Shown here: positions 1-64,000 of the stretch, one piece after another
Layout of the letters: every line of letters starts with the position of its first letter
Numbering within the stretch: position 1 is the stretch's first letter
NCBI GenBank assembly: GCA_029204225.1
Contig: CM055112.1
Coordinates: 44,587,634-44,651,633 of the forward strand
Length of the DNA stretch: 64,000 nt
From: Diphasiastrum complanatum
Taxonomy: Eukaryota; Streptophyta; Lycopodiopsida; Lycopodiales; Lycopodiaceae
Direction of reading: 5' to 3'
Program-made: the position numbers and the translations under genes
The notes under the pieces: generated by a model
Told to the model about the DNA's origin: nothing
Database searches by the model: none
Seen by the model: the letters and a program-made list of their open reading frames with translations, nothing else

Positions 1-798
1 ACTTTTTGCAACATCAATGTTCACTTCAGCACTGGCTGACATCGCACCCTTTTTACGCTCACTCCATGCAGTTGCACTAACAGATTGGACAACGATTGCA
101 GCCACCCACGATCTCCTACAAACAGCACATCCACTATGTACTTTCACATCTGCACACCTGTAATATTATGTATATATACATATTCTGGACACCATTCAGA
201 TGATGATGATCAGATGATCAAGTGAGAGAAGAGGTTCCATTTCTCATTACAGACAAAATAAGCTTTGTAGGGCACGCGGTTTCGTCCGCTATTGTAATGT
301 GCTCTGTCTCATTATCAACTTGTATACATGATATACTTAATCTGATACAGCTCTTTGTTCTGCATTCAAATCTATGTTAATATTGCAATGCTTGTTCTTC
401 ATTTTGTCTGATCTTTCTAGTTGCTCTTTTTGGTAATAGATGATCAACTTTTAGTCTTGTCTTTCGCAAATAATTCGTGACTAATTATCAGTTGAGCACA
501 GTCTAGCTCTTCGCGCATCATTTGCGACAGATAATTTGTCTTGCAATTCGCGACAAATTATTCATCTATCTAGCGCTTCATCCATTAAATGTTTGCCTGC
601 GTAATTTAGAATGACTGTGATTCCTATCACTGAAGTTCTGTTCATTTTGATAGGAGTAGTCATGCTTTCGAAGAGAGTCATTTAGCTCATTCCGTTGCGC
701 ATGAACATTTTATGTTCGAGTTCATTTCTCTGTCGCTTCTTGTTCGAGTTCGTTTCTCGTTCGTGTTCATTATTTATTCTTCCCTTCTCTCCACAACA
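1..798 (+). repeat. 5' LTR (right-hand part) of copia element A
   Basis: The window opens inside an LTR. It ends in CTCCACAACA at 798 and is followed at once by a Met-tRNA primer-binding site, so this is the right part of a 5' LTR. TATATATA at 171-178 is a plausible promoter core. Positions 1-330 match the reverse complement of 2686-3065, so the beginning of the LTR, missing here, can be read in that second copy (it starts TGTTGGATTT). The full LTR would be about 1.1 kb. A protein-like reading in 1-150 recurs on the other strand at 2908-3165, but it is simply LTR sequence. Confidence 0.8.
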
Positions 799-814
799 TG
801 GTATCAGAGCCAGG
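799..814 (+). other. Primer-binding site of element A (initiator Met tRNA)
   Basis: TGGTATCAGAGCCAGG lies directly after the LTR terminus CA. It is complementary to the 3' end of plant initiator methionine tRNA, the usual minus-strand primer of plant Ty1/copia elements. Confidence 0.9.
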
Positions 815-949
815 TTCATAGCTTGATTAGCTTCCACAGTACAAGACTCTACTAGCCAATAGATTAGTTGTTTTCTTGTTCTGTAAATATCAGATTTTCA
901 TACTTAAGCTACTGATAGTTTCTCCTATCACTTAGACTAATTCTTCCAC

Positions 950-2256
950 ATGGATTTCCAAGGGAAAGCCAGTCCTATCATGGATAAGCTTGATGGAGCC
1001 AATTACCATCTGTGGAAATTTAAGATGAAAACTGTACTAATGGCAAAAGAATTGTATGACATTGTTACAGGTGCAGAAGAGAAACCCGAAGCGGATGATG
1101 CGACAATCGCCAGATGGAAGTTTATGGAAAAGCTTTCACGTTGATCATCCTCAACATCACGGATCCCAGATCGGCCATGTATAAGAGGCTCAGACATCGA
1201 AAGAAGTCTGGGACATCTTGAGCACACTATACGAAGTGCGAGATATAGCTTCCAAGCTACATCTCAGAAAGAAATTATACTCCCTCAAGATGACAAATGG
1301 TGATTCTCTACAGAATCACATTAATCAATTAAAGAACCTGCTAAGACAAATGGCTGTTGTCGGATCTGTCATAGACGATCAAGACACAGTGATGCAACTG
1401 CTTACAAGCTTTCCAAATTCTTACGATAGCTGGGTGATGATCAGCACGACTCATCCAGAATTGACTCTTTCAAGAGTCATTACTATGTTGTTGCAGGAAG
1501 ACACGCGAAGGAACGAAGCCTCAAGTTTCTCAGCTGATTCTCATGCCTTGTACATCAACAAGAGCACGACAAAGGCCCAAAGCAATCAAAGCCAGACCAG
1601 AAACCAGCTTAGCACAAGGAACAGTCGAATCCGCAGACAAAGAAGAAGTTGTTCAGCAGATACTACAAACAAAACAACCACGAAATACAAGACTGCCGCA
1701 TACTTCAAGCCATGAACAACCGCAAAGGGCAATCGAATCAAGTGGTGAATGCAGTTGCAAAAGCTCCACAACCTATTCAAGAAACAGATCATGATGCCTT
1801 CATGACCAACCATCAAGGAGCATCTGGCGACAGTTTTTGGTTCCTGGATTTCGGAGCCACTTAGCACATGACTAGCCTCATTGGCTGTTTTGAGTCCTAT
1901 ACACCTTACAGTACTCAAAAATTCATTTACCTTGGCGACAATAGCACACAAGCTATTAAAGGTGAAGGCACTGTAAGATTATATGCTTTGTGAATGATCA
2001 GTCTAAGCTACTCTCTAAAGTCCTGTATGTACCAAAGTTATCTATGAATCTGCTCTTTGTAAGCAAAATCACAGATCTAGGACACAGAGTAGAGTTCGAA
2101 TGTGATCAGTGTAAAGTAGTTGATAGGACATGCAAGATCCTAGCACTCAAAAAGAGACATGGATACTTGTATAAATTAAGTCATTGCTTTTCGGCCTCTA
2201 GTCAAGCTCTCAGTACTTTAGTTCATTCAAATAAAGGTTTACTTTGGCATTATTGA
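950..2256 (+). pseudogene. Copia element A: degenerate gag, protease and integrase start
   Basis: The reading starts at the ATG at 950 with a copia gag N-terminus (MDKLDGANYHLWKFKMK). It then continues in other frames at 1218-1715, 1649-1864 and 1990-2256, so several frameshifts and stops break it. The retroviral zinc knuckle is damaged (only NHEIQDC is readable), and the protease DSG has become DFG followed by a stop. The last part covers the segment before the integrase and ends at GLLWHY, where the H-H-C-C finger would begin. The same family is better preserved on the minus strand at 49856-51889 (element P). It should encode the capsid and enzymes of a Ty1/copia element but cannot do so now. 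Pol is truncated at about 2256. Confidence 0.85.
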
Positions 2257-2417
2257 CTTATGGCACTTGGATTGTTAAAACTTTCTCATAAATATGATGG
2301 TGATCTATGGCACGACCGACGGTTCCAGGCATCTCGATGTATAAATTTAATATAGGTCTAATTAATTCCCTACTCATTGTATGTGACAAGGCCAATTGCA
2401 ATCTTGTGAAGAGCAAG
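2257..2417. other. Unassigned spacer
   Basis: No coding frame or LTR terminus is recognisable. It lies between the truncated pol of element A and a palindrome. Confidence 0.4.
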
Positions 2418-2501
2418 GCTAGCCATGTAATGATGCCCATAGGCATGGATCAGATATCATGATATCCAATCCATGCCTCTGTGCATCATCACATGGCTAG
2501 C
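2418..2501. repeat. 84-bp imperfect palindrome
   Basis: Two 42-bp arms (2418-2459 and 2460-2501) are reverse complements at 37 of 42 positions by eye, with no loop between them. The arms start and end with GCTAGCCATGT/ACATGGCTAGC. The transcript or single strand would form a long hairpin. I see no other copy in the window. Confidence 0.85.
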
Positions 2502-2685
2502 ATCCAAGTTCTCCACACTTTCAAAAGGTATTTATTGAATGTATTCTAAAAATATAACTTCAAAAATTTATAAGTATAACTTGAACAAGTTCTACCTCCT
2601 TAATGCTTTCATCAATACATGCCAACTCATCATTGAATGCTTTAACCCTCAAAACAAAAGCATGAGTACTTATAGCAAAATGTAC
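2502..2685 (-). repeat. Fragment of a D/E-type element: gag piece joined to LTR-like sequence
   Basis: Read on the minus strand, 2685 to about 2580 encodes a gag stretch (FNDELACIDESIK) matching the gag at 30400-31029. It then passes directly into sequence resembling the LTR start of element Q near 53290 (TTTTTGAAGTTATAT, then ATACATTCAATAAA). The join of mid-gag to LTR implies an internal deletion. It abuts the truncated LTR at 2686. Confidence 0.6.
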
Positions 2686-3375
2686 ATGTCAATAATGTTG
2701 TGGAGCACACGACAATAGCGAACGAAACTGCGTGCTCTACAAAGCTAATTCAATCTGTAAAATGAATGAACCTATTATTGACAATTTAAAAGATTCAATG
2801 TGCAAGGCATATACTTCGTCTATCTCTGATAAGCTGCTGATGCTATTATTTTACACACGCACTTGTTCACTGAATACGCAAATGGTATTCAATATATGTA
2901 CACAAATTTATAGGTGACAAAGTGGATGTGTTGTCTGTAGGAGATCGTGGGTGGTTGCTGTCGTTGTCAAATCTATTAGCACAATTGTATGGGATGAGCG
3001 TGAAAAGGCTGCGACGTCAGCCTTTGCTGAAATGAACATTGGTGAAGATGCAAAAAATGCATCACTCTGACGAAATCCCTTAGGATTTGATTTACAGAGT
3101 GCCTTCGCTTTTCCTAAAGCACCCTCGGCATTTTGTAAGGCAATGTCACCTTTTTTGCCTGTCACAAATCACATGTAATAAAAACACAGTGTCGTGTTTT
3201 TCGTCTTTTTTTTGCCTATGAGAATTTACTTGTATTTATGCAAACAGTCGCATTTTATTCGTCTGTCTTATTTTAAATGTAATATGCAGACTGTGCAACA
3301 ACATGAGTAAAAATGTAGCATGAATGGAAGCAGATTAAAATGGAATTTAGGAGAGTAGAGGAGATAAATCCAACA
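2686..3375 (-). repeat. 3' LTR (first part) of copia element N
   Basis: On the minus strand the LTR starts TGTTGGATTT at 3375, right after a purine tract (AAGGTGGGG). It runs for about 690 bp before being cut at 2686. A TATAAAT box lies at 2906-2912. It shares its sequence with the LTR at 1-798 in opposite orientation. The apparent 85-residue frame at 2908-3165 lies wholly inside the LTR and is not taken as a gene. Confidence 0.7.
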
Positions 3376-3654
3376 CCCCACCTTAATCTGGATCCGTGAA
3401 TGCCAAGATCTTCAGACTAAGCAATGCACAAAATTTAATGTGTGCATGAACACTTAATGCTTTTGTGAATATATCTGCAACCATGTCATGCGTTCTATAG
3501 TATGTTAAGCTCACCTCCTTGTTGAGAACCTTGCCCCTGATGTAGTGATATCTGATTTCAATGTGCTTACTCTTAGAGTGAAATCTAGGGTTGGCCGATA
3601 AGGCAATAGCACTCTGATTATCACAGAATTGACATCCAAAACTGTGGACTACTC
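3376..3654 (-). pseudogene. Copia element N: RNase H C-terminal fragment
   Basis: The minus strand reads without a stop through the end of a copia RNase H domain: FCDNQSAIALSANP, then SKSKHIEIRYHYIRGKV, then DMVADIFTKAL. It stops just before the polypurine tract and LTR at 3375. The CDN motif holds one of the RNase H acidic residues. Everything upstream of this domain is missing. It is probably the same family as element A, because the LTRs match. Confidence 0.8.
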
Positions 3655-3844
3655 AATGGTCACAAAGATATCAATCAAGAATTCAACTAAATGAATTCCA
3701 TCCAGAAAATTAATATCTGATATTAAGCAATTATTTCCTAGGGTTACCAAAATCTTAATTGCAAAATACATTTCCCAACCCACACATCCTTACACGGATA
3801 ATCAAAATCTAATCAGTCGAGTAATCTCCCAGGGCAAGCCAGAA

Positions 3845-5700
3845 AACAAGGAGAAAAGATGATCCAAATTCAAGCAAAGGGATCATGGTTGGGTATTCAT
3901 CCAACAAGAAGGCATATAGAATTTATGTTCCCTCTACCTCAATCACAATTGAGAGTAGAGATGTTATATTCCATGAGAACCAGAAATACATCTTTGATGA
4001 GGCCGAGATCAAAGAATCTCAAAAAAGTTCTCCTATTATCTCTCTTGAAGATTATCATGGAGGGATGGGGCCAAGAATTGAGGAGGAGTCACCTCGAATC
4101 TTCTCGCCTAGAAGATCACTAAGAGAAAGATTCAAGCCTAAGAGGCTCTCATATGGTGAAAATGCAAACAAATGGAGCTTGATTCCACTAGTTATGCATA
4201 TTTTATCTCACATGAAGAGCCAAAGGACGTCCAAGAGGCACTCAACTCAAAAGAATGGTTTTTAGCCATGAAGCAGGAATATGATGCATTGATCACCAAC
4301 AAGACATGGGAGCTTGTGGATCTTCCATCCAACAAGTAAACTATTGGTTTGCAAATGGGTCTTTCGAGTCAAATATAATCAAGATAATCAACAAATATAA
4401 GGCAAGACTTTGTGCAAAGGGCTTTGCCCAAATTTATGGACTTGATTATGAAGAGACCTTTGCACCTGTTGCAAAGATGGTATCAATATGAGTTACCATA
4501 TCCATTGCTTGTTTTTTCAAACGAAAGCTGTTCCAATTAGATGCCTCAAATGCTTTTATAAATGGATATCTAGAAGGAGAAATCTATATGGAACAAACTA
4601 AAGGATTCATCAAAGATGAGTCCAGATTTTGCTTGCTTTTCAAAAGTCTTTATGGACTAAAGCAAGCACCAAGATCGTGGTATTCTCGACTTAACAATTT
4701 TCTTATCTCACTAGGATTCTTTCTTAGTGACTATGATCCTTCCATGTATATCAAGTTTTATGCTAGTGATATTGTCATTCTTCTAATTTATGTTGATGAT
4801 ATTATCCTAAGTGGAAGTTGTATCAATTTATTTGAAGAAACTAAAGTTGCACTTGGAGGAGAATTCAAGATGCAAGATCTTGGAGAAATTCATTACATTT
4901 TAGGCCTAGAGATTGACTTTCATAATGATAAAGCTTTTATTTGTCAATCTTAGAAGAAATTTAATATGCTAGATTGTAAGAGTATTGATACTCCAATGGA
5001 GCAAGTTGTAAAAGATCCTAATAAAGGTGATGAAAGATCCTTCGTGGAAATCACTCTTTTTAGGAGTCTTATAGGCTCCTTAATTTGACTTACCATAACT
5101 AGGCCTAATTTAAGTTTTAGTGTTCATAAAATAAGCCAAGCTATGCAAAATTCTACAATTCGTCATTGGAAAATGGCAAAAAGAGTACTTAGGTACATAT
5201 CTTCAACCTATGATTATGGATTGTTGTACAAAAGTGAAGACGTTTCTATGATTGGATATTTTGACTCAGATTTTGCTAGTGATAAAGTGGATCGGAAATC
5301 TACAAGTGCATATGTAATATGCCTTGGAGGGAATTTAATATCTTGGCTTTCTAAAAAGCCAGATACCATATCTCTCTCATCTTGTGAAGCTGAATATAAA
5401 GCGCTTACTACTACAACAAAAGAAGTGCTTTGGATCAAGAGGTTGCTTTTGGAGCTAAAGACTATCAAGAAAGATGGAATACCATTGATCATGTGTGACA
5501 ATATTTCAACACAAGCCCTTGCCAACAACCCATAATTTCATGCAAGGAGCAAACACATCAAAGTTGCACATCACTTTGTGAGAGAAAAGCTCATTGGAGG
5601 AGAAATCTATTTGGAGCACATCGACACATCATCATGTATTGCAGTTTTGCTCACCAAAACTTTTGAGCAAAAATTCCTTCATCAAGCATAGAGCCAATTT
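3845..5700 (+). pseudogene. Copia B1: pol 3' half (integrase end, RT, RNase H), broken
   Basis: The order is the integrase C-terminal region (GIMVGYSSNKKAYRIY type; 3859-4265), then RT fingers ([20 protein letters not shown]), RT palm (FQLDASNAFINGYLEGE; LIYVDDIILSG), then RNase H (YFDSDFASDKVDRKST, SSCEAEYKALT, MCDNISTQALANNP) and the tail (FHARSKHIKVAHHFVREK). In-frame stops and shifts occur near 4266, 4338, 4489, 4950, 5085 and 5533, so no full enzyme can be made. Integrase N-terminal parts, protease and gag are absent. A very similar copy lies on the minus strand at 43508-46040; about 70 residues of RNase H are identical between the two, so the copies are recent duplicates. Confidence 0.9.
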
Positions 5701-5744
5701 TGCCATTAATTCCAAGATCCTCAACATAGATTAATTTTTAGGAG

Positions 5745-7246
5745 TGTTGAAAAATGAAAAATCATCTATCTTGACTTTTGGTTTTGATAAGTTTTTTCTA
5801 CTTGTATGTAATGTTTCATATTGGAAATGCCAAATTTGGCCTAGAAGAAACTCGAGGCTACATAGGCTATATGAAGTCTAATTGGTCAAAACAACATGCA
5901 TATAGATTATGAATGCCAGGTTAATGCTTTTGTAGAAAACTTGAGTATATCAAATGCAAAGAATTGTAAGTGTTCCTAAGTGGCATGCAAAGCTATTGCA
6001 CAAAGTGTAAAGGACACATGCATAGCGCTATTGGACAATTATAGTTTTAGAAATTGCCACTGGTAAAAGTAGATAGATAGGTATGCATGTAAAGTGACAA
6101 ATGTCACTAGTTTGTGAGTTTTTACTTTTAGATGTGGAAGAAAGTAGATAGATGCTAGCTCACCATGAGCTATTCCATCCACCATAAATGTATGTCAGTT
6201 CTCTCACAATCTTGATGATGAACCATGCATTTGAAGCCATCTCTTGTCAATTTGGATCTGTTGCCTTGTATGCTTGAATTTTGCCACTCTCTCTTTAACT
6301 CGAGGAGGAGGCTATGCTTATGCATTAATTTCTTTGTACTTTTCTTCATTGATTATGAAAGTAAACCATTCTTTGATTACTAGTATGCTAGATTGTGTTT
6401 TAGTCACTAAATCTTGAACTAGATATTTGATATTCAATCTAGAACAGTTTATGTGCTAAACACATGATAACACAACGCTTAATAAGATCATCACACAAAA
6501 GAAATGGTTTTACCACACATGAGAAACTTGCTGGATTTCAACAACATGCCTCCATGATAGCATAATCACTTTCAACACGAAGATAAAGTATACTTCACAA
6601 TGATGTTACATGTTATCAGATGTAATGAACCGTAAGTGAGGCCTTGCGGTTCTTCCTGGTAGGTTTTCATTCACTTCACAATGAGCCGTAAGTGAGGCCT
6701 TGCGGTTCTTCCATGGCGGTTTTTCCTTTGCTTTGTTGGTCTTCGCTTCTGCCTTATGCATTGACCTTTCAATTTTTCTTGAAGGTGCGGTTGTTTACTC
6801 GGCTTCATAATGGACCATTTGCAAGACTCTACGGGTGGCGTATGGTGCCTTTGCCAAAGCCGCATGCATTGTGGTTGCAGTTGTTTGCGGTTTCTGCCTG
6901 TGGGCAGTTCCCATGTGTTTTTTATAGGTAAGGCCTATTGGTCTTTTTACATGTATTTCTACAAGTAAGGTTTATCATAAGCTAGCAATGCTTTTGGTGG
7001 TAGAAACTTGATGTTTCTTCAAACTTCTTTGGTGGAATACATGTAGTTTTTACAATCTCTACTTGAAGAGCAAAAACACTAACATTACTCCTATCATTGA
7101 AGTAGGATAATCTTTGGTCTTTACATTGGAATGATCATGCTCAAAGACATGTGGACCCAAAAGATTTCCAATACAAATGATATTTCATCTTTGATGACAC
7201 TATTCAAACTATTACAAAAACAATCCAATGAAATTGCTTTATCACA
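5745..7246 (+). repeat. 3' LTR of copia B1
   Basis: It starts TGTTGAAAAATG immediately after the purine tract TTAGGAG and ends in ATCACA where gag sequence of another element begins. It is matched in reverse complement by 42099-43507. B1 is longer partly because it holds a 56-bp tandem duplication: CCGTAAGTGAGGCC occurs at 6630 and again at 6686. No coding signal inside. Confidence 0.75.
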
Positions 7247-8002
7247 GCTTGAGTGATCTCCTCCTTTGCAAGTTCACATTCTCAAAAGCAATATCAGGCT
7301 TCCAATTTAAACAATCTTCCATCTTTAAATCCTTTGCAATGCAAAACATAAATCTTCAAAATGGAACAAAATTTTATGCTTAAAGTGGACATACAATCCA
7401 CTTTCCAAAAGTTTACCAACACTTAGCATATTCTTGGTGATTTATGGTACAAAAAAGAACATTTTCTAAATCCATACTTATTGAGGATTCTAATACAAAG
7501 AGATGTGGTACCAACACCATCTATCCTACACTCTTCAATCCTCCTTGCAGTAAAGACAAACATTTTTAGCATCATTGCATGAGGTGTAGGTTTGAGAAAA
7601 AGTCCTTTTCACAAGAGATGTGAGAGCTAGCCCACTATCAAATCCACCAAGTTTCTCTTGAATTGCCAATGCTTGTTGGTGAGGATTGTAGACTGCCATC
7701 AAAGAGTAGATTTCCTTCATCCTCCTCCTCTTCATGTCCATGGTTTCCTTGTTTGTCATCCTCCTCTTGTGATCTTTTCCTCTTGTAGCATTCGGATGCA
7801 AAATTCCCCTTCTTTTCACAAAAGAAGCATTTTAGATTTGACTTGTACTTTGCCCTTGAACTTGATTCTTGATCGCCCTCTCGTTTGCTTGATCCTTTCT
7901 TGGATCCATTGGTCTTCTTCTTCGCCTTGAATGGATAAATTTACTCTCCCATCTCCTTCTTGGCAATGATGGAACTCATCCTTGTTTTTGCATGGAGCAT
8001 CC
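7247..8002 (-). pseudogene. Copia K fragment: gag end, zinc knuckle, protease, pre-integrase
   Basis: Read on the minus strand this contains the gag zinc knuckle (KCFFCEKKGNFASECYKR type), the protease region and the segment before the integrase, with frameshifts. It equals the right-hand part of the K gag copy at 40837-42098 and is interrupted at the same point by a B-family LTR. Its left half in gag order is found at 26403-26968. The two halves are separated exactly where element D/E inserted: the last five bases before the LTR at 8003 are CATCC, the D/E target duplication. Confidence 0.8.
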
Positions 8003-8652
8003 TGTGAGAAGATTCAACTAGGTTTCATCACATTTTGCAATATCTCCATATTTGGCAATATTGAGGCCAAAACTTGTTTTAGACTTAGAGGTCGATTTTT
8101 CAAAGTTCATTAGTCTAAATTTCATTTGAATAAACACTTTTTTGAAAGTGTGGGAAAGATAGAATACGATGTTTGAGTAATTCAATTTGAATAAGTTGGG
8201 TACATGAATCTAGACCCAAATTGGTAGGGTTAGCATTTTGGTGGAAAGCAAGTGGCCAAATAGGTTTTTGGTCCTACTATAAAAGGATGTAACTCGTGGA
8301 GAGAGTCATCTTATCTCTCTCTATCTCATTTCATGCTTATCCATGGTTCTCTTGGGTTCTACTATCCATTGGTGCACTATCTTGGTGATTGCTTTGCAAT
8401 TCTATGTGTAGAATGATCTTATGTGCTATTTTTGGATCCACACGTGTGAAATACAGTAGCTTGCTGGTTTTGTATGAACAACAACAGTACATAATCATTT
8501 CATTCAAGTTTTATCAAGTTCTATAGTGTTTGCATCTCAAATTGAGTGTAGATGCTGATTTCTCTACATTGGTGAAATTGATTAGTGTATTTCTCTTTCT
8601 AACCAAAGATCATTCAAGTAGATTGGATCTTAAGGATCTGAAATCTTTCACA
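8003..8652 (+). repeat. 5' LTR of element D/E
   Basis: TGTGAGAAGATT...TCTTTCACA, 650 bp, the same length as the LTR at 26969-27618 and roughly 95% alike by eye. A TATAAAAG box lies near 8278. A perfect CACACGTGTG palindrome lies downstream of it at 8439-8448. Confidence 0.85.
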
Positions 8653-8666
8653 TGGTATCAGAGCTT
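8653..8666 (+). other. Primer-binding site of D/E
   Basis: TGGTATCAGAGCTT directly follows the LTR end. It is complementary to the 3' end of initiator Met tRNA. Confidence 0.85.
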
Positions 8667-9259
8667 TGTTTCAGGTTATGAAGGAGGGAAATCAGATCTA
8701 TCAATGATTTGGTGAAGATATCAAGTCTAGAGCATGCTAGAGAGGGATTCTACACCAAAATCGGATTTTTTGCTTGTTAGATGGATCTTTTGTAGATCAA
8801 ACACTAAATAGGTCAATATACTTGTTCAATTCCGTTTTTGAATTCACGTGCTGGATTTTGGCCGATTTTTGGATCATTGGTTCAGCCTAAGGTGGTGGCT
8901 TTATAGATTGCATATCAAATTTTCAGCATTTGCATGTAGATTTGGAATAGTCAAGTTTTTGTGATTTGTCAAAACCCTAATTTTGATTGGATCTCTAGAT
9001 AGTGAGAGTTCCTGGACTTCAATTGAGTGTATTTCAATCTTAGGAAGTGGCAAAAGTCATTAGATTGAGGATAGATCATAGGTTGATCAAGATTCCATGA
9101 TTCTATGTGTTGATTTGCTTGGATAAGTGCTAGAAGAGAATTTGTGAGATAGTTTCAAACTTTGGTGATTTCTTTTGAAAGCATTTGTTGTTGTTCAAAG
9201 AGGCGCTTGTGCATTGAAACAGTTGAAAGAGAAGATCAGGTCATTGCTACATGACTCAC

Positions 9260-9479
9260 TCAATTGGAGTCATTTGGAAGCCAATGATAGGCTTACCTCA
9301 AGTAACTATTCAATATGGAAGTGAGGATGGAGTCACTTCTTGAGATGAATGATGTTTTGGATATTGTTGTAGGTTTGGAGGAGAGACCTAGCAACACACA
9401 AGATCAATTGAGGTATGACAAGAAGGCCAAGAAGGCTCTACACATGATAAAGATGAATGTTACCAATGAACTTCTTTTT
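9260..9479 (+). pseudogene. D/E gag, N-terminal fragment
   Basis: The sequence encodes a copia gag start (NDRLTSSNYSIW, then MESLLEMNDVLDIVVG and HMIKMNVTNELLF). One nucleotide is missing after the IWK codon compared with the K gag (TGGAAGTGAGG against TGGAAAGTGAGG), so the frame shifts. A leader of about 600 bp without clear coding lies between the primer site and gag. The fragment ends at 9479. Its continuation is at 31029-30400 on the minus strand. Confidence 0.75.
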
Positions 9480-9834
9480 CGAGGTCTATTTTGAGACCTC
9501 CACTAAATACTAAAATCAACTCAAATATGTTGCATTCTAAAATCACACAATTATCAAAGATTGCAGGTTGTTATATTCCCATGTCGTGTTAAAGAATAGT
9601 GCACTGAATGAAACTATTTTTTGTCTACTAAATTATACTCATCTGGTTAAAGGATTTTATAAGTATCGAAGATGGTCGAGGAGAGAGCGACAAACATTCA
9701 ATTCGCTTATCTATGCACCAAAGTGTGCACCACATCTCAAATGGATGTACAAAATTCCTCCAGATTATCTTGGGAGATGGATCGAGGCACTAAGTAAGTG
9801 GAACATGTCGACTATGGCTGTATGCCAATGACAA
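9480..9834. other. Breakpoint-adjacent unassigned sequence
   Basis: It begins with a short palindrome, GAGGTCTATTTTGAGACCTC, at the point where D/E gag stops. A plus-strand frame of 87 codons (9568-9831) is open but resembles no family I recognise. No LTR terminus is visible. Confidence 0.4.
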
Positions 9835-10960
9835 AGATAGGAAGCTTGATGACGTGCTATACATCCCAACACTCCAAAAGGATCTATTATTTGTCACAAA
9901 GTTGGCTACCTTTGCAAATGACTTATGTGAAGTAACTAAAGCGGAAATTACTCACATCATCACACAAGGACCATTTGAAGATACGAGTTCCAACTGAGCA
10001 AACACACCAGATTCACGAGTCCACTGACATCTTATTGCACAAAAGGCTATGTCATACGAATACGATGGCTCTATACAAGACAAATCAAAACGAAGTATTT
10101 ATTGGCATGATCATAAAAGATGCAAATAGTCTGAAGTCATGTGAAGCATGTAAAAAAGGCAAGATGTCAAGAACGCCCTTCACAAGAGACTCATTCAAGA
10201 CAACAGAGCTCTTGGAGATGATACATTCTGACATATGTGGACCTTTTGACCTATTCTCACTTGGAGGTTCAAAATACTACTTTACACTCATTGACAACTT
10301 TAGCAAGCTTGTTGCCGTATACTTCATTCAAAACAAACTTGACAAGTCTACAGAGTTTGTAAACTGGGTTGAGAAATGGACCGAGAAGAAGGTGAAGCAG
10401 ATAAGAACTGACAGAGGTGGAGAGTTTTGTAGTGAGCGCGGAATCTTACACATGAAGACCAAAGCTTACACACCGCAACACAATAGTGTGACACAATAGT
10501 GTGGCCGAAAGAAGGAACCACACACTCATGGAAGCCGCAAGATCCATGATGGCTTACTCCCAAGCATAAAAAATATTATGGGCTGAAGCAGTTGCCATAG
10601 CCAACTATTTGCAAAACTGAATAGGCATATCTGGTATTCCAAATACCACCCCACACGAAACATGGTGGAAGAACAAGCCGAGTCTAGCTCATATTCTCAT
10701 ATTCGGATGTGTAGCACATGTACACATACCATATAAGAAGTGGAAGAAGCTGGATGATAAAGTCTAACAAGGATTCCTTGTTGGCTATGATGTACACTCA
10801 TCATACTATAGGCTGTACATGCCAGAGACCAATCAAATCAAGATTGTTAGAGATCGATAGAGGGAGTAGATGATGAACACTTGGATCAAGATGTTCACTT
10901 ACCACTTGAGTCGAGTGACGACTCAGACGATGAACAGGCTGTCGAATTGCCTACAGCTAG
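9835..10960 (+). pseudogene. Copia L: protease end and integrase, degenerate
   Basis: The reading starts at the end of the protease region (KLDDVLYIPTLQKDLLF) and passes into an integrase. The finger is LLHKRLCHTN...CEACKKGK. The catalytic core has HSDICGP and RTDRGGEF, and the QHNSV stretch is followed by a stop at 10497 before the glutamate region (ERRNHTLMEAARSMM type, in another frame). The 175-codon open part is 9975-10499. Further on, FGCVAHVHIPYKKWKKLDD and GFLVGYDVHSSYYRLY mark the integrase C-terminal region. Gag and RT are absent. The last part recurs at 55715-55880. Confidence 0.85.
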
Positions 10961-11178
10961 AACACCGAGAACCCACAATGCAGACACTCTCCTCCACAGC
11001 TCTGCCCTCAGCTTGTCTTCGTCCATCAATAGACGAACGAGATGAGTAGTAGGATGAGACGAGATGAGAAAAACACACAAATATGGCCACAACGTGAGGG
11101 TCGAGGAGAAGGCGCATTGCGTCGGTGGCATCATATACACATAAATACGGTTTAATTGTATACCGTCCAGCCCTTCTA

Positions 11179-11313
11179 ATAACGTCAGGTAACGGGCCAG
11201 CATGGCCCGTTATGTATTAGATAACGGACCTGAAGGGCCCGTTACAACAAATTGCAAGGGCAAGCCCTTCAATTTGTCATGACGGGCCCTTGAGGCCCGT
11301 TAACTGACGTTAT
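11179..11313. repeat. Nested GC-rich palindrome
   Basis: The outer arms ATAACGTCAGGTAACGGGCC and GGCCCGTTAACTGACGTTAT pair with one mismatch. Inner arms AAGGGCCCGTTAC.../...GACGGGCCCTT also pair. A small perfect hairpin, TAACGGGCCA-GCA-TGGCCCGTTA, sits at 11190-11212. The corresponding structure in copy 2 is at 56203-56350. Confidence 0.8.
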
Positions 11314-11409
11314 GGTCAGTTGCTGCCTCCGTCTCTCGCCATGAACCATGCTCGCCTTCAGTCACGATGATTCTCAACTACCAAAAACCAAATTCAAAAG
11401 ACAATCGAA

Positions 11410-11720
11410 TGTGCGCAGATTACCAAAACGAGCAGCATAGGTCTTGTTGAGAAAATGAGCACATTACCAAAACGAGAATGTGTTGAGAAAATGAGCAGAT
11501 TACCAAAATGAGAATGTGCGCAGAATACCAAAACGAGTATCGTAATGTATGTAAGTCTTGTTTGGAAATGGAACTAATCACAATCCCAAAAGCAACTAAT
11601 CACAATGTTGGAGATCAGAGGGCATATTCAAAGAATCATTTTACTGCGAACATTCTCTTGTCTTCTGAATTTGGTAATGTTGGAGATCAGAGCGCAGATT
11701 CAAAGAATCATTTTACAGGT
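11410..11720. repeat. Short direct repeats inside the duplicated segment
   Basis: TTACCAAAACGAG-type units occur four times between about 11419 and 11541. A 40-bp unit starting AATGTTGGAGATCAGAG occurs at about 11602 and again at about 11679. Both sets recur in copy 2 near 56450-56790. Confidence 0.7.
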
Positions 11721-12176
11721 TCTTTCACCTGATGATAGAATGCTTTGCTAGATCATGATGTATCCACAAGCTACATCAGGAAATCCAACGAGGACAACAG
11801 AACCTGCGGTGCTCATTTTCGACGCAAATGCTAAGGAGGCAGGCGGCAAAAGATGACTTTTATTGGCTTGGTTTTGCATAAACGATGACTTTTACATTCA
11901 CGCTCCTCTCTGGCGAAACGCTGCATTTCATTTTAAAAGTTTAAGAATTTATGACCTTCAAAGCTGTCTTACTAAAAATAGTAAGACAGATTATGGCATA
12001 TTAAGCATCCTGGTTTTTGTTAATAAACTGCAGCAGCTGACCATAACGAAAATTTACAGGGCCACGGGCTCCGGGCTCGCCCTGGGCCCTATAAATCGAA
12101 TTGAATCGTCTCTCTACTACGGGCCTCTCTGTTTATGATTACATCCTCCTGTTACACATTCAAACCAGCATTCGTC

Positions 12177-12293
12177 CATTTCTAACACATCTACCCAACG
12201 GGGTTGTCTTAGTTGGTTAGCTTGACATCCAAAGTTTCTTTGGTCTCAGGTTCGAGCCTCCCCTTGGAAACCAAGAAGCATTTCTAACACATC
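12177..12293 (+). mobile_element. Short tRNA-derived insertion (SINE-like) with 15-bp target duplication
   Basis: An 87-bp insert (12192-12278) is bounded by perfect direct repeats CATTTCTAACACATC at 12177-12191 and 12279-12293. It contains a tRNA-like A box (TTAGTTGGTTAGC) and B box (GGTTCGAGCC), with GGGG near the left and CCCC near the right, as in an acceptor stem. The stems do not pair well, so a working tRNA is unlikely. Long direct repeats of this kind are typical of LINE-mediated insertion. It is either a truncated SINE or a tRNA retropseudogene. Confidence 0.7.
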
Positions 12294-14379
12294 ACCAGCG
12301 ATTGCTGCTATATGGCATAAATCAACATTTTTGCAATCCATATATGGTGGTCTTGCTTAGCGTGGTGACACAACCATCAGCGCACTGTCCATAGCAGCAG
12401 TGTTCGAGGGGTTCGAGGGTTGTAAATTGCAGTCGCTTCCTGTCAAGCTATCAATCGGACATCCATCGGTGCGGGCATGGATTGAGAGATGCTCTGTCGC
12501 TAATTACCTTCGTCCATCTGACTGTCAGACAGAAGAGAATTATCGACCTAATATCCTACTAATCAATTAGAATTGAGTCAGGCTTTTGGCAATCACTGAT
12601 TTTCTCTCTTCAACTGTGATGGACGGCTATTTATAACAAGAATTTGAACTCCAACCATTTATCGCATCATCTCAGACCAGCAGCAATTCAGCATTGGCAT
12701 AACTTAGAAGGCTGTCCAAACATTTTTTTATGGTGCCTTCATTGGGCCTTTCTTTCTATCTCACTCGGTATCGCACTCGAAATCTGCTGTTTGAAGAACA
12801 GTCGAAGGCCGAAGATACCCAATTATTTCAACATTTTTGAAGGCAGAACTTTAAATCATTCGAACTGACACATTTCTCTCATTAGTGAGCGCATGGAAAA
12901 TTACAAGAATTGGTGCCAAACATGGACAAGCATTTGAGTCCAGGCAGACAAGCTTATATTCGAATATGGACAGACAGAATTATATTTGAGTTTGGACAGA
13001 CAGAATTATATTCAAATCCAGGCAGACAGCGATGGGCCTGTGCCTTCCTAGTGTGTGTCTTTCCTCTCTTACAGATTCAGCTGTCACACAAACAAACATT
13101 GGACCATCACAAATATTTGTTCTACCTAAGAAAATGTTCGAGTTGACCATTCAACATTCACAATGATGTATGTGGCCGAAGACTGGCCACGTGTAACTTT
13201 TTTATGGTTTGCATAAGACTCGACACAGTCCAAAATGTACCTCATCTTCCTAATGAAGTTTGAAGCCTGTCTTTAAGCTATAAAAGGGTAACTTTTTGAA
13301 GAACTAGTGATGTGAAGTTCCCACCATATTAGTAAAACACCATAACTACTTTCTCTAGAACGTATGCTTATTTCCATATGGCAGAGGCAGTGTTTCTCAT
13401 CGGACTCTCTCTACGTAACAGCAAACCATTGGATACCTCACCAAATATGACGTTTCAGATCTTTCGGCATTCTGCCTTCTTTCCCAAACACATATATAAC
13501 AGAGTCCACACTCATTCTAAATTATTGATTCATTGCTCTATATGGCAGAAAGCGGGAGTAGAGCGCTTGCTGTTTTCTCTTCTGTTTGAGCTATTATGGT
13601 AGAATAAAATACTGTCTACTGTCTTCGTCAACTAGAATCCATACAGTGATACGCCAACCTTGTATATGTAGTCTGTATTTTCATAAGAATCTGAAGGAGT
13701 GGGTGACAGACACTTTTGGTCTCTCAAGGACGTTATACTAAGTTTTCTAATTCTTGTGGAATGAATCACACCCCTGTTGTTATTGTCTCTTCTGACTGAT
13801 CCTAGGAAATTTATGGTGATTATGCAGAATAATGGATTCTATGCTATGCATGGATTTATAATTAGAGTTGAACCCAATAATTAATCAAACTATGGTGTGT
13901 TTGAAACTGCTTTATCTAAAAAAAGTGAGTAGCAAGTTTATGAAGACTGTTAAGGGTCGACATAGCCCATTGTAAGCATTGCCTGCAACAATCGTTTGGC
14001 CTTGTGGCATTCTTGTTTTGGCTAGGTTCAGATCTAAACGGTGAAGCATGTGATCTTAATATTTGTGGGGATGTCTAATCATTCCGAGTTCTTACTCTTC
14101 TCTGGAATCTGGATTTCTTGGTTGAACTGTCTAAATATCTTCCTTGGTGTTTGTTTGTACCATTCTCAATGGCGGTACTGGCCGCCTACCCAGAAATGTC
14201 ATCAGACAACCAGCTTTACATTTCCATTCTATTGGACTTCATTGCTATGTCCTTTTATCTCACCAATAATGACATAATACCTCTTTATGATGCTCCCCGT
14301 GGGAACGATAATCGTTTATACTACACTTTTACTGACCTTTTGGTTTGGTAAGCCACGACAAAAACTGACCAACTAGTCA
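12294..14379. other. Low-repeat region, no identified gene
   Basis: No transposon enzyme is recognisable. Weak candidates for cellular sequence are a TATAAAAG at 13279-13288 followed about 100 bp later by a 74-codon frame (13378-13602, starting MAEAVFLIGLSLR), and a hydrophobic 77-codon frame at 14118-14351. Neither resembles a family I know, and neither has supporting splice signals that I can defend. Element G1 is inserted at the right edge. Confidence 0.4.
12933..13030. repeat. 26-bp tandem repeat, about 3.7 units
   Basis: The unit reads approximately GANTNTGGACAGACAGAATT then ATATTC/T. Two inner units are nearly identical, and the outer ones carry CCAGGCAGACA in place of TGGACAGACA. Confidence 0.8.
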
Positions 14380-14384
14380 CTTAC

Positions 14385-15155
14385 TGTGAAACATGCAAAA
14401 ATAAGCTTGGTAGAGGCCAAAAATCTTGTATATAGATGAACACACATGTGTGGAGCCTGTTTCCACGTGTGAAACTAGTGTACTTGTCATGTACCATAAT
14501 CATATATGTTGTACATATGATTTAATTCAAGTTCTAGTGGCTAAAATGGCCAAAAACTAGTTTTCTAGACATATGACACATGGCATCAATCTATTGATTG
14601 CATAAGCCACATCCTTTGGTTAGGTGTCATATCCCATGTGTAGAGGACAGCGCACACGTGTGGAATAAGCTGAAGTAGGCGAATTTTGACTTCTAGAAGA
14701 TTTCCAAGTAGATCTCCATATAGAAGGAAAATGGACCAAAAGTGCTCAAAATAGAAGGTGGGATCAGAGGGATGATTAGTACCACGAGCTCCCACTTATC
14801 ATATATATAGAGCCACATTTGGCCATAATCATTGTGAGACACCAATCTTGGTTTTGGAAGCAATTTTGAGTGATTCTCTCCATTTGTCTACATTTGTATT
14901 GATTGTTTTGAGGTTCCATCAATGTGTACTTGATTTTCAGGTTGGAGTCCGTACTCGGACATTTTTTCACACGTGGGAAACCAGAAAGTACACCTACCTT
15001 CAATTAATGATTGTTCTTGTTAGGATTTTGTGTCTAGAATTGATCTAGATTGATCTTAATTTCAAGTAGATTGATAGATCAAGTAATCTGACAACCAATC
15101 CCTCTTGAGGATCAGATTAGGATCCACTCTTCGTCCTTTTTGTACTTTTTGCACA
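14385..15155 (+). repeat. 5' LTR of G1
   Basis: TGTGAAACATGC...TTTTTGCACA, 771 bp. An ATATATATAG promoter core lies at 14801-14810. CACACGTGTG occurs at 14653-14662. Compared with the 3' LTR it lacks about 57 bp near 14757. Confidence 0.9.
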
Positions 15156-16344
15156 TGGTATCAAAGCCTAGTACAAGAGGTTTTGTTGAAATTGATAGGG
15201 TTAATCCAAATCAAAGCCAAAATTAGCAGTATTTTGGAAACTAGTCAAATCTTGTGTAGCGAGTTGGATTTGATAGCTATCCTCAAAATTTTTGGTCCAG
15301 ATCTTATTGTGGGCTGTAGGAACCCTTTTCACACGTGTGAGGCTGTACAGCTCTGGTTTTGGCCGAGAAAATTCAAAAATTTGTACAATTTGACTCACAC
15401 ACCCAATTTGAGAGATTTTTGGTGCAAAATCAAGCATTTTCTATAGAGAATCTAATCCCTTGATTAGTTCTTGGATTATATCAGCCAAGAAATGAAATTT
15501 AAAGCTTGAATTAGATGCATTAATTGATTATCTCTGATTTTTTGAGTGCATGTTGAAGTTGAGAGAGATTTTGCTAAAAATCATAGATTAAGGAGTGATA
15601 TGCAAGGTGAGAGGATGAAATCCATTGTACCATCACTCTAGATTTGTTCAAGTTTAGAAGCATCAATTTGCTAGAAAACATCCTTGGATCTGTCCTCCAA
15701 GTGAAACCTTTGAGAGTTTCTAGTGCATATAGAGCATCTATGCAAATCTTTTGTAGAATTTGACATAGATTGGCTTAAATTGAGAGTTCTAGAAAAGAGA
15801 TCGAGATCCAAGTCATATTGTTCAACCCTACTCAATTTTTTTGAGTGATTGTAAGGCTTGAAAAGAGTCATTAAGGTGTCTATGGCAAATGTGTAGAGAG
15901 AGATCCAATTTTCTAAGAGTTCCTTCCTTTGTAGAGTGCAAGATCTAGAAGCTCATTTTGTGTTGTTATTGGTGGAGAGTTTGTCTCTTCCTAAGTGATC
16001 AAATATTTCTAAGTGGCATTAGCTCTTCGAAGCACAATATCTTAGTGAGAAAATTCACAACTTTTGATTTTGAATTTCATTCCAAGTCTTGAAAAGTAGA
16101 GTAATTGGTGGAATCCAATAGGAGTGATTGAATTCAATTTGTTGAGCAAAAATTGACATAGTATGTATGAAACTCAAATTAGTTCTATTCAACTTTCTTT
16201 GTGAGAGTGTGAAGGTCAATTTGTGATCGCATTTGATGTCTAGAATGAGGAGGAGTCCATATTTGAGTAGTCATGCATGGTTGAGATCTTTGTGAATCTC
16301 TAGTTGTCTAATTAATAAGCACTGTGAAAAATTGGTGGTATAGT
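15156..16344 (+). other. G1 primer-binding site and untranslated leader
   Basis: TGGTATCAAAGCC at 15156-15168 is the primer-binding site. The following 1.2 kb has no sustained frame or recognisable domain; open frames here are short. Another CACACGTGTG lies at 15330-15339. The leader ends in GGTGGTATAGTTTGTT (about 16334-16349), which is also found in G2 near 38228. Confidence 0.75.
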
Positions 16345-17250
16345 TTGTTCGCGAACATTTTTGTTTTGTGTGTCTTTTCTGTCAAAATCAGGGTGGAAAG
16401 CTAGCAAAGCTTTGGAAATAAAAACATTTTGTTTCTTCAGCTCCCTCTCAAAGCATGATAGCTTCACGACTCCAAGACTGCTCCTCTGTTTCTCGAACAG
16501 ACCTTGGTCTGCTTCTTGTTGACCCAGAGAATTACTGCTCCTGACGCGATGGTGCATCCTCCTGAGACACTTTTACAGTCGTCCTTGAGAGATGTCCAGC
16601 TAGCATCACTGTAGGAAAGCATCTGAAACCTTGCATCACAAGAATAACACAAACCAAAATATTTTGTTAATTGAAGATATTGCAAAATTTGTTTTATAAT
16701 CTTTCAATGAGTCGAGCCTGGATTCGTACAGAAGTGGCTCATCCTAAACACAACATAAGTAATGTTAGGACGTGTGTTATCTGCAAGGTACATCAGCGAT
16801 CCGATCAGCTTTTTGTATGGTGTAAGCTGTATCAATTCTCTTTCTTCTTCAGTCTTCGAATAGTTTTCATTCGTCAGGACTGTTCTTGTCAGCATCCCAA
16901 AATCTTCTAAGATTTTATGAATATATCTGGATTGATGAAGGTACAATTTACCTCTCTCATAGTCCCTGTCAATCTGTAAGCCAAGATAACATCTAGCTTC
17001 TCCCAGGTCTGCAATCTCGAAATGTTTCGAGATATCATACTTCACCTCAGCAATAAGCTCCTCACTCTTGTAGAGTATCAGAGTGTCGTCCACATACACA
17101 GCTACAATGATGATCTTCACATCTGTAATTCTTACATAAACATTGGAATCAGCCATTAGTGGTATCACAGGAGAGAGGGTCTCAGCATAGTTAATACCAT
17201 ATCTCTGAGAAAATCCCTTCGCTACAAGTCTTGCTTTATACTTTGAGATT
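16345..17250 (-). pseudogene. Copia I fragment: RT and RNase H, antisense within G1
   Basis: The minus strand encodes RT fingers (ARLVAKGFSQRYGINYAET) joined by deletion to the palm (SNVYVRI; VAVYVDDTLILYKSEE; FEIADLGEARCYLGLQIDR). It continues to the connection (PYKKLIGSLMYLADNTRP) and the RNase H start (SYSDASWTSLKDDCKSVSG). The 155-codon frame is 16704-17168, with a stop near 16700 and a shift before RNase H. It occupies the place where G2 carries a gag-like frame. Either it replaced that part or it was inserted with loss of flanking sequence. Confidence 0.85.
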
Positions 17251-17316
17251 TATGAGAATAAGTGAAGCATCCAAAGTGGACACTTATATCCATAAGTAAG
17301 TAGTTAGCCTTATTGA

Positions 17317-18006
17317 TGTGAAAAACTGCCTACATTGGCAAATCTAGCCATGTAGAATATTGTACATTTTGTCAATATTGTTTGTTGGTTACTTGAATGG
17401 CCAAAGTGCCACTTGTACATACACACCAAAGTAAGTTACCACGAGTCAAGAGGAGTGGTTGTGTCTATTTGGTAGTGATTCCTACTTTGTAGGATCTAGA
17501 CCATGATTTATGATGAGATTTGTATCTACCATGCACCTACCAAGCATGACTCTTGGATCTAGGCTAGGGTTTTCATATTAGGGCAAGAAAGTGGAGTCTA
17601 CTTCCTTATTACATGCTGAATTTTCACCTAACTTTGCAAAGGAAGTGTGTTTTACTATGTATTCCCATTCTCCATAGTGAGAAGATAGAAATTTTTTGGA
17701 GCCTCAAGGAGAAACTCGAGTTTCCTCTCATTGTATGGTGATTACTCTTGATTTCCAATGAAACCCAGCTTTGGCACTTTGTAAACACTGTCTACAGGCC
17801 GTACTACAACCTTATTTCCACACGTGTGGAGTTGGATTATACTATTTGATCAATGCTTTGATTGTCTCTACTTGTTTCCTATCAAGCTGCTAAACTAGAT
17901 CTTGTTTTCTGATGACTAGTTTCTGATAGATTGTTTAACAAGCATACAATCACCTTGTGGATCATTCAAAGATCCATTTATGGTCCTTAGTACTGTACTT
18001 TTCACA
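17317..18006 (+). repeat. 5' LTR of copia H
   Basis: TGTGAAAAACTG...TACTTTTCACA. CACACGTGTG lies at 17819-17828. The LTR is immediately followed by the primer site. Confidence 0.93.
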
Positions 18007-18019
18007 TGGTATCAAAGCC
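18007..18019 (+). other. Primer-binding site of copia H
   Basis: TGGTATCAAAGCC follows the LTR terminus with no gap and matches the initiator Met-tRNA 3' end. Confidence 0.9.
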
Positions 18020-18637
18020 AAGTACAAGGCCATTGATCTGTGTTTGAATCTAATCCAGTTTTAGCAGGTTTTGGTGCAAAAAGCTAGTATTGGAAGGGCG
18101 AGCTGGTATCCAGGTTTTGGTGAGGGGATTTGATCCCAAATTTTTTCAGGATCAAAATCCGTACTGTTCACTCGTGTGGGCATCTCTGAACCAGCATTTA
18201 ATAACCCATATTCATTGGATCATAGAAAATTCATCTAGTGTCAGTTTGATGTAATTTTTGGTGCAAATCCTAGGATAAGCTACCAAGATCACTTACCATT
18301 GATTAGTTTTAAGTTTGTTTCATGAAAACTAATTAATCTAGGCTGATAGAAGACCTTCTTAAAGTGGAAACCAGGTCTTTAAAGTACATCAAAGTGAATG
18401 AGAGAGATAGAGTCAGTTTTTGTCCAAGAATAGCCAAGATTGGCAAGATTTGCTTGAGTGTAGTTTTCATCTCATCTTATCTTCATTCCAGCTTGTGAGG
18501 GAGTGATAGAACTGTGATTACAAATCCATCTATTGGATTAGAAGTCAACATTTGAGTGAAACATTGCAAGTTAGAAACCTTTGTGAGTTTCAGGTCCAAA
18601 CAAATCTATATCTTGTGTGTAGAATCTTGCTAGTAAG

Positions 18638-21600
18638 ATGGGATCAGTGGGAGCCTACCTGCTAGAAGCTAGTGAGAGGTTAAATTCTACCAATTATGCT
18701 ATTTGGAAAGTGAGGATGGAATCACTAATGGTGCTCTAGGATCTTTATGAGTTTCTAATAGATGATGAAGATGAACCTCTAGGTGCACAGGAATTAGTGA
18801 GATACAAGAAGAGGTCTAGGCTTGCACTTCACTGTATTAAGATGAATGTAAGCAATGATCTTTTAAGGGAAGTATCATCATGTAAGAGTGCTAAAGAGGC
18901 TTGGAATCTTTAAAATCTATCTATGAGTCTAGTAACACTTCAAGGGTTCTCATGCTTAGGAATCAGATTCTACAAAGCATGAAGAGGAGTGATGAGAGTG
19001 CACAAGATTATGTGCTAAGAATCAAGTCTCTTAGGGAGTTAGCTTCCATTGGAGAGAAGATTCAAGATAGTGAGCTTGTTTAGATTGTCCTAAATGGTCT
19101 AGGGAGTGGCTTTACAAATTTGGTCCAAAGCTTTGCAATCCAAGACACTTTGCCTACTATAGAAAAGCTACACAGTGTATTAGTAGCTGAAGAGTGTAGG
19201 ATGTTGCATACCAATGCAAGAATGAATGCTATTTCTCTGCAGGATGGTGATGAGAAAGCTAATTTCTCATTCAAAAGCAAGAAGAAGACCAATGGCAAGA
19301 AGAAGCACTTCAAGGAGACCAAGGAGGAGGATGAGGCTTCAAGCTCAAAGGGCAAGATCAAAGACAAGTCCAAGTACAAATGTTTTTTCTGTGGAAAGAA
19401 AGGACATTTTGCATCAGAATGTCTCAAGAAGAAGAAGGTACAAGAGAGCAAACAAAGCAACATTGCAAATCAGGAGGAGGAGGAGGATGAAGAGTCATCC
19501 TTGATGGTTTCCAACAAACCACCATCATCCAAGAGCAACACCAATGATCCTTGGTGGATTGATAGTGGGGCAAGATCCCACATGACATATCAAAAGGACA
19601 TATTCTCCACCTTACTTTCTTACAATGACTTACATAGATCAATCTATACTGCAAGTAGTCAAGAATGTAAGATAAGTGGAATAGGAACAATTCCCTTGTA
19701 TGTGGGATCATCCAAAAGGATGAATCTTGATAATGTTCTTTATGTTCCTAAGTTAACCAAGAATTTGCTTAGTGTTGGCCAGTTAGTGGATAATGGCCTA
19801 GATGTACAATTTAAGCATGGAGTTTGTTCCATCCTTAGAAATGATGAATGTATAGCCAAAGGCTTTAAGCAAGGTAGATTGTTTAAGCTTGATGCTAATA
19901 TTGCAATGGAGAGTGTTAACTTGGCAAAGGTGGAGCTATCAAAGGTGGAACTGTGGCACAAAAGGTTGGGCCACCCCAACTACAAAGCCATGGAATCTAT
20001 GGTTGCAAAGGAGCTTGCAGCTAGACTCCCCAAGCATTTGTCAAAGTGTGGGAAGAGATGTGAAGCATGCAGCCTCTCAAAGGCTCACAAACTACCCTTC
20101 TCAAGATCTACATCAAGATCAAACTCTCCTCTTGAACTCATCCATTCAGATGTTCATAGTTTTTCACATGAGTCTAATGGTGGTGCCAAGTACTATGTAA
20201 TCTTCATTGATGACTATTCTAGATTTTGTTGGATGTACCTCTTGTCTAGCAAATCAATGGTGTTTGATTCTTTTGTAAAGTTCAAGACTTTGGTAGAAAA
20301 TCAACTTAGTACCAAGATTAAGGTATTAAGGAGTGATAATGGAGGTGAATATATCTCCAATAAGTTGATTAACTTTTGTAGTTCTAATGGCATAAAGAGG
20401 GAGTTGTCATGTCCATACACCCCTCAACAAAATGGAGTGAGTGAGAGAAGAAATAGATCTCTTTGTGAGTGTGCTAAGGCCTTAAGGCTAGATGCTTCTC
20501 TATCCAAACCATTTTGGGGTGAAGCAATAACTTGTGCTAGCTATTTGTGCAATAGATTGCCAAACCAAGCAATTGGAGGAATCACACCATTTGAAGCTCT
20601 ATTTGGAGAGAAGCCCAATCTCAAGGATCTCAAAGTTTTTGGATCCACTTGCTATGTAAACCAATCCTTGGATAAGAGAAGGAAGGATGATGCAACATCC
20701 ATCAAAGGTATCTTTGTGGGATATGGTGAGAATAGCAAAGGTTATAGAGTCTTCAATCCCATCACTAGCAAGGCGATAGTGCGTAGGGATGTTATTTTTT
20801 ATGAAGGACATGCTTGTGATTTGGATGATAATGCTACTAATCATCTTGATTCCAAGGATCATGCTAGGATGGAGGAGGAGCTTCCAAGTGAAGAAGAACT
20901 TGAGGATCCACCTCAAGATGCAAGAACTCCAAGAACTCCAAGAACTCCAAGAAGATCTACAAGGGCAAAATCCGAGCCATTGAGGCTCACCTATGATGGT
21001 CAAGGTGATCAAAGGGAAGGCTCATCATCTTTCACATCTTACACCTTTCTTACTTCAATGTTAGATGAGTCAACATGCTATGAAGATGCTTGTAAGTCTA
21101 AAAGTTGGATGGATGCTATGCAAGTAGAGTATGATGCTCTTATTGAGAATCATACTTGGGATCTTGTCGATCTTCCTCAAGGGAAGAAACCTCTTGATTG
21201 CAAGTGGGTGTTTAGATTGAAGTATAATCAAGATGGATCAATAATCAAGCATAAAGCTAGGCTTGTCGCCAAAGGTTTTTTACAAACCAAAGGAATTGAT
21301 TATGATGAGACATTTGCTCATGTGGCTAAGCTTGTTACTATCAGGTTGATCATTAGTCTTGCTACAACCTTTAATTGGGAGCTATTCCAACTTGACTTCA
21401 CAAATGCATTCCTCAATGGTTATTTGGAGGAAGAGATCTACATGAGGCAACCCGAGGGCTTCATCAAGGCAAAGCATGAAGGAAAGGTGTGTTTTTTGAA
21501 GAAGAGCCTTTATGAGCTCAAGCAAGCACCTAGAGCATGTTACTCTAGGCTAAAATCTTTTCTCATTTCCATCAATTTTGTAGTGAGTGCCTATGATCCA

Positions 21601-22664
21601 TCATTGTATATAAGTTTTCATGATGGCATGATCATTGTTCTTGTTTTGTATGTAGATGACATTATCTTGAGTGGTAATGATCTAGATGGAATTAGAGATG
21701 TAAAAATTGCTTTAGCAAAAGAGTTTAAGATGGTAGATCTCGGCCTATTGAGCTTCATTCTTGGAATAGAGGTTATTAGAGGATGTAATTTTAGCTTCAT
21801 TTGTCAATCTAAATATGCTACATCCATCCTAGATAGATTTGGAATGAAGAATTGTAAAGGCATTGAGACACCAATGGAGCAACATGTAAAAGCATCTATT
21901 GGTTGTGATGAAGCATCCTTTGAGGACATCACATTATATAGAAGGCTTATTGGTTCCTTGATCTATTTAACTATAACTAAACCTGATCTTAGTTATAGTG
22001 TTGGAAAGTTAATCCAATTCATGCAAAGTCCTCTAGTTTCACATTGGAAGATGGCCAAAAGAGTTCTTAGATACATTTCATTCACTAAGAATTTTGGTAT
22101 TTTGTATAGAGAACTAATCTTGGCTTAAGAGCCTATAGTGACTCAGATTTTGCAGGTGACAAAGTGGATATAAGATCAACAAGTGCCTTTGCCACCATTC
22201 TATGTGATGGAGTAGTATCATGGCTTTCCAAAAAGCAAGATACCATCTCCCTATCTTCCACAGAATCCGAATACAAGACCTTGACATCAACATGCAAGGA
22301 GGTCTTGTGGCTCAAAAGGCTACTGGTGGAGCTTCATGTCATGGAGGAGGAGATCCCTATCATCTATTGTGACAACCAATCAGCCCAATCACTTGCAACT
22401 AATCCTACATTCCATGCAAGGAGCAAACACATCGAAATTGCTCATCATTTCGTGAGGGAAAAAGTGCAAGCTAAAGAGATCAAGCTCCAACACGTGTCAT
22501 CATCAAGTTGTTTGGCTGATTTGTTTACTAAACCTTTACCTAAATATTCATTTGTCAAGCTTAGATCTTCAATTGGAGTTATTGATAAAAGCATTGTGAT
22601 CTCCAAGGCTCGATTTGAGGAGGAGTGTGAAAAATTGCCTACATTGGCAAATCTAGCCATGTAG
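18638..22664 (+). pseudogene. Copia H gag-pol polyprotein, few lesions
   Basis: Gag starts at the ATG at 18638 (then LNSTNYAIWKVRMESL). The long open part, 19120-22128, has 1002 codons. In it lie the zinc knuckle CFFCGKKGHFASEC (88-101), protease WWIDSG (D148), the integrase finger LWHKRLGHPN...CEAC with core HSDVHSF, LRSDNGGEY and QQNGVSERRNRS, and RT with QLDFTNAFLNG and LYVDDIILSG (YVDD 844-847). RNase H continues in another frame at 22164-22664 (SDSDFAGDKVDIRST, STESEYKTL, YCDNQSAQSLATNP). Lesions are TAG at about 18737, a 1-bp deletion near 18903, TAG at 19081-19083 and a frameshift near 22115. RT has YELKQAPRACY where copia usually has YGLKQAPRAWY. It probably encoded one polyprotein and is now inactive. 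Confidence 0.93.
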
Positions 22665-23316
22665 AATATTGTACATTTTGTCAATATTGTTTGTTGGTTA
22701 CTTGAATGGCCAAAGTGCCACTTGTACATACACACCTAAAGTAGGTTACCACGAGTCAAGAGGAGTGGTTGTGTCCATTTGGTAGTGATTCCTACTTTGT
22801 AGGATCTAGACCATGATTTATGATGAGATTTGTACCTACCATGCACCTACCAAGCATGACTCTTGGATCTAGGCTAGGGTTTTCATATTAGGGCAAGAAA
22901 GTGGAGTCTACTTCCTTATTACATGCTGAATTTTCACCTAACTTTGCAAAGGAAGTGTGTTTTACTATGTATTCCCATTCTCCATAGTGAGAAGATAGAA
23001 ACTTTTTGGAGCCTCAAGGAGAAACTCGAGTTTCCTCTCATTGTATGGTGATTACTCTTGATTTCCAATGAAACCCAGCTTTGGCACTTTGTAAACACTG
23101 TCTACAGGCCGTACTACAGCCTTATTTCCACACGTGTGGAGTTGTATTATACTATTTGATCAATGCTTTGATTGTCTCTACTTGTTTCCTATCAAGCTGC
23201 TAAACTAGATCTTGTTTTCTAATGACTAGTTTCTGATAGATTGTTTAACAAGCATACAATCACCTTGTGGATCATTCAAAGATCCATTTATGGTCCTTAG
23301 TACTATACTTTTCAGA
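22626..23316 (+). repeat. 3' LTR of copia H
   Basis: It starts TGTGAAAAATTG after the purine tract GAGGAGGAG and ends CTTTTCAGA (the expected CACA mutated to CAGA). It is followed by the target duplication ATTGA. CACACGTGTG lies at 23129-23138. Confidence 0.92.
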
Positions 23317-23322
23317 ATTGAG

Positions 23323-24363
23323 ATGGAAATACCTTTTGATTTCAATATTGGAAAAATCATGCCAAGTTGTGGTGATTTTTGGACTTATGGTTCTAGCATA
23401 AGTACTCTTGATAATCATAGGAAGTGCATATTGAATGGTCATACTTGTTGTGATCATTATGAGAAATGGAGGTCTCAGATTTCCATAAAAAAGGAGCACC
23501 ATGAAGAGGATCTTAAGGATTCATCTCAAGGTTCAAATGTGCCAAGGATTGACGAGGAGAATCCTTCTCAAGGTTCAAGTGTGCCAAGGATTGAGGAGGA
23601 GAGACCTTCTCAAATTGTGATTCCAAAAAGAAACTCAAGAAATATGGTTGAGTCCATGTGGCTCACATTTCAAGGGAAAGAGGAGCATATCTCATGTGGT
23701 ATACATCACATACTTATTTCTCTTATGTCATTTGATAAATCAATTTGCTTTAGTGAGATCATTGCATCTCAAAAGTGGAGTAAAGCCATACTAGTTGAGT
23801 ATGAAGTCTCTTTTGAAAACATAGATGATGTTCTTAAAAAGTTGAAATTGATTTTAAATCAATTAGAAAGCAAATGGTTATTTCATCAAATGTATGCTCT
23901 TAAGTCATGTAAGAGCAAAAGTGATTTGTTCACTCATAGTTTGAAAATTTGTATCGAGGCAAATTGTAAACTCTTTATGAGAGTAAGTGAATCATCTTCT
24001 AAAGACACTTATCTCCATAATGAGGTATTTAGCCTCATTGGATCTGAGATTAGCATGGTAAACAAGCATGAAGATATGATGCAAACACTTTGTTATTATA
24101 GCATGCATAGTCTTGCCAATTTGGATGAGTCTAATTCTCTAGATCGTGTTAACATGATGTTAGATCTTTGTGATCCTAATAAATCAAGAAGAAATCTTTA
24201 TTTTCTCATGAAGGAGCATGCACATGAAGAAGGAGCAAGCCTCAAGGTCAAGCATCTACATGAAAATTGGAAGGAATCAATTTTGGAGGTGCTAGGATGG
24301 TGCAAAGCTCTCAAGCTCATCAAAGATGTCAACATCAAAGAAGCACTATCATGGATATGGTGA
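23323..24363 (+). CDS. G1 frame: 346-residue protein in the RT position, no known enzyme motif
   Basis: The frame opens at ATG 23323 (MEIPFDFNIGK) and closes 140 bp before the 3' LTR. The start is supported by G2, whose frame has exactly the same length and start, with an in-frame TAG just upstream. Residues 60-115 resemble the linker before copia RT: two acid/Ser/Pro repeats (SQGSSVPRIEEE type), then SQKWSKAILVEYEVSFEN, which recalls the copia sequence before RT (SKEW..AM..EYDAL). After that no QLD, YVDD, RNase H SDSDFA or CDN motif appears. The rest looks helical and Leu/Ser/Cys-rich (CIEANCKLFMRVSESSSKDT; ESILEVLGWCKALKLIKD). Its function is unknown. It may be a strongly diverged pol remnant or a captured frame. 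Confidence 0.7.
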   Translation: MEIPFDFNIGKIMPSCGDFWTYGSSISTLDNHRKCILNGHTCCDHYEKWRSQISIKKEHHEEDLKDSSQGSNVPRIDEENPSQGSSVPRIEEERPSQIVIPKRNSRNMVESMWLTFQGKEEHISCGIHHILISLMSFDKSICFSEIIASQKWSKAILVEYEVSFENIDDVLKKLKLILNQLESKWLFHQMYALKSCKSKSDLFTHSLKICIEANCKLFMRVSESSSKDTYLHNEVFSLIGSEISMVNKHEDMMQTLCYYSMHSLANLDESNSLDRVNMMLDLCDPNKSRRNLYFLMKEHAHEEGASLKVKHLHENWKESILEVLGWCKALKLIKDVNIKEALSWIW

Positions 24364-24503
24364 TTTCAGATCAACATCAAGTTCATTGGATGATCTTCAC
24401 ACCTTTTGAACCAGCAAAGACCAATTCAGCACATGGAGTCAAGTTCAAAATAATCATGTTTTCCATCAAGCTAGATTTACCAAGCTAGATTTTTGAGGAG
24501 GAG

Positions 24504-25331
24504 TGTGAAAAATGCAAAAATAAGCTTGGTAGAGGCCAAAAATCTTGCATATAGATGAAGACACATGTGTGGATCCTGTTCCCACTTGTGAAACTAGTGT
24601 ACTTGTCATGTACCATAATCATATATGTTGTACACATGATTTAATTCAAGTTCTAGTGGCTAAAATGGCCAAAAGCTAGTTTTCTAGACATATGACACAT
24701 GGCATCAATCTATTGATTGCATGAGCCACATCCTTTGGTTAGGTGTCATATCCCATGTGTAGAGGACAGCTCACACGTGTGGAATAAGCTGAAGTAGGCG
24801 AATTTTGACTTGTAGAAGATTTCCAAGTAGATCTCCATATAGAAGGAAAATGGACCAAAAGTGCTCAAAATAGAAAGTTTTGTCCAATTGTCAGTTTTGC
24901 ATGATGAATCATCATATGACAAAGCACCTTCACACATGTGGGATCAGAGGGATGATTAGTACCACGAGCTCCCACTTATCGTATATATAGAGCCACATTT
25001 GGCCATAATCATTGTGAGACACCAATCTTGGTTTTGGAAGCAATTTTGAGTGATTCTCTCCATTTGTCTATATTTGATTTGATTGTTTTGAGGTTCTATC
25101 AATGTGTACTTGATTTTCAGGTTGGAGTTCGTACTCAGACATGTTTTTACATGTGGGAAACCAGAAAGTACACCTACCTTCAATTAATGATTGTTCTTGT
25201 TAGGATTTTGTGTCTAGAAATGATCTAGGTTGATCTTTCAAGTAGATTGATAGATCAAGTAATTTGACAACCAATCCCTCTTGAGGATCAGATTAGGATC
25301 CACTCTTGGTCCTTTTTGTACTTTTTGCACA
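24504..25331 (+). repeat. 3' LTR of G1
   Basis: TGTGAAAAATGC...TTTTTGCACA, 828 bp, after the purine tract TTTTGAGGAGGAG. CACACGTGTG lies at 24772-24781. It is followed by the target duplication CTTAC. Confidence 0.92.
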
Positions 25332-25336
25332 CTTAC

Positions 25337-25786
25337 TAGGCATGACTCTAGGAACTAGGCTAGGTTTACAAATTAGGACAAGAGAGCCAAGTTAGCTTCC
25401 TTATTACATGCTGAAAATCCACCTAACTTCACAAAGGAAGTCACATTTGCTATGTATTCCAAGCTCCCATAGTGAGAAGATAGATTATTTTTGGAGCTCA
25501 TCTCGAGTTCGCTCTCCATGTACATTGTTTTCTTATGATCCAAATGAAACCAATACTTTGTGTACTTCAAACGCTCTCTACAAGTCGTACAGCAGGCTGC
25601 GCTTGAAACATGCCAACTCAGATCTATGCTTTTGTTCAATGATTTGATTATCAATGCTTGTTGTTTGTCAAATTGCCAATCTAGATCAAGTTTGATGACT
25701 AGTTTTTTGATAGATTGTTATGCAAGTACATAATCACTCTTGTGGATCTTTGAAGATTTATTTATGGTCCAAGAAGTACTTTCACA
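25337..25786 (+). repeat. 5' LTR of copia K (left part missing)
   Basis: It is related to the H LTR: TTCCTTATTACATGCTGAA, CCACCTAACTT and the end TACTTTCACA all have counterparts. It ends at 25786 and is followed by a decayed primer site (TGTTATAAGATCCAAG). Its left end lies at the G1 insertion, so the LTR was truncated before or by that event. Confidence 0.75.
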
Positions 25787-26402
25787 TGTTATAAGATCCA
25801 AGTACAAAGGCTTTAATCATTGGCCAAATCTAATCCATTTTAAGCAAATATTGGTGTTAAAAACTAATTTTGTGAGGGCAAGCTAGAAGCTAAGTTTTGG
25901 TGTGGAAATTTGATTCCAAAGTTGGTAGGGATCAAAATCCATATTGTTCACACATGTGGGCACCTCTGAACCTGCATTTAATGCTTCATATTCATTTGGT
26001 CCAAATAGATTCAATTTGTGAGATCTTGATGTATGTATTTGGTGGAAATCCTAGGATAAGCTACCAAGATCAAGTGCCATTGATTAGATTTGACTTAGTG
26101 TCATGGAATCTAATTAATCTAGGCTAACGAAATGTCCTCTTAAAGTGATATACAGGTCTTTTAAAAGAATGAAGAGATGTGAGTGAGATTTAGTCATGTT
26201 TGAGTTTCTAGGTTCAAAGCAAAACTAATTTTCTTGAGCATTGTTTCGTAGAAACCTTCCTAAAAGTTCTTGTGAATCAAGATCAAGGGGATCTTGCCAC
26301 TTGTGTCTTTGTGAACATCAAGTGAATTGCTAGTGAGGAAAATTTTGCAAAAGAGCATAGGGAGATCCAACAAGTACATCATTAGTACAAGTCATTAGGG
26401 AG

Positions 26403-26968
26403 ATGGGAACCATTGGTGGATTCCTTTTTGGATCTAGTGAGCATTTGAATTCTACAAACTACTCAATATGGAAAGTGAGGATGCAGTCACTCTTAGTGCT
26501 CCAAGACCTCTTTGATATTGTCCTAGAAGAAGAGGATGAGCCTCTTGGAGGACAAGAATTGGTTAGATACAAGAAGAAGGGAAGACTAACACTTCATAGC
26601 ATCAAAATGAATGTTAGTGATGACCTCTTGAAGGAGGTAGCCTCTTGCACATCAGCCAAGGAAGCTTGGGATTCTTTAAAAGCTATATATGAATCCAAAA
26701 ACACTTCAAGAGTGCTTATGATAAGAAACAAATCTTACAAAACATGAGGAGAAGTGATGAAAGTGCACAAGTGTTGCTAAGGATCAAGTCTCTCAACAAA
26801 GAATTGGCCTCTATTGGTGAGAACATCCTTGATAATGAGCTTGTACAAGTGATTCCAAATGGCTTAGAAGATGAGTTCTCCAATTTGGTTCAATGTTTTG
26901 CCATCCAAAACACTTTGCCATCTATTGATAAGCTCCATAGTGTGCTTGTGGCTGAAGAGTGTAGGATG
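26403..26968 (+). pseudogene. Copia K gag, left half, cut by element D/E
   Basis: Gag starts at the ATG at 26403 (MGTIGGFLFGSSEHLNSTNY, then IWKVRMQSLLVLQDLFDIV). A frameshift at about 26745 separates it from the next part (RRSDESAQVLLRIKSL...NTLPSIDKLHSVLVAEECRM). It stops at GTAGGATG, where the D/E LTR begins. The uninterrupted version of the same gag is at 40837-42098, nearly identical in sequence. The right half is at 7247-8002 on the minus strand. Confidence 0.88.
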
Positions 26969-27618
26969 TGTGGAAGATTTCAGATCCTTAAGATCCAATC
27001 TACTTGAATGATCTTTGGTTAGAAAGAGAAATACACTATCAATTTCACCAATGTAGAAAAATCAGCATCTACACACAATTTGAGATGCAAACACTAATAG
27101 AACTCGATCAAACTTGAATGAAATGATTATGTACTGTTGTTGTCCATACAAAACCAGCAAGCTACTGTATTTCACACGTGTGGATCCAAAAATAGCAATT
27201 ATAGATCATTCTACACATAGAATTGCAAGCAATCACCAAGATAGTGCACCAATGGATAGTAGAACCCAAGAGAACCATGTATAAGCATGAAATGAGATAG
27301 AGAAGAGAGAAGATGATTCTCTCCATGAGTTACATCCTTCTATAGCAGGTCCAAACCCTATTTGGCCACTTGGCTTTCCCACCAAAATGCTAACCCTACC
27401 AATTTTGGGTCTAGATTCAATGTACCCAACTTATTCAGATTGAATCTACTCAAACTCGCATTATATCTTTCCCACACTTTCAAAAAGTGTTTATTCAAAT
27501 GAAATTTAGACTAATGAACTTTGAAAAATCAACCTCTAAGTCTAAAACAAGTTTTGGCCTCAATATGCCAAATATGGAAATATTGCAAAATGTGATGAAA
27601 CTAGTTGAATCTTTCACA
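26969..27618 (-). repeat. 3' LTR of element D/E
   Basis: 650 bp, starting TGTGAAAGATTC at 27618 (minus) and ending TCTTCCACA at 26969. The stop codon of the pol frame is the TGA of the LTR's own TGTGA. CACACGTGTG lies at 27173-27182. Confidence 0.9.
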
Positions 27619-30148
27619 CTCCCTCTTCAACTAGTTTTAGCATAGACTTTGATAATACTCCAAGTGAAGTCCTATGCTTTATGAACAGGTCTTTTCCCAA
27701 TGCTTTGGTGAAGATATCAGCTACACATTCCCTTGAAGACACATGTTGAAGCTCCACCTCCTTTGCAATGACTCGCTCCCTCACAAAATGATATTGTATC
27801 TCAATATGCTTGCTCCTAGCATAGTTTTTGACAATAGAACTTTGATCCATCATAAGAATGATCTTCTTACTAGGAATAGACCTTCTTTCAATGATCATGT
27901 AATGCTCAAAATAGAAACAACCATAATTGATATAGGGAATAGTGTCCACTTGGGATGCTTCACTATTTCTTACATCAATTTTACATGTAAAAATGTGACT
28001 AGAACATGAAGAATCAAATAGAATGTAAGTGAGATGATTCCACCATGCTTCCAACTCTGAACTCTCTGGAAAAATATAGCAAACAAACAATAAATGTGAG
28101 TCATCAACTTTTGCTTGCATGTCTCCTCCTCCTTTGTCCTTTGTTGCCTTGTATCCACCATGATACTCCATGAATGAGCCTCCATCTTCATCTTGCCACA
28201 AGAAACCATCAAACCTTGGAGATCCATGAGTAGGTGAGTACATAAATGATGCAAATCCAGCACCACATGACTCCATAAACCAAGTAGTTTTCACTAGTCC
28301 ATCTTCAAGATCTACTTGACACAAGAAATTGACCATGAATTCACCAAAAATTGACAATCTCCAAGTATTGGCACCAAGTAGCTCAACACTTGAGAACTTA
28401 GCCATGGATGAGTGACATAATGAACCTCCAATAGCTTCATTTCCATAAGCAAAATCAGCCAAGAATGCTAGTACAAATCCAATATCAAAACAATGCTCAC
28501 CAATGTAGCTAGTTTTGCCATATCTTGACAATTTGCACACATCCACATGAAATTGCTCAAACATGAGATAGAACAAGTAAAGTAAAGTTGAACAACTTGA
28601 GTCTTCAATATGCTGCAAAAATAGATCCATAACACCCTTGCCAATTACCTCTCCTTTGATGCTCTTGACTAGCTCCAAATTGCCAACTTCCCTTTTGACT
28701 AGTTGAAGCGCTTTGAGATCAACCTCTTGATCTTCGACTTGATCATCAAAGTCATTGAACAAAATTTGTTTTCTAGATCCATTACTTGATTTTACAGCAA
28801 GACAACATCCATCCACTTGCATAGCTCCATGTACACAAGATCTTCCAAAAGATGTTCCACTCTTCATAAGAGATCGATACTCAAGATCCATTGCTTCGAT
28901 CCACTCCTCTTCTTTCCTTGCTTGATCTACACTTGTAGGTTCATCCAAAGAGGTTAGGAAAGCAACATGATTTCCAGAAACTACTTGCTTACCCTTTTGA
29001 TCATATGTGAGCCTTGAAGGTACTTGTTTTTCTCTTGATGTTCTCCTTGGCTTTTGACTTGACGAAGGTCCATCATCACCACCATCCAAAGTAGGATCCT
29101 TCTCATCAACATCAAGAATGTTAGATCCATCTACTTTACCATCAATCATGCTTGAAGACACCTTTGGAATGTTTCCCTCATCAAAAATGACATCTCTACC
29201 AACAATCACTTTGTTAGTAGAAGGAATGTAAACCTTGTAGGCTTTACTCACCTCACTATATCCAACAAAAATACCTCTTCTTGAAGATGGATCCTCCTTG
29301 GTCCTATCATCAAGAGTAATGTTGACATAGCATGTGCATCCAAAGGTTCTTAGAAAGTTGGCACTCGGCCACCTATTGCACAAGAATTTGGCACACAACA
29401 AAGCTTGATCCCAAAATGGTTTGTCAAGATTAGCACTTAACCTCATAGCTTTAGCACTTTCACATAAAGTCCTATTCTTCCTTTCAGCCACTCCATTTTG
29501 TTGTGGAGTCCTTGATGTTGTATACTCCCTCTTGATCCCATGCTCATCACAAAAGGCCTTGAACTTGTTAGATATGTACTCACCACCATTGTCACCTCTC
29601 AAGCACTTGATCTTTGTGGAGAATTGATTCTCCCTTGCATTCTTGAACTTTACAAAGACATCATACACTTCATCCTTGCTCTTTAGTAGATAGATCCAAC
29701 AAAATCTACTAAAATCATCAATGAATGTTACATACATCTTAGCTCCACTATTGCTAATTGTAGTAAATCCATGAATATCTGAATGTACAAGTTGAAAAGG
29801 CTTTGTAGATCTAGAAATAGATATAGTATAAGGTAGCCTATGTGACTTAGACAAAGCACAAGACTCACAAACATGCTTGTCATTACTTAAGGAACTTGGA
29901 AGACCAATCACAACCTTCTTCCTTGCCATTACCTCCAATGACTTGAAGTTGAGGTGTCCCATCCTTTTGTGCCAAACCTCTTGAATAGAAAATTGCTCCC
30001 TTGCAACACATCCAACTTGGTTAGCAATAACACAAGCATCAAGTTTGAACAACTTCCCTTGCCTTTTACCTTTTCCAATCAAGACATCCTTCCTTTTGAT
30101 CAAACAAGCATCTCCATCAAACTCCACCTTGAGGCCCTTACTTAGCAT
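27614..30148 (-). CDS. D/E pol frame, 844 codons: integrase fused to unknown segment, RT absent
   Basis: Residues 1-260 form a copia integrase: finger H60, H65, C94, C97 and catalytic D124, D186, E222, with the D-to-E spacing of 36 that the family shows. A 20-residue piece after FLCNRWPS, present in element F, is deleted in frame. Residues 260-430 are the integrase C-terminal region and linker (RRGIFVGYSEVSKAYKVY; SRLTYDQKGKQVV). At about 431, where F continues into RT fingers (NNTWRLVELPKG), the frame enters about 340 unfamiliar residues rich in Cys, Ser, Gly and aromatics (LLYLFYLMFEQFHVDVCKL; VLAFLADFAYGNEAIGG). It rejoins copia at 776 (YARSKHIEIQYHFVRE) and ends KSMLKLVEEGV, as in F. No QLD or YVDD is present. 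No stop interrupts it. A second copy of the unknown part is at 52445-53223. Confidence 0.85.
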   Translation of the reverse strand: MLSKGLKVEFDGDACLIKRKDVLIGKGKRQGKLFKLDACVIANQVGCVAREQFSIQEVWHKRMGHLNFKSLEVMARKKVVIGLPSSLSNDKHVCESCALSKSHRLPYTISISRSTKPFQLVHSDIHGFTTISNSGAKMYVTFIDDFSRFCWIYLLKSKDEVYDVFVKFKNARENQFSTKIKCLRGDNGGEYISNKFKAFCDEHGIKREYTTSRTPQQNGVAERKNRTLCESAKAMRLSANLDKPFWDQALLCAKFLCNRWPSANFLRTFGCTCYVNITLDDRTKEDPSSRRGIFVGYSEVSKAYKVYIPSTNKVIVGRDVIFDEGNIPKVSSSMIDGKVDGSNILDVDEKDPTLDGGDDGPSSSQKPRRTSREKQVPSRLTYDQKGKQVVSGNHVAFLTSLDEPTSVDQARKEEEWIEAMDLEYRSLMKSGTSFGRSCVHGAMQVDGCCLAVKSSNGSRKQILFNDFDDQVEDQEVDLKALQLVKREVGNLELVKSIKGEVIGKGVMDLFLQHIEDSSCSTLLYLFYLMFEQFHVDVCKLSRYGKTSYIGEHCFDIGFVLAFLADFAYGNEAIGGSLCHSSMAKFSSVELLGANTWRLSIFGEFMVNFLCQVDLEDGLVKTTWFMESCGAGFASFMYSPTHGSPRFDGFLWQDEDGGSFMEYHGGYKATKDKGGGDMQAKVDDSHLLFVCYIFPESSELEAWWNHLTYILFDSSCSSHIFTCKIDVRNSEASQVDTIPYINYGCFYFEHYMIIERRSIPSKKIILMMDQSSIVKNYARSKHIEIQYHFVRERVIAKEVELQHVSSRECVADIFTKALGKDLFIKHRTSLGVLSKSMLKLVEEGV

Positions 30149-30399
30149 TCACACTAAGCAAATTCTTGGTAATAGATGGAATAAACAAGACATCCTCCAA
30201 ATGAACATTCCTATTTGTAGAGAGAGAAATAGGAATTGTGCCAATCCCTTTGATTGCACACTCACCATCATTGGTCGTGTAGATCACCCTCTTGTCATCT
30301 CCATATGCTCTTTGTGAAAGGTCATGTGTGAACTTGATCCACTATCAATCCACCAAGGATCTAGATCTCCATCATTAGCAAGCATACATGAAGACATCA
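30149..30399 (-). pseudogene. D/E protease region
   Basis: The minus strand encodes DPWWIDSGSSSHMTFHKEHM, the copia aspartic protease site (DSG). A shift follows within about 60 bp, and a second shift near 30150 separates it from the long pol frame. The protease is therefore not continuous with integrase in this copy. Confidence 0.8.
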
Positions 30400-31029
30400 C
30401 TAAGCATCATCATTTGCATCTTGCACATCCAAACCATCCTCATCAAGAGTAAGATTACCTTGCTTGTCTCCTTGATCTCTCTTCTTCTTGTAGCACTCAC
30501 TTGCAAAGTGTCCTTTGATGCCACAATAGAAGCATTTGAGCTTTGATCTATCCTTCTTTTTGCCACTTGAAGAAGCATCCACTTGATCTTGCCCTTTAGA
30601 CCACTTGCTTTTGGTTTTGCCCGGGAATTTGCCCTTTGTGAACATAGCATCCTCTTGAAGTGTCGATGTAGATCCGCCTCTTGATTGAAGCCTATATTCC
30701 TCATTGATCAAGATCTCTTGAAGATCCATCAAACTTGGCAAAGTCTTTTGAATAGCAATACTTTGAACAATGTTAGCATGAGCATCCAACAAGCCATTAA
30801 GAATCACTTGAATAAGTTCTCCTTTCTTAATGCTTTCATCTATGCAAGCTAACTCATCATTTATCAATGCTTTCATTCTCAAAACAAAAGTACTTGGACT
30901 TTCTTCATTCTTTTGCAAACAAGAAAAGATTTGCCTTCTTAGAGTCAACACTCTAGAAGTAGACTTGGATTCATAAAGCTTCTTCAATGAACTCCAAGCT
31001 TCCAAAGATGATGTGCACTTACCAACTTC
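30400..31029 (-). pseudogene. D/E gag, C-terminal two-thirds
   Basis: Starting EVGKCTSSLEAWSSLKKLY, it covers the copia gag core (RVLTLRRQIFSCLQ; NDELACIDESIKKGELIQVI; TLPSLMDLQEILINEEYRL). The zinc knuckle CFYCGIKGHFASEC follows, then an acidic tail (DEDGLDVQDANDDA). The N-terminal third is at 9260-9479; between them no gag codon is missing, judged against the K gag (NELLF then EVGKC). Confidence 0.85.
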
Positions 31030-32529
31030 CACAGAATACTGAATCTAATTTAGTCCAAACCTCAGAACAAAACTCGGAATATTGACGTTAATTTGAGGGG
31101 TATATCGAGGCTCAGATAGATTCTTGCAACTTTCAAAATTATTGACCATTGCCATGACATTTTCGAAAAAGAAAGATGAGTGGGTGATGGTATCAAGGGA
31201 CATACCTACCACCTTTGTCCTCTCCCTTGTTTGTTGATCCTTCCTCACCCTCTTTATCCTCCCCACTCTCCTTATCATCCTCACATTTGAATGCTCCTCT
31301 TGCTCTTGCTCTTTGCTTTCTCCTCCTCCTCTTTGTAGTTCATTTTTCTGGTCAAAATTTCAAAATTTCAGCAACTACAATCATTGATGCTGATTTTCTA
31401 GAAGAAAATGTGTGGATGTATCTCATATGCGCAAAATCTGCTATTATGCCACTTTTTATTGATGTACAAATGTAGCTATGTTAAAGAGTAGCTATAAAAT
31501 TCTATGGTAGGTGCAAATGTACCAAGTCGTCAAATGACAGTTATATCAGAAGAATTAGAGCTATTTTTAAGACTTTACTATTTTTAATAAGTTTATTAAA
31601 TAGCAATACTTATAAGTGACTCTGATGGACAAATATATCTATGGTTGTTAATGGCCATTGGTTACCATGTTGTAATTGATCAATGTACTTGTTAAAATAT
31701 GATTAATAAAAGATGCCCAGCATGTACCTTTAAGGCACTGACTTAAGTTTCAAGGAAAGGTCCAAAGGCTAAGGTTCCTTCCAACAACGACAATCAAAGT
31801 TCAGTTCAAGACGAAAACAACAAACCAGCAACAATATGACAATTAAATCAATGATCGTTGCAAATAATACCCTTTTGAAGATTAAGGATGTCCTTGAAAA
31901 ATTAGGACCATGACCTTATCATAAGGTCCAAAAAGATTCCACAAAATAAAATACGTTGGCAAGTTCAAAATTGTTCAAACAGTAATTAACCATGATCCAT
32001 CAAAGATTATCGAAGACAATTTGGAGTTCTAGATAAAATCAAGAAATTAGTAACATTGCTTCACAATTGAAAGAGTTCTGGATAAAAATCGATGAATCCT
32101 TATCGATTGAGGACACTGCAAAATATACCAGTCAAAATAAAGTTTTGCAGGTGAAAATGCTTATAAGACATTCAGGTGCCTTGGACGAAAAGAATTGTCG
32201 AGGTCGACACAATGCGGAAGATTGAAATACAACCTGATTGATCAATTTTGAAATTATCTGGAGAGGCCAAAACTATATTCAAGTACCTTTTTGACAAAAT
32301 GAAACAAAGAATTGATGTAAAAGGTGCTATAAGCTTTATTGAAAGTCGGTTTTGAAGAAATTGCCCTTCTCCTAGTCCTTGGAGACGGTTACACCATGGA
32401 GTACAAGATGATTCGAAGCCATCAACCTATCACTTGTCAATTGGACCTCAAAATTCTTATCAAAAGGAATAAATTTGAATTCCATGAAAGGGATTAATTG
32501 GAAAACAACAAGAGGATGGCGTTTGGCAG
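31030..32529. other. Unassigned AT-rich sequence
   Basis: It begins where D/E gag breaks off. Short frames on both strands (31045-31284 minus, 31215-31475 plus) are low-complexity and resemble nothing I recognise. No LTR ends, RNA gene or enzyme motif seen. Confidence 0.4.
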
Positions 32530-33144
32530 TTTGCTGAATTCACACGTGTGGGATGCCCTACACATGTATTTTTGATCTCCTAAACACAATAACACCATAA
32601 ATATCAGACTAGCATTGGTTGTCAATAGGAAAGTTGATCATGCAAGCAATATTATTGTGTTACAAGCAAAATCTATCAACAAAACATAAGACAAAGCATC
32701 ATAAATGCCTCTACTTGGCTAGAGAGAGAAAATAGAAGGTACAAAACTCGTGGAGAGAGAGAGGGCATAAAGAGCTTGTCTCCAAATTTGCATTACACAC
32801 AAATTTCATTATATTCTCATTGAGAGTACATCACATATATATAGATCCATGGACTCTTCTCCTACTTTGAGTTGAATTGGAGTTGTAGATCCACCTCTCA
32901 AGCTATCTAGACTTATCCAAGCCACCTCACTATGTCTAATTGTGTCACATAGTCTTTTCATGCATTAAATATGGCATGTAAAGTACAAATGGCAATTCCT
33001 ATGGTAGCTCGAGTTTCTACTTCTACCTACCTTGAATATTTTATTCTAAGATGGGTCTTTACTAAACCGAAAGAGCTCAATTCATCTTTGGCATTTTTAG
33101 GACCCATACTCACAACATTAGATAGATTTTTCAAGATTTTGACA
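32530..33144 (-). repeat. 3' LTR of copia J
   Basis: On the minus strand it starts TGTCAAAATCTTG at 33144 after the purine tract TTAGGAG. It contains a TATATATAG core near 32838 and CACACGTGTG at 32541-32550. The far end is set only approximately, because no second copy is available. Confidence 0.6.
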
Positions 33145-33159
33145 CTCCTAAAAATGTAT

Positions 33160-34300
33160 CTAATGTGGATCAAGCATTGATCTTGAGATAAGACCAAGAT
33201 TAGACCTATGCTTTGAGAAGGCACTTTTGCAAAGTGGCTTTGTGAGAAGATCAGCAATACACGAAGATGTGTCGACATGTTCTAAGTTGATTTCACCTCC
33301 AATGAGCTTTTCCCTTACAAAATGGTGTGCCACTTCTATATGCTTGCTTCTTGCATGAAAAATAGGACTGTTTGCAAGAGCTTGTGCCGATATGTTGTCA
33401 CATTTGATAAAGGTAAGATCATCCTCTTTGATGCAATTTAGCTCCATGATTAACCTCTTGATCCAAATCACCTCTTTAGTTATTGTAGTGAGTGCTTTGT
33501 ACTCGGCCTCACAAGATGATAGAGATATGGTATCCTGCTTCTTTGAAAGCCAAGACACAATATTGCCTCCAAGAAAGATAGTATATGCATTAATGGACTT
33601 TTGATCCATTTTATCACTTGCAAAATCGGAATCTGAATAGCCAACAATGGTTAGATCTTCATTCTTGTACAATAAACCATAATCTTGAGTAGAAGATACA
33701 TATCTTAGAACTCTCTTGGCCATCTTCCAATGTTGGATCTTGGGATCTTGCATAAATTGACTCAATTTGTGCACACAATAGCTCAAATCGGGTCTAGTGA
33801 CAGTAAGCCAAATTAAAGAGCCTATAAGACTCCTATAAAGTGTGATGTCCTCAAAGGATCTTTCATCACCTTCCATGGGAGTATCTATGCCTTTACAATT
33901 TTGCATATTGAATTTTCTCAACATAGAAACGACATATCTAGATTGACAAATAAAGGCATATTCTCCATGAAAATCAAGTCTCAAAATGTAATGGATCTCT
34001 CCTAGATCTTGCATTTTAAACTCTTTTCCTAATGCATCTTTGGTTTCTTGAACTAGCATCAAACAACTTTCACTAAGAATAATGTCATCTACATAGATTA
34101 GGAGAATTACAATATTACTACCATCAAATTCTAAGTACATAGAAGGATCATAGTCACTAAGTACAAATCTTAATGAAAGTAGAAAGTTGTTGAGTCTTGA
34201 ATACCATGATCTAGGTGCTTGCTTTAAGCCATAAAGACTTCTAGATAGCAAACACACCTTAGATTTATCCTTGATAAATCCTTGAGGTTGTTCCATGTAC
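33160..34300 (-). pseudogene. Copia J: RT palm to RNase H, 5' truncated
   Basis: The frame is open from MEQPQGFIKDKSKVC through LYGLKQAPRSWYSRLN, IYVDDIILSES and KEFKMQDLGEIHYIL. It continues through the RNase H motifs (YSDSDFASDKMDQKS, SSCEAEYKAL, KCDNISAQALANSP) to VADLLTKPL-type residues and SRSMLDPH. Small in-frame deletions are visible after YIL and at TPMEGDERSF. RT fingers with the first catalytic Asp, integrase and gag are gone: the sequence changes at about 34300 into half of a G-family LTR. It is related to family B, which has the same linker and RNase H style. Confidence 0.85.
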
Positions 34301-34715
34301 AAAGCACCTTCACACATGTGGGATCAGAGGGATGATCAGTACCACGAGCTCCCACTTTTTGTATATATAGAACCACATTTGGCCATAATCATGGTGAGAC
34401 ACCAATCTTGGTTTTGGAAGCAATTTTGAGTGATTCTCTCCATTTGTCTACATTTGTTTTGATTGTTTTGAGGTTCTATCAATGTGTACTTGATTTTCAG
34501 GTTGGAGTCCGTACTCAGACAGTGTTTCACACGTGTGAAACCATAAAGTACACTTACCTTCAATTAATGATTGTTCTTGTTAGGATTTTGTGTCTAGAAT
34601 TGATCTAGATTGATCTTAATCTGAAGTAGATTGATAAATCAAGTAATCTGACAACCAATTCCTCTTGAGGATTAGATTAGAATCCACTCTTGGTCCTTTT
34701 TGTACTTTTTGCACA
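34300..34715 (+). repeat. Second half of the G2 3' LTR, inverted
   Basis: It matches G LTR from CAAAGCACCTTCACACATG to the terminus TTTTTGCACA. It contains the TATATATAG core and CACACGTGTG (34528-34537). It abuts copia J on the left. Confidence 0.88.
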
Positions 34716-35371
34716 AATCATGAAAACATTCAATATTGCTCACAAATCTCACAAATATCACCAAAGTCCAATCAACCATTTTTATCATACATTATTACCA
34801 TCACGATCAACAGTTACAATTATTTATTTTTAGTCTATACAATCATTAAATAATGATTGTCCATTCAAATCAAAACACATAAAAGATTTCACGAGGTCAA
34901 TTCCACGTGGAATATTCAATTTTTTTCTTCTTCTTCTTTTTAATCAAGATGTATGTTTCCCTTTGGTATTTGTCCAATTTCTTTCACAGTATGAGCATTG
35001 ATAACACTTCTAAACCTTCTAAATTCTCTATGGCAGTATGAACTAGGATACCACTAGAGTATCTGGCTTTCATGGATCTAAATCCCATTGTGGTCACCAT
35101 AAAACATGTGGTACGTTTGGTGTGTTGCTTAATAGTGTTCATAACACTATAGCGGAGTTTTGGTATGATTATGAAGCTAGTCATTGGGTTTCTAGTTCGG
35201 ATATTGCCATAGATTATACTAGAAGGTAACTTAAGTTTGAACCCATTCACCTCATAAGCAATCCATCTCAAATATTCTTTTCAAAGATATAAATGTTTTT
35301 CATTTACTAGTTCTTGTATTGTCTCCAATCAAGCAAACTTAATTTTATTCAATCTTTGATGCAATTGCCAC
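34716..35371. other. Segment between the two G2 LTR halves
   Basis: It begins with the target duplication AATCA. A minus-strand frame of 95 codons (34984-35271) is open but unfamiliar. If the inversion is undone, this sequence becomes the right-hand flank of G2. Confidence 0.5.
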
Positions 35372-35780
35372 ATGATTCATGATGCAAAACTGACACTTGG
35401 ACAAAACCTTCTATTTTGAGCACTTTTGGTCTATTTTCCTTCTATATGGAGATCTACTTGGAAATCTTCTAGAACTCAAAATTTGCCTACTTCAGCTTAT
35501 TCCACATGTGTGAGCTATCCTTTACACATGGGATATGACACCTAACCAAAGGATGTGGCTCATGCAATCAATAGATTGATGCCATGTGTCATATGTCTAG
35601 AAAACTAGTTTTTGGCCTTTTTAGCCACTAGAACTTGAATTAAATCATATGTACATCCTATATGATTATGGTACACGACAAGTACACTAGTTTCACCCGT
35701 GGGAACAGGCTCCACACATGTGTGTTTATCTATATACAAGATTTTTGGCCTCTACCAAGCTTATTTTTGCATTTTTCACA
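35372..35780 (-). repeat. First half of the G2 3' LTR
   Basis: It starts TGTGAAAAATGC at 35780 on the minus strand, next to the purine tract TTTTTGAGGAAGAG, and stops at the ATGAATCAT stretch. About 8 bp are missing relative to the full LTR between this half and the half at 34300. Confidence 0.88.
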
Positions 35781-35920
35781 CTCTTCCTCAAAAATCTAGC
35801 TTGGTAAATTTAGCTTGATGGAAAGCATGATGATCTTGAACTTGACTCCATGGGCTGAATTGGTCTTTGCTGGTTCAAAAGGTGTGAAGATCAGCCAATG
35901 AGCTTGATGTTGATCTGAAA

Positions 35921-36961
35921 TCACCATATCCATGATAGTGCTTCTTTGATGTTGACATCTTTGATGAGCTTGAGAGCTTTGCACCATCCTAGCACCTCCA
36001 AAATTGATTCCTTCCAATTTTCATGTAGATGCTTGACCTTGAAGCTTGCTCCTTCTTCATGTGCATGCTCCTTCATGAGAAAATAAAGATTTCTTCTTGA
36101 TTTATTCGGATCACAAAGATTTACCATCATGTTACCACGGTCTAGAGAATTAGACTCATCCATATTGGCAAGACTATGCATGCTGTAATAACAAAGTGTT
36201 TGCATCATATCTTCATGCTTGTTTACCATGGTAATCTCAGATCCAATGAGGCTAAATACTTCATTATGGAGATAAGTGTCTTTAGAAGATGATTCGCTTA
36301 CTCTCATAAAGAGTTTACAATTTGCTTCAATACAAATTTTCAAACTATGAGTGAACAAATCACTTTTGCTCTTACATGACTCAAGAGCATACGTTTGATG
36401 AAATAACTATTTGCTTTCTAATTGATTTAAAATCAATTTCAACATTTTAAGAACATCATCTATGTTCTCAAGGGAGACTTCATACTCAACTAGTATGTCT
36501 TTACTCCAATTTTGAGATGCAATGATCTCACTAAAGCAAATTGATTTATCAAATGACATAGGAGAAGTAAGTATGAGATGTATACCACATGAGGTATGCT
36601 CCTCTTTCCCTTGAAATGTGAGCCACATGGACTCAACCATGTTTCTTGAGATTCTTTTTGGATTCACAACTTGAGAAGGTCTCTCCTCCTCAATCCTTGA
36701 CATACTTGAACCTTGAGAAGGACTCTCCTCCTCAATCCTTGGCACACTTGAACCTTGAGATGACTCCTTAAAATCCTCTTCATGATTCTCCTTTTTGGTG
36801 GAAATCCGAGACCTCCACGTCTCATAATGATCACAACAATCATGACCATTCAATATGCACTTCCTATGATTATCAAGATTACTTATGCTAGAAACATAAG
36901 TCCAAAAACCACCACAACTTGGCATGATTTTTCCAATATTGAAATCAAAAGGTATTTCCAT
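35921..36961 (-). pseudogene. G2 copy of the 346-residue unknown frame (one stop)
   Basis: It has the same start (MEIPFDFNIGK), end (KEALSWIW) and length as the G1 frame, with only substitutions. One codon, TGG in G1, is TAG here (ESK-stop-LFHQ, about 36407). The acid/Ser repeat is SQGSSVPRIEEE then SQGSSMSRIEEE. No RT, integrase or RNase H motif is present. The absence of indels between two separately inserted copies suggests that the frame was coding when the family moved. Confidence 0.75.
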
Positions 36962-37251
36962 CTAGGCTAACGACTTGCTTATGGATATAAGTGTCCACTT
37001 TGGATGCTTCATTTATTCTCATAAGAAGTTTACAACTTGCCTTTAGGATTGAAAACATACAATTTTCATCTTTATGAATGAACACATCATTCATGATCTT
37101 ATTGAAACCAAAAGATTCTACATTATGAAGATATTTCCATTTCCTTGTCTTCATAACTAATGTAAGCTTACAAGGAACATGCTTTGCTATACTTTAAGGC
37201 ATCACACTCAACTAGTATTGCCTTAAGCCACCTTTGAGATACAAAAATCCC
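36962..37251 (-). other. G2 inter-frame region with a repeat of the unknown domain
   Basis: A frame on the minus strand (37154-36945) reads CKLLMRINEASKVDTYIHKQ. This resembles CKLFMRVSESSSKDTYLHNE in the downstream 346-residue frame, so a domain seems to be duplicated. The matching stretch in G1 lies just before the H insertion (about 17253-17311). Confidence 0.6.
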
Positions 37252-37863
37252 TTAAAAGCAAAATAGATCTTCATAAGTTGACATGAGAGCATAAATGAAA
37301 CTATTTTCATTTTGTGATTGATGCTCCTTATTCTTGATTGATTTCTCTTGGATCATAACAATAAGTTTGAACTTATCTAAAGTTCCAAGCAAAATACTTT
37401 CCAAGGACATAAAATAAATCCAAGTTACTTTCATGAAAGTGACATCTATCTTTGCATCTTGAACCAAACAATGCACTTCCAAATGAAAAATTTCAAAAGA
37501 TTTGACATGTGTTGTGATGGACTCTTGAAGACAAATCTTGCAAGTCCTTGTGAGACTCCAAGCCTCACTCACCTTTCCACAAAGGAAACACCTTTCCTTG
37601 GACTTGTCCTTGTATTTGCATTTTGAACTTGAAGCTCCATCCTTCACCTTGGCCCCCTTGCTTTGGTTCTCCTTGGATGGACTCGTCTTCTTTTTGTAGC
37701 ATCTTGAGAAAAAATATCCTCCCTTGCCACAAAGGTTGCACTCAGGATCCTTTGTTTCCTTCAATAGGATGCCACCTATTGATGCCATGTGAATAAACAC
37801 TTGTGATATGATTCTACAAATGTAATTTGTGACTTTCAAGAGACTAGATTTGAACATCTTCAA
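37252..37863 (-). CDS. G2 gag-like frame with decayed zinc knuckles
   Basis: The 203-codon frame begins near the end of the leader. It contains two CX2C motifs followed by basic runs: CNLCGKGGYFFSRCYKKK, a CCHC knuckle with Tyr where His is expected, and RCFLCGKVSEAW. A Lys/Ser-rich linker (SKENQSKGAKVKDGASSSK) lies between them, as in copia gag tails. The gag core domain is not recognisable. The rest (VTFMKVTWIYFMSLES) is unfamiliar. G1 has a foreign RT fragment here instead. The start could be either of two nearby ATGs. Confidence 0.55.
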   Translation of the reverse strand: MKMFKSSLLKVTNYICRIISQVFIHMASIGGILLKETKDPECNLCGKGGYFFSRCYKKKTSPSKENQSKGAKVKDGASSSKCKYKDKSKERCFLCGKVSEAWSLTRTCKICLQESITTHVKSFEIFHLEVHCLVQDAKIDVTFMKVTWIYFMSLESILLGTLDKFKLIVMIQEKSIKNKEHQSQNENSFIYALMSTYEDLFCF

Positions 37864-38252
37864 TAATCTAGAATGATCTACAAAAGATCTAGCTCACAAA
37901 CCTAAGAATCAATCTTGACACTAATGACTAGTCACTTGGAAACTTTGCTTTGATCAAAAAGACAAAAGCACATAATCTTTGAATCAAATCACAAAAGAAA
38001 TTAGATCCAATCTCCTATTGGACTCATCAAATACCAATGACTCTTTCTTTTGAAAATTGAAATGGATATGATGACCAGTTCTCTCAACACTTGAGATTCT
38101 TGAATAAAAGATGGGTTTTGTTTCAAATACATGAAAATCAAACTTAATCACTTCTTTTGGACTCATTCTTGACCCAAATAATCTCACACTTGAGATTTAG
38201 AATGAATTTGATTTGATTTGACAACAAACTATACCACCAACTTTTCACAAAG
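37864..38252 (-). other. G2 leader, shortened
   Basis: It joins the 5' LTR at 38253 without a primer-binding site. Compared with G1, the end of the LTR (about 135 bp), the primer site and most of the leader are deleted. It keeps the GGTGGTATAGTTTGTT stretch seen near 16334 in G1. A 67-codon frame here (37984-38187) has no known features. Confidence 0.65.
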
Positions 38253-38943
38253 CCTAACAAGAACAATCATTAATTGAAGGTAAGTGTCCTTTATGGTTTC
38301 ACACGTGTGAAACAGTCTGAGTACGGACTCCAACCTGAAAATCAAGTACACATTGATAGAACCTCAAAACAATCAAAACAAATGTTGACAAATGGAGAGA
38401 ATCACTCAAAATTGCTTCTAAAACCAAGATTGGTGTCTCACCATGATTATGGCCAAATGTGGCTCTATATATACAATAAGTGGGAGCTCGTGGTACTGAT
38501 CATCCCTCTGATCCCACATGTGTGAAGGTGCTTTGTCATATGATGATTCATCATGCAAAACTGACACTTGGACAAAACCTTCTATTTTGAGCACTTTTGG
38601 TCTATTTTCCATCTATCTACTTGGAAATCTTCTAGAACTCAAAATTTGCCTACTTCAGCTTATTCCACATGTGTGAGCTTTCCTTTACACATGGGATATG
38701 CCACCTAACCAAAGGATGTGGCTCATGCAATCAATAGATTGATGCCATGTGTCATATGTCTACAAAACTAGTTTTTGGCCTTTTTAGCCACTAGAACTTG
38801 AATTAAATCATATGTACATCCTATATGATTATGGTACATGACAAGTACACTAGTTTCACATGTGGGAACAGGCTCCACACATGTGTGTTTATCTATATAC
38901 AAGATTTTTGGCCTCTATCTAGCTTATTTTTGCATTTTTCACA
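38253..38943 (-). repeat. 5' LTR of G2 (terminal about 135 bp deleted)
   Basis: It starts TGTGAAAAATGC at 38943 and runs to GTTCTTGTTAGG at 38253. TATATATAG and CACACGTGTG (38300-38309) are present. The five bases outside it are TGATT on the plus strand. Confidence 0.9.
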
Positions 38944-39357
38944 TGATTGAGTAGTACAGCAGTTTTAAGATTTGTAGAAGAAGTAAGGTATAGTGTTGGA
39001 CAGAGAGGTGTAGGTGTGAAGCCTAGCCCCCACCATCCTAACCTAGTGGGTGCCATCTTGAAGTAGACAAGGAAAGTCACTCAAGAGGACTGTATTGAAA
39101 TCGCATGTCTTGAATGAGTGTTATTCATACATGATAAAAAAAAAATTGTGAAAAAAGAAGAAGAAAGCACTTAGAAATGAAAGATGAAGAGAACTAGCTA
39201 AAAAAGCTATAAGTATTACAAACTAAGTAAGTCCAATTAAAAATTGGAATCAACCGTTATCACCAAAGTTATGACTGAACAAAAAAATCATTTCTATGTT
39301 CATTTCACAATAATTCAATAGAACATTTAAAAATTAAAATAAAATAAAATAAAAACA

Positions 39358-40695
39358 ATGTCAATGGATGAAGAAAGTGCCAATCTACCCAGTTTTAATG
39401 GAAATGAAAATGAAGATGCAGATCTACATATTCAAAGATTCATGAATGTGTGTAGACAAAATTATGAAGAAGACGATGAGGATATGTTTAGATTATTTCC
39501 AGTAACATTGGATAATGTTGCTCTTGAATGGTATTCTGTATTGAATCAAAAGAAAATTTATAATTAGACAAAACTTAAAACAAGCTTCTTGGATAGGTTT
39601 AGAAGATGGAATTACTCTTCTGATGTCATCAAATTACTAAGTGAAATTAAATTGAAACAAAATGAACCTATCAAAAGCTTTGTTGATAGAATCAATTGTT
39701 CGGCTAAAAGATTAAGTGAAAGACCAGGAGAAGAGTTTTTCTTATCTTGGTTTATATCAGATTTGCCTGATAACATGGCACATAGTATTCTCTCAAAAGT
39801 TCCTAAAACTTTTGAGGAAGCTATCTCTAGGGTAATTGCTATAGAACATGCTGATAAGATGATGACAAAAATAGAAGAACTTGATAAGAAGAGTTGGATA
39901 GATAGATCCTTGGATGAATTTGATGTAGAAATCCCTTCCTACTATGCTACAATATCATCTATTCCTAAAATTCTTACAAAAAATGAATCTTGTTATTCTG
40001 ATGATCCTATTCAAACAAATCAGCTTTTTAAAATTAAAGAAAATATTATGGTGCAAGAAGGATGTAGTAAAAATGTTGAGTATGACTATAAGATTGATCA
40101 ATCAAATGAAATTACTGATGTGATTGAAAAAAACAATTGTTGTGAAGATACTCAAAATGTGGTGCATTCCATTGATGTCTACTTGGAACTGATGGAGTCT
40201 TTATATAATGATAATGAAAAATTAGAGAATATATATGATGTTATTATTGATAAATATGCTATTGAGAAAGTAGAACAAAAATGTCAATCAAATTTTGCTG
40301 ATTCTAACTTGTTGCAAAGTCAATGTATTTTGAAGGAAGAAATGATACTAAGTGACATATCACAGTCTGAAAGTCAAATATTACCATTATTGGAGAATGA
40401 TCAAGTGTTCTATAATACTTTTGTTGAAGTAGAAGAATCCATAAAGGAAATCATTACTTCCAGTATGAGTGGCATTGATGAAAAGTTTCAAGGTCAAAAG
40501 ATAAATTCCATTCTTTCCAAGGAAAAAAATGATAGCTCATCTGATTCAAAGAAAGATCAAAAGGATTTATCATCTAAGATGGATGAGTTACAAGTTTTTC
40601 ATGAATATGATGAAGAGTTAATGCTAAGAAAATTAGAATTATCCAAGTTGGATCACTCATCTTTGAAGCTGATTAATAATGAGCTATATGAATAA
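39358..40695 (+). pseudogene. Ty3/gypsy-like gag with long acidic tail, one in-frame TAG
   Basis: The frame has 446 codons, interrupted only by TAG at codon 70 (39565-39567), where Trp would fit (KKIYN-stop-TKLKTSFLDRF). Residues 25-170 match the retrotransposon gag domain: LHIQRFMNVC, DNVALEWYSVL, FLDRFRRWNYSSD, IKSFVDRINCSAKRL, FLSWFISDLPDNM. After that comes about 270 residues of Asp/Glu/Ser/Asn-rich, probably disordered sequence. No zinc knuckle, protease or RT follows; the element is cut at about 40836 by copia K sequence. The preceding 400 bp (38949-39357) has a leader-like, A-rich end and nothing else. Confidence 0.75.
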
Positions 40696-40836
40696 ACTAA
40701 TGTGAATAACCAGAATGAAAGAGAAATGGAAGACTCTAAAAAAATAAATTCAATATACGATAATGAGATTTGTACCAAGAATACAAATGAAAATGCTCTT
40801 CAAGAGTTTAGTCATTGAAATAATAACTCTGTTAAT

Positions 40837-42098
40837 CCAACAAACTACTCAATATGGAAAGTGAGGATGCAGTCACTCTTAGTGCTCCAAGACCTCTTTG
40901 ATATTGTCCTAGAAGAAGAGGATGAGCCTCTTGGAGGACAAGAATTGGTTAGATACAAGAAGAAGGGAAGACTAACACTTCATAGCATCAAAATGAATGT
41001 TAGTGATGACCTCTTGAAGGAGGTAGCCTCTTGCACATCAGCCAAGGAAGCTTGGGATTCTTTAAAAGCTATATATGAATCCAAAAACACTTCAAGAGTG
41101 CTTATGATAAGAAACAAATCTTACAAAACATGAGGAGAAGTGATGAAAGTGCACAAGTGTTGCTAAGGATCAAGTCTCTCAACAAAGAATTGGCCTCTAT
41201 TGGTGAGAACATCCTTGATAATGAGCTTGTAAAAGTGATTCCAAATGGCTTAGAAGATGAGTTCTCCAATTTGGTTCAATGTTTTGCCATCCAAAACACT
41301 TTGCCATCTACTGATAAGCTCCATAGTGTGCTTGTGGCTGAAGAGTGTAGGATTCTCCATGCAAAAACAAGGATGAGTTCCATCATTGCAAGAAGGAGAT
41401 GGGAGAGTAAATTTATCATTCAAGAGCAAGAAGAAGACCAATGGATCCAAGAAGGATCGAGCAAAGGAGGAGGGGGATCAAGAATCAAGTTCAAGGGCAA
41501 AGTACAAGTCAAATCTAAAATGCTTCTTTTGTGGAAAGAAGGGGAATTTTGCATCCGAATGCTACAAGAGGCAAAGAGCACAAGAGGAGGATGACAAACA
41601 AGGAAACCATGGACATGAAGAGGAGGAGGATGAAGGAGATCTACTCTTGATGGCATCCATTTACATCCTCACCAACAAGCAATGGCAATTCAAGAGAAAC
41701 TTGGTGGATTGATAGTGGGGCTAGCTCTCACACTTCTTGTGAAAAGGACTTTTTCTCAACCTTACGCTCATGCAATGATGCTAAAAAGTTTGTCTTTACT
41801 GCAAGTGATGAAGACTGTAGGATAGATGGTGTTGGTACCACATCTCTTTGTATCTAGAATCCTCAATAAGTATGGATTTAGAAAATGTTCTTTTTGTACC
41901 ATAAATCACCAAGAATATTCTAAGTGTTGGTAAGCTTTTGGAAAGTGGATTGGATGTCCACTTTAATCATAAATTTTGTTCCATTTTGAAGATTGATGTT
42001 TGCATTGCAAAAGGATTTAAACATGGAAGATTGTTTAAATTGGAAGCTGATATTGCTTTTGAGAATGTGAACTTGGCAAAGGAGGAGATCACTCAAGC
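40837..42098 (+). pseudogene. Copia K gag-protease, uninterrupted copy
   Basis: From TNYSIWKVRMQSLLVLQDLF onward it carries the same gag as 26403-26968 but continues past GTAGGATTCTCC, the site where D/E sits in the other copy. A frameshift at about 41131 is shared with that copy. The zinc knuckle CFFCGKKGNFASEC is near 41520. The protease WWIDSGASSH is reached in a shifted frame near 41705. The pre-integrase region (GLDVHFNHKFCSILK) runs to 42090. It is then cut by the antisense LTR of copia B2. The left edge cuts into the Ty3-like gag. Confidence 0.88.
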
Positions 42099-43507
42099 TG
42101 TGATAAAGCAATTTCATTGGATTGTTTTTGTAATAGTTTGAATAGTGTCATAAAAGATGAAATATCATTGTATTGGAAATCTTTGGGTCCACATGCTTTG
42201 AGCATGATCATTCCAATGTAAAGACCAAAGATTATCCTACTTCAATGATAGGAGTAATGTTAGTGTTTTTGCTCTTCACGTAGAGATTGTAAAAACTACA
42301 TGTATTCCACCAAAGAAGTTTGAAGATACATCAAGTTTCTACCCACAAAGCATTGCTAGCTTATGAAACCTTACTTGTAGAAATACATGTAAAAGCCAAT
42401 AGGCCTTACCTGTAGAAACTACCCACAGGCAGAAACCGCAAACAACCGCAACCACAATGCATGCGGCTTTGGCAAAGGCACCACAGGCAACCGTAGAGTC
42501 TTGCAAATGGTCCATTATGAAGCCGAAGTAAACAACCGCACCTTCAAGAAAAATTGAAGGTCAATGCATAAGGCCAGAAGCGAAGACCAACAAAGCAAAG
42601 GAAAACCGCCATGGAAGAACCGCAAGGCCTCACTTACGGTTCATTATATCTTATAACATGTAACATCATTGTGAAGTATACTTTATCTTCGTGTTGGAAG
42701 TGATTATGCTATCATGGAGACATGTTGTTGAAATCCAGCAAGTTCACATGTGTGGGAAAACCAATTCTTGGTGTGAATGATCTTATTAAGCTTTGTGTTT
42801 AGCACATAAACTAATTCTAGATTGAATATCATGATCTAGTTCAAGAATTTATGACTAAAACACAATCTAGCATACTAGTAATCAAAGAATGGTTACTTTC
42901 ATAATCAATGAGAAAAGTACAAAGAAATTAATGCATTAGCATAGCCTCCTCCTCGAGTTAAAGAGAGAGTGCAAAATTCAAGCATACAAGGCAATAGATC
43001 CAAATTGACAAGAAATGGCTTCAATGCTTGGTTCATCATCAAGGATTGTGAGAGAACTCACATACATTTATGGTGGATGGAATAGCTCATGGTAGAGCTA
43101 GCATCTATCTACTTTCTTCCACATCTAGAAGTGAAAACTCACAAACTAGTGACATTTGTCACTTTACATGCATACCTATCTATCCACTTTTACCAGGTGG
43201 CAATTTCTAAACTAGAATTGTCCAAAGCACTATGCATGTGTCCTTTACACTTTGTGCATGCTTTGCATGCCACTTAGGAACACTTACAATCTTTGCATGT
43301 GATATGACTCAAGTTTCTACAAGCTCATATTTGGCATTCTTAAATCTATATGCATGTTGTATTTGACCAATTAGACTTCATATAGCCTATGTAGCTCGAG
43401 TTTCTTCTAGGCCAAATTTGGCATTTCCAATATGAAACATTACATACATGTAGAAAAAACCTTATCAAAACCAAAAGTCAAGATAGATGAGTTTTCATTT
43501 TTCAACA
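42099..43507 (-). repeat. 3' LTR of copia B2
   Basis: It starts TGTTGAAAAATG at 43507 (minus) after the purine tract TTAGGAG and ends at 42099. It is the reverse complement of 5745-7246 with the 56-bp tandem duplication absent. Confidence 0.8.
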
Positions 43508-46040
43508 CTCCTAAAAATTAATCTATGTTGACTTGAATGTGGATCTTGGAATTAATCCAAAATTGGCTCTATGGTTGATGAAGGAATTTTTGCTCAAAGT
43601 TTTGGTGAGCAAAACTGCAATACATGATGACGTGTCGATGTGCTCCAAATAGATTTCTCCTCGAATGAGCTTTTCTCTCACAAAGTGATGTGTAACTTCG
43701 ATGTGTTTGCTCCTTGCATGAAATATTGGGTTGTTGGCAAGGGCTTGTGTTGAAATATTGTCACACATGATCAATGGTATATCATCTTTCTTGATAGTCT
43801 TTAGCTCCAAAAGCAACCTCTTGATCCAAAGCACTTCTTTTGTTGTAGTAGTAAGCGCTTTATATTCAGCTTCACAAGATGAGAGAGATATGGTATCTGG
43901 CTTTAGAAAGCCAAGATATTAAATTCCCTCCAAGGCATATTACATATGCACTTGTAGATTTCCGATCCACTTTATCACTAGCAAAATCTGAGTCAAAATA
44001 TCCAATCATAGAAACGTCTTCACTTTTGTACAACAATCCATAATCATAGGTTGAAGATATGTACCTAAGTACTCTTTTTGCCATTTTCCAATGACGAATT
44101 GTAGAATTTTGCATAGCTTGGCTTATTTTATGAACACTAAAACTTAAATCAGGCCTAGTTATGGTAAGTCAAACTAAGGAGCCTATAAGACTCCTAAAAA
44201 GAGTGATTTCCACGAAGGATCTTTCATCGCCTTTATTAGGATCTTTTACAATTTGCTCCATTGGAGTATCAATACTCTTACAATCTAGCATATTAAATTT
44301 CTTCAACATTGAAAGAGCATACTTTGATTGACAAGTAAAAGCTTTATCATTATGAAAGGCAATCTCTAGGCCTAAAATGTAATGAATTTTCCCAAGATCT
44401 CGCATCTTGAATTCTCCTCCAAGTGCAACTTTAGTTTCTTCAACTAAATTGATACAACTTCCACTTAGGATAATATCATCAACATAAATTAGAAGAATGA
44501 CAATATCACTAGCAAAAACTTGATATACATGGAAGGATCATAGTCACTAAGAAAGAATCCTAGTGAGATAAGAAAATTGTTAAGTCGAGAATACCATGAT
44601 CTTGGTGCTTGCTTTAGTCCATAAAGACTTTTGAAAAGCAAGCAAACTCTGGACTCATCTTTGATGAATCCTTTAGTTTGTTCCATATAGATTTCTCCTT
44701 CTAGATATCCATTTACAAAAGCATTTGAGGCATCTAATTGGAACAGCTTTCGTTTGAAAAAACAAGCAATGGATATGATAACTCTTATTGATACCATCTT
44801 TGCAACAGTTGCAAAGGTCTCTTCATAATCAAGTCCATGAATTTGGGCAAAGCCCTTTGCACAAAGTCTTGCCTTATATTTGTTGATTATCTTGATTATA
44901 TTTTCCTCAAAAAACCCATTTGCAACCAATAGTATGCTTGTTGGATGGAAGATCCACAAGCTCCCATGTCTTGTTGGTGATCAATGCATCATATTCCTGC
45001 TTCATGGCTAAAAACCATTCTTTTGAGTTGAGTGCCTCTTGGACGTCCTTTGGCTCTTCATCTGAGATAAAATACGCATAAGTAGTGGAATCAAGTTCCA
45101 TTTGTTTGCCTTTTCACCGTATGAGAGCCTCTTAGGCTCGAATCTTTCTCTTAGTGATCTTCTAGGCGAGAAGATTCGAGGTGACTCCTCCTCAATTCTC
45201 AGCCCCATCCCTCCACGATAATCTTCAAGAGAGATAATAGGAGAACTTTTTTGAGATTCTTTGATCTCGGCCTCATCAAAGATGTATTTCTGGTTCTCAT
45301 GGAATATAACGTCTCTACTCTCAATTGTGATTGAGGTAGAGGGATCATAAATTCTATATGCCTTCTTGTTGGATGAATACCCAACCATGATCCCTTTGCT
45401 TGAATTTGGATCATCTTTTCTCCTTGTTTCCAAGGGAATATGTACAAAGCAAGTACATTAAAAAACTCTAAGGTGATCAACGTTAGGCTTCTTCTTGAAT
45501 AAGACTTCATATGGTGATCTTCCTGCAAGAGTATAATGAGGTAGTCTATTGCACAAATTTGCACACTTTATTGCTTCTTCCCAAAATTCAATAGGCATAG
45601 AAGCTTCAATTCGAATTGCTTTAGCACATTCACATAAGGATCTATTTTTTCTTTCGGCAACCCCATTTTGAGATGAGATAAGCACAAGAAAATTCTCTCT
45701 TGATTCCTTCAAGCTCAAAAATAATCATGGAATTTATTGGAGATGTATTCACCTTCTCCATCACATCTCAAAGCTTTAACTTTAAAAGAAAATTGTTTCT
45801 CAACGTAAGCTTTGAAAAATAGGAAGTAATCAAACACCATAGCTTTAGAAGAAAGAAGGTATAACCAAGTATACAATGAAGGTAACAAAACAGGTAGCAC
45901 CACCAATACTTTTTGAGGAAGAAAAGTGAACATCCGAGTGTATTTGTTCCAATGGATGAGTAGTAGCCTTATCATTCTTGATCATAGAAAGCATAGATTT
46001 GAAATTGGGATGTCCCAATCTCCTATGCCATAACTCCTCC
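43508..46040 (-). pseudogene. Copia B2 pol, from integrase finger to RNase H, broken
   Basis: On the minus strand the order is the integrase finger (MEELWHRRLGHPNFKSM), core start (HSDVHFSSSK), SQNGVAERKNRSLCECAKAIR, C-terminal region (GIMVGYSSNKKAYRIY), RT fingers ([21 protein letters not shown]), palm (FQLDASNAFVNGYLEGEIY), LYGLKQAPRSWYSRLN, then RNase H (YFDSDFASDKVDRKST; MCDNISTQALANNP). Frameshifts near 45715, 45460, 45005, 44910, 44490 and 43880 separate the pieces. The YVDD stretch is shifted relative to the palm. Gag and protease are missing, because the pol joins directly to a fragment of its own LTR at 46041. Confidence 0.9.
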
Positions 46041-46448
46041 ATCTATCTACTTTCTTCCACATCTAAAAGTGAAAACTAACAAACTAGTGACATTTGTCAC
46101 TTTACATGCATACCTAGCTATCTACTTTTACCAAGTGGCAATTTCTAAACTAGAATTGTCCAAATAACTATGCATGTGTCCTTTACACTTTGTGCATGCT
46201 TTGCATGTCACTTAGGAACACTTACAATCTTTGCATGTGATATGACTCGAGTTTCTACAAGCTCATATTTGGCATTTCTATGCCTTAAACCTATATGCAT
46301 GTTGTCTTTGACCAACTAGACTTCATATAACCTATGTAGCTCGAGTTTCCTCTTGGCCAAATTTGGCATTTCCAATATGAAACATTACATACATGTAGAA
46401 AAAACCTTATCAAAACCAAAAGTCAAGATAGATGATTTTTCATTTTTC
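46041..46448 (-). repeat. B2 5' LTR, first 408 bp only
   Basis: It matches the beginning of the B LTR (AAAAATGAAAAATCATC onward) and then joins pol at the integrase finger. One deletion therefore removed the rest of the LTR, the primer site, gag and protease. Confidence 0.8.
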
Positions 46449-46503
46449 CATTCATGTTCCATGAGTAGTTTGCTTTTTAAGAAGATGAGGTTAATTATTG
46501 CGT

Positions 46504-46630
<127 letters not shown>

Positions 46631-46829
46631 TTGAAAAGGCAATAATTGACATGTATCATTATGACGATAACTTTTCATATTTGATAGCTACTTTCTCTCT
46701 CTAGTTTTTATGTTGATGCCAAATTTCATTATGTGCATTCAGCTAGTAGTAGTAAGAATGTGATGACTAATTCTGGATTCCATTTGCTTGAAGCAACTTG
46801 ATATCATTAATTGCCTTCAAGGAGCTAAA

Positions 46830-47640
46830 GCAATGGAATTCTATGGAAATATGTCACCAACATTTTCATTTGGAATTTTGAGTAACTGTGTTATTAATAT
46901 AAATCTTGGATTTCTTGTTTTAGACAAGATTCATCAAACTGTTATTGGGGCAACTATGATCTTTTGTAAGGTTGTAACTTGTGACTGATTGTTGTGGAAT
47001 ATAGCATTGTTTAGCAAGCATAGATTGGTTCTTGATCTTCAATGTGTCATTGAAAATTAACAACAATGTGAATCATGATTTCTATGCCATTTAGTTTTCA
47101 TATTTTTGTGGATAGTGGTAATTTTTAATTTTCCTACATGTTTTTTCAAAATTGTTCATTATATCTACATCATCAACTATCTTTCCCATGGTATGTAATT
47201 ATTCATGAAATTTATTGATCAAGGTGAGGTAGTCGATCATGGATTCACTCTCCAACATTCTCATAGTATGAAATTTTGAATTTAAAAAAAAGCCTAGTTG
47301 ATATTGTTGTCTCAAGCATACTTTGAAGCATCCTTCAAGGTTGACTCGATGTCATAATCGAGCTAACATGGAAAATCAAATTGTGATGGATGCACATATT
47401 GATTATACAATAAATGTACGTGAATTATGCCAATCATTTACTACCAAAAAAAAATCTTTTTCTTTTGTCGACAATTTGGAAATATGTCACCAAAGTTTTC
47501 ATTTGGAACTTTTAGTCATTGTGTTATCAATGTAAACCTTGTTCTTGTTTTAGGTGAGATTCATCAAACTAATATTGGAGCAATTATGATCTTTTGCAAG
47601 GCTGTAACTTGTGGCATGTTGTTGTAATGTTTTGTTCAAT
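46830..47640 (+). repeat. Two diverged copies of an about 155-bp unit
   Basis: 46835-46985 and 47480-47630 share AATATGTCACCAA, TTTTCATTTGGAA, GATTCATCAAACT and ATGATCTTTTG. In one frame both copies encode related peptides (NMSPxFSFG...IHQTxIGAxMIFCK). No larger gene is evident, and the function is unknown. Each copy lies close to a GA microsatellite. Confidence 0.7.
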
Positions 47641-47666
47641 GTAATCAAGGGAATGATTGATATGTG

Positions 47667-47668
<2 letters not shown>

Positions 47669-47756
<88 letters not shown>
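47669..47756. repeat. (GA)n microsatellite
   Basis: A pure GA run of about 88 bp. Confidence 0.97.
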
Positions 47757-47760
<4 letters not shown>

Positions 47761-48473
47761 ATTCATTCTGAATCAGGAGTAATGTATAAAGAGGCATGCA
47801 TATTAATCTACATGGAATGCTACAATTTCTAGTCGTATCGAGGCATGTGGCAACGTACCATTGGGAAAGGACTAAAACTTGTAATGCCCCTTTGCCTTTA
47901 CAGGGTTGTGGCATTCACTTTCGTACTCTCGTGTATAGAGGACGAAAGGGATGTCATTTGACTTTGTGCAAATTTCATGTGTTCTCCTATCACATTCATT
48001 TACTAGGAGTGTTTCTCTTACAAAGTCTCAAAGGAGAGGATGAACATGGACCATGCACTTATTTTGTGTTGTCTAATTGCACATCTTTAGGAGTCAGGAC
48101 ATACACCATGGCAGAGGCCATAGTGTGATTGAGCAAGCATGACTTATATGAGAATATTTGATGCATCGGACATTATGGAGCCGAGTATGGGTTTTAGTCA
48201 CTTACTATTTGGACACCAAGCAACACTTACTATCCAAGTATCAATGGTTTTCACATTATGAAAATCAAGTACATAAATCAGTGCTGACAGCACAACAAAA
48301 TTTAGTCGTGTCTAATTCAGCACATAAAATTCACAATAATTGCATATATTCATAATCAGGAAATTGCATGATTATTAAAGAATTTTGCATCCACAAACTA
48401 GTAATTCGTAGTGGAAATTGAAATGTCAGAACAAACTCTCCGCGTTTGCCTGCTCCCTCTTGTTCATTTTTGC
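47757..48473. other. Spacer between microsatellite and GST
   Basis: No recognisable gene. A 110-codon frame (47796-48128) is unfamiliar. This is the downstream flank of the GST gene. I see no clear polyadenylation signal that I would assign. Confidence 0.4.
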
Positions 48474-49387
48474 TTAGATAGCTTTGTCTCGCAGCCGCTG
48501 CTGAAAGCGAATGGCGTTGTCCAACAGCATCCTCGGATCGGCAATGGAGCATTTCACATTCGGATGCATGCTGATGGCATCTAACCACTCGGCCAATCTT
48601 GGGCATTCCTTAGCACCAGGGAACTTGCGGTTTGCAAGACCTTCATAAACTGTTATCCATGATACCAGAGGAGCCAGGACTAGATCCGGAATGGTTAGAT
48701 GCTCCCCAAAAAAGAAGGGTTTCCCATACGGAAGTTTGCTCATTTCTCTATCCAGAGTGATGTATAATTGAGCTGTATCATTCCATGCTTGAATTTGCTC
48801 ACCATCTAGCTTTTTCATAATCAGCAAACTCGTTTCCCAGAACTGCAATATAACAGGAAAAAAAACTAATGAAAACGCTGGTCATATTCAGTGGAGCTAA
48901 TTCGTGAAACATCGATCAGCTAATTAACTGTTAGAGTATTTTAATACTGTAGCTCCAAATGTACGATCTATACATTGCTAGAATAATAACGCAGATTTGT
49001 TTTGTTGCCCCGTAGCTCTGATGACGAAATTAAGGTAGTACCTTTTTATTGCAAATCTGCCCAAAATTGAGCCACGGATCGTTCATAAGGAGACTGAGGA
49101 AGAAGCGCTTTTCTAAGATCAAGCTCATCTGAAGCTGGCCAAGTTTGTTCGATGCATTCCAGAATAACCAGCGATTCTGCAACAGGGAAGCCGCGGTGAA
49201 TGAGCACGGGCACTTGCTTTTGAACAGGATTAGAGCGAAGCAGAAGATCAGTCTTCACAACAGGGAAAGTGGCAGCTTCTTCCTCGAACACCTCATACTT
49301 GATCCCTTTCTCTGCCAAAGCCATCTTCACACTCATCGCAAATGGGCTGGGGGGGAGTGACAAGAGAGTTATGTGCTCATGATCCAT
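48474..49387 (-). CDS. Tau-class glutathione S-transferase, two exons, frame broken at the exon 1 end
   Basis: Predicted cytosolic enzyme that conjugates glutathione to electrophiles. Exon 1 (49387-49042) encodes the thioredoxin-like domain from MDHEHITLLSLPPSPF, with the tau-class catalytic Ser at residue 14, the QVPVLIH strand with cis-Pro60 and the glutathione-binding ES at 71-72. Exon 2 (48842-48474) encodes the helical domain (FWETSLLIMKKLDG; PFFFGEHLTIPDLVLAPLVSW) and ends in TAA. The intron of about 200 bp has GT (AAG/GTACTA) and AG (TTGCAG) ends at the position usual for tau GSTs. Just before the donor the sequence reads ADLQ-stop-AAAAG. An ADxxNKK ending, as in relatives, needs a shift of about 2 bp. 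As written the frame stops four codons early, so the gene is either a recent pseudogene or affected by a sequence error. The upstream ATG at 49502-49504 lies in copia-derived or repeated sequence and was not chosen. Confidence 0.85.
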
Positions 49388-49426
49388 CGACGTGATTAAT
49401 ATTACCTCCTCCCTCTTCCTCTTCCT

Positions 49427-49496
49427 CTTCTTCCAATTCCTAGTATACCTTGTGGGCTGTCTCTTCTTCCAATTCCTAGTATACCTTGTGGGCTGT
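49427..49496. repeat. 36-bp tandem duplication upstream of GST
   Basis: CTTCTTCCAATTCCTAGTAT and the bases after it occur at 49427 and again at 49463. It lies 40-110 bp before the GST start codon, between it and the copia P fragment. Confidence 0.9.
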
Positions 49497-49504
49497 GTGT
49501 GCAC

Positions 49505-51076
49505 TCGGCTTGATCTTTTGGGAGGATTCGACTAATGAACCAATCCTGGGACTTGTTGCTGGGTCGCAGCAACATCTTCGTCTGATTCGCTGTCTCAAAG
49601 TGGGTCGACAATAGACACGCCTGAGCAAGAAGCTCGGACTGTCGTGTCAATGGCATGAGATGTAAGTTCTTCTTGAGCAATATCCTTGCCTTTGAGGTCG
49701 ACGAACTAATCCTCGATAAAAATTGTATCCCGACAATACAAGATTTGCTGGGTATCAGGACCGTACAACTTGTAGGTGTTATCAGACGGAGTATATCTGA
49801 TCAGGATGGTATTGAGACCTTGGAAGTCCAATTTCTTCCTTGTGTCCTTTGGAATCTACGCGTAGGCAATGCACCCGAACACTCTTAGGTTCTTCAAAGA
49901 AGGCTTAGAGCCTGTCCACACCTCGTGGGGTGTCTTGTCTGAGAGGGCCTTGGTCGAACATTTGTTCTGGACGTAAGCTGCAGTGGAGACAGCTTCATCC
50001 CAGAATCTCTTGGGCAATGATGCATGCGATAGCATACATTTAGCATAATCAACCAGAGTACGATTCTTTCTCTCAACTAAGCCATTAGACTGAGGACTGT
50101 AAGGAGTGTTGAATTGATGCTCAATGCATTGGCTTTGGCAGTACTCCTTAAACTCGACAGAGATATATTCTCCACCATTGTCTGACCTTAGGGCCTTGAT
50201 CGTCCTTCCAGTCTCCTTTTCTGCATGCTCCTTGAAGATTCTGAAGCAGTTGAAGGCCTGTGATTTTTTCTTTATGAAATACACCATCGTTCTTCTGGAG
50301 AATTTGTCAATAAAGGTTATAATATACTTGGCATCCTTCAACGAAGGATTTTTCATCGGGCCACAAATATATGAATGTACAACATCTAGCAATCCTCTAG
50401 CAACATGCCGATGGGTTGACTTTAATGGTTTCCTAGTCTGTTTACCAATTAGACAGTCTTGACAGATAGGTAACTCGACTTTTTTGTGAGGATAGTTGAG
50501 ATCAAGAGCAATAGATTGTCTAGACATTTGTTGTACAACAGCATGATTTAAATGACCAAGTCTATAATGCCAAAGTAATCCTTTATTTGAATGAATTGAA
50601 GTACTGAGAGCTTGAGTAGAGGCAGAAAAGCAATGACTTAATTTATACAAGTATCCATGTCTCTTTCCGAGTGCTAGTATCTTGCTTGTCCTATCAACTA
50701 CTTTACATTGATCACATTCAAATTCTACTCTATGTCCTAGATCTGTGATTATGCTTACAGAGAGTAGATTCGTAGATAACTTTGGTACATACAGGACTTT
50801 AGAGAGTAGCTTAGACTGATCATTCGCAAAGCATAATCTTACAGTGCCTTCAACTTTAATAGCTTGTGTGCTATTGTCGCCAAGGTGAACAATTTTTTTT
50901 TGAGTACCGTAAGGTGTATAGGACTCGAAACAGCCAATGAGGCTAGTTATGTGCTGAGTGGCTCCGGAATCCAGGAACCAAGAACTATCGCCAGATGCTC
51001 CTTGATGGTTGGTCATGAAGGCATCATGATCCGTTTCTTGAATAGGCTGTGGAGCTTTTACAACTGCATTCACCAC
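49505..51076 (-). pseudogene. Copia P: protease and integrase, 3' truncated next to GST
   Basis: The open part 49856-51076 has 406 codons: protease FLDSGATQHITSLIG, pre-integrase, finger LLWHYRLGHLNHAVV...CQDCLIGKQ and core. The first catalytic Asp (usually HSDICGP) is Tyr here (HSYICGP), and FIDD is FIDK, so the integrase would be inactive. ALRSDNGGEY and SNGLVERKNRT are intact. From 49855 down to about 49505 the integrase C-terminal region continues with stops (GHKEEIGLPRSQYHPDQIYS). The element ends there, about 120 bp upstream of the GST ATG and on the same strand. RT, RNase H and the 3' LTR are missing. Confidence 0.9.
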
Positions 51077-51181
51077 TTGACTGGACTACCCTTTGCTGTT
51101 GTTCTTTGCTTGAAGTATCCGGCAGTCTTCTATTTCGTGGTTGTTTTGTTTGCAGTATCTACAGAACAACTTTTTCTTTGT

Positions 51182-51889
51182 CTACGGATTCAACTGTTCC
51201 TTGTGCTGAGCTAGTTTCTGGTCTGGCTTTGATTGCTTCGGGCCTTTCTTCTTCTTCTGCTTTGTCGTGCTCTTGTTGGTGTACAAGGCATGAGAATCAG
51301 CCAAGGAACTCAAGGCTTCGTTCCTTCGTGTGTCTTCTTGCAACAACATAGTAATGACTCTCAAAATAGTCAATTTTAAATGAGTCGTGATGATCATCAT
51401 GCAACTGTCATAAGAACTTGGCAAGCTTGTAAGCAGTTGCATCACTGCGTCTTGATCGTCTATGACAGATCCGACAACGGCCATTTGTCTTAGTAGGTTC
51501 TTGAATTGATTAATGTGATTCTGCAGAGAATCATCATTCGTCATATTGAGGGAGTAGAATTCCTTCTTGAGATGTAGCTTGGAAGCTATATCTTCCACTT
51601 TGTATAGTGTGCTCAAGATGTCCCAGACTTCTTTCGATGTCTGAGCCTCGCATACATGGCCAATATGGGTATCCGTGATGTTGAGGATGATCAGCACGAA
51701 AGCTTTTCCATCCTTCAACTTCCATCTGACAATTGTCGCGTCGTCCGCTTCGGGTTTCTCTTCTGCACCTGTAACAACGTCGTACAATTCTTTTGCCATT
51801 AGTATAGTTTTTATCTTAAATTTCCACAGATGGTAATTGGCTCCATCAAGCTTGTCCATGATAGGATTGGCTTTCCCATGAGAATCCAT
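51182..51889 (-). pseudogene. Copia P gag
   Basis: Starting MDSHGKANPIMDKLDGANYH, it is the intact-frame counterpart of the gag of element A. The 235 codons cover the copia gag core (LWKFKIKTILMAKELYDVV; LTSLPSSYDSCMMIITTH; QEDTRRNEALSSLADSHALY). The frame closes before the zinc knuckle, which is in another frame near 51150 (YCKQNNHEIEDC). The primer site is 137 bp upstream. Confidence 0.88.
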
Positions 51890-52026
51890 GTGGAAGAATT
51901 AGTCTAAGTGATAGGAGAAACTATTAGTGACTTAAGTATGAAAATCTGATATTTACAGAACAAGAAAACAATTACTCTATTGGCTAGTAGAGTCTTGTAC
52001 TGTGGAAGCTAATCAAGCTATGAACC

Positions 52027-52082
52027 TGGCTCTAATACCATGTTGTGGAGAGAGGGGAAGAATAAATGGCGAACACGAACTC
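52027..52082 (-). repeat. Copia P primer-binding site and LTR remnant
   Basis: On the minus strand TGGTATTAGAGCCA (52040-52027; one change from the standard site) follows the LTR end CTCCACAACA at 52041. Only about 40 bp of LTR is recognisable by comparison with 757-798. Beyond about 52082 the sequence differs. Confidence 0.8.
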
Positions 52083-52444
52083 AAAATGGGCCCTTTAAGA
52101 AGTTTGACTATAGAGAAACATTAACAAGAGAGAGAAAACTTCCGGCAACATCTATGCTCATTTTTTATGATTTCAAAACTGCTCATCGCCCAATTTCTAT
52201 AAGCAAATGTGATAATATTGTCTCTCCCTACCCGAGAGCAGCCTGTTTTTCTCATACTGAGCACTTAGAATTATTTCTGACATTGAATTCTCATAGTAAG
52301 AAGTTAGATTTTTCAGTCAGATGTATGCCATTGTGCTCTTGCCTTAGATTTTACAAGTATATTGTTCTCTGATCAATCTTGTGCAATCACAACAACTCAG
52401 TAAGATTCTGTAAGGTGTGTGGTGAAGTTCACACATGATAAAAA
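52083..52444. other. Unassigned spacer
   Basis: No coding or LTR features recognised between the P remnant and element Q. Confidence 0.4.
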
Positions 52445-53223
52445 CTTCACAAAGAGGAAGATCAAGAGGTTGGTCTCAAAGGGCTTCAACAACACAAAAG
52501 GAAATGTGGCAATTTGGAACTAGTCAAGAGCATCAAAGGAAGGTTATTTGGCAAAGATGTTATGGATCTATTTTTGCAGCTTATTGAAAACTCAAGTAAG
52601 GTCAAAGGAGCAGCAAGGGAGTGTTGTTCAAGTTTACTTTACTTGTTCTATCTCATGTTTGAGCTATTTCATATGAATGTGTGCAAATTGTCAAGATATG
52701 GACAAACTAGGTACATTGCAAATTGTTGGAGTTGTACTAGCATTCTTGGCTGGTTTTGCTGATGGCAATGAAGCTAATGGAGGTTCATTATGTCATTCAT
52801 TCATGTCCAAGTCATCAAGTGTTGATGATATCTTGTGGCAAGATGGAGATGGAGACTCATTCATGGAGTTTTATGGTGGAGACATATCAAGAAAGGACAA
52901 AGTTGTACGAGCCAAGCAAGCAAATGGTCATCACTCACATTTATTGTTTGGTTGCTGTAATTTTCTAGAGAGTTCAAAACTTGAAACATGGAGGAATCAT
53001 TTCATTCACATTCTATTTGGTTCTTCATGTTCTAGTTATATCTTGATGTGTAAAATTGATGTAAGAGATAGTGAAGCATCCAATTTGGACACTATTCTCT
53101 ATATCAATTATGAAAGATATTTTAGAACCTTAGAAAGGAGATCTATACTTAGGATGGAGACTATTCTAAACTTGGATCAAAATAGTATGGTTAAAAGTAT
53201 GCCAAAATTAGTTGAAGAGGGAG
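52445..53223 (+). pseudogene. Element Q: second copy of the D/E unknown segment
   Basis: It starts at EDQEVGLKGLQ and follows residues about 470-775 of the D/E frame: NLELVKSIKG, SSLLYLFYLMFELFHMNVCK, VVLAFLAGFADGNEANGGSL, SCSSYILMCKIDVRDSEAS. The frame shifts once, near 52745. It lacks the D/E part about 583-646 and the RNase H tail, and passes from MVK directly to SMPKLVEEGV-stop, the same C-terminus as D/E and F. An LTR of the same type follows at once. The integrase and everything upstream are missing. Confidence 0.85.
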
Positions 53224-53350
53224 TGTGAGAGATTTCAACAAGCCTACTCATATTTTGGTAAATTGTCAATATGAGGCCAAAACTCATTTTAGAGTTAGAG
53301 ATAAAATTTTTGAAGTTATATTAGTTTAAAATACATTCAATAAACATGTT
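53224..53350 (+). repeat. 3' LTR start of element Q
   Basis: TGTGAGAGATTTCAAC overlaps the stop codon exactly as in D/E. About 120 bp follow the D/E LTR (AATATGAGGCCAAAACTC) before the sequence changes into a tandem repeat. Confidence 0.75.
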
Positions 53351-53511
53351 AAAAGCCTAAAACCTAGCAAAGATGCTCAAAGAAGATGTGAAAAGCAAGC
53401 ACATGCAAAGCAACAAGCAAAAGGGATGTAAAAAGCCTAAGACCTAGCGAAGATGCTAAAAGAAGATGCGAAAAGCAAAAAGCAAGCACATGCAAAGCAA
53501 CAAGCAAAAAA
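53351..53511. repeat. 80-bp tandem duplication
   Basis: AAAAGCCTAAAACCTAGCAA... at 53351 and AAAAGCCTAAGACCTAGCGA... at 53431 repeat the same purine-rich unit with few changes. It interrupts the Q LTR. Confidence 0.85.
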
Positions 53512-55714
53512 CAGCAAGCAAGAAAGAGTTTGAAAAATGTAAAGAAAGCTAGAAAAGATTGGCAATGATGCCAATGTTAGCTCTTTGGCATCTAATTCCA
53601 ACTAAAGCTCCTTTTAGCACGTTGGCTATGGCTGTCTCCCATCTAGTCGATGCTAAGGCTTCTTCCTACTAGCATGAATATGGATGCTAAAAAGGCAATG
53701 CAAGCATAGGGTGAGTATTCTGAGGGTAAGATCCACTCTTCTCTCGTTTCTCTACTTAGTTTGTGTCAGAACTATGGAATTCTATTGCAAAAAGGTGGTT
53801 TGTTGAAACCTATTCCTTGTTGGTGGTAATCAGCCTGATCTTAGTGAGGACTGAGATCCATGGGTTGATGTAAGGAAGGAAATTCATGCTAGCAATATAT
53901 TCTTTTAAGGTAATCTCCAGTTGAGATTTTGGTTGTGGAATAGCACTCTTTGAGAAATATTCTCTCTTAGAAGATAATCGAGCTACATGATTCTTGGTTA
54001 AGAAAGTATTGTGTACAGATCAGGTGATATTTGTAGAGATATGTTCTGTAGTGAATCTTTGTGTGATCATAAACCTTTTGTACAAACTTTTACATCTTGT
54101 GGATCTACAAAGGATTCCTTGGACTAAGTTTATTTGCCTGCACAAACTAGTCGTTAAAACATAGGCATATTGATGAGAATTGTGTAGAGACAATTTCTCG
54201 CTAGGTTATAGTAATTTCTCATTGAAAATTGTTCACTGACCTAGAATTGATTTAGAATCAGATGAAATGTGGTGTTTTGATACCACACCTAGACATTTAA
54301 ATATTTTCTAAATTCGATACAACTAACTGATTCAGAAGCGCTACTTCTGAGGTAGTTGTTTTGAATCAACTATATGATCTTACTTATGGATATTATTGTT
54401 GAAATGTATTGCTTATAAGTTGCAACCTTTATGGGTCAAGTTTGGATTCATTTAAAGGTTTATGTGCATAGAATACACGTGAACTTTTGGCCTTTTCTTT
54501 TCCCGATTGAAAAGAATAGAATGTTATCTCGGAAGACTCAAGAGAGTTGGATAGTTGTTGGTTGCCAAAAGTTAGAACTTCATGTATTAAGATTCAGGTA
54601 AATCTTAAGTTATTCTAGATTGAAACTTAAGAGTAAATTCTAGACGTATTCTAGATTGGACTCTAACTTTGGAATGACACTTTGTGCCATGGCTAAAGTA
54701 GGACCCTTTTTTGGATTACAATCCTTTTATAGGCACCGTATGTGAGTTGGAAAAGTTTGAAACTTTCCAGATGGAAAGGACTTTTTGGAACAACTCATGT
54801 GTCTTTTAAAAATTGTGATGCACTCTTATGATATGGTATGGTCTTGGGAATCTGGAGAGTTGGGATTGGCAAATCATAACTCAGACTCTAGGATATACCT
54901 GATCGATAAGACAGAGGACTTAGATCATAGTAAAATTACCCCGGATGAATAAACATGTTAGTGGAATTTTGGTTATGACTCGCCATCTTACCCAATCGGC
55001 TATATTAATTTGGGTAATGACCGCTAAAATTGCATCTGATTTTGCTCAAATAGTTGTAGAGCGTCTGCTTAGACTTTATAGATACCAAGTGACAGTGTGA
55101 AAATCTCGATCCAAGGTTTACTGGTCACTTTTGGTCGGCCATATTCACGCAATGTCGCTAATATAATAACTTCATGCATTCCTTCTTCCATTTGCAATGC
55201 ATTAGTGCTTGCGGGTCATCGGGCTTTAGGATTGCAGACGTGGGAGCATGAAATCAGCCCCACTTTGTTGAAGATTCATCTGTTTACGCTTTCAAATTCT
55301 TTCTCTGGATAAGGGCGGAGTTATTGAGAAGCTTGCTTCACTTGGCAGTGGGATTGACTCTTGTGGGTGTTAGGTTTTTTGGGTGGTTTCCTCATGGTTT
55401 TTGCTTATACTTTTGAAATCTTAAAACTGGTTGGCAAGGAAGAATGGTTCTTGCTTGTTCAATTCCTAAGGATGGCTGCAATACAGTTTTTAAAAGCTCT
55501 GTGAACGAAGGTTCATGCAGGCGGTGGCCTTCGGATCCCTACCTTTTATCTACAAAACACAGTAGCGCTGGGGTTTCACTCTCTTTGTTTGTACACAGAG
55601 CTTTAGACAATTACCTGACTCTCTATGTTTGCACACAGAGCAGAGGCAAAGCACTTTGGCCCTGGGTGGATGGGACTGAAGAAAATCCAGTAAACACTGG
55701 CAAGGAGCTTCATG
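53512..55714. other. Unassigned region
   Basis: No transposon enzyme or RNA gene is recognised. A 71-codon frame (55097-55312) is unfamiliar. A frame from 55444 fuses about 90 unfamiliar codons to a copia integrase tail at 55715. CTCT-TGTTTG-ACACAGAGC occurs twice near 55581 and 55620. Confidence 0.4.
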
Positions 55715-57245
55715 AATGGAACGAGTTCGGATGTGTAGCATATGTACACATACCATATAAGAAGTGGAAGAAGCTGGATGATAGAGTCGAACAAGGATTC
55801 CTTGTTGGCTATGATGTACACTCATCATACTAGAAGCTGTACATGCTAGAGACCAATCAAATCAAGATTGTTCGAGATCGATAGAGGGAGTAGATGATGA
55901 ACACTTGGATCAAGATGTTCACTTACCACTTGAGTTGAGTGACGACTCAGACGATGAAATGGCTGCCGAATTGCCTACATCTAGAACACCGAGAACCCAC
56001 AATGCAGACACTCTCCTCCACAGCTCTGCCCTCTGCTTGTCGTCATCCATCCATAGACGAACGAGATGAGCAGCAGGACGAGACGAGATGAGAAAAACAC
56101 ACAAATATGGCCACAGCGCAAGTGTCAAGAGAAGGTGCATTGCGTCGGTGGCATCGTATACACATAAATACGGTTTAATTGTATATTGTACCAGCCCTCC
56201 TAATAACGTCAGGTAACGGGCCAGCATGGCTTGTTATGTATTAGACAATGGGCCTGATGGGCCCGTTATGACAAATTGCAAGGGCGTGCTCGGGAGGGCG
56301 AGCCCTTCAATTTGTCATGACAGGCCCTTCAGGCCCGTTAACTGATGTTATGGTTAGTTGCTGCCTCCATCTCTCGCCATGAACCATGCTCGCCTTCAGT
56401 CACGGTGATTCTCAACTTCCAAAAACCAAATTCAGAAGACAATCAAATGTGCGAAGATTACCAGAAACCAAATTCAGAAGACGAGAGTGTGCGTAGATTA
56501 CCAAAACGAGCAGCGCAGGTCTTGTTGAGAAAATGAGCACATTACCAAAACGACAATGTGTTGAGAAAATGAACAGATTACCAAAACGAGAATGTGCGCA
56601 GACTAACAAAACGAGTACCGCAATGTCTGTAAATCTTGTTTGGAAATGGAACTAATCACAATCCCAAAAGCAGCTATTCACAATGTTGGAGATCAGAGGG
56701 CATATTCAAAGAATCATACTACTGCGAACATTCTCTTGTCTTCTGAATTTGGTAATGTTGGAGATCAGAGCGCAGATTCAAAGAATCATTTTATAGGTTC
56801 TTTCACCTAATGATAGAATTCTTTGCTAGATCATGATGTATCCACAAGCTACATCAGGAAATCCAACGAGGACAACAGAACCTGCGGTGCTCATTTTCGA
56901 CGCAGATACTAAGGAGGCAGGCAGGCAAAAGATTACTTTTATTGGCTTGGTTTTGCATAAAAGATGACTTTTACATTCACGCTCCTCTCTCGCGAAACGC
57001 TACCTTTCATTTTAAAAGTTTAAGAATTTATGCCCTTCAAAGCTGTAGTAAGGCAGATTATGGCATATTAAGCATCCTGTTTTTTGTTAATAAACTGTAG
57101 CAGCTGACCATTAGGAAAATTTACATGGCCACAGGCTCCAGGCTCGCCCAGGGCCTTGCAATTTTTCATAACGGGCCATGCTGGCCCGTTATCTAATACT
57201 TAAAGGACATGTTCAAGTCACCTTGAATCGAATCGTCTCTCTACT
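55715..57245. repeat. Duplicated segment, copy 2 (first copy 10700-12115)
   Basis: It begins in a copia L integrase tail (EFGCVAYVHIPYKKWKKLDD; GFLVGYDVHSSY) and continues in the same order as copy 1: palindrome (56203-56350), TTACCAAAACGAG repeats (about 56450-56625) and GTTGGAGATCAGAG repeats. It carries an extra piece near its right end: 57151-57199, GCAATTTTTCATAACGGGCC and on, which is the reverse complement of the start of the palindrome block and is missing in copy 1. Confidence 0.85.
56203..56350. repeat. Nested GC-rich palindrome, copy 2
   Basis: ATAACGTCAGGTAACGGGCC...GGCCCGTTAACTGATGTTAT, as in copy 1, with the centre longer (GGGCGTGCTCGGGAGGGCGAGCCC) and some arm substitutions. 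Confidence 0.75.
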
Positions 57246-58397
57246 TCGGGCGTCTCTGAATTGGTGTAGGAATCTTGTAGCAAGGTCAACATGCCTGGCA
57301 TTATACCCATGGCTAGCGTTTTACACCTGAAATTCAAAGGTCTGAGAATCAATCATTAAGAATTAAAAAGTAGCCCAAAAACTTGGAAGAAAAACGCAAG
57401 CTTCTTACGATAGGACGTGAATTTGAAAATTTGACACTCGCTCTCTCTCGTTCATATTTTATCTGACAATGCAGGAGTTCGCCACCTGGCTGGAATTCAA
57501 AATTTTTGTGGTAGAAGGTGTTAAAGGTAGAATTCTAGTGAAAACCTTTAGCTTCCATTGATCAATGATAGGAACTATGCAAAAAGTAGAGTATAGTTGG
57601 AAGGAGGGAGAGCCTATTTAAGAAAAGCAAGTAGCAATCAGATCTTTCCACTAACTGGGAAAGCATCTGAGGCAGTGAGGTGCAATTGTGGTGATCTGAG
57701 GCAAATTTCCGCTCTGGGATAGGTTCAGTAGGAGCAGCGAAGAGATTGGGCAGAAAATCGTGACTCGCTGCAGCCATATCAGAGTGTTTCTTAGTGTTTT
57801 TTTGGGCAGCCAGCAAGTTGTCCAGTCTGAATTTCTGCTGCTTTCCTATTAGCGTTGTCTTGAGGCAGTAGGAATGCACATGTGATTTTGCAGTTCTTCT
57901 GGTTGTGGTAAAGTTTCAGGGAAATATCATAGCCATTGAAAAGTACGACCGCTTCCAAGAAGTAACTAGACACGTTTGCAGGCTATAAACAAGCGCACCA
58001 TCAACAGTTCCAGCGGGGTAGAAGTGAACGAGTTCTGAGGCTACAGTAGTAGAGTAGCAGTGCGCACCAGATTACCAAGCACATGCTACTCAAGCGTTCA
58101 GTTGGCTGCCAGAATAGCGATCAGTTTCTTGCTACACCAGTGATTAGTTCATCTCTCAATGAGCGAAGCTTTGCAGCAGAGAGCGGAGATTTGTAGAGTT
58201 TTGGTGGGTGCTTTTGTTTGGGCAAGTTCTGCAAAATCCATTGCAAAAGGTTTACAACGGCCGACGGCTCCATCGAGGTTAACGACATTCCGTGTGAAGA
58301 AAAATCAAAAAAAAAAAAAGAGAAAAAAATATAAAAAAGATCTCGATTCAGTTGGTGAGGTGGTCCATCGCAGGGTTCCCTTTGTACAGTTTTTCTC
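57246..58397. other. Leader of the non-LTR element and unassigned sequence
   Basis: No defended gene. An A-rich run lies at 58303-58340, shortly before the first ATG of the non-LTR frame. Minus-strand frames at 57562-57879 and 58121-58411 are not supported. Confidence 0.4.
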
Positions 58398-61199
58398 ATG
58401 GCTTCAGACATCTCCCTCTTTCATCCTCATAGTCTCAAACGACCTGCTTCAACTGTATCTCCCCCTCCTGACTCCCCTCCTCGTTCACGTCAAGCTGTGT
58501 TGGGTTTCTTGCTTGCCACAACCCCCTCTGTTCCTCCTTCGCCCACCTCTTTCCATGGCATTGTTGCCCCCTCGCTTGGTTGTGAGCCTCCTTTGACCCT
58601 TGTTGCATTGCCTTCTCAACCCCCTGAACGGGTTCCTTGCCATGCTTGTGGTCGTTTCTTCTCTCCTAGGGGAAGTCTTGCCCGTCACCAACATTTTTGT
58701 CCTACGCTGCTTTAGTCGTCTCAAGATCGCCCTCCTCTTTCTGCACCCCATTCGCCCTCTGCTTCAGTTTGGTCTTGGATTTCTTCCCTTGATGTCCTCC
58801 GAGCTTTTCACTTGGGCTTCCCTCGTCCAAGGCTCTACTTTCATATACCCCTCGCTCTTTGTCGAGAAACTCAAGTTGCTATGCGCCTTCCTCTTGATCG
58901 CTTGGCTATTGACCCCTTCGACATTGCGGCTTGGCATCTATTTATTCTTTTTTCCCTTTGGTGTCTAGTGCTTCCTCCGAGGGGTGGGAATGCTGGTCAT
59001 ACAGAAACTCATGCTCGCCTTCGTCGCTTTCTATCGGGAGACTGGGAAACGCTTCATGATGGACACTTTGCACGGTGTCAGGCACTTGCTACTCGCAACT
59101 CGCAGGACTCTCATCCTCAAGGCGCCCCACCTCTCCACCGTCGCCTTCATCGCACCCTACATCTTGGGCAAGTTGGTGAGTATTCTCATGCAACTCGAGC
59201 TTTAGCTCCTCTCACACCCGCTCCCTCTTCTTCTGATACTGTTGCTGCCCTCCAAGCTCTGCATCCTGCTTCTGAAGGCATTCTTCCCTTGTTTGTGGAG
59301 GACTTTTTGTCTGATGTTGACTTGGTTCTTGATCGTGATTCTTTCTATCGTGCCTTCCATCGTAGTCCTCGTCTTGTTGTTGGTGGTCCCTCCGGTTTGG
59401 TCTATGAACACCTTCGTGATTGCTTTCCACTTGAGGACTCTGCTAGTGGCCTTGTTCAACTCTTTTGGGTCTGCTCTTTTATCGCCTCTGGTCACATTCC
59501 TTCTTCTGTCGCTCGTCTTTTGTCTGCGTCTCGTTTGATCGCCACGTCTAAAGCCTCGGATGGCATCCGTCCCATCGCTATTGGCAAAGTCCTCCTCCGT
59601 CTTGTTAGTCATTCTATCTGTTTTCAGTTTCAACAGATTTTCGTCTCTTTTCTCTCCCCTCATCAGTTTGGCGTCTCTATTCCTAGCGGCTGTGAAGCTG
59701 TCATTCATGGTTTGCATACCACCCTTGATCTCCATCCTAACTGGGTTGTTCTCCAAGTGGATGTTTCCAATGCTTTTAACTCTGTTTCTAGAGCTGCGAT
59801 CTTTCAAGAGCTACGCGCGGCTGGTGGTGAGTTGGCTCAGCTTATCCCATTTGTGCGGTTGTTCTATGCTACTGAGACTCCTCTCTTTTATAGTCACCAT
59901 GTGCACTCTGGGGATCTTTCCACTATTCAGTCTGCAGCAGGTACTCGTCAAGGTGATCCTTTCGCTGGTCCTCTTTTTGCTCTGGCTCATTTTCGTGCAC
60001 TTCGAGCTTCTGTAGAGGCCTTTCCCTCCTGCTTATTTCCTTCGGTTGTTGATGACACTCATATTGTTGGTCATGCTCCTACGGTGCTCCTCGCATTTCA
60101 TCATTTCTATGAGCAGCTGGCTTCTCTTGGTTTGTCTATTCAACCCCGCAAATGTTTAGTATGGTCTCCAACAGGTCTTCCCCTAGACTTAATTCCTCCT
60201 CAAGGTTTCCTTGCTCCTTCGGATGGCATTCGAGTTCTGGGTATTCCTAGTGGGTCTGCTTTCTTCAACTCTGTTTTTCTTGGTGAGGCTCTCCAGGAGG
60301 ATGTTGCTCATTCAGATCTGCTTCCCCAGTTGGGCGACACTCAGGTCGCGTTTGGCATCTTGATGTCTTGCTTTATCCAATGTCCTTCTTATCTGTTGCG
60401 GACTTTTCCTCCTACTCCGGACTTTTTGCATCTCCTCTCTTCCTTTGATAGCTCTCTTATGGATGTTTTTGGCCACCTTTTGGGTCCTGATTCTTTGGAT
60501 GGTGTGGAGACCCTTTTAGCTCGGAACCAGGCTCGGTTACCTATTTCTTGTGGAGGTGTGGGTTTTCTCTCTACGGTTTCTTCTGCACCTACAGCTTTTC
60601 TTGGGAGTTGGGCTCTTGTCGCCCATGCTTTATCTTCTCAGTTCCTTTCTGGCTTTCACCCTCTCTTGGCAGATTGCATTGCTCATGTGGATAGTAGTTC
60701 TCTACCTTTCCAACACCTCCTCATCGTTGTGCGAGAGCTCCTCCCCCTCTCGGCCCAAGCTTGTCTTCCTCCTTTTGAGCAACTCCTCACTTTCAGCTCA
60801 GATCACCTGCAAGAGACCCTCTTGGAGCGCGTGCACAAGCATACCCTTTCCAGCATGCTCTCTAAGGCTCCTTCGGCGTTGCATCGAGCTCGACTTCTTT
60901 CTTGTGCGGGTCCTAGTGCCCAAGCTTGGCTGTCAGCTCGGCCTGTTATCCCTTCCTTCCGGTTGTCTTTGGCCATCTTCACTATTGCTCTTCGTCTTCG
61001 CTTGGGGCTTTCTCATCTTTCGGTCTTGGGTCTCTCCAGGTGTGTTTGTGGTCGCCCTATTGCTGCTCTTGCTATCCACCTCCTTCGTTGTCCTTTTGGG
61101 AGTGAGTTCACAGCTACGCATGATGTTGTCAAAGATGCAGCGGCCACTATAGCTAGAGATGGAGGTTTCCATCCTCAGAGAGCAGTCTCATGTCCTTCC
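58398..61199 (+). pseudogene. Non-LTR retrotransposon, one long frame with a single TAG, 3' end cut off
   Basis: One frame runs from ATG 58398 to the copia LTR at 61200, broken only by TAG at 58713-58715, where CAG would fit. The N-terminus has a zinc finger (CHACGRFFSPRGSLARHQHFC type). The RT domain follows in standard order: GPSGLVYEHLRD, DGIRPIAIGKVLLRLVS, HQFGVSIPSGCEAVIHG, VLQVDVSNAFNSVSR with the first catalytic Asp, AGTRQGDPFAGPLFALA, and VVDDTHIVG in place of the usual [FY]ADD, then LGLSIQPRKCLVWSP. Near the C-terminus CVCGRPIAALAIHLLRCP followed by THD resembles the Cys-His motif before the restriction-like endonuclease of R2-type elements. The endonuclease itself would lie past the cut. 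It is clearly richer in C and T on the coding strand than the copia surroundings. Confidence 0.85.
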
Positions 61200-61852
61200 T
61201 GTGAAAAACTCAGATCCAAAAGATGCTAAAGTTTCATAAAGATCTTGGCCATGGAAGTTATGCACATCTAGATTGAAAAAATGATAGAAATTGTGATGTT
61301 AAGCATACTAAACATCAACTAAACATCAAAATCTGATCATAAGCTTCCACAAACAGAAACTTGCTGTCCCTGTCCGTACTTCAGAGCCTACAACCTGCAT
61401 TTTACACGTGTGAAGCCATAGCAACAAAGAAATCACAATTCTAGTGGCTAGAATGCAAGATATGAACAAAAAAGTGAGAGAGAAGAAGATGGATCTTCAA
61501 AGAGCATAACATTCATTCAATAGAATGAAAATGAGATGTGTACATACTCGTGGAGATGGCTATTTATAGCAGCCATAGTGCCTCTTGGCCACTTGTCTTA
61601 TGATAGGCTAAAATTGGGGTCCAATAGGATTCACCCATCTACCTAGAAATTTGGTCAAATAGGAATGCACCAAATTATGAGCCAATAGAAGAGCTCCACA
61701 CTCGACCTCCTCTAATTAATGTGACCTCAAAAGTAGTGTACACATACTTTGGGCCTCTACATACATGTATGAACCTATCTCTAACTTTTATTTGGCCATA
61801 GGCCTACAAAATCTCAAGTTAGGAAAATACTACTAGTTGACAATTTTTCACA
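61200..61852 (-). repeat. 3' LTR of copia F
   Basis: 653 bp; TGTGAAAAATTG at 61852 (minus) to GAGTTTTTCACA at 61200. TATAAATAG lies near 61562-61570 (minus) and TACACGTGTG at 61403-61412. It is inserted in the non-LTR frame. The first five flanking bases are CTTCC (61195-61199), so the same bases are expected past the far LTR outside the window. Confidence 0.92.
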
Positions 61853-63998
61853 CTCCCTCTTCAACTAGTTTTAGCATAGATTTAGAAAGTACACCAAGAC
61901 TTGTTCTATGCTTGAAAAATAAGTCCTTTCCCAATGCTTTGGTAAAGATATCAGCCACACATTCCTTTGATGGGACATGTTCAAGCTTGATCTCTTTTGC
62001 CAACACTTGTTCTCTCACAAAATGGTAAGCCACCTCGATATGTTTGCTCCTTGCATGGAAAACCGGATTGCTTGCTAGACTTTGGGCTGAAAGGTTGTCA
62101 CAAAAGATGATTGGACTCTCTGAAAAATCCAGCAAATGAAGCTCCATAATCATCCTCTTGATCCACACCATCTCCTTTGTGCATGATGTCAAAGCTTTGT
62201 ACTCGGCCTCACTAGAAGAAAGTGATATAGTTGCTTGTTTCTTCGACATCCATGAGATAGCTCCATCACCTATGAAAATAGCATGTGCATTTATGGATTT
62301 TCTATCCATAAGGTCTCCTGCAAAATCTGAATCTGAAAAACCAAATAAGTTAGGTGATGATCCTCTATAAACAATGCCAAAATCTTTTGTTCCCGAGATG
62401 TATCTCAAGATCCTCTTTCCTAGTTTCCAATGTTCTATGCTAGGATCTTGCATGAATTGGCTTAATCTACCAACACAATAAGATAAATCAGGTCTTGTGA
62501 TGGTTAGATATATAAGAGAACCTATTAGCTTCCTATAGAGAGTAATGTCCTCGAAGGATCTTTCATTACCTCTTATAGTTAGCTTTACATGTGATTCCAT
62601 AGGTGTATCAATAGGATTTGCATCTACCATATGAAATCTATTGAGAATAGAAATAGCATACTTCTCTTGTGAAATAAAAGTGATTTGAGAAGTTCTAATT
62701 ACTTCTATTCCTAAGATATAGCTCAAAAGACCAAGATCATGCACTTCAAATTCCTTTTTTAGTGCTTTCTTGATATCTTCTATATCTTCCTTGTTCCCTC
62801 CACTTAAAATAATGTCATCCACATAAATTAGAAGGATTGTAACATCATTAGCACTAATTCTAAAGTAAAGTGAATGATCATACTCACTCATAGTGAAGTT
62901 TTGAGAAAGTAGAAAAGAGTTAAGCCTAGCATACCAACTCCTTGGTGCTTGCTTAAGACCATACAAACTTTTTTGTAGAAAACACACATGATTAGGCTTG
63001 CTATGAGAAACATAGCTCTCGGGTTGCTCCATGTAGACTTCCTCTTCAAGATCACCATTCAAGAAAGCATTAGAAATGTCTAATTGCCAAAGATCCCATC
63101 CATAAAGAGTTGCAAGGGAAATGATTACTCTTATGCTCACCATCTTTGCCACGGGTGCAAAGGTTTCCTCATAGTCAATGCCATGCTCTTGAGCATAACC
63201 TTTAGCCACCAACCTTGCCTTCAACTTGTTGATAGATCCATCTTGATTTGTCTTTACCTTGAAGATCCATTTGCATCCAATTGCACTTTTGCCCTTTGGA
63301 AGCTCCACCAATCTCCATGTGTTGTTCTTCATAAGTGCTTCAAACTCAAGATCCATTGCTTGGATCCATTCCTCTTTTTGCCTTGCTTCATCTACACATG
63401 AAGGTACATCAAAAGAAGTTAGGAAAGCATAGTTGGATCCATCCACCACTTGCTTACCTTTGCCATCATAAGTGAGCCTTGAGGGTTTCACTTTATGCCT
63501 TGGAGTTCTCCTTGGAATTTGACTTGAAGAGGCTTCTTCAACATCCACATCCAATGTGTCATCAACTCCATTGTCATCAAGCACATTAGTTGCAACAACA
63601 CCATCATCACTTGAAACAACTTTTGGAATGTTACTTTCATCAAAAATGACATCCCTACTTGTGAACACTTTCTTGATTGAAGGAACATAAATCCTATATG
63701 CTTTGCTTACTTCACTATAACCAACAAAAATGCCCTTTCTTGAAGATGGATCCTCCTTAGTTCTATCATCAAGAGTAATGTTGAAGTAGCAAATGCATCC
63801 AAAAGTTCTTAGAAACTTGACATTAGGCTTCATACCAAACAAAGCTTCAAAAGGGGTTTTTCCTTCCAATACAACACTTGGCCATCTATTGCAAAGGAAA
63901 TTTGCACACAACAAAGCATCACTCCAAAAAGGTTTAGGAAGATTAGCATTCAATCTCATTGCCTTTGCACTCTCACACAAGGTTCTATTCTTCCTCTC
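61848..63998 (-). CDS. Copia F pol (integrase end, RT, RNase H), intact within the window
   Basis: The frame is open from the right edge of the window (ERKNRTLCESAKAM) to VEEGV-stop, whose TGA lies in the LTR, so at least 717 codons carry no lesion. Counted from the Met at 63980: integrase C-terminal region 1-170; RT fingers 216-290 (CKWIFKVKTNQDGSI; ARLVAKGYAQEHGIDYEETF); catalytic QLD at 299-301; YVDD at 386-389; connection 480-530; RNase H acidic residues D550, E591 and D628; tail FHARSKHIEVAYHFVRE. All usual motifs are present, including YGLKQAPRSWYARL. The integrase end, linker and C-terminus closely resemble D/E, so F is a good model of the autonomous relative of D/E. The gene continues beyond 64000. 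Confidence 0.93.
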   Translation of the reverse strand, partial: ERKNRTLCESAKAMRLNANLPKPFWSDALLCANFLCNRWPSVVLEGKTPFEALFGMKPNVKFLRTFGCICYFNITLDDRTKEDPSSRKGIFVGYSEVSKAYRIYVPSIKKVFTSRDVIFDESNIPKVVSSDDGVVATNVLDDNGVDDTLDVDVEEASSSQIPRRTPRHKVKPSRLTYDGKGKQVVDGSNYAFLTSFDVPSCVDEARQKEEWIQAMDLEFEALMKNNTWRLVELPKGKSAIGCKWIFKVKTNQDGSINKLKARLVAKGYAQEHGIDYEETFAPVAKMVSIRVIISLATLYGWDLWQLDISNAFLNGDLEEEVYMEQPESYVSHSKPNHVCFLQKSLYGLKQAPRSWYARLNSFLLSQNFTMSEYDHSLYFRISANDVTILLIYVDDIILSGGNKEDIEDIKKALKKEFEVHDLGLLSYILGIEVIRTSQITFISQEKYAISILNRFHMVDANPIDTPMESHVKLTIRGNERSFEDITLYRKLIGSLIYLTITRPDLSYCVGRLSQFMQDPSIEHWKLGKRILRYISGTKDFGIVYRGSSPNLFGFSDSDFAGDLMDRKSINAHAIFIGDGAISWMSKKQATISLSSSEAEYKALTSCTKEMVWIKRMIMELHLLDFSESPIIFCDNLSAQSLASNPVFHARSKHIEVAYHFVREQVLAKEIKLEHVPSKECVADIFTKALGKDLFFKHRTSLGVLSKSMLKLVEEGV

Positions 63999-64000
63999 GG

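Follow-up and report, generated by a model that had tools for sequence, protein, structure and literature searches.

The locus described here raises the question of what a segment, designated X, is and does that stands in the place of the reverse transcriptase (RT) in a long open frame of a copia element of the clubmoss Diphasiastrum complanatum. The frame lies in a stretch of 64,000 nucleotides, referred to as the window, whose features are collected in Table 1. The reading that we favour, and to which we give an even chance, is that of a non-autonomous copia group in which X is translated, non-catalytic and kept open, RT is provided in trans and X has spread by recombination.

The window copy and its frame

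The 844-codon frame without an internal stop that had been reported in the first-pass annotation is present on the reverse strand and ends at a stop codon a few bases into the 3' LTR. Pfam assigned gag_pre-integrs, rve and an SH3-like domain to the 844-residue product. In agreement with the annotation no RT family (RVT_2) was detected, and the named segment corresponds to no Pfam family; X submitted alone gave zero matches at E<=1. All seven integrase residues that had been named (H60, H65, C94, C97, D124, D186 and E222) were found at their positions. The integrase had also been called complete, which it is not: after the catalytic core the window copy lacks sequence that is present in all 29 other loci used for comparison (an extra 54 nt in 27 and 43 nt in two of them, near-identical duplicates being included among the loci), the 18-codon stretch of relatives being absent just past the core, at about 29360. 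Inside X these 29 loci are likewise longer than the window copy, by 3 nt (28 loci) or 4 nt (one locus) and by 27 nt. The frame of the window copy is preserved despite the missing 54, 3 and 27 nt. Its length is partly luck, because the copy was noticed for being long, and it is the family, rather than the window copy alone, that carries the weight of the evidence.

Self-comparison of the window showed that homology to a relative, F, breaks at 28861 and returns at 27822, and the 1.04 kb in between was defined as X. Between these edges F has RT and most of RNase H, about 420 residues in all. The claim that RT and most of RNase H were replaced by X was therefore only partly upheld: X does occupy the RT position, but in 17 of the 29 loci it is directly followed by part of RNase H, mostly 385-386 nt long and in a different frame. 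The other 12 resemble the window copy in being without it, and the loss in this type apparently results from a deletion between two ATGCTAGGAGCA repeats.

Table 1. Positions of the features within the window
Feature	Position	Strand	Basis or remark
844-codon frame, family-A copy	27614..30148	-	protease-region end, pre-integrase, integrase, X, RNase H tail
Integrase core (rve), residues 115-215	29504..29806	-	Pfam
Segment X, residues 433-778, in the place of RT	27815..28852	-	about 27823-28860 by homology edges to F
RNase H tail (ARSKHIEI...LVEEGV), in frame with X	27618..27822	-	about 386 nt lost before it
3' LTR of window copy	26969..27618	-	94.4% identical to 8003-8652; 96.8% to LTR of L069
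5' LTR of window copy, distant and in opposite orientation owing to the putative inversion	8003..8652	+	self-comparison
Leader, primer site and gag start of window copy	8653..9475	+	L070 158-1634 against 8003-9475, 94.9%
Remaining gag and protease of window copy, frameshifted	30149..31030	-	putative inversion breakpoint 31030/31031
Second X, family-B deletion derivative, X abutting 3' LTR	52440..53346	+	window comparison
Relative F, intact RT-RNase H, cut by window edge; candidate helper	61848..63998	-	window comparison
Putative 3' LTR of F	61200..61852	-	polypurine tract and first LTR bases as in A/B; last bases similar

The element as a whole was found in two parts, 8003-9475 on the forward strand and 31030-26969 on the reverse strand, with 3 bases missing at the break. 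This split is best read as an inversion (or an assembly error) within a single element. The identity of its LTRs and the frameshifts in gag and protease (Table 1) accord with the annotated divergence of roughly 5% and with the annotated decay of these genes. That the element once moved is borne out by its LTRs, primer site and polypurine tract, by a 5-bp duplication, CATCC, read by eye from the printed ends, and by a paralogous empty site: the element had inserted into another copia element, and in a paralog of the latter at 40834-45429 the site is empty. Judged by its sequence, the window copy is an old, decayed member of a non-autonomous Ty1/copia family, designated A.

Copies of X, element families and the candidate helper

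A 27-base tag of X matched the genome 4,986 times with at most one mismatch (2,530 forward and 2,456 reverse matches), and a reversed-pattern control gave 0 matches. At least 40 copies of X had been recovered in a first DNA search. Protein search of the genome with X scored 118 places, which apart from the window copy itself are 92-96% identical; these are the best-scoring among 17,969 candidates, include apparent duplicates and were ranked by a score that favours intact copies. X was stop-free in 79 of the 118, and 16 of the 79 lie in frames of 1,121-1,271 codons (hand count). The tags contradict a single-copy rearrangement, which in the first-pass annotation would have spoken against its reading. 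That X arose by chance, as one rearranged copy, an ordinary copia region, an antisense LTR or a frameshifted RT, is improbable in the extreme; the window copy is indeed itself old and rearranged, but the further copies already refute such an origin, and X has no convincing match to RT or LTR. A disguised or frameshifted RT, or an ordinary copia region, was rejected on the lack of RT homology: comparing X with F in six frames yielded no convincing match (best E 0.046), and hhalign of X against RT gave a probability of 0.1. An antisense LTR was rejected as no LTR matched X in the window comparison.

Family A has the order gag-PR-IN-X, followed by RNase H or merely its tail, and apart from RT this order is that of F, with integrase before the RT position. 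In the complete A copies L069 and L070 the LTRs measure about 652 bp and are 98.3% and 98.5% identical. In A copies with RNase H the frame of X stops more than 500 nt ahead of the LTR and overlaps the RNase H frame by 13 nt; no obvious slippery site for a frameshift between the two was seen by eye.

The second X of the window led to another family, B (gag-PR-X). Its complete copies L071 and L072 have LTRs that are 99.85% and 99.4% identical and frames of 1,088 and 1,089 codons that run to the LTR. Pfam detected gag, a zinc knuckle and the protease region in the B frame and no integrase, RT or RNase H. B was open over all of about 761 covered codons in 9 of 30 loci (hand count). Upstream of X, B contains a region Y with a weak match to RT (single-subject E 1e-4; hhalign E 0.0012, probability 19%), which has lost YVDD, the motif that we take to be catalytic in RT. 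Y is probably a decayed RT. A stretch resembling the integrase-RT linker of F was read by eye just before X in some B loci. RNase H is absent as well as RT from B and, where visible, from its relatives.

Both families are of the Ty1/copia type, as indicated by gag_pre-integrs and rve in A and by a copia-type gag and Pol_BBD in B, and neither is autonomous by Pfam, which found no RVT_2 in the window frame, in A (L069) or in B (L071). LTR pairs, the primer site TGGTATCAGAGC and a polypurine tract were present in all of L069-L072. Target duplications read from printed ends were TTTAG (L069), TTATG (L070) and GAACT (L071), and L072 was consistent.

A profile of X matched a D. complanatum protein and, with a second profile, also P0008, P0009, P0010 and P0012. 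In P0009 the integrase-RT linker leads directly into X; P0008 shares with the window copy an RNase H tail behind X; and in P0010 and P0012 X ends at the LTR, as in family B. When the genome was searched with P0010, 150 places were scored among 15,463 candidates, and 43 of these, 59-67% identical (hand count), form a third, older set, C. X was stop-free in seven of the 43 C-like places, three of which were used for the comparisons below. The large pieces missing in B and in C differ from each other. X would accordingly be an old segment of about 260-350 codons that at least the three sets A, B and C have in common.

The missing RT must come from elsewhere, as had been presumed: the element has none, and the RT frames of another family, F, are intact. 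In all 98 scored places the RT was identical to that of the F in the window, and 84 of these lie in frames of 1,330 codons (hand count). F has in common with A and B the polypurine tract AAAACTAGTTGAAGAGGGAG followed by TGTGA, and LTR ends GGATCTGA...TTTCACA or close to it, as read from the one putative LTR of F that lies within the window, its 5' end being beyond the window edge. The rest of this LTR gave no match to those of A and B at E<=1e-3. The identity of the F RT places and that of the LTRs of the two B copies point to recent activity. F is thus the likely helper of A and B, which it would mobilize in trans. Non-autonomous LTR elements are often more numerous than their helpers.

Selection on X and its exchange between lineages

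Between A and B the dN/dS of X was 0.98 (bootstrap 0.61-1.74), compared with 0.27 for gag and 0.25 for PR. Differences at the three codon positions were 36/45/36 in X, 31/18/51 in gag and 17/19/42 in PR; between A and F they were 42/41/85 in the integrase C-terminus and 27/16/69 in RNase H. The amino acids of X thus appear to be under little or no constraint between A and B. Against three C copies the dN/dS of X was 0.77-0.86 for A and 0.52-0.61 for B (bootstrap 0.35-0.87 for one pair). Over longer times the constraint is perhaps real. The value near 1 that the first-pass annotation had set against its own reading was found for A and B, and values of 0.52-0.86 for the pairs with C.

Stop codons gave a different picture from that of the amino acids. 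The 117 substitutions in 267 codons of X between A and B would be expected to bring 5.3 stops, and 0 were observed (P=0.004, simulation); for a shorter stretch 4.1 were expected (P of none 0.014, simulation). Between A and C (172 differences) 8.1 were expected and 0 observed, and none of 5,000 simulations was stop-free; between B and C 6.2 were expected and 0 observed (P=0.003, simulation). These probabilities are too small, because the compared copies were chosen for openness, A and B as long frames and C as three of the seven stop-free ones. Across the compared copies X is open through 12-25% divergence, most of which is older than the individual insertions. Of the suggestion that X is a neutral filler, the part that concerns amino acids comes closest to what was found, but the stop-free frame seems to have been kept.

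The gaps within X between an A and a B copy (L029 and L056) measured 9, 174 and 12 nt. Within families, indels inside the frame were multiples of 3 in two of two common to at least three copies and in one of five common to two copies, in a small set of indels from 23 A and 21 B loci (7 and 9 dropped) chosen by full-length matches to X. Substitutions and stops within families were near the neutral expectation in X, PR and IN alike (25 A and 26 B loci; 5 and 4 near-identical loci dropped). The within-family ratios are uninformative, because most of the change follows insertion.

X was less diverged between A and B than its surroundings. Identity was 88.4% and 83.5% in X, 80.4% in the LTR and 77.9% in leader-gag-PR, and dS was 0.165 for X, 0.52 for gag and 1.02 for PR. 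In 14 B loci the alignment to A begins at the start of X itself. This suggests that X moved between lineages; it probably reached A by recombination, likely by template switching during reverse transcription, and the donor was probably a B-like element.

One possible, though tentative, explanation of this behaviour is that X is a fast-evolving accessory protein that acts in trans, some of its residues being selected, and that it might, for instance, assist in assembling Gag, recruiting the helper or evading silencing. It would account for a frame that is open through 24-26% divergence and also in P0008, P0009, P0010 and P0012, for the ratios below 1 between B and C (one bootstrap range lying below 1), for the transfer of X between element lineages and for blocks, such as KIDVRNSE and DTI-YINY, that recur in nearly all alignment rows of X. 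LTR elements with added working domains are known, such as AlkB in an orchid Gypsy element (the relevant part of PMC9289625). The A-B ratio and flat codon positions argue against it, as does the absence of different large pieces from B and C. The lack of a Pfam match and the AlphaFold2 model of X, in which mean pLDDT was 29.4, pTM 0.25 and all 346 residues were below 50 (from a shallow alignment of 30 rows), point the same way.

It is unlikely that X acts as RNA or DNA, for instance through a signal for packaging or priming or through spacer length, with the open frame being incidental. Such a role would fit the lack of codon-position bias and the stretch KIDVRNSE...DTILYINY, which is near-identical as DNA in A and B. 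A search of 26900-31100 against Rfam gave no structured RNA match, hence any signal would be new. The missing stops and the multiple-of-3 gaps between A and B would be left unexplained.

Capture of host genes by plant elements has a precedent in maize Bs1. That X derives from a captured part of such a gene and has been neutral ever since is nevertheless very improbable. X has no match among transposable elements beyond its own kind, as a captured piece would. Yet the scored places (118 of 17,969 and 150 of 15,463 candidates) all resemble element copies, and no host parent was found among them or among the protein matches. Three protein searches returned only X itself; in one of them, made with the 844-residue frame, none of 1,327 candidates covered region 434-772.

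A proposed mechanism and comparable elements

In the non-autonomous, trans-mobilized reading that we prefer, A and B would supply RNA, Gag and protease, and A integrase as well, whereas RT would be delivered in trans by F or other autonomous copia elements. X would form the C-terminal end of the translated polyprotein, without a catalytic role, and what selection mainly preserved would be an open frame that continues to the 3' LTR. As a reason for the open frame we propose that premature termination would give the genomic RNA a long 3' UTR, which may lower its stability, Gag output or packaging. This RNA-based reason rests on two reports, in the parts consulted: nonsense-mediated decay in plants targets long 3' UTRs (PMC6277124), and in EVADE, a copia element of Arabidopsis, GAG is made from a spliced short RNA, its output depending on RNA handling and translation (PMC8892269). 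EVADE is of the copia type like A and B but is autonomous and, in the parts of that report compared, has no X (PMC8892269). A simple requirement for translation as far as the LTR is at odds with the A copies that carry RNase H. A possible but doubtful variant is that X is a transmissible stop-free segment spread by recombination, the content of which is nearly irrelevant while its translation through the genomic RNA counts, be it in countering decay or in favour of Gag supply and packaging.

The closest published parallel found is RLG_Quinta of wheat. According to the portion of the report drawn on, this Gypsy element is non-autonomous, with GAG and DUF1 in one frame and no RT or integrase; its autonomous partner RLG_Cereba has conserved LTR termini, and recombination between lineages was ascribed to template switching (PMC11302176). 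The elements with X resemble it in being non-autonomous, in lacking RT, in combining GAG with an unknown domain, in having a probable partner and in recombination; they differ, on the same portion of the report, in being copia elements of a clubmoss rather than Gypsy elements of a grass, in keeping integrase in A, and in that X lies in the former place of RT and is common to several element families (PMC11302176). RLG_Sabrina and RLG_WHAM of wheat are also described as having no RT or integrase and as presumably moved by RLG_Wilma, partners being paired by primer site, LTR termini, age and promoter (PMC9744471, in part). Like A and B these are families without RT that have a presumed autonomous partner; they belong to Gypsy, and the parts of the report compared mention no segment in the place of RT (PMC9744471). 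The AlkB domain of the orchid Gypsy element is, in the passages used, a known host-derived m6A demethylase, which a large element encodes in a further frame. Like X it is an added domain that became fixed in a lineage of LTR retrotransposons, but there RT was not replaced, and X, by contrast, has no recognisable relative (PMC9289625).

TR-GAG elements are short non-autonomous LTR elements defined by a GAG frame alone. A and B are likewise short, non-autonomous and equipped with a GAG frame, but B has protease and about 640 more codons, A has integrase, and both have X.

Why some non-autonomous LTR elements retain long frames of unrecognised content is a question for which DUF1 of RLG_Quinta provides a published case. 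The elements described here are of the same kind, in another superfamily and a distant plant; they differ in what they keep and in the sharing of X. Thousands of copies, three sets of differing divergence and an intact helper allow a clean test between an accessory protein and selection for an open frame. A literature search by title, which included Diphasiastrum retrotransposons, found no paper on such elements. For the literature on Diphasiastrum retrotransposons, they represent a large copia group of a clubmoss.

Regions adjoining X

At the end of X, the segment that stands in place of RT in the non-autonomous copia elements, the family-A copies with RNase H (L069-L070) carry RNase H in the -1 frame relative to X, and the two frames overlap by 13 nt. 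In family B, in which gag, protease and X share one frame, a faint RT remnant was discernible in region Y (see table), which also contains a hydrophobic stretch, IILMLNVLIIFFMA. Y was open in every long-frame family-B copy examined.

Location of the features
Feature	Location	Strand	Remarks
Deletion derivative of B with X	window 52440-53346		near relatives L040-L044
LINE-like reverse transcriptase frame	window 58716-61229	+	837 codons
F, copia family	window 61848-63998	-	
Y, family B	L071:1647-4910, upstream of X		about 350 codons between protease and X

Duplication and possible inversion

The near relatives of the B derivative were found on the same contig, grouped within about 1.2 Mb (C21:44.6-45.8 Mb), and the flanks of some of them were identical. 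This clustering together with the identical flanks indicates that they are the result of local or segmental duplication.

A stretch of 21.5 kb (window 9476-31030) is reversed in orientation with respect to the family-A element that spans both its ends, and 3 bases are missing at its gag breakpoint. The reversal may be a real inversion or an assembly error.

Family F and its neighbour

The copies of F, the copia relative with intact RT-RNase H, were extremely uniform: protein-level identity was seen in all 98 scored RT places, 84 of which had 1,330-codon frames. Family F has probably been active very recently. Its LTR adjoins the LINE-like frame, which seems to be of a type not familiar from seed plants.
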